A stretch of 38,438 bases of DNA from the IMG/VR virus record IMGVR_UViG_3300032325_000224, positions 1 to 38,438 of that record; one strand, 5' to 3'. A program made the position numbers and the translations under genes. The notes beneath the pieces were generated by a model that made no database searches, was not told the DNA's origin, and was given only the letters and a program-made list of their open reading frames with translations. Positions 1 to 38,438 of this stretch are shown here, piece by piece. The DNA is from a virus. How positions within the stretch are numbered: position 1 is the stretch's first letter; every line of letters starts with the position of its first letter.

Positions 1-123
1 AATCTCTCTGGCAACCTGATATGATAATCCTGCAACAGACTCGCGGATTGCTTTCGAGTAATGACGAGCTTGCTTTGGACTTGCCGCTCGCTGAGACGAA
101 ATCGATCACTGCTAGAGTTGGCC
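1..123. repeat. Terminal direct repeat, copy 1 (circular join)
   Basis: Bases 1-123 are identical to bases 38316-38438. The join lies at the stop of one fibre gene (38337-38339) and the ATGA-overlapping start of the next (21), so both reading frames stay intact across it. The simplest reading is that a circular genome was assembled and cut with an overlap. A true short terminal redundancy cannot be excluded from the sequence. Confidence 0.95.
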
Positions 124-1268
124 CTACACCAGTATTCACTCGCTCAAGTACAGGCACATATTTTGGGCCGCTAGTAGATGTGGCTGGAGAAGCTGCAGGG
201 TTGTCTACAATTGGAATTGTAAACGGACGAGCGCAATGGACGAAAAATGATGCTGGAGTTTCCAAAAATGTTTTTTACACTGGAGCACAGTGGAAAGTTG
301 AAGTTGCATATCCAGAAGATTTTTACGAATACTTCGCTGCCGAAGGAAGTGAGTGGAGGCCCGATCAAGCCAACTGGAGCGGGTCTGGAATATTCATCAC
401 CACCAGCAGCACTTTCGACATTGTAATAGCCGCTAACAACGAGCCACGCTTTGAACACGACCCTTTGACTGGCGTTTGTTATGGTCTATGGCTTGAGCAG
501 AGCAGGGCGAATTTAATATTTCCAAGTGCCACACTTACTACCCAAACACGAACCGTAACCGCAGCCGTACACACGCTGTCATTTTACGGAACTGGAACAG
601 TAGTTCTTTCTGGCGCTCATTCAGCAACTGTAATCGGCACTGGCGCATTCCCGACACGCACAATACTTACATTCACGCCTACCGCTGGCAGCCTCATCTT
701 AACAGTTACGGGAACTGTTCAGTCCGCACAGCTAGAAGCAGGAGCGACCGCCACCAGTTACATCCCAACAACAACCGGAAGCCTTGCGAGAGCGCAGGAC
801 TTGTATACCATTACAGGCGCGAACTTTACCGGAATGTATAACCAGAACGAAGGCAGCATCTTTTACGCTGTCAGAGCCGTCGGTGAGACTACCGCGCAAT
901 CTGCATTCTTAGGAGTTCATGGGGTAGTAAGATCAAATGGCGGTGTTACTGCGGACTTTGCTGCCACTTTTCTCCAAAACTCAGTTTATACGACAGGAAA
1001 CACCAGTCAAGCCGTATTTCAAAGTACGGTAAGCCGTAATACATTGGTAAAATCTGCGTTTGCCGTCCGCACAGATGATTTCGCTAGTTCCATCAACGGA
1101 TCAATCGCAACTGATACATCCGGCACTTTACCAGCCATTATGGATCGCTTCGTGATTGGGGCGAATGGAAATTCTGCCGGACCGCAAGTTGGAAATACGA
1201 TTTTTTCATCAGTTCAATACTACCGCAAGCGTCTACCCAACGTTAAAATTCAAGCACTCACACAATGA
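21..1268 (+). CDS. Tail fibre / adhesin-like protein
   Basis: A 415-residue, Ser/Thr/Gly-rich protein with the low-complexity beta character of phage tail fibres. Around residues 145-163 it has a segment (EPRFEHDP...GLWLEQSRANL) that I recognise from many phage fibre and receptor-binding proteins. The C-terminal third looks like a concanavalin/LamG-type beta sandwich ending in 'YYRKRLPN', a usual end for such domains. Likely role: host surface binding at the tail tip. The ATG at 21 overlaps the TGA of the upstream collagen-like gene (across the circular join), and the next gene starts inside its last codons, so it is translationally coupled on both sides. It is more AT-rich than the lysis genes that follow, which fits exchange of receptor-binding modules. 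Receptor unknown. Confidence 0.7.
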   Translation: MIILQQTRGLLSSNDELALDLPLAETKSITARVGPTPVFTRSSTGTYFGPLVDVAGEAAGLSTIGIVNGRAQWTKNDAGVSKNVFYTGAQWKVEVAYPEDFYEYFAAEGSEWRPDQANWSGSGIFITTSSTFDIVIAANNEPRFEHDPLTGVCYGLWLEQSRANLIFPSATLTTQTRTVTAAVHTLSFYGTGTVVLSGAHSATVIGTGAFPTRTILTFTPTAGSLILTVTGTVQSAQLEAGATATSYIPTTTGSLARAQDLYTITGANFTGMYNQNEGSIFYAVRAVGETTAQSAFLGVHGVVRSNGGVTADFAATFLQNSVYTTGNTSQAVFQSTVSRNTLVKSAFAVRTDDFASSINGSIATDTSGTLPAIMDRFVIGANGNSAGPQVGNTIFSSVQYYRKRLPNVKIQALTQ

Positions 1269-1555
1269 TCGACTACATCCTCCGCTTCCCGACAAAGCAA
1301 GTTGCCGAACAGTTTGGTCTGGCAAACGGGTTCGCGCAGCAAAACGAGGATGGTGTGATCGTCTCCACGCTCGCCAGCCACGAACATGCGCTTTTGGAGA
1401 TCGGACCCCACAACGGAGAAAATTACTGGATACTCTTCCGCGATCTGGTCGGTATTCCTATCCCAACCGGCGGCGAGCAGTTCATCGCGTGGGTTTCATC
1501 CTCCGGGGAACCACGCCCGACTAACGAATCCACACCAAACATTTTCTGGGCATGA
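1265..1555 (+). CDS. Small hypothetical protein between fibre and lysis genes
   Basis: A 96-residue soluble protein starting at an ATGA overlap with the fibre gene and ending at an ATGA overlap with the next gene. It has no signal peptide, membrane segment or cysteine motif. The N-terminus (IDYILRFPTKQVAEQF) and a central 'NYWILFRDLVGIPIP' stretch suggest a compact mixed alpha/beta fold. I do not recognise the family. Position suggests a tail-fibre assembly factor or structural accessory protein, but this rests only on context. Confidence 0.6.
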   Translation: MIDYILRFPTKQVAEQFGLANGFAQQNEDGVIVSTLASHEHALLEIGPHNGENYWILFRDLVGIPIPTGGEQFIAWVSSSGEPRPTNESTPNIFWA

Positions 1556-1881
1556 CCATCACCTCCAACACCCTCTCCGCAGCGACCGTCATGCTCTCGG
1601 GCGTGGCGGGCGGTAAGCTGGCATCGATCACCGCTGAGTCGCTCGAAATGCCCGATTGGATGCAGATCCTCACCGGCCCGCTCGGTGCGCTCGGTGCCGC
1701 GCTCTTTGCCCTTCGCTGGCTTGTCGCGAGGCTCGACAAGTCCGAATCAAAGTTTGAGCAACGCGATCTCGAACGCGATGCGAACTTCAAAAAGTTGGTC
1801 GAGATCACCGCGCAAAACCACCAAGTGATCGCACAAAATTCTGACATCCTCCGCGAAGTGAAAGAACATCTCACCCGATAA
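1552..1881 (+). CDS. Single-span membrane protein with cytoplasmic coiled coil, lysis cassette
   Basis: A 109-residue protein with a hydrophobic region at about residues 38-60 (ILTGPLGALGAALFALRWLV) followed by a charged helix of about 45 residues rich in Lys, Glu and Gln that looks like a coiled coil. The layout resembles phage holin or holin-associated proteins with one transmembrane segment and a charged tail. It overlaps the previous gene by 4 bases (ATGA) and lies directly before another small membrane protein, so the two may work as a holin/antiholin pair. The assignment is by topology and position, not by recognised homology. Confidence 0.55.
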   Translation: MTITSNTLSAATVMLSGVAGGKLASITAESLEMPDWMQILTGPLGALGAALFALRWLVARLDKSESKFEQRDLERDANFKKLVEITAQNHQVIAQNSDILREVKEHLTR

Positions 1882-1885
1882 AAAC

Positions 1886-2092
1886 ATGACACCCGAACAA
1901 AGCATCCTCCGCCTCGTCCTGTATGTCCTGATCGCTGTCGTCTCCGCCGGATCTGCCGGTCTCGCGACGATCGACTTCACCGATGCGAAACAAACCATCG
2001 GCTTCGCGCTCGGCCTGCTCGGCACCGCGCTGACGACCGCCCGCAGCTACATCGACACCTCTGAAAAACAAGTCTACCGCGACGAACCATGA
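1886..2092 (+). CDS. Putative holin, two membrane segments
   Basis: A 68-residue protein with two predicted membrane segments at about residues 7-28 (ILRLVLYVLIAVVSAG...) and 36-53 (IGFALGLLGTALTTA), then a short charged tail. This is the size and topology of class II holins, which open the inner membrane at the time of lysis. It lies between another membrane protein and a small lipoprotein and upstream of a putative cell-wall enzyme, which supports a lysis role. The next gene starts at an ATGA-type overlap (2089). Which of the two membrane proteins is the true holin cannot be told. Confidence 0.6.
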   Translation: MTPEQSILRLVLYVLIAVVSAGSAGLATIDFTDAKQTIGFALGLLGTALTTARSYIDTSEKQVYRDEP

Positions 2093-2274
2093 TCACCGAA
2101 ACCAATTCCGAGCGAGTCGGCCTCATCTGGTCGCTGATCGCTGCAATGCTCATCTGGGCAGCCGTCGCTGTGATGACAAGCTGCACCCTGCGGGTCAACG
2201 CCGATGGATCGAAGGACGCCACCATCGACGCTCCCGCCGCTCTGCGCGTGCTGGAGATCATCGCCGAAAAATAA
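2089..2274 (+). CDS. Small lipoprotein, spanin-like candidate
   Basis: A 61-residue protein with a charged N-terminus, a hydrophobic segment (LIWSLIAAMLIWAAVAV) and a lipobox-like 'VMTSC' with the cysteine near residue 32, followed by a short polar tail of about 29 residues. If processed by signal peptidase II it would be an outer-membrane lipoprotein of a size seen in o-spanins (Rz1-like), which help fuse the membranes in the last step of lysis of Gram-negative hosts. No partner i-spanin is obvious, although the coiled-coil membrane protein at 1552-1881 could serve. The tail is not proline-rich as in lambda Rz1, so the function is a guess from position and lipobox. Confidence 0.5.
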   Translation: MITETNSERVGLIWSLIAAMLIWAAVAVMTSCTLRVNADGSKDATIDAPAALRVLEIIAEK

Positions 2275-2281
2275 CTGACCC

Positions 2282-2845
2282 ATGAACAAGCCGCGAGCCA
2301 AACAGTTTGCGGTCATGGCCGCCGCCGTGAAGGTGTGGTGCAAAGCCTACCCCGACGAACTGCTGCCGCCGATGTTCGTGGTCGGCATTCGTGGCTATTA
2401 CCGCGACACCATGGGTGCCGCTGGCAAGAACGATCGAGGCATCTACGACGATGCGATCTTCGTCGTCGGCCCCGAAACCTTCGCCGCCTTCAATGCCAAC
2501 ACCGACCCGAGCCGTCATCGCCCAGGCATCGCCTCGCTCATCTCAGGCGTCCACCCGTACAAGCCCGGCAACCACGGCATCAGTCGCCCCGGTGGCGGCT
2601 ATCCCGCGTTTCGCCCGAACACCAAAGGCGAAGCCCTGCCGGTCATGCGCGACGGCATGGACGGAATCAAGCAGGGAATCGCGATCAACATCCATCGCGG
2701 CGGCTACACCACCACAAGCTCGCTCGGATGTCAGACCATTCCGCCCGCGCAATGGGATGCGTTCTACCTACTCACCCGCAGCGAGATGAAGAAGGCGAAC
2801 CAAAAGGGTTTCGAGTACATCCTCTGCGACGGGCCGATTGTTTGA
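2282..2845 (+). CDS. Putative endolysin / cell-wall enzyme with L,D-transpeptidase-like His-Cys motif
   Basis: A 187-residue soluble protein following the holin and lipoprotein genes. Near the C-terminus it has 'INIHRGG' followed after a few residues by 'SSLGCQTIP': a histidine and an SxGC cysteine reminiscent of the catalytic pair in YkuD-type L,D-transpeptidases, though the spacing between them is shorter than usual. I recall the same motif in other phage lysis-region proteins. Likely role: cutting or modifying peptidoglycan at lysis. No lysozyme, amidase or M15 signature is present and there is no secretion signal, so export through the holin would be needed. No other gene in the window looks like an endolysin, which strengthens the context argument. 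The enzyme class remains uncertain. Confidence 0.6.
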   Translation: MNKPRAKQFAVMAAAVKVWCKAYPDELLPPMFVVGIRGYYRDTMGAAGKNDRGIYDDAIFVVGPETFAAFNANTDPSRHRPGIASLISGVHPYKPGNHGISRPGGGYPAFRPNTKGEALPVMRDGMDGIKQGIAINIHRGGYTTTSSLGCQTIPPAQWDAFYLLTRSEMKKANQKGFEYILCDGPIV

Positions 2846-2863
2846 CGCGCCACCCATCATCGA

Positions 2864-3151
2864 ATGACGCTGCCCAAAAGCATCCGCATGGCAGGACACA
2901 CCATCGAGGTCGCAGTCGATGACTCTATCCCAGACTTCGGACACTACGACCCCGACCTTTTACGCATCGCGATCCGCCCAGGGCCACCACATGTGATGCA
3001 ACAAACCCTCCGCCACGAAATGCTTCACGCCGCTCTATCGCTCTCTGGCATCGCCTACATCGACAAGCTCCCCGAGGAAGCGATCGTGAGGGCGATGGAT
3101 ACCATCTTCTGGCCGAGCTACGACGCCTTGAACGCAAAACGGAAACGATAA
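2864..3151 (+). CDS. Small HExxH putative metalloprotease-like protein
   Basis: A 95-residue protein with 'LRHEMLHAAL' at about residues 48-57, an HExxH zinc-binding motif as in minimal metallopeptidases (SprT-like or ImmA/IrrE-like proteins). The N-terminal half is beta-rich (SIRMAGHTIEVAVDD) and the C-terminal 'PEEAIVRAMDTIFWP' helix carries acidic residues that could give the third metal ligand. Small HExxH proteins of this kind are frequent in phage genomes but their substrate is generally unknown. It starts 22 bases after the endolysin stop and ends one base before the phosphoesterase gene, so all three are probably cotranscribed. An anti-repressor protease role is possible but unsupported. 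Confidence 0.6.
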   Translation: MTLPKSIRMAGHTIEVAVDDSIPDFGHYDPDLLRIAIRPGPPHVMQQTLRHEMLHAALSLSGIAYIDKLPEEAIVRAMDTIFWPSYDALNAKRKR

Positions 3152-3152
3152 C

Positions 3153-3884
3153 ATGGCCTACAAAAAGTTCATAGTCGCCGCCGACAACCACGGCGGACTG
3201 GTCTGCGAGGCAGCGAAGAAAAAGTTTCTCGCGTTTGCTGACGATTGGAAGCCACACCATCGCATCCACCTGGGCGACTTGTGGGATTTTTCGCCGCTGC
3301 GCCGTGGGGCATCGCCCGAGGAAAAAGCCGATGGCATCTCGGATGACTACCAATGCGGCCTCGATTTTCTTGACGCCTTCCAGCCGAACTTTCTCACGCT
3401 CGGCAACCATGACGATCGGATCTGGATGCACTCGAACAAATGCGCCGACGGCATGCTCCGCGAACATTGCGCGAACCTCGCTCAAGCCTCCGAAGATGAG
3501 TTCAAAAAGCGCAAGATCGCATGGGTGCCGTATCATGTCGGCAAGTACCTGCGGATGCCCGAGGGCGGACCAAAATTGATCCATGGCTTCCGCGCCACCA
3601 TGTACCCGGCAAAAGCCCACTTTGAGAACTGGGGTGCCTGCCTGCACGGTCACACCCACAAGCCGGATGTGTACACCGCCCGCCACATCGATGGCGAGGC
3701 AAGCTTTTCTGTCGGCTGCCTTGCCGATATCGATCAACTCTCATACGCCGACCGCACGCCCGCCAAGCTCGCATGGCGCAACGGTTGGCTTTACGGCATC
3801 ATCAACGACAAGACTGGCGCATGGCAGGCGTGGCATGTGATCAAGGAAGGAACTACTTGGATCTCACCGATGGGAATTTTATGA
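3153..3884 (+). CDS. Calcineurin-like metallophosphoesterase
   Basis: A 243-residue protein with the ordered metal-binding motifs of the calcineurin-like superfamily: DNH at residues 11-13 (D-x-H), GDLWD at 41-45, GNHDDR near 88-93 and GHTHKP near 165. These bind two divalent metals that hydrolyse phosphomono- or phosphodiesters. Phage members act on nucleic acid ends, nucleotides or signalling nucleotides; the substrate here is unknown. The protein is intact and of normal length. It overlaps the next gene by an ATGA (3881). Its position after the lysis genes and before the convergent integrase is typical of a late accessory gene. Confidence 0.88.
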   Translation: MAYKKFIVAADNHGGLVCEAAKKKFLAFADDWKPHHRIHLGDLWDFSPLRRGASPEEKADGISDDYQCGLDFLDAFQPNFLTLGNHDDRIWMHSNKCADGMLREHCANLAQASEDEFKKRKIAWVPYHVGKYLRMPEGGPKLIHGFRATMYPAKAHFENWGACLHGHTHKPDVYTARHIDGEASFSVGCLADIDQLSYADRTPAKLAWRNGWLYGIINDKTGAWQAWHVIKEGTTWISPMGIL

Positions 3885-4126
3885 AAAAGCAAACCACCGC
3901 CGCGATCAGTTCGCTCGACTTCGCGCTTTCTCAACTCGGAACTGATAAGAAGCGAGAGGATGAGTTCAGCGTCGATGAATTTATCCAAGCGCTCGCGGCG
4001 CAAGGTGAAATCATCAGCGTGAGTTCGGCGGTCAGCCGCCTCAATGTTCTAATCACCAAGGGGGTTTTGACCAAGCGCAAAGCCAGATTGGGCGGGCGCA
4101 ATGTTAACATTTTCTCGAAGCCTTGA
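3881..4126 (+). CDS. Small winged-helix-like protein
   Basis: An 81-residue protein whose central part (SVDEFIQALAAQGEIISVSSAVSRLNVLI...GVLTKRKA) has the helix-helix-wing rhythm of a small winged-helix DNA-binding domain, ending in a short basic strand. The ATG at 3881 overlaps the stop of the phosphoesterase gene and is preferred over any upstream codon because of that coupling. Its 3' end overlaps the convergent integrase gene by 23 bases (4104-4126). No terminator is seen between the two. It might regulate integrase or late expression, but this is inference from position. Confidence 0.6.
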   Translation: MKKQTTAAISSLDFALSQLGTDKKREDEFSVDEFIQALAAQGEIISVSSAVSRLNVLITKGVLTKRKARLGGRNVNIFSKP

Positions 4127-5174
4127 GGCCGAAGTAAGCGAGGCCATCGGCCTGCGTCACGGCCCGCCGGTAGTGGCGGAAGAGGGTGGAGCTGCCTGCC
4201 GTGTGACCCATCGCCGCCTTGGCCCGCGCTTCATCGGTCGCCGCAAGGTAGTGCGACGCAAACGAATGCCGGAGAATGTCCTGCTCGCCGGCAATGCCCG
4301 ACGCCTTCCGAATCCGCTGCCATGACCGCCGCCAGTTGCCAGGCAACACCGGCCCGCTGGCAGGATGGCCAGCGATCTCTGCCCGCAGCCTCGGCGTCAG
4401 CGGAATGTGCCGGTCGCTGCCGGTCTTCGAGGTCGCAGGCGTGATGTAGATTTCTTTCGCGCCCACAGCCTCCCAGCCGAGCCGCGCGATCTCTCCGCTC
4501 TCAGCGTCCGGTCGGATGCCAGCAAAGGCCAAGAGCGCCACCACACGGCGCTCCTCGGGCGACTGGCAATGACCGAGCACCGACTCGACCTCGGTGAGCG
4601 TGAGGATCTTGATCTCCGTACTCTTCCGATGGCGCTCGCGGTAGTTGATGATGGCGAGGACGCGCGTTGTCCGCATGTCGATCGTCGCACGCGAGAGTTT
4701 CCGATCTTCGACCAGGGCTTTTTCAATGACGCCCCGGTCGATCACCCCGCAGGGCTTTGCAAAAAAACTTTTTGGCAACCACCGCAGCATTCGATCCATG
4801 TCCTGCCGGTAGCGGTCTGACCACCTGCCTTCGCCATCGAGTATGGCGCGATCGTACCGCTCGCTGAATGTTTCATTGCCACCGGATGATTTGATCTGCT
4901 TGGCCACGATCTTGGCCGCCTCTACCAACCCGATGCCGGTACCTTCGAGGATGCTGATGGCCTCAGTCGCCTGCAAAGCGATCGCAAGAGGTAGCGCCGA
5001 TCCACGGACCCCCGAGGCGTATTGCGACCTGAGCTTGCCCGCGTACCGGTTCGCTTCTGACTCGGTGCGGAAATACTTTTTGTGCCGCTTTCCATCAGCG
5101 GCCATGCTCTTCGGGATATTTACCCGCCACCCTTGGAGCGTCTTGAACGGTTTGATCTCAGCTACGCGCGGCAT
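4104..5174 (-). CDS. int: Tyrosine-family site-specific integrase
   Basis: A 356-residue recombinase that inserts and, with a directionality factor, excises the phage. The N-terminal region contains an arm-binding-like basic segment (GWRVNIPKSMAADGKRHKKY), then a core-binding helical domain at about 100-180. The catalytic domain carries the expected residues: Arg in 'AGIRPDAE', Lys in 'SKTGSDRHIPL', HxxR in 'ILRHSFASHY', His in 'MGHTAG' and the Tyr nucleophile in 'LFRHYRRA'. It is transcribed leftward, opposite to nearly all other genes, and its start lies 80 bases from a partial tRNA-Thr sequence, as usual for int/attP units. A purine-rich AAGG stands just upstream of its ATG. It is intact. 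Confidence 0.95.
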   Translation of the reverse strand: MPRVAEIKPFKTLQGWRVNIPKSMAADGKRHKKYFRTESEANRYAGKLRSQYASGVRGSALPLAIALQATEAISILEGTGIGLVEAAKIVAKQIKSSGGNETFSERYDRAILDGEGRWSDRYRQDMDRMLRWLPKSFFAKPCGVIDRGVIEKALVEDRKLSRATIDMRTTRVLAIINYRERHRKSTEIKILTLTEVESVLGHCQSPEERRVVALLAFAGIRPDAESGEIARLGWEAVGAKEIYITPATSKTGSDRHIPLTPRLRAEIAGHPASGPVLPGNWRRSWQRIRKASGIAGEQDILRHSFASHYLAATDEARAKAAMGHTAGSSTLFRHYRRAVTQADGLAYFGLKASRKC

Positions 5175-5254
5175 CTTGCCTGCACCTTATGGCCCTTTCG
5201 TGCTTTCTCAAGCTTCTTCTTTTTCCATTTTTACCCTCTGAAACCCTAGTAAAA

Positions 5255-5300
5255 TGGAGCCGCTGGTCGGATTTGAACCGACGACCTGCTCATTACGAAG
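5255..5300 (-). other. attP: attP core candidate: 3' half of a tRNA-Thr(CGT) gene
   Basis: Read on the minus strand, this segment is the 3' half of a tRNA: anticodon loop TTCGTAA (anticodon CGT, Thr; complement at 5295-5297), anticodon-stem 3' side TGAGC, variable loop, T-arm GTCGG-TTCAAAT-CCGAC, acceptor 3' strand and an encoded CCA (5255-5257). The sequence 5' of the loop does not pair with TGAGC, so the 5' half is missing and the gene is not functional. Phages that integrate into tRNA genes carry exactly such a 3' part so that integration restores the host tRNA. Expected attB: a host tRNA-Thr(CGT) gene. Confidence 0.8.
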
Positions 5301-5348
5301 AACAGGAGGACCCGCTATTCATCAAGGATTGCGGGCCTTGTCTTAAAA

Positions 5349-5368
5349 ATGGACCCTTCAGGGACCAT
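5349..5368. repeat. Near-palindrome in attP region
   Basis: ATGGaCCCTtcAGGGaCCAT: arms of ATGG/CCAT and CCCT/AGGG with one internal mismatch and a two-base centre. Candidate binding site for integrase, an excisionase or a host factor. It has no T-tract on either side, so it does not look like a terminator. Confidence 0.5.
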
Positions 5369-5380
5369 ACGCGCAAAAAA

Positions 5381-5406
5381 CCATTTTCCTAGCGCCAGGA
5401 AAATGG
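5381..5406. repeat. Perfect inverted repeat in attP region
   Basis: CCATTTTCCT and AGGAAAATGG form perfect 10-base arms around a 6-base spacer (AGCGCC). It lies 80 bases beyond the repressor stop and beside the attP core. It could be an integrase arm site pair, or a hairpin ending leftward repressor transcription, although no strong T-run follows on the minus strand (there is a TTTTTT 6 bases after the arm). Confidence 0.55.
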
Positions 5407-5486
5407 TCCTGCGAGGATTACCGAAACGGTAAAAGTGTAGACGATTGACGCCCACTTGGCTATGCAGCGCGCTGGATACATTCGTA

Positions 5487-5894
5487 TTACTTCGGCAGTC
5501 TCTTTGCTCCATACTCGGCAGGATCTTCGGCGACCATGGATGTCGGGAGGACATGCAGCGCACCGGATGATCCATTCAGAGCAGCGACCGCCCACTCTTC
5601 GATGGTCGAGTACGGGCTCGATTTGAAAGCCTCCGACCAGAGTCGGTATTCCTCAATCGATGGTTCAAGCGAGATCGACTTCGTGAGTTCCGGCTTCTTT
5701 GCCTGCTCGGATTCCTCGCGCTCGATGGCATCGGTCAAAGCCTTTTGCAGCAGAGTGCTGCGGGATTTTGAGGTAGCATTGGGAGCTAATGCCGAGCGTA
5801 TGGCGTGATCGGATCTGCCGGTGGCTTCGACAAGCCACTTTCGGTTTCGCCCTAGTTTTTCAAGGCGCTGGTCAATTTCTTCGAAAGGAATCAT
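5487..5894 (-). CDS. Putative phage repressor (small HTH protein)
   Basis: A 135-residue protein, the only other leftward gene besides int. The first 60 residues (EIDQRLEKLGRNRKWLVEAT...SDHAIRSAL) look like an XRE/lambda-repressor-type helix-turn-helix, then a charged linker and a C-terminal region (SIEEYRLWSEAFKSSP...) without the S24/LexA self-cleavage signature. It is divergent from the early operon, with two palindromic operators in the 101-base gap, so it most likely holds the lysogenic state by binding them. Without a peptidase domain, induction would need another route, for instance an anti-repressor. Its start has no clear Shine-Dalgarno sequence; operator O1 begins 21 bases upstream of the ATG, so autoregulation is likely. 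Confidence 0.65.
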   Translation of the reverse strand: MIPFEEIDQRLEKLGRNRKWLVEATGRSDHAIRSALAPNATSKSRSTLLQKALTDAIEREESEQAKKPELTKSISLEPSIEEYRLWSEAFKSSPYSTIEEWAVAALNGSSGALHVLPTSMVAEDPAEYGAKRLPK

Positions 5895-5914
5895 GCAGCG
5901 AATGTACCCTAAAA

Positions 5915-5929
5915 ATGGGACTTTCCCAT
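5915..5929. promoter_or_regulatory. Operator O1 (palindrome)
   Basis: ATGGGA-CTT-TCCCAT, a 6-base inverted repeat with a 3-base centre. It matches O2 at 14 of 15 positions. It lies just upstream of the leftward repressor gene. The centres of O1 and O2 are 52 bases apart, close to five helical turns, which would allow cooperative binding on one face of the DNA. Confidence 0.75.
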
Positions 5930-5958
5930 AAAAATTACGCGATCATGTTATTTTCCTA

Positions 5959-5986
5959 TTGACCTTATGGGAATTTCCCATAAAAA
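5959..5986 (+). promoter_or_regulatory. Rightward early promoter candidate
   Basis: TTGACC at 5959-5964 as -35 and TAAAAA at 5981-5986 as a weak -10, 16 bases apart, with operator O2 between them. The first early ATG follows at 5996, so the leader would be very short. AAGGGG precedes that ATG as a ribosome-binding site. The -10 match is weak; the placement rests on the -35 and the operator. Confidence 0.55.
5965..5983. promoter_or_regulatory. Operator O2 (19-base perfect palindrome)
   Basis: TTATGGGAATTTCCCATAA: perfect 9-base arms around a single central T. It fills the interval between the -35 hexamer of the rightward promoter (5959-5964) and its likely -10, so a bound repressor would directly block RNA polymerase. 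Confidence 0.8.
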
Positions 5987-5995
5987 GGGGCCGAC

Positions 5996-6184
5996 ATGAA
6001 CGCAGACACGCTTTCAAAACCGCTTGAAACAAGCACTCTTCCGCAAATCGCGCTCAAGGATCTTCCAGAGCAAACCAAGGACTACATCATCGCGTATTCG
6101 GCCACCGGGCTGACCGTTCAGCAGTCCATCCGCGAAATTCTGACCGCTGCCGCAAAAGCGCAACTCGAAGGAGGTGCGGCGTGA
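5996..6184 (+). CDS. First early gene, small regulator candidate
   Basis: A 62-residue protein directly behind the operator-controlled promoter, in the position of cro in lambdoid phages. The part 'DLPEQTKDYIIAYSATGLTVQQSIREIL' could form two or three helices, as in small helix-turn-helix or ribbon-helix-helix regulators, but no motif is definite. AAGGGG stands 6 bases before the ATG. It overlaps the next gene by GTGA (6181). A Cro-like role is inferred from position only. Confidence 0.6.
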   Translation: MNADTLSKPLETSTLPQIALKDLPEQTKDYIIAYSATGLTVQQSIREILTAAAKAQLEGGAA

Positions 6185-6390
6185 AAACCAAGCCTCGCCT
6201 CATCACTGCCGCTGCCTTGGCGAAGGAACTCGGAGTCTCTGCACCGACTGTCCGCAATCTCGAAGCCAAGGGAGTCATCAGGCCCGAGTTCCGAGTCGAC
6301 AACCTAGTCCGCTACGACCTCGCGAAGGTGCTCATCCAGCTCAAGGACGCACGCACCGCTCCGCCATCTCCAACTGCTCTCACCTACTAA
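6181..6390 (+). CDS. MerR/excisionase-like helix-turn-helix protein
   Basis: A 69-residue protein: 'LITAAALAKELGVSAPTVRNLEAKGVI' at residues 8-34 is a clear MerR-type winged helix-turn-helix of the kind found in excisionases and small phage activators, followed by 'RVDNLVRYDLAKVLIQL', the usual wing and closing helix. It starts with GTG overlapping the previous TGA. As the only excisionase-like protein near int, it is a candidate recombination directionality factor; alternatively it activates early genes. Confidence 0.7.
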   Translation: MKTKPRLITAAALAKELGVSAPTVRNLEAKGVIRPEFRVDNLVRYDLAKVLIQLKDARTAPPSPTALTY

Positions 6391-6408
6391 CTCCAACGCA
6401 ATCCAAAA

Positions 6409-6687
6409 ATGAAACGCTCCGTAAGATACTACAACCAAGCGCGCTCATGCGCCTACCAATCCGCCGCCTTGTTCATGGGCGCAGTCGCCGCCGCATGCTG
6501 GATACCTGGCGCCATCATCAGCAACCAGCAAGGCGCGAGCTCGATCTGGCTCTTGCTGCTCATCGCCGCATCCGGCGCAGGACTCATCGCCGCCTTCGCC
6601 CTCGGGACTAATGCCATGCGCGCCTACCGCATCGGCGAGGAAGAGCAGTACCACGAAGCCCGCCGCGCGATCCGGCCGAGGATCTGA
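6409..6687 (+). CDS. Small two-span membrane protein
   Basis: A 92-residue protein with two hydrophobic segments, at about residues 18-40 (AALFMGAVAAACWIPGAII) and 46-68 (SIWLLLLIAASGAGLIAAFAL), flanked by basic ends. It sits in the early operon away from the lysis cassette. Membrane proteins in this place often act in superinfection exclusion or host interaction, but nothing in the sequence names a function. Confidence 0.6.
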   Translation: MKRSVRYYNQARSCAYQSAALFMGAVAAACWIPGAIISNQQGASSIWLLLLIAASGAGLIAAFALGTNAMRAYRIGEEEQYHEARRAIRPRI

Positions 6688-6705
6688 TCTTCAGAAAAAA
6701 CAAAA

Positions 6706-7563
6706 ATGAAAACATCAGGGATCATTCTTGGCGTAGGCGCACCTAACCGTTGCCGCGATGGATCGAAAACAATGTGCGCGATCATCTTAACGGAAGAACT
6801 TGGATTTATTCGCGTCTACCCAATCCCTGCCGAAAAAAGATTTGGCGTTTGGAATAAGGTGCGAGTTTGGCTTGAAAAAAGCAAAACTGACAACCGTCAA
6901 GAGAGCTATAAACTCACCGCTTTCGAAGTCTATGACTCTATTACTGATAAAGAGGAAAAATTAGACATACTAGACAACTGCTCAATCAAAAGCGGCACAC
7001 AAGACCCCATTGATTTTTGCAACAACAGGAGATCAAGCGTTGCTCTAATTAAGGTGCCTCCGCACACGCTTGGAATATCCATTTCATCGAGAGCTCCAAT
7101 ACCAAGGCCAGCGAGTGAGTATGAAGAATACTCATGGCTGCTATCACAAGAGGATCATTGGCAAAAGCCATACCTTGAATGGGTATCTGAACAAGGCAAA
7201 GAGCATCGCACTCACCTCGTAGGGCGTGAGGTTTATATGGGTCTTCAAAACAATCCCACTAAACCGCTTGCGGTGTACGAAAACATGGGGATCACCGTTC
7301 CTGATTTCCAGCACTGGTTGCTACTCGGAAACATGAAGGATCGCAGGAATGTGTGGGTAGGCGTACACCTTCATCGCCAAAAAAAGCAGATAAACGGTTC
7401 TATCCCGCTCTTCTCCGTGATCCGAAATGGAAAGCCCGACGATTGGCCATACTTAAAGCAGGAAATTTCAAATGTGCCTGTTGTGGACAACCAGCCGCTG
7501 CTGTTCACCACCGAGGCTATGACCTCAACAAACTTCCGTGGGAGTACGGTGATGATTGCCTGA
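6706..7563 (+). CDS. Unknown protein, possibly made as a frameshift fusion with the HNH nuclease
   Basis: The full frame is 285 residues. The N-terminal part (TMCAIILTEELGFIRVYPIP, then VWNKVRVWLEKSK and DNRQESYKL) resembles a family of uncharacterised prokaryotic proteins I have seen but cannot name. From 7353 the frame overlaps an HNH gene for 211 bases, and there the HNH frame carries clear conserved motifs while this frame looks like a by-product. At 7380-7386 the sequence A_AAA_AAG is in phase in this frame and a -1 slip enters the HNH frame, giving a 300-residue fusion (227 + 73). Base composition is clearly more AT-rich than the flanking genes, suggesting recent acquisition. Alternatives: two separate proteins, or an indel in the A7 run. 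Confidence 0.65.
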   Translation: MKTSGIILGVGAPNRCRDGSKTMCAIILTEELGFIRVYPIPAEKRFGVWNKVRVWLEKSKTDNRQESYKLTAFEVYDSITDKEEKLDILDNCSIKSGTQDPIDFCNNRRSSVALIKVPPHTLGISISSRAPIPRPASEYEEYSWLLSQEDHWQKPYLEWVSEQGKEHRTHLVGREVYMGLQNNPTKPLAVYENMGITVPDFQHWLLLGNMKDRRNVWVGVHLHRQKKQINGSIPLFSVIRNGKPDDWPYLKQEISNVPVVDNQPLLFTTEAMTSTNFRGSTVMIA

Positions 7564-7607
7564 TTCCCATCTGTAGAAAATGCCACCGACTAATACACAA
7601 TCCATGA
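7353..7607 (+). CDS. HNH endonuclease domain
   Basis: An 84-residue frame with a complete HNH fold: 'DPKWKARRLAILKAG' entry helix, CxxC at 'CACC', the 'VHHRGY' His-His, 'LIPICRKCH' with the second CxxC and 'RLIHN'. These bind a structural zinc and one catalytic metal that cuts DNA. The independent start would be GTG at 7353 with CAGGA five bases upstream. Alternatively the domain is translated as the C-terminus of the 6706 gene by -1 frameshifting. Its stop overlaps the ParB-like start (ATGA, 7604). Stand-alone HNH proteins in phages can be homing nucleases or packaging partners; this one is far from terminase, so homing or defence/counter-defence is likelier. Confidence 0.8.
   Translation: MGRRTPSSPKKADKRFYPALLRDPKWKARRLAILKAGNFKCACCGQPAAAVHHRGYDLNKLPWEYGDDCLIPICRKCHRLIHNP
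7380..7386 (+). other. A_AAA_AAG slippery heptamer (candidate -1 frameshift site)
   Basis: In the 6706 frame the codons are CAA AAA AAG, so the heptamer is in the right phase for a -1 slip. The -1 frame then reads GCA GAT AAA and continues as the HNH domain. A_AAA_AAG is the slippery sequence of E. coli dnaX. No obvious stimulatory hairpin was seen by eye directly downstream. Confidence 0.55.
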
Positions 7608-8542
7608 AAAAGCACAAATACAACATATTCCCCGAAGCTAAGACCGAGGATTTCACCCGCCTGATCGATGACATCCGCACAAACGGATTCGATCAAAAGC
7701 AACCTGTCACTCTTTACCAAGGAGAGGTGCTGGATGGATGGAACCGCACCAAGGCTTGCCAAGAGCTTGGCATCAAGCCGCCGACCATCATCTTTACCGG
7801 CACCGATGCTGACGCCATTGCTTTTGTGATGCGCACCAACAAGCGCCGCAACCTTAACAGTGGACAATGGGCGTGCATAGCAGCCGAGGCTGATGACCTG
7901 CTCGCTGTCATCGCGGAACAGGTGGAAAAAGATGCTGAGCGGAAGCGCATCGAGAACGCGGCGAATCAGCATCAGCCTCAGGACAAAAAATTGTCCGCAC
8001 CCAGCAACCAGCACGCTGATAAAACTGCCACCAAAGCCGCCGAGCTTTTCAACACGAACCGCACCTACGTCAACCAAGCAGTCAAGATGAAGACTGCCGC
8101 GCCAGAAGTCTTTGAAAAGGTCAAGGCTGGCAAGATGACGATGCAGGACGCTAACAAGGCAGTCCGAGCTATTCCAACTGACCCATGGCTTGATGATGAA
8201 GAGCTAAGAAAAAAAGAGGTGGAAAATGGGAGCGCTGTCATCGCTAACGCACAGCGCGACAAGAACCTTATTCAGTGGGCTGAAAAGAAAGGTTTAGCAG
8301 TTCGAATTGATAGAGGAACGCCATTTGGAAATCCATACATACTCGACGCGGATGGAGATAGGGAAACGGTTTGCTACCACTATGAGTGGGACTATTTGCC
8401 CTACAAACCTTCGATCCTCAACAAGCTCAAAGAGCTAAAAGGCAAAGTGTTGATATGTCACTGCTATCCCAAAGCGTGCCATGGGGATTCGTTAGTAAAT
8501 TGGGCACATAATAAACACGAACATAGAACTCCACACCAATGA
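7604..8542 (+). CDS. ParB-like N-terminal domain fused to DUF4326
   Basis: A 312-residue protein. Residues about 8-80 resemble a ParB/Srx-type domain: 'FTRLIDDIRTNGF' and 'GEVLDGWNRTKACQELGI', matching the DGxxRxxA core. Residues 95-200 are helical with a KorB-like HTH region (NTNRTYVNQAVKMKT) and a segment (EVFEKVKAGKMTMQDANKAV) typical of phage ParB proteins. The C-terminus (RGTPFGNPY... then GKVLICHCYPKACHGDSL) is a DUF4326 domain with its conserved GNP and C-x-C...CHG motifs. The ParB domain may bind or hydrolyse CTP or act as a nuclease; DUF4326 function is unknown. The ATG at 7604 overlaps the HNH stop and is preferred over 7580. The C-terminal part is more AT-rich. Confidence 0.8.
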   Translation: MKKHKYNIFPEAKTEDFTRLIDDIRTNGFDQKQPVTLYQGEVLDGWNRTKACQELGIKPPTIIFTGTDADAIAFVMRTNKRRNLNSGQWACIAAEADDLLAVIAEQVEKDAERKRIENAANQHQPQDKKLSAPSNQHADKTATKAAELFNTNRTYVNQAVKMKTAAPEVFEKVKAGKMTMQDANKAVRAIPTDPWLDDEELRKKEVENGSAVIANAQRDKNLIQWAEKKGLAVRIDRGTPFGNPYILDADGDRETVCYHYEWDYLPYKPSILNKLKELKGKVLICHCYPKACHGDSLVNWAHNKHEHRTPHQ

Positions 8543-8778
8543 TCTTCCACATCACCCAACGGATCAAGAATCCGACGGTCATCGTCGCGAGCCGGACGCA
8601 AATCACCGACAGCGTCACCACACGGCAAATCGCCGGGACCATGCACCTCGTTATGCCGCATTCAGCGCGTGAGGTGCTGGCGCTCCAGATGCTCGAACAC
8701 CAAGTCGAGAAGTTCGCCCCAGCAACCGGCAACGGCGTGCTCATCACCGAGGCCGCGCACCAGAAACTCAACGCCTAA
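8539..8778 (+). CDS. Small hypothetical early protein
   Basis: A 79-residue soluble protein beginning at an ATGA overlap with the ParB-like gene. 'PTVIVASRTQITDSVTTRQIAGTMHLVMP' alternates hydrophobic and polar residues as in beta strands, then an amphipathic helix (REVLALQMLEHQVEKF). No motif is recognised. Its coupling to upstream and downstream genes supports that it is expressed. Confidence 0.55.
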   Translation: MIFHITQRIKNPTVIVASRTQITDSVTTRQIAGTMHLVMPHSAREVLALQMLEHQVEKFAPATGNGVLITEAAHQKLNA

Positions 8779-8782
8779 CACC

Positions 8783-9133
8783 ATGACCGCCACCCAATGT
8801 GATTTTGATTTCACCACCAAGAGGATGCCAGCACCGGCGATCCGTGAGGTTGAAACCCTTGTCGAATACCTGCTCTGGGCCTCGGCCTCGGAATGGGTTC
8901 CTGCCAAGACAATCTCCGCCCGCCTCGGCTTCAATGAGAGGAAGATCCGCTCGCTCGCCGAACACTCCAACGGCGTGGTCATCAGCGGCCCCGGTTGCCC
9001 TGGCTACCGACACATCAGTCATTGCACCGGCGCTCAAGTCCGTGAGGTGAGCGACCGCATGAAGTCACAGGCGAAGGCGATGCTGCGCCGCTCGATCCGC
9101 CTCAAGAACCTCGCTCACTCGATCATTTCCTAA
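8783..9133 (+). CDS. Putative winged-helix early protein
   Basis: A 116-residue protein whose middle (VETLVEYLLWASASEWVPAK, then ISARLGFNERKIRSLAEHS) forms a helix-turn-helix-like pattern, followed by a wing-like 'GVVISGPGCPGYRHI' and a long basic C-terminal helix. The frame is open further upstream, but the ATG at 8783, after the previous stop and an 'AACACC' leader seen before neighbouring genes, is the natural start. Probable DNA-binding protein in the replication or recombination operon; the target is unknown. Confidence 0.6.
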   Translation: MTATQCDFDFTTKRMPAPAIREVETLVEYLLWASASEWVPAKTISARLGFNERKIRSLAEHSNGVVISGPGCPGYRHISHCTGAQVREVSDRMKSQAKAMLRRSIRLKNLAHSIIS

Positions 9134-9144
9134 CACCCGAACCA

Positions 9145-9444
9145 ATGCCCGAAATCAACACCATATCAAACGACCGGATGGAATCGTTCATCGAGACCAT
9201 CGTCGCCCAAGCCCGCGAGGCGATGCAGGAACGCTCTGCCGACATCCTCCGCGCGTGGCATGAGAACATCGAAGAGAGCAACGCGAACGAGAAGAAATTC
9301 CCGCCGCTGAAGCTCGCGATCTCTGCCGCCGTTGATCTCGAAGCCGCGACGATCGAAACGACCGTGCGCTTCTCCGCCACCTATCAAAGCACCATCACCT
9401 CGAAGCTGCCCGATCCCGATCAACCGGAGCTGCCGAATCTCTAA
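9145..9444 (+). CDS. Hypothetical protein upstream of Bet
   Basis: A 99-residue acidic protein with a long N-terminal helix (MESFIETIVAQAREAMQERS...) and a beta-rich second half (LKLAISAAVDLEAATIETTV). It lies 12 bases before the Bet gene and is probably cotranscribed with it. It has no similarity I recognise to Gam or to a known host-nuclease inhibitor, although that role would suit the position. Confidence 0.55.
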   Translation: MPEINTISNDRMESFIETIVAQAREAMQERSADILRAWHENIEESNANEKKFPPLKLAISAAVDLEAATIETTVRFSATYQSTITSKLPDPDQPELPNL

Positions 9445-9456
9445 CACCCCAAAAAT

Positions 9457-10191
9457 ATGACTACTGAAATCGCTACCACTACCACCCACGCCCCGAAGCC
9501 TAGCGCCATGCAACTCATGGCCTCCCGCTGCAATGTCGATCCGGCAAAGCTGCACCAGACCCTCAAGAGCACCGTCTTCAAAGGCGCGACCGACGAAGAA
9601 ATGCTCGCGCTGGTCGTCACCGCAAACACCTATCAGCTCAACCCGCTGCTCAAGGAAATGTACGCCTTCCCGAAAAAGGGCGGAGGGATCGTGCCGATGG
9701 TCGGCGTGGATGGCTGGCTGAAGATCGCTAACCGCCAGGAGAATTACGACGGCATGAGCGTCGAGGTCTTCGGCGATGGCAAAACACCAACCCACGCCAC
9801 CTGCGAAATCTACCTCAAGAACCGCGCTCACCAAGTGAAGGTCACCGAGTATTTCGAGGAATGCCGCCGCAACACCGACCCATGGAATCAGATGCCACGC
9901 CGAATGATCCGCAACAAGGTGATGATCCAAGCAATCCGCGTGGCATTCGGCATCGGCGGGATCTTCGATGAGGATGAGGCGACCGACATTGCTGGCACGC
10001 GCAATGTGACACCGAAGCCAGCAACGATCACCGGCATCATCGATCCGTTCGCCAAGGCCGAACCGGCGAAGAAGGCCGAAGCCAAAGCAAAGCCCGAGGT
10101 GGTCGAAGCTGAACCGGCAGATGAGCCAACGCTCGATCTCGCCGAGATGCCCGAGGCCGATTGGGGCGATGAGAAAGGAGGCGAAGCATGA
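9457..10191 (+). CDS. bet: Bet/RecT-type single-strand annealing protein
   Basis: A 244-residue recombinase of the lambda Bet family, which coats 3' single-stranded overhangs made by the exonuclease and anneals them to complementary DNA. Family features: 'TLKSTVFKGATDEEMLALVVTA' near residue 30, 'YQLNPLLKEMYAFP', 'VPMVGVDGWLKIAN' and 'PRRMIRNKVMIQAIRVAFG'. The last 65 residues form an Ala/Glu/Pro-rich acidic tail, usual for this family and possibly contacting SSB. It is followed within the same operon by a YqaJ-type exonuclease, its normal partner, with two small genes between. No Shine-Dalgarno sequence is visible before the ATG. Confidence 0.93.
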   Translation: MTTEIATTTTHAPKPSAMQLMASRCNVDPAKLHQTLKSTVFKGATDEEMLALVVTANTYQLNPLLKEMYAFPKKGGGIVPMVGVDGWLKIANRQENYDGMSVEVFGDGKTPTHATCEIYLKNRAHQVKVTEYFEECRRNTDPWNQMPRRMIRNKVMIQAIRVAFGIGGIFDEDEATDIAGTRNVTPKPATITGIIDPFAKAEPAKKAEAKAKPEVVEAEPADEPTLDLAEMPEADWGDEKGGEA

Positions 10192-10370
10192 GCCACGAAC
10201 CCGTTCAACGCGAGGCGATCGATGCCGAGTGGCGGATCTTTAAGGACGCATTCAAAATGGCCTTGGCATCGCTCAAGGCCAAGAAGGAGGCGCTGCTTTA
10301 CCAGCAGAACATCGCGAAGGCGCAGGTGCTTTCCAACGCGATCAACCAAGCATGGAAGGAGGTCATGTGA
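10188..10370 (+). CDS. Small helical protein between Bet and Exo
   Basis: A 60-residue, almost entirely helical and basic protein (FKMALASLKAKKEALLYQQNIAKAQVL) that could form a coiled coil. It starts at an ATGA overlap with Bet, with GGAGGC just upstream, and ends with GTGA overlapping the next gene. It may be an accessory factor of the recombination pair; there is no recognised family. Confidence 0.6.
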   Translation: MSHEPVQREAIDAEWRIFKDAFKMALASLKAKKEALLYQQNIAKAQVLSNAINQAWKEVM

Positions 10371-10690
10371 AAATCGCCGAGAAAAAACGGACGCTCACAC
10401 GCACCGGCATCGACTGGGACAATTTCTTTCGCCTCGCAGGAATGCGCGCGGTCTACACCATGCAAGACTGCTACATTGAATCGGCGATCTCGGCAGCATC
10501 CTATCGAGGCTACAAAACCGAGACGCTTTGCAATGGCGATGGCACCAGCGTGATGCTGATCAAACGCGAGCGAGAGACCGACATTATTCTGACAGATCTC
10601 ATGGCACTGCCGGAGAAGCAACTCCGGGCGGTCTACAACGCGGCGATCGAAGCCGGACTGATCAAACCATACGAGGGAGGTGTAGGATGA
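10367..10690 (+). CDS. Hypothetical protein between Bet and Exo
   Basis: A 107-residue protein. AAGGAGG at 10355-10361 stands five bases before GTG 10367, so this GTG is preferred over the in-frame ATG at 10352, which would lie within the ribosome-binding site. Sequence: a basic N-terminus, 'YTMQDCYIESAISAASYRG', and a helical end (PEKQLRAVYNAAIEAGLIKP) that closely resembles conserved small phage proteins I cannot name. It overlaps the exonuclease gene by ATGA. Confidence 0.6.
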   Translation: MKIAEKKRTLTRTGIDWDNFFRLAGMRAVYTMQDCYIESAISAASYRGYKTETLCNGDGTSVMLIKRERETDIILTDLMALPEKQLRAVYNAAIEAGLIKPYEGGVG

Positions 10691-11352
10691 CTATCTGGCC
10701 CGAAATGGAACAGGGGAGTGAAGATTGGTTCCGCGCCCGCAAAGGCAGGCTCACCGCATCACAGATGGCCAAGGTGATCACTCCGACCGGCAAGCTCTCA
10801 AGCCAATGGGAAAAGCTCGCCATCCGCCTCGCTGGCGAATGCGTGAAACCCAATGAGATCCCAGCCTTCCTCGGCAACATCCACACTGATCGCGGCCATG
10901 AGATGGAGCCGGTCGCGCGTGATTGGTTTGCCGAATGGAGCGGCCTCGATGTCCGCACCGTCGGCTTTGTCACCAAGGACGACAACCCGGTGCTCGGATG
11001 CTCGCCCGATGCGCTGATCTATCAAGGCGATGAACCGACTTGTGGCCTCGAAATCAAATGCCCGCTGATCGAAAACCACGCGCTCTACCATTACGAAGGC
11101 GGAGTGCCTGAGCAGTACCGCGCCCAGGTGCACGGCTCGATGGTCGTCACCGGACTGCGCGAGTGGTGGTTCGTTTCCTTCAACGAAGGCACCGAGCCAT
11201 TCGTCCATTGCCAAAAGTGGGACGAGTACACCGACAAGGTGGCAGAGGCGCTCGACGAGTTCGTGACGAAGTACGCGCCGATCCGCTCGGAGGTTTTGCA
11301 CAAGCTAACCAAGAAACAAAATGCACCAAGAAGAAGAAAGTCAGTGGCATGA
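10687..11352 (+). CDS. exo: YqaJ/lambda-exonuclease-family alkaline nuclease
   Basis: A 221-residue nuclease of the YqaJ viral-recombinase family (PD-(D/E)XK fold), expected to degrade 5' strands and give 3' overhangs to Bet. Motifs in order: 'WFRARKGRLTASQMAKVI' at 13-30, 'DRGHEMEPVARDWF' near 70, 'GCSPDALIY' near 105 with the metal-binding Asp, 'GLEIKCP' near 122 with the Glu-x-Lys, and 'QYRAQVHGSMVVTG' near 143 with the family's Gln. The ATG at 10687 overlaps the previous stop; further upstream the frame is only a shadow. The basic tail (PRRRKSVA) overlaps a small zinc-ribbon gene. Confidence 0.93.
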   Translation: MTIWPEMEQGSEDWFRARKGRLTASQMAKVITPTGKLSSQWEKLAIRLAGECVKPNEIPAFLGNIHTDRGHEMEPVARDWFAEWSGLDVRTVGFVTKDDNPVLGCSPDALIYQGDEPTCGLEIKCPLIENHALYHYEGGVPEQYRAQVHGSMVVTGLREWWFVSFNEGTEPFVHCQKWDEYTDKVAEALDEFVTKYAPIRSEVLHKLTKKQNAPRRRKSVA

Positions 11353-11482
11353 TGAAGACGACTATCCAACAACCCGAAGAGCCTCATTCAGTTGCACCAT
11401 GTGCGGAAGCTGGGACTGGCCTAACCCCGCTTCAAGCTGCCCGCTCTGCCGATCTGACGAGGAAGGAGACGAGGATGAGTGA
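11321..11482 (+). CDS. Tiny zinc-ribbon protein
   Basis: A 53-residue frame overlapping the end of the exonuclease gene by 32 bases. After an acidic N-terminus it has 'CTMCGSWDWP' and then 'CPLCRSDEE', a two-CxxC zinc ribbon with 15 residues between the pairs, and a very acidic tail. Spacing and composition are those of a real small zinc protein and not of a shadow frame. Similar small ribbons lie between recombination genes in other phages. Function unknown. Confidence 0.6.
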   Translation: MHQEEESQWHDEDDYPTTRRASFSCTMCGSWDWPNPASSCPLCRSDEEGDEDE

Positions 11483-11521
11483 AGATGACTCCGGCCTCGC
11501 CGCCGTGAAAGGAGAAGATTT

Positions 11522-11773
11522 ATGAGATACGAAATCAAAACAATTCATGATGATTACGACTGCGATACTTGCGGCACGAGTTATGCGGACGGCTATCAAA
11601 TCTATCGCGACGGAGAGTTAGTCCACGAAATAAAACCTGTTGCGCATTGTTTTGGCGGAGATGATTTCAAAGCTGAGGATTGGGCTATATGGATTATTCG
11701 GGATCTTGGACATGACATATGTATTGATGGTTGGGAAGCTGCCCTCACCGCCGTGAAAGGAGGTGAGCCGTGA
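11522..11773 (+). CDS. Small hypothetical protein
   Basis: An 83-residue acidic protein with 'DYDCDTCGTSYADGYQIYRDGE', a partial metal-site-like CxxC, and a later 'AHCFGG'. The start is preceded by AAAGGAGAAG and overlaps a 16-codon frame (11475-11525) whose end (LAAVKGEDL) resembles the end of this protein (LTAVKGGEP), hinting at a small local duplication of the ribosome-binding region. I do not recognise the family. Confidence 0.6.
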   Translation: MRYEIKTIHDDYDCDTCGTSYADGYQIYRDGELVHEIKPVAHCFGGDDFKAEDWAIWIIRDLGHDICIDGWEAALTAVKGGEP

Positions 11774-12000
11774 GCGCAGGCAAAGCATCCGACCAGCAAG
11801 TCGCTGGAAACCACTACAAGGGACTGGCAATTCAGCCCGCCGAATACTGCCAGCGCAACCGCCTGCCGTACTGTGAGTCGAGCGTGATTCGCTATGTCAC
11901 AAGGCATCGCGCCAAGAACGGGCGGCAGGACATTGAAAAGGCAATCCACTGCCTACAACTCTTACTTGAAATGGAATACCCGCAAGATGAGCAATCCTAA
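11770..12000 (+). CDS. DUF3310 family protein
   Basis: A 76-residue protein with the DUF3310 signature: 'GNHYKGLAIQPAEYCQRN' followed by 'SSVIRYVTRHRAKNG' and 'DIEKAIHCLQLLLE'. The family is common in phages beside nucleotide-metabolism and replication genes; it is sometimes labelled nucleotide-kinase-like, but its activity is not established. It starts with GTG overlapping the previous stop, after AAAGGAGGTGAG. Confidence 0.85.
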   Translation: MSAGKASDQQVAGNHYKGLAIQPAEYCQRNRLPYCESSVIRYVTRHRAKNGRQDIEKAIHCLQLLLEMEYPQDEQS

Positions 12001-12190
12001 CCAAGCAGGAAAAGGCGACAGCCCAAGGCCGGTCAATGGCGAGATGTTCCGCGACAATTACGACGAGATCTTCAGGAAAGACGCCGACGATATTATCTGC
12101 CCGCATTGCGGAAGCGACAAAGATCCATTCTTTTCACGAATTGAGCCTATGGGGGATTACTGCCCCGACTGCGGAGAAGAACGCGCATGA
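11987..12190 (+). CDS. Small zinc-ribbon phage protein
   Basis: A 67-residue protein with a conserved phage motif 'NPNQAGKGDSPRPVNGEMF' and 'NYDEIF' followed by a zinc ribbon 'CPHCGSDKD' and 'CPDCGEE'. The N-terminal motif is found in many small phage proteins of unknown role. The ATG at 11987 overlaps the end of the DUF3310 gene by 14 bases, and its stop overlaps the next small gene (ATGA). A nucleic-acid-binding role is plausible from the ribbon. Confidence 0.7.
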   Translation: MSNPNQAGKGDSPRPVNGEMFRDNYDEIFRKDADDIICPHCGSDKDPFFSRIEPMGDYCPDCGEERA

Positions 12191-12288
12191 GCAATAAACC
12201 CAAACACACCCCCAAGAGCATAACCCTCGGCCTCATCATCGCCTACTTCAGCGCCGTGTTTTGGATCAGTAAGAAACTCAACAAATGA
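12187..12288 (+). CDS. 33-residue membrane peptide
   Basis: A short frame with a basic N-terminus (MSNKPKHTPKS), one hydrophobic stretch of about 15 residues (ITLGLIIAYFSAVFWI) and a basic end (SKKLNK). It is joined by ATGA overlaps to both neighbours (12187 and 12285), which argues that it is translated. Single-span microproteins of this kind are easily missed. Function unknown. Confidence 0.55.
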   Translation: MSNKPKHTPKSITLGLIIAYFSAVFWISKKLNK

Positions 12289-12704
12289 TCGAATTTTTCC
12301 TACCCATGATCCCACCCACTGCGACCAGCCAGACCAAGCGATTGGTCATGGTCGGAGGCAAACCGAGGTTCTTCCCGAAGAAGGAACACGCTAAAGCCGA
12401 GGCCGATCTCATGACGCTCATCAAACCCAAAGCCCCGACCGAGCCGCTCGACGGCCCGATCCTGCTGCAAGTCGATTTCACATTCCCCTGGCGCAAGACC
12501 GAAGGCAAACGCCGGAAGGAATGGGGTAAGATCCCAAACGACAAGCGCCCCGATGCCGACAACCTAGTGAAGCTCGTCGGCGATGTTCTCACCAAGGCGA
12601 ACTTCTACGGAGACGACGGACAGGTCGCTGACCTGCGAGTGACAAAATACTGGGGCGATCAGCCCGGCATCAAGATTCTCATCTCACCCATACCAACCCC
12701 ATAA
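12285..12704 (+). CDS. rusA: RusA-like Holliday junction resolvase
   Basis: A 139-residue endonuclease that cuts Holliday junctions symmetrically. It has the RusA pattern: a basic N-terminal strand region (FLPMIPPTATSQTKRL), then 'RPDADNLVKLVGDVL' and 'FYGDDGQVADLRVTKYW', supplying the acidic metal-binding triad and the basic residue around it. Length is normal for the family. It completes the recombination set with Bet and Exo and would resolve junctions before packaging. It starts at an ATGA overlap with the membrane peptide. Confidence 0.92.
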   Translation: MIEFFLPMIPPTATSQTKRLVMVGGKPRFFPKKEHAKAEADLMTLIKPKAPTEPLDGPILLQVDFTFPWRKTEGKRRKEWGKIPNDKRPDADNLVKLVGDVLTKANFYGDDGQVADLRVTKYWGDQPGIKILISPIPTP

Positions 12705-12707
12705 CAC

Positions 12708-12896
12708 ATGAAACCGAAAACATACCGAGTCCTAAGCGAAGCCGTAGAAAATGGCATCAAGTACGGATGGCATCGCGCCTACAAGCACAACGACGAGCCT
12801 GATCAGATCGAACTCCAAGGTGCTGTTCACAATGCTATCATGTTTGAGATCAGCGAGTACTTCGACTTCGAGGACGATGTCCCGACCCTGCACTGA
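12708..12896 (+). CDS. Small conserved phage protein
   Basis: A 62-residue acidic protein (YRVLSEAVENGIKYGWHRAYKH, then AIMFEISEYFDFE). Proteins of this form occur in replication regions of many phages, without known function. It starts three bases after the RusA stop with the 'ATAACACATG' type of leader seen before other early genes. Confidence 0.6.
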   Translation: MKPKTYRVLSEAVENGIKYGWHRAYKHNDEPDQIELQGAVHNAIMFEISEYFDFEDDVPTLH

Positions 12897-12918
12897 ATCA
12901 CCCCAACCCCATAACAAC

Positions 12919-13212
12919 ATGACAAAACGATACGACGCAGTCGCTACCATCGGCGAGTACACCAACAAGCAAGGCGAGAAGAAAAAGCGATACCTCACTG
13001 TGGGAGCGGTGATGGAAGGAAACGACGGGCGCATGGCGCTCAAGCTCGATGCACTACCGACCAATCCCGAGTGGAGCGGCTGGATCGCTTTCTACGAACC
13101 GAAGCAGCAGGATGGCATGTATCAGCAACGCCCGGCACCACAGCAAAGCGGCCCCAGCCGGCAAGCGATGGCACCGGTGATCAGCGACGAAGACGACGAC
13201 ATCCCATTCTGA
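12919..13212 (+). CDS. SSB-like single-strand DNA-binding protein candidate
   Basis: A 97-residue protein: an N-terminal beta-rich region (RYDAVATIGEYTNKQGEKKK, YLTVGAVMEG, LKLDALP), a Gln/Pro-rich linker (QQRPAPQQSGPSRQ) and the acidic tip 'DEDDDIPF'. That modular plan and the DDDIPF end are those of bacterial SSB, whose tip recruits repair and replication proteins. The core is shorter than a normal OB fold, so it is either a minimal phage SSB or an SSB mimic that binds the same partners. It lies directly before the O-like replication gene. Confidence 0.65.
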   Translation: MTKRYDAVATIGEYTNKQGEKKKRYLTVGAVMEGNDGRMALKLDALPTNPEWSGWIAFYEPKQQDGMYQQRPAPQQSGPSRQAMAPVISDEDDDIPF

Positions 13213-13215
13213 TCC

Positions 13216-14145
13216 ATGAACTGGCTGAACCTAAGTATTCAAACGCTGGACTCGGAGAACTTCCTCGGAAGCGATCCGACCCAGCGGGCCACATGGCTCT
13301 GCCTGCTGCGATACTGCATCGGGCAAGAGAATGGTGGCACAATCACCGCCTGCGCTGGCTGGGCCGACCGCAAGTGGCAACAGCTCGTCCGGGTCACAAG
13401 AGACGAAGTACAAAGTGCCTGCGACCTCTGGCAATGGGATGGTGAGACGCTGGTCGTCTGGGGTTATCCGATCGAGAAAGAGCAGGAGGTTCAACGCAAC
13501 CGTGAGAGCGGCGCAAGAGGTGGATTGAAAGGCGGAAAATCAACATCAGAAGCAAAGGCTCAAGCCGCTAAAACTAACGGCAGCAAGGGAGGAAGACCAA
13601 AAACCCAAAGCGAAACCCAAAGCGAAACCCAAAGCGGAACCGAAAGCGAAACCCAAACGGAAAGGAAAGGAAAGGAAGGGAAAGGAACACTCCCCCCTAC
13701 CCCCCAAAGCGAAGCGAGCGAGAGCTCGGAGGATTTTTATGCCGAGAACATGCCAAGCGATAACGCCAAAGCGATGCTCGAACTCGAAAAGCGCGTACAA
13801 TCGCTCAAGAGCGGCTGGGGGCTTCCTCTGGGATACACGGAGCAAAAACTCCTCGCGGCGGCGTCACGCACCCTCTCCGCGCTAAATTCCACCCAATGGC
13901 AAACCTTGAAGGATTACATGCACGCCAAGATCCCCGAGGGCCGCCCAGCATGGCAGCCACGCACCCGGACGAAGTTCTTAGAAACCGTCGGCGATGTTTG
14001 GAACTACGCGTCAGAATGGAGGAAGCGCCAGGAGGCATCCCGCCCACCGCCGAACACGATCCCGATGCCGGTCTCATCGAGGCCAACCATAAGCCGCGAG
14101 GATCTTGCCGAGTTCTTCGATCCTATCAAAAAACACAAAGTGTGA
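13216..14145 (+). CDS. Replication initiator, lambda O-like, with internal iterons
   Basis: A 309-residue protein. The N-terminal 100 residues (MNWLNLSIQTLDSENFLGSD, then TWLCLLRYCIGQENGGTITA and VTRDEVQSACDLWQWDG) resemble winged-helix initiator domains of phage replication proteins. Residues 105-165 are low-complexity and charged: 'GARGGLKGG', the TQSE repeats encoded by the 12-bp iterons, and a Ser/Glu stretch. The C-terminal part (YTEQKLLAAASRTLSALNST and RTKFLETVGDVWNYA) is helical and could bind a helicase or loader. The position between an SSB-like gene and packaging genes and the iterons inside the gene strongly recall lambda gene O. No helicase gene was recognised, so host DnaB would be needed. 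Confidence 0.65.
   Translation: MNWLNLSIQTLDSENFLGSDPTQRATWLCLLRYCIGQENGGTITACAGWADRKWQQLVRVTRDEVQSACDLWQWDGETLVVWGYPIEKEQEVQRNRESGARGGLKGGKSTSEAKAQAAKTNGSKGGRPKTQSETQSETQSGTESETQTERKGKEGKGTLPPTPQSEASESSEDFYAENMPSDNAKAMLELEKRVQSLKSGWGLPLGYTEQKLLAAASRTLSALNSTQWQTLKDYMHAKIPEGRPAWQPRTRTKFLETVGDVWNYASEWRKRQEASRPPPNTIPMPVSSRPTISREDLAEFFDPIKKHKV
13601..13660 (+). repeat. 12-bp iterons, candidate replication origin
   Basis: Five tandem 12-base units: three exact copies of AAACCCAAAGCG (13601-13636), then two diverged ones (13637-13648, 13649-13660). They are followed by a GGAAA-type purine tract and a C-rich tract up to 13706. The units lie in the linker region of the replication gene and encode TQSE repeats. 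Tandem iterons inside an initiator gene are the lambda ori arrangement. Confidence 0.6.
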
Positions 14146-14205
14146 AAATAGGATGAAACCTTTTGCGCTAATCCTCCCAAAGCATCAAATGACAACAAAG
14201 ACGCC

Positions 14206-14769
14206 ATGAGCGACGAAGATCCCTACACCATGCGCCAAGATCGCGAGGATGCTCGGTACGCCAAAGAGTACCAAGCATGGATCGCCAGCCTCTCGCCCGA
14301 GGAGCGAAGGAAGGTCGCCAGCATGGGGATCGACAAACCCGACCTCGCCCGCTCATCAAATGGCGTCGGCCTCTTACGCGACGCGGCGGAGAGCTACAGC
14401 GCCAAAACCTTCGACGCCGATGAGGATGAAGAGCCGAACGAAGAGCCACCATCAACCATCAACAGCGACCAGATTTGGGACATTATGCGCCGGCTGATCG
14501 GCGAGTTGGCCAGCGACAAAAACCCCGGACTCACCATGGACTGCGCGACACTGGTTGCCGGGCTCGCCTACCAGGGCAACTCGATGACCGACATAGCCAA
14601 GCGCCATGGCATCACGCGGGCGGCAGTGAGCAAGAGGTGCATCGAGATGACCGACGCGCTAAAGATCAAGCCATACCGTGCCATGAGAAGTGGACACGCA
14701 CGCAAGGCGTACCAGCAGGCCCGAATCCTTTCCGTACAAAAACAAAAACTAGAGATCCATGGACACTGA
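14206..14769 (+). CDS. Hypothetical protein with C-terminal helix-turn-helix
   Basis: A 187-residue protein. The N-terminal half is highly charged (EDPYTMRQDREDARYAKEYQ; later EDEEPNEEPP). The C-terminal half contains 'LVAGLAYQGNSMTDIAKRHG' and 'ITRAAVSKRCIEMTD', a good sigma-factor/resolvase-type helix-turn-helix, and a basic helix after it. It could be a late-gene regulator or a small-terminase-like DNA-binding protein; a separate Nu1-like gene lies downstream, so regulator is preferred. A possible 18-codon leader (14153-14209) ends in a TGA overlapping its ATG. Confidence 0.6.
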   Translation: MSDEDPYTMRQDREDARYAKEYQAWIASLSPEERRKVASMGIDKPDLARSSNGVGLLRDAAESYSAKTFDADEDEEPNEEPPSTINSDQIWDIMRRLIGELASDKNPGLTMDCATLVAGLAYQGNSMTDIAKRHGITRAAVSKRCIEMTDALKIKPYRAMRSGHARKAYQQARILSVQKQKLEIHGH

Positions 14770-15502
14770 AATCATCACCGAGGTCGCCCGCAGCAATCCA
14801 TCGCTACCGGGATTTGAAACACCGCGCATCACCGCAACTCCGACCGGACTGGTCTTCGGCGATGAGGCGCCCGATATGGTCGAGATCGAGGACATCCTCG
14901 TCAAAGCCGCCAAGATGCGGGAATCATCCACATGGATCATCGGCGATGCCATCAACTGGGTAAAATCCACCACAGGATCATTCGACTATATTCGCGCCAG
15001 CAACCTCACGAGGTTGGAGGTGAGCACGCTGATGCGTGTCGCCCTCGTCGCCAAGAATGTGCCACTCACCATCCGTAAAGAGCGCCTCTCGTTTGACCAT
15101 CACCGGGCAGTCGCATCACTCAAAAACCCTGATGACCAATCGATGTGGCTGGAGACAGCGGCTAAGAAGGAGATGAGCGGCGACATGCTGCGTAAGTCCA
15201 TCAAGCTCGGCCGCGTGGCTACCAAGGAGGACATGGAGAAGCCGACCGGCGGAGGCATCGACAACGCCATCCCGCATGTGAACCGGCTCTGTGTGTTCCG
15301 CCGTTCCCTCGAAGACGCCGGATGGTTCGATGAGGTCGATGAGGAGATGCTCTACTCGCTGCACAAAGACCTGCTGCCGGTCGTGGAGTTTCACGCCTAT
15401 GTGGGACAGAAGATCGCCACCGGTCAAAACTATGTCGTGGCCAATGAGTACGACGAAGACATCAAGAAAATCCGCGATACTTACAAAATCGGAGAGATAT
15501 GA
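14759..15502 (+). CDS. Hypothetical protein with ParB-like HTH segment
   Basis: A 247-residue protein. Central region: 'SFDYIRASNLTRLEVSTLMR' then 'NVPLTIRKERLSFDHHRAVA', and 'QSMWLETAAKKEMSGDMLRK'. This 'SFDHHRAVA...' pattern is found in HTH proteins of the ParB/KorB type and in phage regulators. The last 90 residues (VNRLCVFRRSLEDAGWFDEV...) are unrelated to anything I recognise. It overlaps the previous gene by 11 bases and the next by 4 (ATGA). A DNA-binding role is likely; the function is unknown. Confidence 0.55.
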   Translation: MDTEIITEVARSNPSLPGFETPRITATPTGLVFGDEAPDMVEIEDILVKAAKMRESSTWIIGDAINWVKSTTGSFDYIRASNLTRLEVSTLMRVALVAKNVPLTIRKERLSFDHHRAVASLKNPDDQSMWLETAAKKEMSGDMLRKSIKLGRVATKEDMEKPTGGGIDNAIPHVNRLCVFRRSLEDAGWFDEVDEEMLYSLHKDLLPVVEFHAYVGQKIATGQNYVVANEYDEDIKKIRDTYKIGEI

Positions 15503-16251
15503 AAATCGAATCCCCAGACGACTTTGACTTTTCGGTCCTCGACACAAATCTGGGACTCGAAGACATTGAAGATTTAGAATTTAGCGAAATCGAATCAAAG
15601 GAACCGCCCCCAGGGCTCTTCCCACTAAAGAAAAACCACTTCCTCCAACAATTTCACGAAGCAAAGGCAAAGGACAAAAGCAAAAGAAGAGGAGTCAAAA
15701 GGTACATCAAGCCAGAGAATGCCAAACAGGTTCTTGCCTACCTTCCAGAGACCGGAGACACCACGCACGCAGTCGTGCGCGGTGATTTTGTGGTGGGTGA
15801 TATGATACCGGTCATCCTCAGAGGCAAACCGGCCAACTTAGTTCAAATCACCACGCTCGGCATGAGTGAAGGGAATGCCAAGATGCTCGCTGAATTAAAA
15901 GCCAAGGGACTGATTCAAGATCTCAAAATCATGGTCTCGCACTATTTCGCCAGCGTTGATGCCGAGAGCACATTCGCCCGAGTCTGTCAGATACTGGGTC
16001 ATCCACCAACCATCACACGGAACCACACCAAAGTCATTCTGATTGCACAGGATCCTGATTACTTTGTGATTGCTGGATCGGCCAACCTTCGATCCTCCGA
16101 TAATGTCGAGCAGTTCGCAATCTGGAACGACCAACAGGTTTTTGATTTTCACCGGACATGGATAGATGAGCTCGCTGAACACTACTCAAAAGACCATAAG
16201 GAATCTTTTAAGGGAGGGGTCCGAGGGCGCGGCTTTGCGGACCTACATTAA
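15499..16251 (+). CDS. Phospholipase D-like (HKD) nuclease domain protein
   Basis: A 250-residue protein. The first 65 residues are acidic and probably disordered. The C-terminal half has 'RNHTKVILIAQD', an H-x-K-x4-D motif, then 'IAGSANLRSSDNVEQFAI' with the GSAN/N element that follows the catalytic His-Lys in PLD enzymes, and 'FHRTWIDEL'. Only one HKD motif is present, as in Nuc and BfiI nucleases, which work as dimers. The likely activity is metal-independent phosphodiester cleavage of DNA. It lies just before the terminase genes, so it could serve packaging or attack host DNA. It is somewhat more AT-rich than the genes on either side. Confidence 0.75.
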   Translation: MKIESPDDFDFSVLDTNLGLEDIEDLEFSEIESKEPPPGLFPLKKNHFLQQFHEAKAKDKSKRRGVKRYIKPENAKQVLAYLPETGDTTHAVVRGDFVVGDMIPVILRGKPANLVQITTLGMSEGNAKMLAELKAKGLIQDLKIMVSHYFASVDAESTFARVCQILGHPPTITRNHTKVILIAQDPDYFVIAGSANLRSSDNVEQFAIWNDQQVFDFHRTWIDELAEHYSKDHKESFKGGVRGRGFADLH

Positions 16252-16303
16252 AAAAATGTGAGAAAACTCTTTTTGACCTTACACCTCGGTCAGTTGACAA
16301 GCC
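16252..16303 (+). promoter_or_regulatory. Gap before terminase; possible late control or cos-proximal site
   Basis: This 52-base gap contains TTGACC (16273), a TGACC...GGTCA inverted repeat with 9-base centre (16274-16292) and TTGACA (16294) 10 bases before the terminase ATG. In lambda-type phages cos lies just upstream of the small terminase gene, so this gap and the end of the PLD gene are the place to look for it. No -10 is clear. Confidence 0.35.
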
Positions 16304-16981
16304 ATGGACATCAACTCTGAACAGTACAGCCGCATCCGCAAAGCGAATGTGGCCAACATCCTCAAAAAGCTCAAGGAGGGCAAGACGCTTTCACGCGATG
16401 ACTGGTCGCAGATCGAGGATTACAAAGCCAAAGCCGACAAACCGATCGAGGATGTCACCGAGATCAAAAAGACTGCGAAAAGCTGGGTCGAGCTCGCCGA
16501 GGTTTTGGGAGTTGCTCGCCAGACCGTCGATGTTTGGAAGAAGAAGCCGGGATCGCCGAAGCCGAGGTCGAACGGAACCCATGATGTCCTCAAGTGGGTG
16601 GCCTTCATTAAGGCCGAGGGGCTCGCGGCCAAGGGGCAATCCGAAACACCCGACGAGGCCGAGCTTCGCCTGCGGAAACTCTTCGCCGAGGTCGAGGATC
16701 GAGAGCTCAAGGTGCTAGTTCGCAAGGGGCAATTTGTCCCGATCGACGCGGTGCGTGAGCGGTGGTTCTATCACATCGGGCAGGCAAACTCGCTTTTGAG
16801 GAACAAGCTCGAAAACGAATTGCCGCCGCTGCTGGTCGGCAGAGATGCGGTGGATATCCGCAAAGAAAATGCCCGAGTGGTCGACGAGTACATCGCGATC
16901 ATGAACTCCGGCGAGCAAAAGCAGATCCCAAAACTTGAAACCAGAGGACGAAAAAAATCCGACGACCGACCTGCTCGATAA
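16304..16981 (+). CDS. terS: Terminase small subunit, Nu1-like
   Basis: A 225-residue protein in front of the large terminase. Residues 60-90 (TAKSWVELAEVLGVARQTVD) form a helix-turn-helix for recognising the packaging site. 'DEAELRLRKLFAEVEDRELKV' followed by 'GQFVPIDAVRERWFYHIGQA' and 'LLRNKLENELPPLLVG' is the characteristic helical oligomerisation region of Nu1/DUF1441-type small subunits. The basic C-terminus (RGRKKSDDRPAR) overlaps the large-subunit start by 47 bases, giving translational coupling. It is a normal length for the family. Confidence 0.85.
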   Translation: MDINSEQYSRIRKANVANILKKLKEGKTLSRDDWSQIEDYKAKADKPIEDVTEIKKTAKSWVELAEVLGVARQTVDVWKKKPGSPKPRSNGTHDVLKWVAFIKAEGLAAKGQSETPDEAELRLRKLFAEVEDRELKVLVRKGQFVPIDAVRERWFYHIGQANSLLRNKLENELPPLLVGRDAVDIRKENARVVDEYIAIMNSGEQKQIPKLETRGRKKSDDRPAR

Positions 16982-18821
16982 CATCCTGCGGGCCGGCCAT
17001 GTGATCACCGACCGCCGCCCGCCGTGGCAGTGGTGCGAGGATCACATCGAGTCGATTCCCTACTCACCGATACCCGGTGGGTTCCAATCAGGCAACACAC
17101 CATGGATCCGCGAACCATTGGAGGCGCTGGCCGATCCGTCGGTATCGCTGGTGTCGATCATCGCAGCGATTCAGGCGGGCAAAACGATGACGGCAGAGCT
17201 TGGATCGTGCTGGATCGCGGCGAATGCGCCCGGACCAATGCTCTGGCTCGACCAGACCGATGCCGACGCCAAAGATCAGATGGAAAACCGCTTGCAGGTG
17301 CTCTGGAAGCAATGCGCGCCGATTCGGGAGATTTTGCCGCGGCAACAAGGGACCGAAAGGCACAAGCTCAAGCGCAACTCGGTCGCATTTCTCAACGGCA
17401 TGACCGGCTGGGTGCTCGGTGCTCACTCCAAGACCAATCTCCAACGCCGCTCGATCCGCTGGTTGATCGGCGATGAGACCTGGCGCTGGCCATCGGGTCA
17501 CATGGCCGAGGCCGAGGCGCGGGTCACCGCCTTCGGTTGGCTGGGCAAAAGGTTCTTCGTGTCGCAGGCCGGCGAGGTCGACGACGACACCGATCGGAAA
17601 TTTCGATCGACCGACCAGCGTGAATGGTGCTGGCGATGCCCGAGTTGCAAAACCACCCAACCATGGAAATGGGAAAACATCGAGTGGTCGAAGGATTGCC
17701 GCCTCGAAGATGGCGCGTGGGACTACGAGCGGGTGCGTGAGACCACCGAAATGTTCTGCGAGTGCGGCGCCCGCTTTCCCGATACCGACCGATCACGGCG
17801 TGAGCTCAACAACCCTCTGAACGGGGCGCGTTATGTCGCCCAGAACCCCGGAGCGGCGAAGTCGAATGTCGGCTTTCATTGGAATGGCCTCTGCGCTGGA
17901 TCGTGGGGCAACTTGGCCGAGATTTACCTTCGGGCGAAAGCGTCGGCACGCACCGGCGACATGGAGCAGTTGAAAATCTTCTGGCAGAAGCGTCTCGCTC
18001 TTCCGTTCACCGAATACACCGAGGATTTCTCGATCAAGATCACCGATTCCACCTACGCGCGCGGCGATTTAGCCTGGGAAAAGGAAGGCGCGATCATCGG
18101 TGGCAAGATCCGGGTGCCGGATGAGGATGACGATCCGCCGGTTCGGCTGCGCGTGATGACGGTGGATGTTCAAATGGATCACTTTTGGTACCTCATAACC
18201 CAATGGAGTCCCGATGGATCCAGCCGCCGGATCGACTGGGGAACAGCCCACACCTGGGAAGAGTTGCTCGAACAGCAGGAAAAGTACCGCGTTTCATCCT
18301 CGCTCGTCGGCGTCGATGCCGGATTCAACAGCTACGAGGTCTACCAACGCTGCGCCGAGCACGGATGGGTGGCGCTGATGGGTGACCGCAAGGCCACATG
18401 GACGCACCGACTCAAGCAACGCCTCGGAGTCGGAGTCCGGGTCAAATCGCTCGACCGATTCTATTCTCCGAAACGCTCGATCAACTGCTCGGCGGGCAAA
18501 GTCGCCCAGATGTTCTACTGGTCGAACCTCAACATCAAAGACGCACTATCGCGGATCCGCAGGAACCAAGACCCAGCGCGCGGCCCGACATGGGAGGTGC
18601 CGGTCGAAGCTCTCGCCGAGGTAGACAACGACGAAAAGAAGATCGCGTACCTGAGCCAGATGGAATCCGAGATGCGGATCAAGGATGGTGACCGCTGGCA
18701 ATGGTCGCGGATCCAAAAGCGGCCGAACCACCTTCTCGACTGCGAGGCGATGGCGACCGTGTTTGCCTTCATGCTTAAAATACTTGGCCGCGAGACCGAG
18801 CAGGAAGCCGGCGAAGATTGA
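16935..18821 (+). CDS. terL: Terminase large subunit, lambda GpA family
   Basis: A 628-residue packaging motor and nuclease. ATPase domain: Walker-A-like 'AAIQAGKT' at 77-84, Walker B 'IRWLIGDE' at 174-181. A zinc-binding insert follows with CxxC at 235-238 and CxC at 275-277. The RNase-H-like nuclease domain has acidic residues in 'MTVDVQMDH' (411, 415) and 'GVDAGFNS' (461), and a late Asp near 'LLDCEAMA'. This order is that of GpA proteins, which cut at cos. The start is TTG 16935; no in-frame ATG occurs before Walker A, and the coupling with terS supports it. It ends at a TGA embedded in a TTGACA motif. Confidence 0.95.
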   Translation: MKPEDEKNPTTDLLDNILRAGHVITDRRPPWQWCEDHIESIPYSPIPGGFQSGNTPWIREPLEALADPSVSLVSIIAAIQAGKTMTAELGSCWIAANAPGPMLWLDQTDADAKDQMENRLQVLWKQCAPIREILPRQQGTERHKLKRNSVAFLNGMTGWVLGAHSKTNLQRRSIRWLIGDETWRWPSGHMAEAEARVTAFGWLGKRFFVSQAGEVDDDTDRKFRSTDQREWCWRCPSCKTTQPWKWENIEWSKDCRLEDGAWDYERVRETTEMFCECGARFPDTDRSRRELNNPLNGARYVAQNPGAAKSNVGFHWNGLCAGSWGNLAEIYLRAKASARTGDMEQLKIFWQKRLALPFTEYTEDFSIKITDSTYARGDLAWEKEGAIIGGKIRVPDEDDDPPVRLRVMTVDVQMDHFWYLITQWSPDGSSRRIDWGTAHTWEELLEQQEKYRVSSSLVGVDAGFNSYEVYQRCAEHGWVALMGDRKATWTHRLKQRLGVGVRVKSLDRFYSPKRSINCSAGKVAQMFYWSNLNIKDALSRIRRNQDPARGPTWEVPVEALAEVDNDEKKIAYLSQMESEMRIKDGDRWQWSRIQKRPNHLLDCEAMATVFAFMLKILGRETEQEAGED

Positions 18822-18837
18822 CAACTTGTCAGAGGGC

Positions 18838-19083
18838 ATGGCGGCCCTCGACATGACGACAGGTTTTTCCACCGAAGAGGTGGTCGAGATCCTCGAAGAG
18901 AACAAAAAGACACTCAAGAAGCTGATGATCAGCTTCCAAGAGTCTGGATCGCAGATCACTTACAAGCGCCTCGATGATACAAAAGAGATCATCGCGGCCT
19001 GCCAGCACGCTCTCCGCAAGCTCGACCCGATCACCTACGGCAAAACCCGCCGCACCTGTCAGTCAACTGCCGGTAATTTCTAA
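18838..19083 (+). CDS. gpW-like head-tail joining protein
   Basis: An 81-residue protein between terminase and portal, the location of gpW in lambda. 'STEEVVEILEENKKTLKKLM' and 'DDTKEIIAACQHALRKL' are two helices around a short beta hairpin (SQITYKRL), which is the gpW fold plan. gpW-type proteins bind the portal after DNA packaging and help tail attachment. The ATG at 18838 lies 20 bases after a TTGACA motif that includes the terminase stop, with AGAGGG upstream. Confidence 0.7.
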   Translation: MAALDMTTGFSTEEVVEILEENKKTLKKLMISFQESGSQITYKRLDDTKEIIAACQHALRKLDPITYGKTRRTCQSTAGNF

Positions 19084-19084
19084 C

Positions 19085-20509
19085 ATGAACCTGCTGCAAA
19101 AAATCACCAAGTCCGCCGCTTTAGCCTTCGGATGGTCGCCGTATGAGAGCGTCAACCCATCGCCGGTTCGCCAGCGCCTGCCCGCCGCAGCTCCGCAAGA
19201 CCACCGCAAGGAGGCAACGCCACTGGTACGCAACGAACTCATCAAAGGGAGCCGGTATTTGATGAAAAACAGCGGCTTCGCCCGCGAAATGGTCTTCGAC
19301 ATGGCCGTCTACTCGGTCGGCGATGGTCTCAAGATCCAACCCAAGACCGAAGACCGTGAATGGATTGCCGGCGCACTCGACTACTGGGAAGAATGGTCGA
19401 ATCAGTGCGAGGTGACGGGACGATTCTCCCTTTCCGAGTGCGAAATGCTAATCTGCCGCGCAATCGACGAAGACGGTGATATTTTCGTCCATCTTACCCG
19501 CGTTGAAGGCCGCCCGGTGATTCAACTCATCGAAAGCCACCGCGTGAGCGGCGGGAACAACGACGGCACGGTCGATGGCATCCGTTTCGACGGCTATGGC
19601 CGACCAGTTTCGTACAATGTGAAGCAGGATGATGGCACTTTCATCGAGCTTCCGGCCTACTCGGTGCTCCATATCTTCGATCCAGAGCGCGCATCATCGG
19701 CCCGCGGCGTGCCATCACTGGCGCATTCGATCAATCACATCCGCGATGAGATGGAACTTTTGGCGCTCGAAAAGCACGCGCTCAAGGACCATGCCGACAA
19801 ATCGTTCGCGATCACCACGCAGAATGGCGAGATCGATAGCAACGACGGCTTTGGCGGACTGGATATTGACTCAGGCAAGGCCGAAGACAATCCACACAGT
19901 GACCCGACTGCATTGCAAAAGATCGTCGGCGGCAAGTGGGTGGCGCTCAAGCCCGGCGAGGAGCTCAAACCCTTCGAGTCCAACCGCCCATCACCTACTT
20001 TCACTGGATTTCTTGATCACCTCCGCCGCGATTCGGCGTTGGGTGTGGTGCCATACGAGTTCACCGCAGATTCAAGCAAGATCGGCGGCGCTGGCGTCCG
20101 CATGGTGGTTGCAAAGGCCGATCGCCGATTCTCCCACAGGCAAAACATCCTCATCCGCCGCTTTCTCACGCCCGTCTGGAAGTTCGTCATCGGCGACGCC
20201 ATCACTCGTGGCGAGATCCCGCTGATTGCAGGATGGTGGAAGATTTCCGTCGTCACCCCGCGCCGCGTCACCGTCGACGCCGGTCGGGAGTCGCTGCAAA
20301 ACCGCGAGGATGTGAAGGCCGGTCTCAAGACCCTCTCCGATCACTTTGCCGAGCTGGGCATGGACTTCGAGGAGGAAGCCGAACGCCGCGCACGCGACAT
20401 CTCGCACCTGCAAGAACTCGCCAAGAAATACGACATCCCACTTCAGATGCTGTTCGCATCGGGAGTTGCCACCCCGCCGGTCGAAGCGCCGACTGGGCCT
20501 GCGAAGTGA
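19085..20509 (+). CDS. Portal protein, lambda gpB family
   Basis: A 474-residue portal. Family features: 'RNELIKGSRYLMKNSGFARE' near 40, 'LSECEMLICRAIDEDGDIFV' near 120, 'VIQLIESHRV', 'VLHIFDPERASSARGVPSLA' near 200 and 'FTGFLDHLRRDSALGVVPYEF' near 310. Twelve copies would form the ring through which DNA enters and leaves the head. The ATG at 19085 follows the gpW-like stop by one base; the frame is open further upstream but only within the gpW-like gene. Length is slightly below lambda gpB (533). The last residues are Pro-rich. A tRNA gene follows after 12 bases. Confidence 0.93.
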   Translation: MNLLQKITKSAALAFGWSPYESVNPSPVRQRLPAAAPQDHRKEATPLVRNELIKGSRYLMKNSGFAREMVFDMAVYSVGDGLKIQPKTEDREWIAGALDYWEEWSNQCEVTGRFSLSECEMLICRAIDEDGDIFVHLTRVEGRPVIQLIESHRVSGGNNDGTVDGIRFDGYGRPVSYNVKQDDGTFIELPAYSVLHIFDPERASSARGVPSLAHSINHIRDEMELLALEKHALKDHADKSFAITTQNGEIDSNDGFGGLDIDSGKAEDNPHSDPTALQKIVGGKWVALKPGEELKPFESNRPSPTFTGFLDHLRRDSALGVVPYEFTADSSKIGGAGVRMVVAKADRRFSHRQNILIRRFLTPVWKFVIGDAITRGEIPLIAGWWKISVVTPRRVTVDAGRESLQNREDVKAGLKTLSDHFAELGMDFEEEAERRARDISHLQELAKKYDIPLQMLFASGVATPPVEAPTGPAK

Positions 20510-20521
20510 TGTCATCAAAAT

Positions 20522-20598
20522 CGTAGGGCATGCAGTAGCGGTGCTGCACCAGTCTCATAAGCTGGAAAGTGTGGGTTCGACTCCCACCCCTGCAACCA
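20522..20598 (+). tRNA. tRNA-Met(CAT)-like gene in the head operon
   Basis: A 77-base cloverleaf: acceptor CGTAGGG/CCCTGCA with a C-A mismatch at the first pair and one G-T pair, D-arm with TGCA ends around GTAGCGGTGC, anticodon arm CCAGT-CTCATAA-GCTGG (anticodon CAT at 20576? no: 20556-20558), variable loop AAAGT, T-arm GTGGG-TTCGACT-CCCAC, discriminator A and encoded CCA (20596-20598). CAT means Met, or Ile if C34 is modified to lysidine. The C1-A72 mismatch is an initiator-tRNA trait, but the anticodon stem lacks the initiator's three G-C pairs. It sits between portal and protease genes and would be released from the late transcript by host RNases. Confidence 0.85.
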
Positions 20599-20632
20599 AC
20601 TTTTGTTCACGAATTGACACCCCACGCATCGC

Positions 20633-21922
20633 GTGAACGCACGCGATCTCATTTTGACACAGGAGCCGTGGGCCATCGCCCCTGAAGCAATGGACGGCAT
20701 CATCGGTTTAGCCATGGACATGGCCGCCGGCAAACTCTTCACCCTGCCGCAGAGCGAGGCACCGCAGTCGATCATGAGCGTCGCCGATGGCGTTGCCACG
20801 ATCTCGATCACCGGCCCGCTACTGCCGACCACCGACGAGTGGGATCGCGTGATGATCGGTGCGACGAGTCTCGATGAAGTTCGCTCCACCGTTGAAAGCG
20901 CCGCCGCTGATCCAGCGGTCACATCGATCGTCCTCAACATCGACTCTCCTGGCGGAACCGTCCGAGGTACTCCCGAGGCCGCCGATGCGATCTACGAAGC
21001 CAGCAAGGTAAAGCCGGTGTCGGCGCACACCTCCGGCACTATGGCATCCGCCGCCTACTGGCTCGGATCACAAGCGACCAGCGTCTCGATGACGCGTTCG
21101 GCATCGGTCGGATCCATCGGCGTGATGGTCCCGCACATCGATCAGAGCAAACGCGCCGAGATGCTCGGCGTGAAGGTTGAGCTTTTCACTACTGGTAAGT
21201 TCAAGGCCGCAGGTTTCCCCGGCACCTCGCTCACCGAATCGCAACGCGAGCTGATCCAAGAGCGCATTGATCAGGTCTTCGGTGAGTTCAAATCCGCCGT
21301 CACACGCCAAGGTCGGAAAATCCCAGCCGAGGCGATGCAAGGTCAGACATTCTACGGCCCGCAAGCCGAGTCGCTGGGCCTCGCCACCGTGGTCCGCAAT
21401 GCTTCGCAAGCAGGCAAAGCCGGATCCTCTCCGCTTCGCGCAGTTGACACTGCGGAAGATGGCATGAGCGAACAAGTCGCCAGCACCCCATCCGAAGAAG
21501 TCGTTGCATCGGTCGAGACCGTTGTTGCGGAAATCGCAAACGAAGCCGCCCCATCCGCACCGGAAGGTGAGCAAGAGGCAGCTCCTGAATCCGCACCAGA
21601 AGGCGAAACCGAAAGCGCACCTGCTGATGAGCCGAAGGAAGAGTCAGCCACTGAAATCATCGGCGACCTCAAGGCAACTCTGGCATCGCTGCAAGGCGAG
21701 ATCGCCGCACTGAAGGCCAATCAACTTTCCATCGACGAGGCAGTCGCCGCCAAGGCCGCCGCCATCGCCGCCCGTAGCTCCAGCGCACCAGTGAATGTCT
21801 CACCGGACGCACAGAGCAGCGAGAGCATCTACGACCAGTGGAAGAACGCTACCGGCGCAGAGAAAACACGAATTTTCAGGGCTCACCGCAAGGAACTCGA
21901 AGCCCACGCGGCCAAACTTTGA
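20633..21922 (+). CDS. S49-family capsid maturation protease fused to scaffold-like tail
   Basis: A 429-residue protein of the lambda gpC type. The protease domain (1-240) has 'IVLNIDSPGGTV' (99-110), the nucleophile Ser139 in 'GTMASAAYW', and the general base Lys191 in 'GKFKAAG', the Ser-Lys dyad of SppA-like peptidases. 'SIGVMVPHID' is also typical. Residues 275-340 are an Ala/Pro/Glu linker and 345-395 a coiled coil (DLKATLASLQGEIAALKANQ) resembling a Nu3-type scaffold, so protease and scaffold would be made as one chain. The start is GTG, 19 bases after a TTGACA motif. The major capsid gene follows after 47 bases. Confidence 0.9.
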   Translation: MNARDLILTQEPWAIAPEAMDGIIGLAMDMAAGKLFTLPQSEAPQSIMSVADGVATISITGPLLPTTDEWDRVMIGATSLDEVRSTVESAAADPAVTSIVLNIDSPGGTVRGTPEAADAIYEASKVKPVSAHTSGTMASAAYWLGSQATSVSMTRSASVGSIGVMVPHIDQSKRAEMLGVKVELFTTGKFKAAGFPGTSLTESQRELIQERIDQVFGEFKSAVTRQGRKIPAEAMQGQTFYGPQAESLGLATVVRNASQAGKAGSSPLRAVDTAEDGMSEQVASTPSEEVVASVETVVAEIANEAAPSAPEGEQEAAPESAPEGETESAPADEPKEESATEIIGDLKATLASLQGEIAALKANQLSIDEAVAAKAAAIAARSSSAPVNVSPDAQSSESIYDQWKNATGAEKTRIFRAHRKELEAHAAKL

Positions 21923-21969
21923 AACCAAAAACCAACCCGAACTAACCACAACGAACTCATCCAATCATT

Positions 21970-22875
21970 ATGGCAACCACCATCAGCTCTGAACTTAAAC
22001 TGAATGTCGTCCTCGACAGCGCGCTTGTTGCGCTTCGCGAGGCGCTTCTTCCCATCAATGCCTTCAGCACCGTGTACAACTCGGTCCCGCTTCAAGGCAC
22101 TGACAAGATCGCCGTGCCTTTCTTCCCATTGGCAACGGACGCCACCGTCGATTTCAACGGCACCTACGCATTCAGCGATACGAATGCGATCAACAGCCGC
22201 GAAATCACCGTCAACAAGCGCAAGTATCAAGCGCTTTCCTTCACCTCCAGCGAACTCGCTCGCCAACCCTACTTCAATCCCGAGCAACTCGGTTTCCTGA
22301 AGGGTCGCAAGCTCGCCGAAGACATCATCAAGGACATCCTCAGTGTTGTGACGACCGCTAACTACGGCGCACCCGTCCTCACCAGCGCGGCCTCCGCGTT
22401 TGATTCGGATGATGTGATCACCATCAAGACCGCACTCGACCAAGCCAAGTGGGCAAAATCGAGCCGCACGATGATCCTCGACAACGCCTACGAAGGCGCT
22501 CTGCTCAAGGACGCCGGCATCAAGAACGCAGCCGCAGTTGGCACCGCCTCGGCGATCCAAAACGGTCTGCTTCCAAGCATCGCTGGCTTCAATGTCATCG
22601 GCACCAACCTCATCCCCGGCAACTCGCAGAACCTCGTCGGTATGGTGGCACTCCCAGAAGCGATTCTCGTGGCGTTCTCGCCCGTGACTCCTTCCTCGGG
22701 TGTTCGCGCCAGCCTCACCAACTACGAGACCGTCACCGACCCAGAGACCGGCCTCACCATCGAGTACCGCTCATGGGGTGACCCTGACACCGACACCGAG
22801 AAATCGGTCATCGAGGTCAACTACGGTTTCGCACTCGGCCACGCAGCAGCCCTCAAACGGATCGTCTCCGCCTAA
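21970..22875 (+). CDS. Major capsid protein (HK97 fold)
   Basis: A 301-residue protein right after the protease-scaffold gene, the usual position of the major head protein. 'VSFPFFPLATDA'-like strand (KIAVPFFPLATDATVDFNGT), 'EITVNKRKYQALSFTSSELA' and a long alpha-helical spine region near 120-150, then 'WAKSSRTMILDNAYEGALLK' and 'SIAGFNVIGTNLIPGN' match the P-domain and A-domain order of HK97-fold capsids. The last part (DPETGLTIEYRSWGDPDTDT) is the usual C-terminal strand pair. No long N-terminal delta domain is present, consistent with a separate scaffold. Its leader is A-rich without a clear Shine-Dalgarno sequence. Confidence 0.85.
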   Translation: MATTISSELKLNVVLDSALVALREALLPINAFSTVYNSVPLQGTDKIAVPFFPLATDATVDFNGTYAFSDTNAINSREITVNKRKYQALSFTSSELARQPYFNPEQLGFLKGRKLAEDIIKDILSVVTTANYGAPVLTSAASAFDSDDVITIKTALDQAKWAKSSRTMILDNAYEGALLKDAGIKNAAAVGTASAIQNGLLPSIAGFNVIGTNLIPGNSQNLVGMVALPEAILVAFSPVTPSSGVRASLTNYETVTDPETGLTIEYRSWGDPDTDTEKSVIEVNYGFALGHAAALKRIVSA

Positions 22876-22877
22876 TC

Positions 22878-23135
22878 ATGCGCCGCGCCATCACACTAAC
22901 CCGCAATGGCGACACTTGGAAGGTTAAACACCTTCCGAGTGTGACGCTGGCCGACCAGCTTGCCGATTTCAAGGCCGCGAAAGTGACCGGCGATTTCGGT
23001 GGTGCTGATGAGGTGCAAATCTGGTCGAACGGTGACACGCTCAAGCGGTATGCCAAAAAAGCAGCCGCCGCAGTGATCGATCCGATCGAGCCGGAAGCCG
23101 CAGAGGCCCCCGAGCCGAAGAAGGCCAAGAAGTAA
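22878..23135 (+). CDS. Small head protein with acidic/basic tail
   Basis: An 85-residue protein two bases after the capsid gene. The N-terminal 60 residues (RRAITLTRNGDTWKVKHLPS, LADQLADFKAAKVTGDF) look like a small alpha/beta domain; the end is an Ala/Pro/Glu stretch closing with KKAKK. Genes at this place encode head decoration or completion proteins (gpD- or gpFI-like), but no signature is present. It is the last gene before the terminator at 23161. Confidence 0.6.
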   Translation: MRRAITLTRNGDTWKVKHLPSVTLADQLADFKAAKVTGDFGGADEVQIWSNGDTLKRYAKKAAAAVIDPIEPEAAEAPEPKKAKK

Positions 23136-23160
23136 TTTGTTTCATTGGTAGCGTCTAAGA

Positions 23161-23196
23161 AAGCCCCATCTGGAAATTTCCGGGTGGGGCTTTTTT
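23161..23196 (+). terminator. Rho-independent terminator inside the structural region
   Basis: AAGCCCCA pairs with TGGGGCTT around an inner GGAAATTTCC hairpin, followed by TTTTTT (23191-23196). It ends the head transcript after the small head gene; the tail genes beyond need read-through, antitermination or their own promoter. A TTGACG motif (23195-23200) begins in its T-run. Confidence 0.88.
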
Positions 23197-23213
23197 GACG
23201 CCGCGCGTGAAGC

Positions 23214-23522
23214 GTGAATCCAATTCAGCAAGCAGCCGCAGAGGCATTCGAGGCCATCCTCGATGACATAGGTGTGCCGGTCACCATCAACGGTGAGGAG
23301 TACCAAGCCGCGATCTCCATGGGCGGCGTGCAAATCGATCTCGAAGAGGGAGGTTTCTCCCAAGATGGCTCACTCACCGTCCGCATGCTGGTTGCTCACC
23401 TACCGGATCCAGCGCCAGCGCAAAACAGCGCCATGACCATCGGCGATCTGCGCTACAAGATCGAAGAGATCATGCGCAAGCCAGGTGCTGGCGTCATCGA
23501 ATACCGAGTTGCCCGCCGCTAA
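23214..23522 (+). CDS. Head-tail connector candidate
   Basis: A 102-residue beta-rich protein (VTINGEEYQAAISMGGVQID; then GSLTVRMLVAHL; TIGDLRYKIEEIMRKPGAG) with the plan of lambda gpFII-like or HK97 gp7-like completion proteins: a short helix, beta barrel and closing strand. It starts with GTG, 19 bases after TTGACG and 17 after the terminator. Position between capsid and tail genes supports a role in joining head and tail. Confidence 0.6.
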   Translation: MNPIQQAAAEAFEAILDDIGVPVTINGEEYQAAISMGGVQIDLEEGGFSQDGSLTVRMLVAHLPDPAPAQNSAMTIGDLRYKIEEIMRKPGAGVIEYRVARR

Positions 23523-23531
23523 TTTTTCACC

Positions 23532-23930
23532 ATGAACCAACACATCGAAGACTACCTCGCCGAGCTCGTCGGCAACCTCGGCAATGACATCGAGGTCTTC
23601 ACCGGCACTAGCTCGGATGTCCGCACGCCAGAATCGCACGCGGTGCTGGTGCTCGCTGACCAGGTGGAAGGCGTCGTCGGCAACCTCTACAAAGCCACGG
23701 TCAAGGTCTCCATATCATCACCGGCAGACGGAAGCACCCGCAGCGCTCACATGGACATTGTGGATGATGTTAGAGATGCCTTCACCGAGCCACTGCCGTC
23801 GGCCCAGAGCCTCGGCATCACCGCCATCGAGGTGCGCGGATTTCACATCGCCAACCACACCGCCGCAATCTCAGACGATGGCCGCTGGGTCACATCGATT
23901 GAGGCACTCATCGGCGTCACTCGCTTGTGA
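23532..23930 (+). CDS. Tail terminator-like protein
   Basis: A 132-residue protein: N-terminal helix (IEDYLAELVGNLGNDIEVFT), beta strands (HAVLVLADQVEGVVGNLYKA, TVKVSISSP), a helix (MDIVDDVRDAFTEPLP) and final strands (GITAIEVRGFHI; WVTSIEALIGV). This alpha-beta-alpha-beta layout and size match tail terminator/gpU-like proteins, which cap the tail tube and connect it to the head. The position before the tube proteins agrees. Homology not proven. Confidence 0.6.
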   Translation: MNQHIEDYLAELVGNLGNDIEVFTGTSSDVRTPESHAVLVLADQVEGVVGNLYKATVKVSISSPADGSTRSAHMDIVDDVRDAFTEPLPSAQSLGITAIEVRGFHIANHTAAISDDGRWVTSIEALIGVTRL

Positions 23931-23954
23931 AGTTGACATCACCCCGCTGGTATC

Positions 23955-24269
23955 ATGCCAGCGACTTTTGGAGTCAATAACACCCACGGACTTTCGCCGA
24001 ACACCGGCCATGTGAGCGAGTCGAGCAAAGACTCCTCCGTAGAGGTCGCCACCATCCGCGACGAGCAGGGCGTCACCGTCTTTGCCGGCCCGCGCAAGCT
24101 CATCACGCGCAATGTCACAATCACTGGCAAGGGCGACGCCGACATCGAAGCAGTCGTACCCGGCACCGTTGCCCTAGGCACAGCAATGATCACATCGGTC
24201 AAGCAAAGCGAGAGCAACGAGGATTTCCCAGAGTTCGAGATCCAAGCGACCATCTACGACGAAATCTAA
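23955..24269 (+). CDS. Tail tube-like protein, copy A
   Basis: A 104-residue beta-rich protein. Its C-terminal half (NVTITGKGDADIE, then AMITSVKQSESNEDFPEFEI) aligns with that of the next gene (FTVKGRGTTSID, VITSVKLSEKNDDFNEFEI), so the two are tandem paralogues. The position after the tail terminator and before the G/GT pair is that of the major tail tube gene. ATG is 22 bases after TTGACA at 23933. Confidence 0.6.
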   Translation: MPATFGVNNTHGLSPNTGHVSESSKDSSVEVATIRDEQGVTVFAGPRKLITRNVTITGKGDADIEAVVPGTVALGTAMITSVKQSESNEDFPEFEIQATIYDEI

Positions 24270-24281
24270 TTTTTCAAAGCC

Positions 24282-24626
24282 ATGGCAATCACTTTCAACC
24301 AAATCGGAGTTCAGTCGGTCACCGCCGAACTGATCGAGAGCGTCGAGTCGACCAAGAACATGGAGTCGAAGATGATCATGTCCACAGAAGGCGGATTTGG
24401 CGCGGCCAAGACTTTCGATCCCACCTACGAGTTCACGGTCAAAGGCCGAGGCACGACCAGCATCGACGCAGGTGATACCAGCGCTTCGAGCTTTATCCCC
24501 GACTACATTCCGACTGGTGGTGTGACTGTCATTACCTCGGTGAAACTGAGCGAGAAAAACGACGATTTCAACGAGTTCGAGATCAGCGGCACCGTTTTCC
24601 CGGAAGCGGCAGCGATCGTCCAATAA
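24282..24626 (+). CDS. Tail tube-like protein, copy B
   Basis: A 114-residue paralogue of the preceding gene: the shared C-terminal block is about 20 residues with most positions identical or similar, while the N-terminal halves differ (this one: VTAELIESVESTKNMESKMI). Two related tube proteins might form a mixed tube or one may be a tip or decoration protein. The separation is 12 bases and the genes are surely cotranscribed. Confidence 0.6.
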   Translation: MAITFNQIGVQSVTAELIESVESTKNMESKMIMSTEGGFGAAKTFDPTYEFTVKGRGTTSIDAGDTSASSFIPDYIPTGGVTVITSVKLSEKNDDFNEFEISGTVFPEAAAIVQ

Positions 24627-24656
24627 CCGGCTCGTAAGAGCCACCTAAAATCAACC

Positions 24657-25124
24657 ATGAGACAAGGATCCACGGTCGCCATCGTGCGCGACCATGATAC
24701 CCCGCCCGTCGAGAGTCGCAACACGCGGCTTATCGGCTCGGCCATTGCCTCTGGTTGTGAGTTCGGAACGGAAAAGGCATTCTCCGACACCATCGAAGAT
24801 GTCTGCGGCAATCCGAAGCGCACCGTCACATGGATGATGGACGGCGGCAAAAAGATCAAATTTACGCCGATCGCGAAGGAGGAGGAAATCAACTTCGTTG
24901 AGTTCCAGAAGCGCTTCAATTCGCAGGAATGGTGTGAGGCAAATCCCGACCACCCGATTTCCTACATGCGTGCTGCGTTCGATTCTCACCACGGCCTCGT
25001 CGACAAGATCAAGACCATGCGCCCGATGCTGCTAATCCGCAAGGGCAAGCGCCTCGCTGTCGTGCCTAGTGGCAACGACCCAGAAAGCAAAGCCCAGCGT
25101 GAAAAGATCCTTTCGATATTCTAA
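24657..25124 (+). CDS. Hypothetical tail-region protein
   Basis: A 155-residue protein with no membrane segment. The middle (KRTVTWMMDGGKKIKFTPIA; then EEINFVEFQKRFNSQEWCEA) and 'PISYMRAAFDSHHGLVDKIK' suggest an alpha/beta protein. It lies between tube proteins and the G/GT genes. I do not recognise it. Four bases separate it from the next ATG. Confidence 0.6.
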   Translation: MRQGSTVAIVRDHDTPPVESRNTRLIGSAIASGCEFGTEKAFSDTIEDVCGNPKRTVTWMMDGGKKIKFTPIAKEEEINFVEFQKRFNSQEWCEANPDHPISYMRAAFDSHHGLVDKIKTMRPMLLIRKGKRLAVVPSGNDPESKAQREKILSIF

Positions 25125-25128
25125 AATC

Positions 25129-25530
25129 ATGGAAACCAGAGATCAAATGATCGCGCTCGGCATGATCGAGAGCGAAAGCAAGACCATCGGCGGCATCAAG
25201 ATGCGGCCATTTTCCATTGGCTCGCGCCAGATCGCCGACCTGCTCAACATCTCCATGATCTATGGCGAGGCCGTCAGCGAGGTCGAGTTGCAAAGGCAAA
25301 TTAACACCTTCGTGTGGATGCAATCAGCGCCCGTCGAGGAGGTCGCCGAAGCAATCGCCAACAACACCGCAGGCAAAGCGGCACTGGTCTACGCACTCAA
25401 CATCGAATTTCACCGCCTACCCGAGATTATCACCGAGATCGAGCGCATCGGCAAACAGATTGCGGCTAACGAGATCCGCGTCGAATCAAAGTACAAGAGC
25501 GACGAGGAAACGCCGCCGGGAAAGTCCTGA
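25129..25530 (+). CDS. Tail assembly chaperone G analogue
   Basis: A 133-residue protein (METRDQMIALGMIESESKTI; MRPFSIGSRQIADLLNISMI; EVAEAIANNTAGKAALVYAL) located just before the tape measure region, as gpG in lambda. The frame stops at 25528-25530, three codons after GGA AAG. At codons 131-132 the heptamer G_GGA_AAG lets ribosomes slip -1 and continue into the T-like frame. G binds the tape measure protein during tail assembly. The slip site, position and helical character make the assignment strong though sequence similarity to lambda G is not evident. Confidence 0.82.
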   Translation: METRDQMIALGMIESESKTIGGIKMRPFSIGSRQIADLLNISMIYGEAVSEVELQRQINTFVWMQSAPVEEVAEAIANNTAGKAALVYALNIEFHRLPEIITEIERIGKQIAANEIRVESKYKSDEETPPGKS

Positions 25531-25763
25531 GCCCCGGCTGGTGCGCCAGCGTGGTGTACATGCTCGCCAAGGAGACCGGCTGGAGTGAGGAGTTCATCCT
25601 CTGGAAGCTACCGCTCTCCCGCGCCCTCCAATACTACCACTGCGCCCTGCAATCCGCGAACCTCTGGACACTGGAACCAGTGACCACCGAAACGATCGAG
25701 GCGATGGTGCCAGATTCTCTGCTCAGCTACATCGACGGACTGGTTGACTCTTCCCCTGAATAA
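25129..25763 (+). CDS. GT-type fusion made by -1 frameshift
   Basis: The expected product is 211 residues: 132 from the G frame and 79 from the -1 frame (25524-25763). The added part (VLSPGWCASVVYMLAKETGW, then EEFILWKLPLSRALQYYHCA) is a well-formed domain with a conserved-looking 'LAKETGWSEEFILW-LPLSRAL' core seen in many T-domains. The T frame has no good start of its own: GTG 25551 lacks a ribosome-binding site and would cut into the domain. In lambda, gpGT bridges the tape measure and the tube subunits. The join is a frameshift, so this entry spans both frames. Confidence 0.8.
25518..25524 (+). other. GGGAAAG slippery heptamer (-1 frameshift)
   Basis: G_GGA_AAG in phase with the G frame (codons 131-132). 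It is the same heptamer as used in the lambda G/GT frameshift. The zero-frame stop follows six bases later and the -1 frame is open to 25763. Confidence 0.85.
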
Positions 25764-26429
25764 ATGGCCAAGACGACCATGGAGACCGACATCCGGCAGT
25801 TTCAGGCGATGGCCGCGAAGCTCGGGAATTTTTCCAAGCGCGATGGTCGAACACTCATGAAAGAGCAGGCACGCGGAGTCATCAGGAACCTGATGGACAT
25901 CACGCCGCCGAGCAACGGCAAAACCCGAGGCGTGGCCGCCAAGAAGCGAGGTGAGGCAGCAATCGCCAGCGATGTGCGCAATGTCTTTATCGGATCCACC
26001 CCGAAGAACTCGGAGGTCAGCAGTATGTCGGAAATGGCCAACATCATGCACACCAAGCGCCGTGGTGGAAACATCCGCATCAAGCGGGCAGTGAAACAAA
26101 CTCGCGCAGCCCGCTCGATGATCACCAACTTCATCAAGGTGAAACAGAAGGGCGTCGGCTACCTCGCGTCCGGCTGGGCATCCGCCGCCCGCAAGGTCGG
26201 CAAGATCCGAGTCCCGAGCTGGATCGGCAGGCACGACGCACCGGGCGACACCAACATCCAGTCCACACCGACATCCATCACAGCAAGTATCAGCAACCTG
26301 GTCAAATGGGCCAGCGATGTTCACGGCGTCGATCGACGCATGGCCTACGCAGTAAGGATGCAGACCAGCAAGATGCGCCGCCGCGTTGATCACTATGTGC
26401 AGAAGGCAATCAAGAAAGCGAACCAATGA
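25764..26429 (+). CDS. Basic tail protein upstream of tape measure
   Basis: A 221-residue, very basic protein (KKRGEAAIASD, HTKRRGGNIRIKRAVKQTRA, MRRRVDHYVQKAIKKANQ). The start ATG directly abuts the TAA of the T frame. The first 40 residues (METDIRQFQAMAAKLGNFSK) are helical and amphipathic. It may be a minor tail protein of the gpZ/HK97 gp10 type, although that is normally upstream of the tube gene. No catalytic motif was recognised. A TTGACA motif follows its stop. Confidence 0.55.
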   Translation: MAKTTMETDIRQFQAMAAKLGNFSKRDGRTLMKEQARGVIRNLMDITPPSNGKTRGVAAKKRGEAAIASDVRNVFIGSTPKNSEVSSMSEMANIMHTKRRGGNIRIKRAVKQTRAARSMITNFIKVKQKGVGYLASGWASAARKVGKIRVPSWIGRHDAPGDTNIQSTPTSITASISNLVKWASDVHGVDRRMAYAVRMQTSKMRRRVDHYVQKAIKKANQ

Positions 26430-26453
26430 TTGACACCTTACTGAATTAAAAAG

Positions 26454-28217
26454 ATGGCAGGCATTTCCACCAAGCTCACGCTGAACGCCTCGGACTTTGT
26501 CCGTGGGATCGATCGGTCGAAAAAGTCGGCAAGTTCGCTCAAGACCTCGATGTCGTCGATCGGCTCGGGCATCGGCTCGGCCTTCTCCAGCATCACCAAG
26601 GGCGTCGGTGCAATAGGCATCGCCGCCACAGGCGCAGCCGCAGCGATCGGGGGCATCACCTACAAGCTGATCAGCATCGGCGAGGAAGGACTTCAGGCGG
26701 AAAACCGCATTAAGAGCGTCGTGAAGACCATGGGCCTTTTCGGCACCCAATCCGGTGATGTCGCATCTCGCCTCATCGAGATGGCCGATGCCACTGAGCT
26801 CGCCACAGGCGTGGATGGTGACCTGATCATGGCGGCGCAGGCAAAGCTCGCGACCTTCAAGGAACTCGCCAAGACCGCCGGCACCACCGGAGGCGCATTC
26901 GATCGCGCCACACAAGCATCCGTCGACATGGCAGCCGTCTTCGGTGGCGACGCCTCAAACTACGCCGTGCAACTTGGCAAGGCGCTGGAGGATCCAGAGA
27001 AGGGATTGGCCGCGCTCAAGCGCACCGGCGCACTGACCACCTCGCAGATCAAAGCCATTTCCGAAGAGTTCGCCGCCACCGGCAACCGCGCCAAGGCATT
27101 CGACCAGGTGCTCAAAGCCATCGAAACGCAGGTCAGCGGAGCGGCAAACGCAACGGCGAGCGGCATGTCGCGCATCAAAGTCTCGATCGGTCAGATGCTC
27201 GAAGAGGTCGGCAAGCCGATGGCCGAGGTTTTCTCCCAGTTCGCTGCCGATGTGGCCGCCATGACGCCGCAGATCGTCGCCTCACTCAGTAGCCTCGCGC
27301 CCAAGATCCGCGAAGTTGGCAGCACGCTCGCCGCCGCTTTGTCCGAAGGGCTCGCTGGCGATACCTCACGACTGGTCAAGATCGGCGAGTTGATGGGGGA
27401 AGCGGTCGCGCTTGGATTTAAGGTGGCTCTGACGCGCGGTTTCGCGGAAGCCACGGAAAGCGCTCTTCGATTGATGGAGGACTACAACCCCATCCGCAAG
27501 ATGTCCAAGTGGAGCCAAGACACTTTTGGCAACGATCCGTTTTTCAATGAAGGCAAGTTAAGCGAGGAGGTTTCAAATGCTAAAGGCCCGATCATGGAAA
27601 ACCAGATCGGTGACGGCATCGAAAGAATCCGCAGCCTGTTCAAAGAAATCTCGGTCGGTAGTAATCCGAAAAAAATAACGCAGTCAGAGTGGAATGATAA
27701 GCGTCAGGCAATCCAAAACGAAAAGAAGATCCTGCCGACCGAACCCGGCACACCGGAAGGCCCGAGTGCCGAGAATAAAGCCAAGGCCGAAGAGCTACGA
27801 CTTGCCCAAGAAGCCTACCGCCTTGAAGCCGAAATGGTGCGAGCGCGGATCGCTGGAGATGAGAAGAAGATCGCCGATCTCGAAAGGCAGAAGGCGATTC
27901 AAGAAGAGATCGTCGCGCTAAACAAGCTCGGCATGACTGGGGACAAAGCCAAGGACACAGCCGCCAAGATGGTTGATGCCCGCGCCGCGGCAGATGAGGC
28001 CGACAAGGCACGCGAGAAGAAACAACAAGGTGGCCCGAGCGCTGGTGTGAGCCAGCTCGGCAGCGTCGCCAAGGCGACCAATGTGCTGATGGGTCGCGCG
28101 GCCAATGATGGCATCCTTCAAGAAAACCGCCGCCAGACATCCCTGCTGCGATCGATTAAGGAGAATACCAAACCTAAGACGACCAACCCCGAAGTCCAAA
28201 TCCCCGTTTTTGCATGA
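26454..28217 (+). CDS. Tape measure protein
   Basis: A 587-residue protein of tape measure type: N-terminal 'KLTLNASDFVRGIDRSKKSA', a hydrophobic Ala/Gly segment (about 45-72), long alpha-helical stretches with coiled-coil rhythm, and a charged helix at 440-530 (KAKAEELRLAQEAYRLEAEM). The protein fixes tail length. Using the lambda ratio of about 0.15 nm per residue gives a tail near 90 nm, shorter than lambda; this is an estimate. No peptidoglycan hydrolase domain is visible. It directly follows the G/GT block except for one gene, and the next gene starts at an ATGA overlap. Confidence 0.88.
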   Translation: MAGISTKLTLNASDFVRGIDRSKKSASSLKTSMSSIGSGIGSAFSSITKGVGAIGIAATGAAAAIGGITYKLISIGEEGLQAENRIKSVVKTMGLFGTQSGDVASRLIEMADATELATGVDGDLIMAAQAKLATFKELAKTAGTTGGAFDRATQASVDMAAVFGGDASNYAVQLGKALEDPEKGLAALKRTGALTTSQIKAISEEFAATGNRAKAFDQVLKAIETQVSGAANATASGMSRIKVSIGQMLEEVGKPMAEVFSQFAADVAAMTPQIVASLSSLAPKIREVGSTLAAALSEGLAGDTSRLVKIGELMGEAVALGFKVALTRGFAEATESALRLMEDYNPIRKMSKWSQDTFGNDPFFNEGKLSEEVSNAKGPIMENQIGDGIERIRSLFKEISVGSNPKKITQSEWNDKRQAIQNEKKILPTEPGTPEGPSAENKAKAEELRLAQEAYRLEAEMVRARIAGDEKKIADLERQKAIQEEIVALNKLGMTGDKAKDTAAKMVDARAAADEADKAREKKQQGGPSAGVSQLGSVAKATNVLMGRAANDGILQENRRQTSLLRSIKENTKPKTTNPEVQIPVFA

Positions 28218-28975
28218 GCACCAGCAATTTCATCACCGTAGGAGCCACCGGCTCAAAGAGCAAAGAAGGCGTCATCCAGTGGGTGGTTCCCTACTATGTA
28301 ACGAATATCGCTCAAGTACACACTGTCGGCAAAGAGAATTACGAAGAATGCCAAGAGGTTTCGCGTACATGGGCATGCAACAATGACGGTGCCGATCCTT
28401 CCTACATCGTGACCGTCACCTACGAGGGTGGCAGCGCTGAATCCAACAACTCCACCTACGGTGACGAAGAAAGCACCGTTTGGAGTCTTGATTTCGAGGT
28501 GGCCGAGGAGCCGATTGAGGCTCACTGGAATTTTGAGGAAATCAAAAAGAAATACGGAGGCAAATGGGGCGACCCGGAGAATGAAGAAGACTGGGTGTTT
28601 CCCAAAGAGCTCCCGGCAGGCACTAGCTCGGGATCGGGACTGGGAGGAAAAAGCAAAGTCGGCCAAGGCAACAAAAACCCGATGAAAGGGGTCAAAACCT
28701 ACATCGTGATGAACTGCATTGCATCGGTGAGCTACACCAAGAAAGAATTACCCAAGGCTGTAATCAATAACATCGGGAAATTGTATCTCACTCTTCCAGA
28801 CGCGCCCGCACAATTCAACAACCTTGACAAAGGCAAGCGCGACTGGATGAAGATGCCGCCGCAGATTTCCAAGCGTGGAAATGTCTGGCAGATTTCCGAA
28901 TCATGGAAGCTCTCCGAGTACTATGAATGGCCGAGGGAGGTCTATCAGGACGAAAAAGCTGGAAATTTGCGCTAA
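28214..28975 (+). CDS. Tail-tip or baseplate protein, unknown
   Basis: A 253-residue protein coupled to the tape measure gene by ATGA. The N-terminus (VIQWVVPYYVTNIAQVHTVG) is beta-rich, a Gly/Ser-rich loop lies near 135-160, and the last 60 residues resemble a small structural domain (GNVWQISESWKLSEYYEWPR). The position fits a distal tail or initiator protein. No known family was recognised. Confidence 0.6.
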   Translation: MSTSNFITVGATGSKSKEGVIQWVVPYYVTNIAQVHTVGKENYEECQEVSRTWACNNDGADPSYIVTVTYEGGSAESNNSTYGDEESTVWSLDFEVAEEPIEAHWNFEEIKKKYGGKWGDPENEEDWVFPKELPAGTSSGSGLGGKSKVGQGNKNPMKGVKTYIVMNCIASVSYTKKELPKAVINNIGKLYLTLPDAPAQFNNLDKGKRDWMKMPPQISKRGNVWQISESWKLSEYYEWPREVYQDEKAGNLR

Positions 28976-29616
28976 TGGACATCAAGGAAATCAAAGTCCA
29001 GAAGGGTGAGAGGATCCAAACCGCGTGGGAGCGATTGGTACGGTGGGTGGATACGCTCAAGGTAGTTCCAGGTGACGGCATCAAGGTGCGCGAGACACCC
29101 AAAGGCACGATCGTCACGGTGCTGAAGCAGCGGCAGGCGTACATGCACCCATTCAAAGTTGGAGCGAGTGAAGCAAGCGCATCGGTGCGGGCGGGAACGG
29201 TGAATGGTCAAACGCCGTACATCCTCGATGTCACGACCAAGAATTGGCGGCGCATCGACAACCGAGACGACGATGGCAACAAGTTCGACCCAGAGAAGCC
29301 AGCGCCGATGATGAAGCTGGATTTGAAAAATCAAGAGGGCGGCAAGTTCTACATCTCGCTGCGCGTGAAGCCGAATGATGCTGGCACGATCGAGGATCCA
29401 AAGACCGACCTGCGAATCGTTCAAACACCGACAGCGGAGGGACTCAAGGATGGCGCTGGATACTACCCGCTGGCGCTTTGCTATCTCAATGCGTCCGCCA
29501 CGGCCGTCGAGGAAACCTTCCAGATCGTCCACCACAACATGCGCTACCTGTACCAAGCGCGGAAATCGACCGAGGGCGAAACAACCGGCAACCGCCACCT
29601 CTTCTTTCCGGTGTGA
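28975..29616 (+). CDS. Tail-tip structural protein, unknown
   Basis: A 213-residue protein starting in a TAATG stop/start overlap with the previous gene and ending in a GTGA overlap with the next. 'ERIQTAWERLVRWVDTLKVV', then 'HPFKVGASEASASVRAGTVN' and 'FYISLRVKPNDAGTIEDP' show a short helix followed by many beta strands; the segment '(GAS)..SVRAGTVNG..P' is a type of repeat motif common in phage tail-fibre base proteins. Likely structural. Confidence 0.6.
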   Translation: MDIKEIKVQKGERIQTAWERLVRWVDTLKVVPGDGIKVRETPKGTIVTVLKQRQAYMHPFKVGASEASASVRAGTVNGQTPYILDVTTKNWRRIDNRDDDGNKFDPEKPAPMMKLDLKNQEGGKFYISLRVKPNDAGTIEDPKTDLRIVQTPTAEGLKDGAGYYPLALCYLNASATAVEETFQIVHHNMRYLYQARKSTEGETTGNRHLFFPV

Positions 29617-30692
29617 AAAAAATTCCACTCATTCGCGATGAAACATGGAACTCGATGGTGGATACCATCGGCCGGAGGTTGCCGATTCGTTTCGAGGCCG
29701 GGCCTCCCCCCCGCAAGTGGTCACACCCGTGGAAAATCACCCCGTCATGGCAAGAAGGGGTGGAGGGCGAAAGCAGGGGTCAATGGCTTTTCAAGATCAA
29801 GCCGGGTTTCGTCAATGGCGTAGAGGTGACGATTCCCGCTCGCGTCAAGAACGCGAGCGCGCGCACGATTGCCCGACTGACCGAGGCGAAAGAAGACATC
29901 AAAGACCCAGAGCGAATGATCGACGCCTTCCTAACGGAATGGCCGAGCGTGGAGATCGGACCAACCCGCGTGATCGGGACAGGCGCGGATCCAAGTGGAA
30001 TTGCTGGCAATGCTTTATCTGATGCCGGCATAAAGCTCATTTACGAACCTGTCCCCAAGTTCTTCGCCGACCTCGGCGTCACATCGGCAAACACTCAGAT
30101 CACAGGCAATATCACCAGCGGCATCACCTTTATCGATGGGCAGGAAGACACCAAGACTGCACGCCGCCTGCGGGCCTGCGATGTCTCTCTGTGGAAAGAC
30201 CGACCAGCGGCGAAGTTCGAGGTCTACCCTGGGAGCTTGCTGGATGGGTCATTGGGCTCGATTTACATCACCTATGGCCATTCAGGCGGGATGAAGAAAA
30301 ACCCCTATCTGCGGATCAGCTCGAAGTTCTCGCCACCACCAGAGCCAGAGTCCGACATGGCGCTGCTCGAAGGCATCACTGACCCCGAATATGACCTGAC
30401 GAAACTGGCGACCATCTACTTCGTGAGTCCCGAGGGAGTTGATCCAGCCGCCCAACTGGATGCCACATGGACGCCTTATGTGGAATGCAACCACTTTTGG
30501 AACCTCGCCCACTCGCCACAGAGCATTCCAGATTCTACTCCGATTGAGCCGATCCGCCTCACCACCGCGCTGGCTGGTGGCTTGGCCGACATCTTGATTG
30601 CCAACATTCTGGCACCACTGAACAACCAGTTAAACACGGCGCTGCAAATTCTCAAAAGCCGCAACCTGAGAGGAGCGTTCTGGTCGCTATGA
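29613..30692 (+). CDS. Tail protein, unknown (359 residues)
   Basis: The start is GTG 29613 in a GTGA overlap; the open frame upstream is only the shadow of the previous gene. The protein has Pro/Trp-rich N-terminal parts (PPPRKWSHPWKITPSWQEGV), a beta-rich centre (ANTQITGNITSGITFIDG) and a helical C-terminus (LAGGLADILIANILAPLNNQ) that may be an assembly helix. Not recognised; located in the tail-tip block, so probably part of the distal tail. Confidence 0.6.
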   Translation: MKKIPLIRDETWNSMVDTIGRRLPIRFEAGPPPRKWSHPWKITPSWQEGVEGESRGQWLFKIKPGFVNGVEVTIPARVKNASARTIARLTEAKEDIKDPERMIDAFLTEWPSVEIGPTRVIGTGADPSGIAGNALSDAGIKLIYEPVPKFFADLGVTSANTQITGNITSGITFIDGQEDTKTARRLRACDVSLWKDRPAAKFEVYPGSLLDGSLGSIYITYGHSGGMKKNPYLRISSKFSPPPEPESDMALLEGITDPEYDLTKLATIYFVSPEGVDPAAQLDATWTPYVECNHFWNLAHSPQSIPDSTPIEPIRLTTALAGGLADILIANILAPLNNQLNTALQILKSRNLRGAFWSL

Positions 30693-30862
30693 GTCTAGAC
30701 AAACAAGCAAACCTCGCCAAGAAACGCAATGACGAGGAAGAGGCCAAAAAGGTTGAGGCTGAGAAGCTCAACCCGAGCTTTCCGTACCGCATGGTAATCT
30801 TTCCATACGACTTCTTTGGCATCGAGAACCTAACAGCCGAGGAGGAGAAGCTAACAAGTTGA
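30689..30862 (+). CDS. 57-residue tail-region protein
   Basis: A short frame joined to the previous gene by ATGA. N-terminal charged helix (LAKKRNDEEEAKKVEAEKL), then 'FPYRMVIFPYDFFGIENLTA'. Its stop is part of a TTGACG motif 23 bases before the next ATG. Coupling on the 5' side and good composition argue for a real gene; small genes of this sort are often chaperones or tail-tip accessories. Function unknown. Confidence 0.55.
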   Translation: MSLDKQANLAKKRNDEEEAKKVEAEKLNPSFPYRMVIFPYDFFGIENLTAEEEKLTS

Positions 30863-30881
30863 CGCGAGGGAGGATGAAAAG

Positions 30882-33275
30882 ATGCAAGTCCTCGCGTTTG
30901 TAGATCTCACCAACCGGAAGCTCAACAGCACCCTCGGCGGGAGCACGCTTACCCTGCCGGAGCTTGTTCAAGGCGATGAGGTCCGCATTGGGCTGCGTTT
31001 CTCGGAGCAGATCGAAGGCACCGCCACCGAAGTCTCCCGCACGCTCAACTCCCTGCGCGCCAGCATCGGCCTTGTCGATGCTCGCCCGACGGCAGGTACC
31101 TTTCAACTTTATGTCGACGGCGATGCCGCTGGCTCGCCGCTGGCGTTCGATGCGACCGCTGCCCAAGTCAAAACTGCCCTCGAAGAAGTCTACTCCTCAA
31201 CAGCAACGGTCACATTCAAAGACGGATCGTGGCTGGTCGATGTCGCCGACGCCACCGAGGCCCAACTCACAATTACCGGCACCTCGGTGAGCCTTGAGCC
31301 AACCGCCCATGTGCGGGTGCGTTCCTACCTCGTCGGCAGCAAGACGCGTCACGAGATCCGCCTGATCCGCTCGCCGCTCGCCTCGACTTCGACCTTTTCC
31401 AACATCCTGCCTGCGATGCCCGAGATCACTCGGATTCAGGCTGGCGGTAATGACAACACCACAATCTGGCCGGAGATCCAAGCTCTCAAGGTCAATCCGT
31501 TTTTCCGTGGCAGCTTTCAGATCCGCCGTAGCTACAAGAAATCTGGCGAACTCTCGATCGAAGATGGCGCGGAGGAAATCCAAGAAGCCATCGCCAAGCT
31601 CGCCGACGATGGTGGCAGCTTCACCGTCACCAACCCGAACAATAACACCGCCCACATCACCTTTGGTGGCGATATGGAAGGGATTGGATACGACTTGCTG
31701 GAGGTCGAGGTTTTTTCCGCGCCTCCGGGCGACCCGACCTTTGTCCTGAATCTCAACACTGCGGAGTTGGCCGACGCGCTGCGTGCCGTCGATAACATCA
31801 CCACGGCCGTGCTGGAGGTGGAGATGACCGTCGAGGACGAGAACAATCCCAACACCCTTTACACCATCACGCCGATCCGCGTACCGGTGCGGATCATCCG
31901 CGAGCTCAACTGGGAAGGTCTGGAAGCCGCCGCCAACATCGACTGGCTGCGCCCGCCACATGGTCGCACCTACATTCCTTTTACCGAGGATCAGATCATC
32001 ACTGGCAGCCAGCACTATGTGGCCCCGATCGGCAACGGCACCAGCACCGAGTACACGCTCACCCACAACCTCGGCACCCGCGACCTGCATGTCACGCTAC
32101 GCAAGAACGATGGCGAGTCTGCCATTGTCGATCGCCAGTTTTCTCTCGATGGCGAAGACCTCTATGTCTCCTACGCCGTGACCCTCGACAGCGAGGATGA
32201 TCTCACCATCAAGTTCAAGACGCCGCCGACAGCCAACCAGTATGTGGCGACTATCACCACTGCCGGCCCGATCTCGGCCTTCCAAGCGCACAACCACGCC
32301 ATCGAGCAGATCGAAGGGTTGAGCCTCCTGCTCGATGACCTCGGCAGCCGGGTGGAGACTTTGGAGGCATTTGTGCCAACTGCCGGTATTTCATCAGAGT
32401 CAAGCAAACAGACAACCGTGGCCTCATGGGAGTTGCCGAAAATCTTCGAGGTTTTCCCCACCCGCGCGACGGTGGATGCTGACGATGTGGTTTCGATCGA
32501 GATCGATAAGCTGCCGAGGAATGGTGGACTGCTACCTGCCAAGTACCTCACCGGGTCACTAACGGTGGCAAACACCATCCCGACAAGCCCGAGCCAAAGC
32601 GCCGTCTATCATTACACCGATACGACCAAGGAACTCGTCATCCCTGGCTACCTTGGACGAAAAGGAAAGAATATCTCCGCCCCAGCATTCTACGCATGGG
32701 ATGGCCGAGGTTTTTACCAAGTGGAGAAGATCATCGATTCGGAATCGGTCTATTACCCGTCCGACTTCAGTCGCGAACTCTTCCGCATCCATGTGAACGA
32801 GAAGCAGTTGCGCCTCAACAAAACCCTCTCACTGGACTTCTCATTCGTTTCTGCCGTCTTCAACTCCAATACCTCGGTTCATTGGGGTGTGGTGATTGAT
32901 ATTGGAATCCCACAGGGCACCCCGACAACGCCAAGTAACATCGCCCAGGTCAACTTCCTACCGCCGTCGCTCGACCACTCATTCATGCTCACCAGCGTGC
33001 CGTCGGCTCACTCCTTTGGGCTGCGCGTGACGCGCAAACTCGAAAACCTGCTTCCGGTCTACAAGGTCGATCGGGTGCTGTATGGAGCGACTGAGGCCAG
33101 CGATACCGCCCTAACAACCGCCAACTTCATCGTGCGCGGCCGCTTGGCGAGGTTCGACACCGATAACAACTCACCCGATCCAAGGGGGCTTGTCGCGTTC
33201 AACGGAATGGACGCGGAGCTCGGCGAGGACGGCGGAAGCGCATCTGACATCAAATACGGAACTGCAAAAATCTAA
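30882..33275 (+). CDS. Large tail-tip / receptor-binding protein
   Basis: A 797-residue protein, the largest in the window, with a GGGAGG ribosome-binding site. The N-terminal third has several small beta domains (VQGDEVRIGLRFSEQIEGT; AGTFQLYVDGDAAGSPLAFD). Residues 375-470 resemble a repeating fibre-shaft element (GTSTEYTLTHNLGTRDLHVT is the common 'tail fibre H-N-L-G-T' strand). A coiled-coil or trimerisation stretch (NHAIEQIEGLSLLLDDLGSR) lies near 485-510. The last 250 residues are globular and likely receptor-facing. Probably a trimeric fibre or tip protein. Confidence 0.7.
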   Translation: MQVLAFVDLTNRKLNSTLGGSTLTLPELVQGDEVRIGLRFSEQIEGTATEVSRTLNSLRASIGLVDARPTAGTFQLYVDGDAAGSPLAFDATAAQVKTALEEVYSSTATVTFKDGSWLVDVADATEAQLTITGTSVSLEPTAHVRVRSYLVGSKTRHEIRLIRSPLASTSTFSNILPAMPEITRIQAGGNDNTTIWPEIQALKVNPFFRGSFQIRRSYKKSGELSIEDGAEEIQEAIAKLADDGGSFTVTNPNNNTAHITFGGDMEGIGYDLLEVEVFSAPPGDPTFVLNLNTAELADALRAVDNITTAVLEVEMTVEDENNPNTLYTITPIRVPVRIIRELNWEGLEAAANIDWLRPPHGRTYIPFTEDQIITGSQHYVAPIGNGTSTEYTLTHNLGTRDLHVTLRKNDGESAIVDRQFSLDGEDLYVSYAVTLDSEDDLTIKFKTPPTANQYVATITTAGPISAFQAHNHAIEQIEGLSLLLDDLGSRVETLEAFVPTAGISSESSKQTTVASWELPKIFEVFPTRATVDADDVVSIEIDKLPRNGGLLPAKYLTGSLTVANTIPTSPSQSAVYHYTDTTKELVIPGYLGRKGKNISAPAFYAWDGRGFYQVEKIIDSESVYYPSDFSRELFRIHVNEKQLRLNKTLSLDFSFVSAVFNSNTSVHWGVVIDIGIPQGTPTTPSNIAQVNFLPPSLDHSFMLTSVPSAHSFGLRVTRKLENLLPVYKVDRVLYGATEASDTALTTANFIVRGRLARFDTDNNSPDPRGLVAFNGMDAELGEDGGSASDIKYGTAKI

Positions 33276-33281
33276 ATCACC

Positions 33282-34031
33282 ATGCCAGCACCAGTAATAT
33301 CCAGCACCACATCCGTCCTCGGCTACCGCAAGGGTCAATACTTTGAGTACCAGATGGCAGCCACTAATACGCCAACATCATGGACAGCCACCGGCCTCCC
33401 GAGCGGCATGACGATTAACAGCTCAGGGAAAATAAGCGGAACCGCAACAGCGGCCGGCGTCTACCTGATCAAAGTCACAGCCACCAATGGTGACGGCTCA
33501 TCCACCCCATTGGATATTGCGATGGGAATTGAGGACACCAACTACAATGACGGGCTTGGAATTGAGGTGAATATCGATCTGCTATCTGGTTCGGCATCAG
33601 TGCCGGGCATCAAGCCGTCGTCCGGGCAAGACGCAAGCCAAGCGGTGATGTATCTAAAGCATGGCGACAAAGCGTTCTTGGATCTTGGATTCTACAAGGG
33701 GACCGAACTTCAAAGCATGGCGGTTTCCTCCATCGTAATGAACATCCGCGAGTTCGATGGGGAGACAATTCTCGTGCAATCGAACGGAGCCGTACAAGCT
33801 ATTGGCACCAGTGACAAGCAACGCTACCGCATCCTCGTGGATCTCGATACCGATGAACTGCTGAATGCCCTTGGAAATTACCAGTCAGACTACAAATCCA
33901 CATTCGACGCGATTGCTGAATTTGAGTGGCGCGTGACCTACTTGGAGGAAGGAGCTCTAGCTGACGAGGTGATCCGTTCATCCAAGACCTTCCGCATTGC
34001 TATCGATCGCGATCTGGTACCAAACGCATGA
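33282..34031 (+). CDS. Ig-like (He_PIG type) tail protein
   Basis: A 249-residue protein. Residues 1-85 form a putative Ig domain: 'GYRKGQYFEYQMAATNTPTS', 'WTATGLPSGMTINSSGKISG', 'TATAAGVYLIKVTATNGDGS', the repeating pattern of bacterial and phage He_PIG domains that bind carbohydrate weakly. The rest (DGLGIEVNIDLLSGSASVPG and later 'NALGNYQSDYKSTFDAIAEF') is a second beta-rich structural part. Likely displayed on the tail. It overlaps the next gene by ATGA. Confidence 0.75.
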   Translation: MPAPVISSTTSVLGYRKGQYFEYQMAATNTPTSWTATGLPSGMTINSSGKISGTATAAGVYLIKVTATNGDGSSTPLDIAMGIEDTNYNDGLGIEVNIDLLSGSASVPGIKPSSGQDASQAVMYLKHGDKAFLDLGFYKGTELQSMAVSSIVMNIREFDGETILVQSNGAVQAIGTSDKQRYRILVDLDTDELLNALGNYQSDYKSTFDAIAEFEWRVTYLEEGALADEVIRSSKTFRIAIDRDLVPNA

Positions 34032-34450
34032 CCTACGGATCTGGCATGATCTGGCCGCTGGCCTCGGAGTACGCAAAGCGTGGCTGGGCGGTGCGGAGAA
34101 TTGGATGGGACGACCCCGACTTGCTGGGTGATACCGGCAGGGCGCTGCGCTGGGTGATCTACCAAAACTCCTTGTTCTGGCTCCTGTACAGGCAGGCCAG
34201 CAGTGAAAACAAAATCTCCCGCGTGATTCGCAACTCAGATTTTGGAGTTGATGATTTCTACGCCGAGGACTGGACGGTGTTCTCGCCGAGCTGTTCTAAC
34301 AGCGCGCAGCAGAGCGACCCGACGCAACAAGGGAAGAAACGCTACCCGCGCCCAGTGGATGTGTCGATCGTCGTTGACCCGCTAAACCCCAACTCAAAAT
34401 ACGGAGCGTGCCCCATAGTCCCGCTCTACCCATCCATTAAAAAGCCTTGA
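34028..34450 (+). CDS. Stand-alone Tad2/DUF2829-like domain protein
   Basis: A 140-residue protein. Residues 9-27 (PLASEYAKRGWAVRRIGW) match the opening of DUF2829, where a helix is followed by G-x-x-V-x-R-x-G-W; W42 and Y45 continue the first strands, and 'SDFGVDDFYAEDWTVF' (70-85) matches the closing 'F-x-x-x-D-x-x-A-x-D-W-x-V' of the family. DUF2829 includes Tad2, a phage protein that sequesters the cyclic signalling nucleotide of Thoeris defence. The rest (86-140) is Pro/Ser/Lys-rich. A homologous domain begins the next gene. Placement among tail genes is odd for a defence inhibitor, so a structural use of the fold is possible. Confidence 0.6.
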   Translation: MTYGSGMIWPLASEYAKRGWAVRRIGWDDPDLLGDTGRALRWVIYQNSLFWLLYRQASSENKISRVIRNSDFGVDDFYAEDWTVFSPSCSNSAQQSDPTQQGKKRYPRPVDVSIVVDPLNPNSKYGACPIVPLYPSIKKP

Positions 34451-36372
34451 GCACTGCACATGGTATGATCTGGCCACTTGCCTCCGAGTACGCCAAGCGC
34501 GGCTGGGCAGTGAGGCGCGCCGGTTGGGCAAACCCGGTCACAAGCCCGTTCAATGCTTCGTCTTCGCTTCGGTGGGTGACCTATCAAAATGGGCTATTTC
34601 ACCTCACCTACATTGAGCGAACGAGTGCATCGACCATCGGCAGCGTGAGTCGGGTGGTTAGGAACACGGATTTCGGAGTTGCTGAATTTTACGCCAACGA
34701 TTGGACGGTTTATTCGACAAGCTGCCAAGTCTCCAGCGGCACTCAACAGGGCAAATTGATGTACCCCGGCTATGTTGATGACGAGCCTTACAACGACCCA
34801 TTTGCTTCTGTGTTTAACTTTAGTGGCTGCCCTGATGTGCCACCTATAAGACCACCGGATGATGAGGAAGATCCAAGCTGTGGCTTATGCCCTCCGCCAC
34901 CCCTATGCGGCACGAATTTCAAACTGGTCGAAAGTGGCAGGGATCAATGCAACTGCCGCTCTTATATCTGCCAACCTACATTTTGTGGTGATCCTGCAAA
35001 ATGCCCTGACGGGTATCGAGTAAGGTACACGGGATACGATGAAGTCGGATGCCCTCAATGGGAATGCAAAAAAATAGAAGTCCAACCATGTGGCGATCCA
35101 CCAGAATGCCCAAGCACATCAAAGTTGGTGATCGCTGGATCGGATGCGAGAGGGTGCCCGATTTACATCTGCCAGCCTCTCGAATGCACCGATGTGATTG
35201 AATGCCCAGATGGGCATGTTGCCGTTTTTGGCGAACCGGATGCGGCTGGTTGCCCTACTTACACCTGTGAAAAACAAGACACCCCTTGCGGTGATCCGAT
35301 GGCTTGCCCTGAAGGCTCGAAACTTAAACAAGTCGGGGTGAGTGCGGATGGTTGCGCGATCTTTGAATGCGAGAAAAATCCAGAGCCTCCAGAGCCCCCA
35401 GAACCACCGGAGCCTCCAGAGCCTCCAGATCCTCCAGAGCCCCCAGAACCACCGGAGCCTCCAGAGCCTCCAGATCCTCCAGAGCCCCCAAGGCCTCCAC
35501 GACGCAAACCACCATGCCAACCAGCCCAAATATCCATTTCTGGAGTCACTAAATCGCCGGCATGCTTTGAGGACGGAACAGCTCCTCCGTATTCTGCCAC
35601 CTATGGATTCACAGTAAGTCTTGGGCAGGCGGAGGAATGCGCCGATGGCATATATTGGGTCACCATTAACATCAATGGAAAAACCATACGGACCACCATG
35701 AGCCCTGGTGACTCAGATAGCTATTCGGAATCTATCACTCAAACTCAAGGCGCCGATGTAAGGATTTCAGCTAACGCCTATCTGCCGATTAAGAAACTGC
35801 AATCAGGCACCGTCCATACCGAAAAGTTTCCAGAAGAGTGCGAGGAATGCGAACACCCCAACTATTGCGGCTTCACCGACCCAGAAGGTGATCCGTGTCA
35901 GTTGTTTGGTACAAGAATTACAACTACTACACAGTCTGCCTTCAGAGAGTTTGATCTGTCATGTATAGATGAAGAAGGAGAACTGAGTTTTGGGTTTGAA
36001 TCAAAGGGAACCAGTAGCATGAATGCTACCATAATTACAACAGATACATGTGAGGGCGGAAGTATCCAAACAAGCACTCAGCAATCTGGAAGTTCTAATT
36101 CATCATTATCAGTATATTTTTGCCCTGATAAAAATACCGTTATTGGGACTATTAGTTGCAGTTCATTTCTTACAAATGACGGTTGGTCCGGCGACTTTAC
36201 GGAGACCTATGATGTCTCTGGAGACAACACAGAAACTATCACTATCTCTACCCCCTGTATTGAGCCGACTGAAACAACCACTACCGTCACATACTCAAAC
36301 CCCATCGACCGATGCTGTGATGGATACGCTCCCGTCGGGCCAAATTGTGAATGCGTTTACGTAGGAAGTTGA
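34447..36372 (+). CDS. Tad2/DUF2829-like domain fused to cysteine-rich repeats and Pro-Glu linker
   Basis: A 641-residue mosaic. Residues 1-90 repeat the domain of the previous protein (RGWAVRRAGW at 18-27; DFGVAEFYANDWTVY at 75-89). Residues 135-305 hold about five cysteine-rich units of 35-45 residues with the form C-x-x-x-x-C-P-x-G...G-C-P-x-x-x-C, resembling antistasin-type domains. Residues 315-350 are a PEP/PDP repeat linker, and the C-terminal 290 residues are beta-rich with scattered cysteines. It starts with TTG in a TTGA overlap; the homologous N-terminus of the neighbour supports that start. The cysteine content is unusual for a cytoplasmic protein and suggests an exposed, disulfide-bonded or metal-binding tail appendage. 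Confidence 0.65.
   Translation: MSTAHGMIWPLASEYAKRGWAVRRAGWANPVTSPFNASSSLRWVTYQNGLFHLTYIERTSASTIGSVSRVVRNTDFGVAEFYANDWTVYSTSCQVSSGTQQGKLMYPGYVDDEPYNDPFASVFNFSGCPDVPPIRPPDDEEDPSCGLCPPPPLCGTNFKLVESGRDQCNCRSYICQPTFCGDPAKCPDGYRVRYTGYDEVGCPQWECKKIEVQPCGDPPECPSTSKLVIAGSDARGCPIYICQPLECTDVIECPDGHVAVFGEPDAAGCPTYTCEKQDTPCGDPMACPEGSKLKQVGVSADGCAIFECEKNPEPPEPPEPPEPPEPPDPPEPPEPPEPPEPPDPPEPPRPPRRKPPCQPAQISISGVTKSPACFEDGTAPPYSATYGFTVSLGQAEECADGIYWVTININGKTIRTTMSPGDSDSYSESITQTQGADVRISANAYLPIKKLQSGTVHTEKFPEECEECEHPNYCGFTDPEGDPCQLFGTRITTTTQSAFREFDLSCIDEEGELSFGFESKGTSSMNATIITTDTCEGGSIQTSTQQSGSSNSSLSVYFCPDKNTVIGTISCSSFLTNDGWSGDFTETYDVSGDNTETITISTPCIEPTETTTTVTYSNPIDRCCDGYAPVGPNCECVYVGS
35389..35490 (+). repeat. 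45-bp tandem repeat encoding Pro-Glu/Pro-Asp linker
   Basis: A 45-base unit occurs at 35389-35433 and 35434-35478 with a further 12-base partial copy to 35490. Within each unit 9-base subrepeats of the CCAGAGCCT type give PEP and PDP tripeptides. Such repeats can expand or shrink by slippage and set linker length. Confidence 0.9.
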
Positions 36373-36373
36373 T

Positions 36374-36877
36374 ATGGAAAACACACCAGCAATCACAGAC
36401 GAAGAGTTGCGTTCAATCATTTACGCTCTGACATTGGGTGAAAGACCGCGCACACGTGACAGGTGGATCAAAAAAGGCTTCAAAAAAATCCATAAGCGCG
36501 GCGAAAATGCTTTGTTTGACTATTGGAAACGACGCATCGAAACTAACGAAGCTGATTTGAAGTATGCGGTGGAGAAAAAATTGGTGTTTCTTGAACGTAT
36601 TACTGGCGCAGGAAAACTCGTACCGCCGCCTCCATCAAAACAACCTAGTCTACCGCAAATGCTCAAGTCGGCATCGAAGGCGGCCGCTAACTTCGCCCGC
36701 AGCGGCTTTGCTACCACCGATCCCGACACGCTCGCCAGCCGCATGGATACCTGCAAAGCCTGCGACCTGTGGGACGCCGCTGGCATGGCTGGCACTGGCC
36801 GCTGCCGCAAGTGCGGATGCTCGACGCAGGCGAAGCTCCGCATGGCCTCGGAGAAATGTCCTCTGGGCAAGTGGTGA
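36374..36877 (+). CDS. Zinc-binding protein, C-terminal CxxC cluster
   Basis: A 167-residue protein. The N-terminal 90 residues are helical and charged (DEELRSIIYALTLGERPRTR). The C-terminal part is 'CKACDLWDAAGMAGTGRCRK' with CxxC, then 'CRKCGCSTQAKLRMASEKCP' and 'LGKW'. This Cys pattern with the C-P-x-G-K-W end is found in a set of small phage tail-region proteins (DUF6171-like, from memory). A zinc-ribbon role in assembly is plausible. It ends 8 bases before a TTGACA motif. Confidence 0.65.
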   Translation: MENTPAITDEELRSIIYALTLGERPRTRDRWIKKGFKKIHKRGENALFDYWKRRIETNEADLKYAVEKKLVFLERITGAGKLVPPPPSKQPSLPQMLKSASKAAANFARSGFATTDPDTLASRMDTCKACDLWDAAGMAGTGRCRKCGCSTQAKLRMASEKCPLGKW

Positions 36878-36907
36878 AATGCCCGTTGACACGCTGTTTG
36901 TGTGAGG

Positions 36908-37936
36908 ATGCAGCTCACCCAGTACATCGGCGACAGCACAAGCCACGAGATACCGCTCACATGGGCTGGCGATGACTTCACGCCCGGCGAGGCGTGGTCG
37001 CTGATCTTCACGGCCAAGCGCAGCGCCCAGGACTCAGACGACGCGGCACTCTTCCAGAAAGTCACCGGTGCTGGCATCTCAGTGACTAGCAACACCGCCG
37101 AGGTCGAGATCGTGCCGGCCGACACACTGGCTCTTCCGTCGGCCACCTACATCTGGGACATCCAAGCGCAAAGCCTCAGCACCGGCGAGGTGCGCACAGT
37201 CGCACTGGGCGGCATCAAGCTCGTGCGTGATGTGACCCGCAAGACGACCTCCAGCACGCAAATTTTCACCACCCAACCCGGCGTGCCTATGTCTGGCAAG
37301 AGCGCCTACGAAGTCGCCGTCGAGAGTGGCTTTAGCGGCAGCCAGAGCCAATGGCTTGCTAGCCTTGTCGGTCCACAGGGGGCTCAAGGTGCCAAGGGCG
37401 ACCAAGGGCTCGTTTATTTGGGCGACTATGTTTCCGGCAATGGATACATCAACGGCATCGCTGTCGTGAAAGGCAGCGACAACAACCTTTACATCGCAAA
37501 GGCCAGCGGCGGATTAGCCGATCCGGTTGGCAACACGGCGCAATGGAACATTTTCCTACCGAAAGGAAGCCAAGGCCCGCAAGGCGAGCAAGGCCCCGCA
37601 GGATCAACAGGCCCAGCCGGTGTTGACGCTTTGTGGAATTACACGGGCGCATACAACCTCGGCGCGAGCTACGCCGTCGGCGATGTCGTCACTTACAACG
37701 GCGAGCTTTTTTACAGAAAGAATTCCAACGGCGGCAATGTAGGTGACAACCCATTTAATGGCAGCTCCTTCTGGGATCTTCTCGCCGCGAAGGGCGAGCA
37801 AGGCCCAGCAGGCCCAGCCGGAAGCGCAGGGGCTCAAGGGGTGGCCGGTCCAACAGGACCCCAAGGCCCAGCCGGGACGCCAGCACCCACCTACACCTTC
37901 TACATTCAAGGGGGCGACCTCTACATGAGCTATTGA
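36908..37936 (+). CDS. Baseplate/fibre protein with collagen-like repeats and carbohydrate-binding module
   Basis: A 342-residue protein. The N-terminus (QYIGDSTSHEIPLTWAGDDF; later 'GEAWSLIFTAKRS') resembles the attachment domain of BppU-like baseplate upper proteins. Three Gly-X-Y collagen-like stretches (near 158, 220 and 300) separate two copies of a chitin/CBM5-12-like module: 'LGDYVSGNGYINGIAVVKGS' and 'YTGAYNLGASYAVGDVVTYN'. The protein is therefore a trimeric stalk with sugar-binding knobs. ATG 36908 is preferred over GTG 36902 because it lies 22 bases from TTGACA as in neighbouring genes, with GAGG just before it. Confidence 0.75.
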   Translation: MQLTQYIGDSTSHEIPLTWAGDDFTPGEAWSLIFTAKRSAQDSDDAALFQKVTGAGISVTSNTAEVEIVPADTLALPSATYIWDIQAQSLSTGEVRTVALGGIKLVRDVTRKTTSSTQIFTTQPGVPMSGKSAYEVAVESGFSGSQSQWLASLVGPQGAQGAKGDQGLVYLGDYVSGNGYINGIAVVKGSDNNLYIAKASGGLADPVGNTAQWNIFLPKGSQGPQGEQGPAGSTGPAGVDALWNYTGAYNLGASYAVGDVVTYNGELFYRKNSNGGNVGDNPFNGSSFWDLLAAKGEQGPAGPAGSAGAQGVAGPTGPQGPAGTPAPTYTFYIQGGDLYMSY

Positions 37937-37955
37937 CACCTAATCACTCACGAAC

Positions 37956-38339
37956 ATGCCTACACTCAATCTCGGAAAAGTAACTGGTGCAACAGGCCCG
38001 ACCGGCCCCACCGGCCCGACCGGCCCGACCGGCCCAGAGCCGTCGCTGACGATCGCTGACAATGCAGCGACCTCGATCACGCTTGCTGATACCAACAACA
38101 ACCGCGTTGTCTGTTGCACAGCATCATCCGCCGTGACGATCACCGTCCCCTCGACGCTCTCTGCTGGGTTTTCGTGCATGGTCATCCAAGCGGGAACTGG
38201 CCGCGTGACCTTCGTCGCAGGCTCCGGCGCAACGATCAACTCCTTCGGCAACCTACTCGCCACCGCAGGGCAGCACGCACCCGCCTCGCTCATGCGCGTG
38301 GCAAGCGGAGTCTACAATCTCTCTGGCAACCTGATATGA
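37956..38339 (+). CDS. Short collagen-like fibre protein
   Basis: A 127-residue protein with a Gly-X-Y run of five GPT units (about 11-27) and then a beta domain (SITLADTNNNRVVCCTASSA; SCMVIQAGTGRVTFVAGSGA) that resembles fibre-tip domains of other phages. It starts 23 bases after a TTGACA motif. Its last bases form part of the 123-base terminal repeat, and its TGA overlaps the ATG of the 415-residue fibre gene on the circular map. Confidence 0.7.
   Translation: MPTLNLGKVTGATGPTGPTGPTGPTGPEPSLTIADNAATSITLADTNNNRVVCCTASSAVTITVPSTLSAGFSCMVIQAGTGRVTFVAGSGATINSFGNLLATAGQHAPASLMRVASGVYNLSGNLI
37990..38038 (+). repeat. GPT-encoding collagen-like tandem repeat
   Basis: Nine-base units of the form GGCCCGACC/GGCCCCACC in tandem encode (Gly-Pro-Thr)n. 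The repeat is nearly perfect at the DNA level and therefore prone to slippage. Confidence 0.85.
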
Positions 38340-38438
38340 TAATCCTGCAACAGACTCGCGGATTGCTTTCGAGTAATGACGAGCTTGCTTTGGACTTGCC
38401 GCTCGCTGAGACGAAATCGATCACTGCTAGAGTTGGCC
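38316..38438. repeat. Terminal direct repeat, copy 2 (circular join)
   Basis: Identical to bases 1-123. See copy 1. The fragment of the fibre gene after 38336 in this copy is the same gene that is complete at 21-1268. Confidence 0.95.

Follow-up and report, generated by a model that had tools for sequence, protein, structure and literature searches.

The window, by which we mean the whole stretch of 38,438 bases analysed here, is an IMG/VR virus record of a tailed phage and contains a module of three coding regions, designated N, HNH, and ParB-DUF4326. A minus-strand integrase gene (4104–5174) is followed by N, HNH, ParB-DUF4326, and genes for a RecT/Bet-like annealing protein and a RecE-like exonuclease; terminase, portal, and head genes are also present. 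A small HTH protein with a match to PADLOC mad1 (E = 1.1e-5) and a weak match to MerR-type HTH domains is encoded 5' of N (6181–6387). The module itself lies on the plus strand. Gene N (6706–7563, 285 amino acids) belongs to the PADLOC PDC-M19B/phrog_25907 family and is related to genes on 23 other viral contigs. The HNH frame (7353–7607) measures 84 amino acids from a GTG at 7353, with no stop back to 7305. As an earlier, sequence-only reading of this DNA had it, the two frames overlap by 211 bases, and the slippery heptamer A_AAA_AAG at 7380–7386 is in phase for a -1 slip (zero-frame codons CAA AAA AAG, 7378–7386), which would give a product of 227 + 73 = 300 residues retaining the complete HNH domain. 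Entered via the slip, the HNH domain occupies 7380–7607 with its stop at 7605–7607, and this stop lies inside an ATGA (7604–7607) whose ATG begins the downstream partner gene, which is ParB-like with a C-terminal DUF4326 (7604–8542). Over the same bases the zero frame continues as the C-terminal tail of N (7387–7563), predicted to be disordered (pLDDT ~30), with an invariant WPY (7444–7452) and a QPLLF (7492–7506; residues 263–267, followed by 18 residues to the end) that is a candidate sliding-clamp-binding motif of the form QxxLF.

The AlphaFold2 model of N (18 alignment rows, mean pLDDT 71) contains a confidently modelled barrel at residues 1–80 (6706–6945; pLDDT about 83–93) with a predicted OB fold. 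By VIA-align, in rows that span N residues 1–92 only, the barrel resembles an archaeal RPA OB domain (Z 9.5, rmsd 1.8 over 76 residues); RPA, PriB (Z 9.2), and SSB OB domains fall at Z 8–9.5, with tRNA-synthetase OB domains tied or close behind. The modelled barrel is thus likely a nucleic-acid-binding domain, although the fold by itself neither establishes a function nor singles out single-stranded DNA. Longer Foldseek alignments to tandem OB proteins were discounted because of their high rmsd. At the sequence level, N had nothing above chance in Pfam and NCBIfam and no match among PDB sequences. It does match phrog_25907 and PDC-M19B (E = 7.7e-7, residues 13–80 only), and the PDC-M19B model PDLC04508 matches 17 of the 18 members of the N alignment. 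The same model also matches in the control genomes of Synechococcus elongatus and Methanosarcina acetivorans.

PDC-M19 is called as a pair, and the ParB-DUF4326 of the window matches no M19A model, leaving the pair incomplete here. The neighbour of the N homologue in Haloquadratum is a ParB-DUF488 that does match M19A, and distant N homologues mostly adjoin DUF488 genes. On plasmids of several phyla (L041, L088, L092–L094, and L097–L104) the N homologues adjoin DUF488 or ParB-DUF488 genes, while the window N adjoins ParB-DUF4326; the neighbour in a Gordonia phage is annotated as ‘HipA toxin’. The use that phages make of the N/partner module may be other than defence.

As a query, the N of the window alone recovered zero relatives in viral contigs, genome contigs, or phage records. 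The relatives were reached via the ParB-DUF4326 neighbour and the HNH and then via alignments of those sequences, an approach that returned none from genome contigs and so no cellular prophage copies of the clade. Including the window, N of this clade occurs on 24 distinct contigs (L002 and L033 are the same contig and were counted once). The HNH is present in 22 of the 24; these are not 22 independent lineages and form about eight groups (window/L017/L023; L014/L015/L016/L024; L018; L028/L032; L034; L003–L007/L036/L038; L083; L084–L086), with L023 truncated by its contig end. In the remaining two contigs, L030 and L033, the HNH is absent beside N.

The sequence-only reading had proposed that homologues be compared for in-frame fusions and for conservation of the heptamer, and the comparison fell out in favour of a frameshift. 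A_AAA_AAG or A_AAA_AAA, in phase and with the HNH in the -1 frame, occurs in all 22 contigs with N and HNH; the heptamer is missing from both N-only contigs (CTT AAA AAA AGA at the site in L033, TTG AAG CGT in L030); and an in-frame fusion of N and HNH was found in none of the 24. This conservation exceeds chance. The codon before the two lysines is CTA or TTA in 16 of 17 aligned rows, so that every row with a leucine there (16/16) has an A-ending codon, compared to 19% for leucine codons of these genes overall. The window has glutamine (CAA) in place of the leucine and retains the third-position A.

A tree of N that includes archaeal outgroups places L033 inside the HNH carriers with moderate support (91/91 and 91/83, below the star threshold), while its placement of L030 gives no choice between loss of the HNH and an ancestral HNH-less state. 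A joint loss of HNH and heptamer on at least one occasion, with the tail retained, is probable. By eye, the closed -1 frame of L033 after the two lysines is partly HNH-like (RWQLAL, WAAIAF) and may be the remnant of an HNH since lost.

The HNH of the window was recognized by profile (phrog_119, E = 1.1e-6; phrog_144, E = 1.2e-5) with a score under Pfam's own cut-off for PF01844. The zinc-binding and catalytic-type residues (CxxC, HH, CxxCHxxxH) are invariant in 11 aligned rows and readable in L083–L086. A coding signal in the -1 frame accompanies them. In 15 chosen pairs, pooled and not independent as many share a member, the -1 frame drops from a pN/pS of 2.50 over the 90 bases that precede the heptamer to 0.60 over the 138 bases that follow, and the corresponding +1-frame values are 1.16 and 1.01. 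By these counts, selection on the -1 frame starts at the heptamer and not upstream. In the same pooled pairs, pN/pS of the zero frame is 0.19 before the heptamer and 0.70 after it, and synonymous change in this frame is 0.715 before and 0.277 after.

The value of 0.70 is weaker constraint than in a single-frame gene, as is expected where two frames constrain each other, and it could also be taken to mean that the frameshift is real while the zero-frame tail is a functionless leftover, its conservation imposed by the HNH frame, since overlapping frames force some similarity. The sequence-only reading had similarly dismissed the tail as a non-conserved by-product. That description was wrong: all 24 contigs have WPY, the tail is under purifying selection, and it often carries QxxLF. 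The leftover tail is an improbable reading. Both HNH-less contigs, where no HNH frame could impose conservation, keep the tail as WPY..Q...N followed by QPLLF (L033) or QYSLAL (L030). Where the HNH is present, sites synonymous in its frame change at 0.303, compared to 0.715 at synonymous sites upstream. Further, random synonymous draws given the HNH protein and local codon use leave the zero frame open in 6–53% of cases, and WPY..Q appears in only 0.025–1.2% of draws given each HNH sequence. The pair L028/L032 has 41 differences in N upstream, 0 in the 180 bases of the overlap, and a pS of 0.46 in ParB beyond. Recombination was considered as a cause of such low divergence and rejected, as the DNA flanking the overlap is divergent on either side in L028/L032 and L003/L005. 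Judged by these comparisons, the overlap is constrained in both frames, each of which is under purifying selection after the heptamer.

Recombination is visible elsewhere in the module. Downstream, L014 and L024 are nearly identical in ParB (pS 0.02, against 0.28 in N), and L015 has a different segment after the HNH, in both cases placing the recombination beside the HNH. In one group (L003–L007, L036, and L038) the zero-frame ORF ends 10 bases past the HNH stop, such that the HNH is wholly nested in the N frame.

The bacterial clamp-binding consensus is described as QL[S/D]LF and more generally QxxLF (PMC12309361). Among the 23 complete tails, an exact QxxLF occurs in 11 (window, L014–L017, L024, L033, L034, and L084–L086) and the other 12 are inexact, with HxxLF in three (L018, L028, and L032), QMLLGF or QMLLEF in seven, QYSLAL in L030, and none in L083. 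In rows with [QH]xxLF, the chance of the motif under HNH-only constraint is 0.001–0.016 per row. Distant homologues, from plasmids and one Gordonia phage, carry QxxLF within the last 40 residues in 10 of 15 bacterial and phage proteins (those fetched, one per group of near-identical records), compared to a shuffled mean of 0.46, and several have it at the very end, e.g., QLSLF in Fischerella and Calothrix. The count in archaeal distant homologues is 0 of 4. A second QxxLF near residue 150 is found in most of the bacterial distant homologues and also in the archaeon Haloquadratum, and is absent in the clade of the window; this inner motif counts against the uniqueness of the C-terminal one. Proteins that carry both the inner motif, which lies between the two halves, and the C-terminal one include L087, L090, L091–L094, L097–L099, L101, and L104. 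Based on the motif, the tail probably binds the host sliding clamp through QxxLF, and PDC-M19B as a whole may be a family of sliding-clamp clients.

The A run at the slip site has 6 As in 10 of 17 rows, 7 in the window, 8 in five, and 9 in L034; A_AAA_AAA with a run of eight was read in seven rows, and in L083–L086 by context. Across runs of 6, 7, 8, and 9, N is always in the zero frame and the HNH always in the -1 frame. These runs raise the prospect of transcriptional slippage, in which RNA polymerase and not the ribosome slips, and polymerase slippage could contribute where there are 8 and 9 As (the L003 group and L034). As a general explanation it is slightly less probable still than a leftover tail: 11 of the 17 rows have only 6 or 7 As and keep both heptamer and codon phase, and A_AAA_AAG is described as the most shift-prone of the A-rich heptamers in E. 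coli and as the site used in dnaX (PMC5009743, PMC4066793). Ribosomal slippage is favoured by the A6 runs, with members carrying A8 or A9 less clear. No stimulatory structure downstream is common to all contigs or holds a single register. Local hairpins 3' of the heptamer occur in several, with z between +1.3 and -3.3, strongest in L017 and L023 and weak in the window.

Production of the HNH as a separate protein, through internal initiation in the -1 frame, is very unlikely. In the window it would begin at the GTG at 7353, 27 bases before the heptamer, where an SD-like AGGA lies four bases upstream. An ATG, GTG, or TTG is found at -27 in 12 of 20 loci and at +63 in 18 of 20, but the frequency of NTG codons at both positions is explained by an invariant zero-frame Trp (TGG) there. 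No start codon position is common to all HNH frames. L017 and L023 lack a start codon upstream of the heptamer in the -1 frame, and in L004, L005, L036, and L038 a stop intervenes between -27 and the heptamer, leaving the -1 frame open for only four codons before it. In L034 an own start is impossible because a TAG lies one codon 5' of the heptamer and no ATG, GTG, or TTG follows until the first HNH cysteine. Also at odds with internal initiation are the lack of a -1 coding signal before the heptamer and a conserved segment, RFYPALL...W, between the heptamer and +63 that has its match at the beginning of free-standing HNH proteins. All 13 such relatives listed consist of one ORF that has its own start, and the proteins in L057–L080 are 35–46% identical to the HNH described here. 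For a homing endonuclease, the HNH is too regular in its placement, as it sits at the same place in all 22 contigs and is read through N instead of standing free. Among 11 loci of distant N homologues (L041, L042, and L087–L095), no HNH was found nearby, the best match being at E = 0.092 on the opposite strand.

Phase variation, sequencing error, or a decayed fusion gene would suit a homopolymer run in metagenome contigs with no in-frame fusion to compare, but is hardly credible given the same frame relation in 22 of 22 contigs at four run lengths, the lack of any variant in which N and HNH share a frame, and purifying selection in both frames downstream of the heptamer; the same constancy contradicts the phase-variable A7 run, and argues against the assembly error, that the sequence-only reading had held out as alternatives.

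Programmed -1 frameshifting that joins N to the HNH is thus very likely (we assign it a probability of about 0.9), because the heptamer is kept in 22 of 22 carriers, -1 coding begins at the heptamer, no start is common to the HNH frames, and heptamer and HNH are absent together. The proposal of a programmed frameshift into a nuclease is in this respect strongly supported by comparison. Its description as the addition of a nuclease is too simple: with the tail conserved, under purifying selection, and often bearing QxxLF, the shift appears to be a choice between two conserved C-termini.

We infer from the sequences that the shift occurs in cells, and propose that most ribosomes would read on in the zero frame and make the protein of 285 residues, whose body (residues 1 to about 225) contains the predicted OB fold and whose disordered tail carries WPY and QPLLF. 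A fraction would slip back one base at A_AAA_AAG, with tRNA-Lys re-pairing, and make the 300-residue protein in which the same body ends in the HNH nuclease domain. The shift would trade the putative clamp-binding tail for a predicted nuclease and set the ratio of the two products.

Shifted ribosomes would stop at the ATGA, and because the HNH stop lies in the ATGA that starts the ParB gene, they may feed translation of ParB-DUF4326. The HNH stop is inside an ATGA in 20 of 20 loci with a complete HNH, and in the window and most other loci its ATG is the start codon of the ParB-like gene. In L083 the ATG is directly followed by a stop, and in L015 the ParB similarity starts about 240 bases further on. 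In L030 and L033 the stop of N itself is within such an ATGA.

Functionally, the frameshift is best read as exchanging a tail that docks on the clamp for a nuclease, a reading to which we would give close to even odds. Extended to the family, with odds a little short of even, N would represent widespread plasmid and phage clients of the sliding clamp, with an OB fold, a DUF488 or DUF4326 partner, a C-terminal QxxLF, and in many cases also an inner one. One phage clade would toggle by a -1 shift between a clamp-docking form and an HNH form unable to dock via that tail, with both ends specified by the same ~60 codons (80 in one group) and the shift coupling nuclease output to ParB-DUF4326 translation. 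If this is true, it would constitute a new use of frameshifting, a replication-clamp tail versus a nuclease with both ends overwritten in the same DNA, and a built-in ratio of the targeting form to the cutting form of one phage protein. Clamp binding, if confirmed, would be the first functional handle on a family so far termed ‘hypothetical’ or a candidate defence component.

The module has partial counterparts among known systems. It resembles PADLOC PDC-M19, a candidate defence pair A/B, in that N matches M19B models and the Haloquadratum neighbour matches M19A; it differs in its partner gene and in the additional HNH and heptamer. The HNH is by profile the same domain as in free-standing phage HNH nucleases (phrog_119, phrog_4581, and phrog_144), but those are one ORF with its own start, which the domain here lacks. 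Most frameshifts known in bacteria and phages have roles in tail assembly or transposition or act in the clamp loader (dnaX). Among the papers that literature searches on HNH or other endonucleases and frameshifting listed, no title or abstract opening describes an HNH reached via programmed frameshifting, which is no proof of absence. In dnaX the -1 shift truncates the protein shortly after the slip site. The E. coli gene (tau/gamma) is described with the identical heptamer, A_AAA_AAG (PMC5009743), and likewise has one gene with two products that share an N-terminal part. Unlike in dnaX, the domain gained through the shift here would be a complete nuclease, and without a shift the frame runs for 58 more codons with conserved motifs of its own. 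In the tail assembly chaperones of dsDNA phages (lambda G/GT type), a -1 slip adds a C-terminal domain, as would also be the case in this phage gene. Unlike the chaperones, N is a non-tail gene located 5' of ParB and RecT and not of a tape measure gene, the added domain is an enzyme, and both C-termini are conserved. In transposases of the IS1 and IS3 families, A-rich slippery heptamers join a DNA-binding part to a catalytic domain. The likeness to these transposase frameshifts, as described in PMC4066793, lies in the A-rich heptamer and the added catalytic domain. The difference is that the domain added here is an HNH nuclease and no transposase, and that it is encoded across a long dual-coded overlap with a conserved zero-frame product.

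Follow-up and report, generated by a model that had tools for sequence, protein, structure and literature searches.

The established role of the phage protein Tad2 is that of a free, intracellular sponge for immune nucleotides; its protomers form tetramers. In Pfam these proteins belong to PF11195 (Tad2-like, DUF2829), for which the cut-off is 25 bits; the known Tad2 comparators used here were Gp34.65 (8sme-8smg), SptTad2 (8wjd), ModTad2 (9eib) and 8kbi. Phage fibre adhesins are known to evolve by keeping the base fixed and exchanging the tip. In the literature that we searched, which left most subscription journals outside its coverage, PF11195 occurs in a single paper, concerning a free Tad2 protein, and we found no description of tail proteins with Tad2-like domains. 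Here, we describe a pair of adjacent phage genes in which a Tad2-like domain probably serves as the base of modular tail proteins.

The window analysed is a virus record of 38,438 bases (IMGVR_UViG_3300032325_000224) from an uncultured, lambda-like tailed phage, with upstream genes for terminase GpA, a lambda-type portal, an S49 protease and a TMP_2 tape measure. A tRNA-Met gene (20522-20598) lies between the portal and protease genes. Downstream of the TMP_2 gene come tail genes, an Ig-domain protein, ORF A and ORF B, and beyond these a small protein precedes a collagen-like tail fibre. The preliminary description had located the domain pair inside the tail gene cluster, and this placement holds, since tail proteins flank the pair, with TMP_2 upstream and the collagen-like fibre downstream. 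The features are as follows:

26454..28217, plus strand: TMP_2 tape-measure protein (context)
30882..33275, plus strand: 797-aa tail protein, the second conserved upstream neighbour
33282..34031, plus strand: Ig-domain (He_PIG) tail protein, directly before the Tad2-like genes in all compared relatives
34028..34450, plus strand: ORF A, 140 aa, Tad2-like domain and short conserved tail, without the appendage
34043..34294, plus strand: Tad2-like domain of ORF A, residues 6-89
34447..36372, plus strand: ORF B, 641 aa, with a TTG start and a 4-nt overlap with the ORF A stop
34462..34725, plus strand: Tad2-like domain of ORF B, residues 6-93
34879..35373, plus strand: cysteine-rich tandem repeats of ORF B, G/D-C-xxx-C units (0-10 in relatives)
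35377..35514, plus strand: proline-rich ORF B linker, encoded by 45-bp tandem repeats that are nearly perfect
35521..35841, plus strand: conserved ORF B domain, residues 359-465, beta-rich by inspection only
35842..36369, plus strand: hypervariable C-terminal module of ORF B, swapped even among close relatives
36902..37936, plus strand: collagen-like tail-fibre protein (downstream context)

The 167-aa protein at 36374-36877 carries a zinc-ribbon-like C-terminal cysteine motif and matches phrog_13558 (E 1.8e-12), and similar-looking proteins also come after ORF B in relatives.

That the two genes begin with homologous domains of about 85 residues, as first reported from the sequence alone, was confirmed, and the genes had been located correctly: the N-termini of ORF A and ORF B share 53% identity over ~136 aa (E=2e-40). 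Of the pattern read in them, a helix, V-R-R-x-G-W, aromatic strands and a closing F-x-A-x-D-W-T are present and conserved across 31 aligned copies, and the fusion of one copy to a large cysteine-rich appendage is borne out for ORF B. Close relatives, e.g., L003, have ATG where ORF B has its TTG start.

More than a dozen IMG/VR contigs carry close relatives, as do Verrucomicrobia MAGs, with four of the five MAG loci named Akkermansiaceae or Akkermansia. Most of these relatives keep the tandem pair, and a single fused copy is found in L020 and L049. Among distant relatives, the genome locus L032 joins one domain to a cysteine-rich protein, L062 carries the domain close to the C-terminal end of a tail-module protein of 274 aa, and L068 and L069 each have two adjacent copies. 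In L020, L062, L068 and L069, both upstream genes are homologous to those of the window (phmmer E <=3e-98 for the 797-aa protein and <=3.8e-22 for the Ig-domain protein); ORF A and ORF B thus adjoin conserved tail genes. A search of 50,697 phage records returned no relative, matches falling only outside the domain, and the family was not found in the cultured phages searched. Matches at L033, L034 and L063 were judged to be noise. A tree of domain copies separates A from B and pairs the two L069 copies together, with modest support, and does not date the duplication. Two further observations concern individual relatives: the 178-kb Akkermansiaceae MAG contig JAGYIT010000014.1 (L022, L024) holds two copies of the tail module, near both ends and in opposite orientation, and in L062 the Tad2-like tail gene is followed (10330-12224) by glycosyltransferase-like and sulfotransferase-like proteins, as judged by eye.

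The domains of ORF A and ORF B share with Tad2/DUF2829 an N-terminal helix, a G-x-x-V-x-R-x-G-W block, strands, a short final helix with A-x-D-W and a last strand, in identical order and at similar length. They differ in scoring under the curated cut-off, in lying in a tail module, often in tandem, and, for ORF B, in being fused to a variable, cysteine-rich appendage. Membership of DUF2829, which had been proposed as something that a profile search would recover, was found for the family profile and not for single proteins. No single family protein reaches the PF11195 cut-off (best 16.1 bits, for the second ORF of L068; 12.6 bits for the ORF A domain), so the name DUF2829 is here a statement of remote homology. 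The AhtL-like and GlcNAc_2-epim models give some members weak scores comparable to or better than those of PF11195, and searching Pfam, PHROGs, NCBIfam and the PDB with single proteins yielded no significant family. A weak match of L062 to phrog_643 ('transcriptional regulator', E 0.0085) was dropped because genuine Tad2s matched other PHROGs. The window also contains, at 16346-16435, a PF11195 match with a record-level E of 0.00124, which was set aside as chance; it lies in a protein (16304-16981) judged small-terminase-like by eye and position, arises through L-K-x-G-K-x-x-x-R-x-x-W and is similar in strength to the match of the family.

Profiles gave a more specific result, placing the family with known Tad2 proteins at the superfamily level. 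Profile A10, built from 31 copies, produced six matches at E<=10 among 177,635 distinct PDB sequences, all of them Tad2 (E 0.025-0.13), and in the best three the N-terminal R-x-G-W and C-terminal A-x-D-W blocks were both in register. The identical six sequences were retrieved by profile A8, which holds only four divergent relatives, from L062, L068 and L069. Alignment of the family with Tad2 by hhalign scored 26.9-36.4, and none of 200 column-shuffled controls exceeded 17.6; under the family HMM, four of 12 Tad2s ranked above all 20,000 shuffles and ten of 12 were equalled by at most seven. A profile restricted to the close family had weak hhalign support, which we attribute to its low diversity, and adding L049, L062, L068 and L069 improved the score. 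In the reciprocal direction, the broad profile A7 recovered two of the Pfam-positive Tad2 loci (G038:C9:1124 and G077:C127:20997; E 0.06-0.09) from 388 genomes of the host phylum, and the narrower profile A5, run on nine Tad2-bearing genomes, did not retrieve their Tad2 loci. Singly, these E-values are weak, and it is their specificity that is persuasive.

Structure prediction, which the preliminary description had named as a further comparison, agreed in part. Without templates, AlphaFold2 modelled residues 11-80 of ORF A at pLDDT 76-82 and the domain alone with moderate confidence (mean pLDDT 79, pTM 0.68), in the order helix, four strands, helix, strand, which is compatible with Tad2. Compared with predicted viral structures, the model found proteins named Tad2-like at ranks 1 and 3 (probability 1.00 and 0.89), but Foldseek searches of the PDB with both models placed no Tad2 in the top 50. 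The phage behind the second-ranked viral structure, Escherichia phage 4MG, had neither a PF11195 nor a family match, and this structure was set aside.

Beyond the shared domain, ORF B is built like a modular tail fibre or receptor-binding protein, with a conserved N-terminal base, repeats and linkers, a swapped C-terminal tip and fibre genes in its neighbourhood. Across 17 ORF B relatives, the median pairwise identity is 66% in the Tad2-like domain, 51% in the middle domain and 17% in the C-terminal module; between the window and L001, the corresponding values are 91%, 75% and 17%. The N-terminus is therefore conserved and the C-terminus hypervariable and exchanged. In contrast to known modular fibres, the base is Tad2-like and matches no fibre anchor domain of Pfam or PHROGs, and the stalk is cysteine-rich; we know of no fibre anchor domain that equals this base. 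The cysteine-rich repeats, which match nothing in Pfam or the PDB, probably form a disulfide-bonded stalk. The 45-bp repeats of the linker (35379-35490) are 98% identical to one another, and relatives carry polyproline or polyglycine of differing length at this position, and repeat slippage may thus be a source of linker variation.

We consider it fairly probable (roughly 0.68) that a Tad2-like fold has been exapted as the virion-docking base of modular tail adhesins. The N-terminal ~85 residues of ORF A and ORF B would then be a remote, rebuilt version of the Tad2-like fold, used to dock the protein on the tail tip or to oligomerise it there. ORF A would be the bare base unit; in ORF B, the base would be followed by the cysteine-rich stalk, the proline-rich linker, the conserved domain and, as the probable site of host contact, an exchangeable C-terminal tip. 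The A and B bases may assemble together, as Tad2 protomers do in tetramers, and nucleotide binding would have been lost in the tail copies.

The same conservation pattern bears on a different role for the domain, namely that of a binding module (e.g., for host glycans) present in both tail proteins, instead of an anchor. Its many invariant aromatic residues, the fact that ORF A holds little else and the position of the domain near the C-terminus in L062 would suit such a role, but the domain is the most conserved part of these proteins, which is usually the opposite of what host-contact modules show, and it is N-terminal in members other than L062. We regard this role as rather unlikely.

The preliminary description had left open whether the fold is used structurally or carried by the particle as a sponge, and it is the structural use that fared better, favoured by the position among tail genes and the conserved-base, variable-tip build, whereas the sponge is weakened by loss of motifs. 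A Tad2-type sponge would still bind a nucleotide signal and block Thoeris or CBASS signalling, possibly as a protein expressed late together with the tail genes or as one brought in by the particle and set free on infection. Kinship to Tad2 by profiles speaks for it, and many copies per virion are plausible for tail proteins. The S-Q motif before the last helix is present in 11 of 12 Tad2s and in none of 24 tail copies, and W-x-G-K, which follows R-x-G-W, in 10 of 12 and in one of 24; the exception, the second ORF of the divergent L068, keeps W-S-G-K, similar to the W-N-G-K of Tad2, a point in favour of the sponge. The gcADPR pocket of Tad2 lies in the beta1-beta2, beta3-beta4 and beta4-alpha3 loops and helix alpha3, according to a review (PMC12043709); both motif sites appear to lie in these regions, and their changes thus probably affect the pocket. 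Fusion to cysteine-rich, swapped C-termini also suits an extracellular role. The setting of Pfam-type Tad2 genes differs as well: the five that were examined in cultured phages have ssb, recombination, holin or endolysin genes or small unnamed genes nearby, and none of the five lies between tail-tip and fibre genes. A sponge function is therefore doubtful. Were the tail-associated domain still to bind nucleotides, which we think quite improbable, one protein would combine host-contact apparatus with a neutraliser of immune messengers.

A convergent or chance resemblance to Tad2, with the domain an unrelated small tail fold, would accommodate the sub-threshold single-sequence scores and the negative PDB fold search, but it is very unlikely given that two profiles each retrieved Tad2 proteins only, and given the outcome of the two shuffle controls.

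Exaptation of the fold as a tail base, the reading that we prefer, has consequences for how such genes are interpreted. A conserved Tad2-like lineage in phage tails suggests shared ancestry of sponge and structural proteins, and automatic 'anti-defence' labels on Tad2-like matches may mislead where the genes lie in tail modules. The family of ORF A and ORF B also supplies a candidate protein for host contact in Verrucomicrobia phages.
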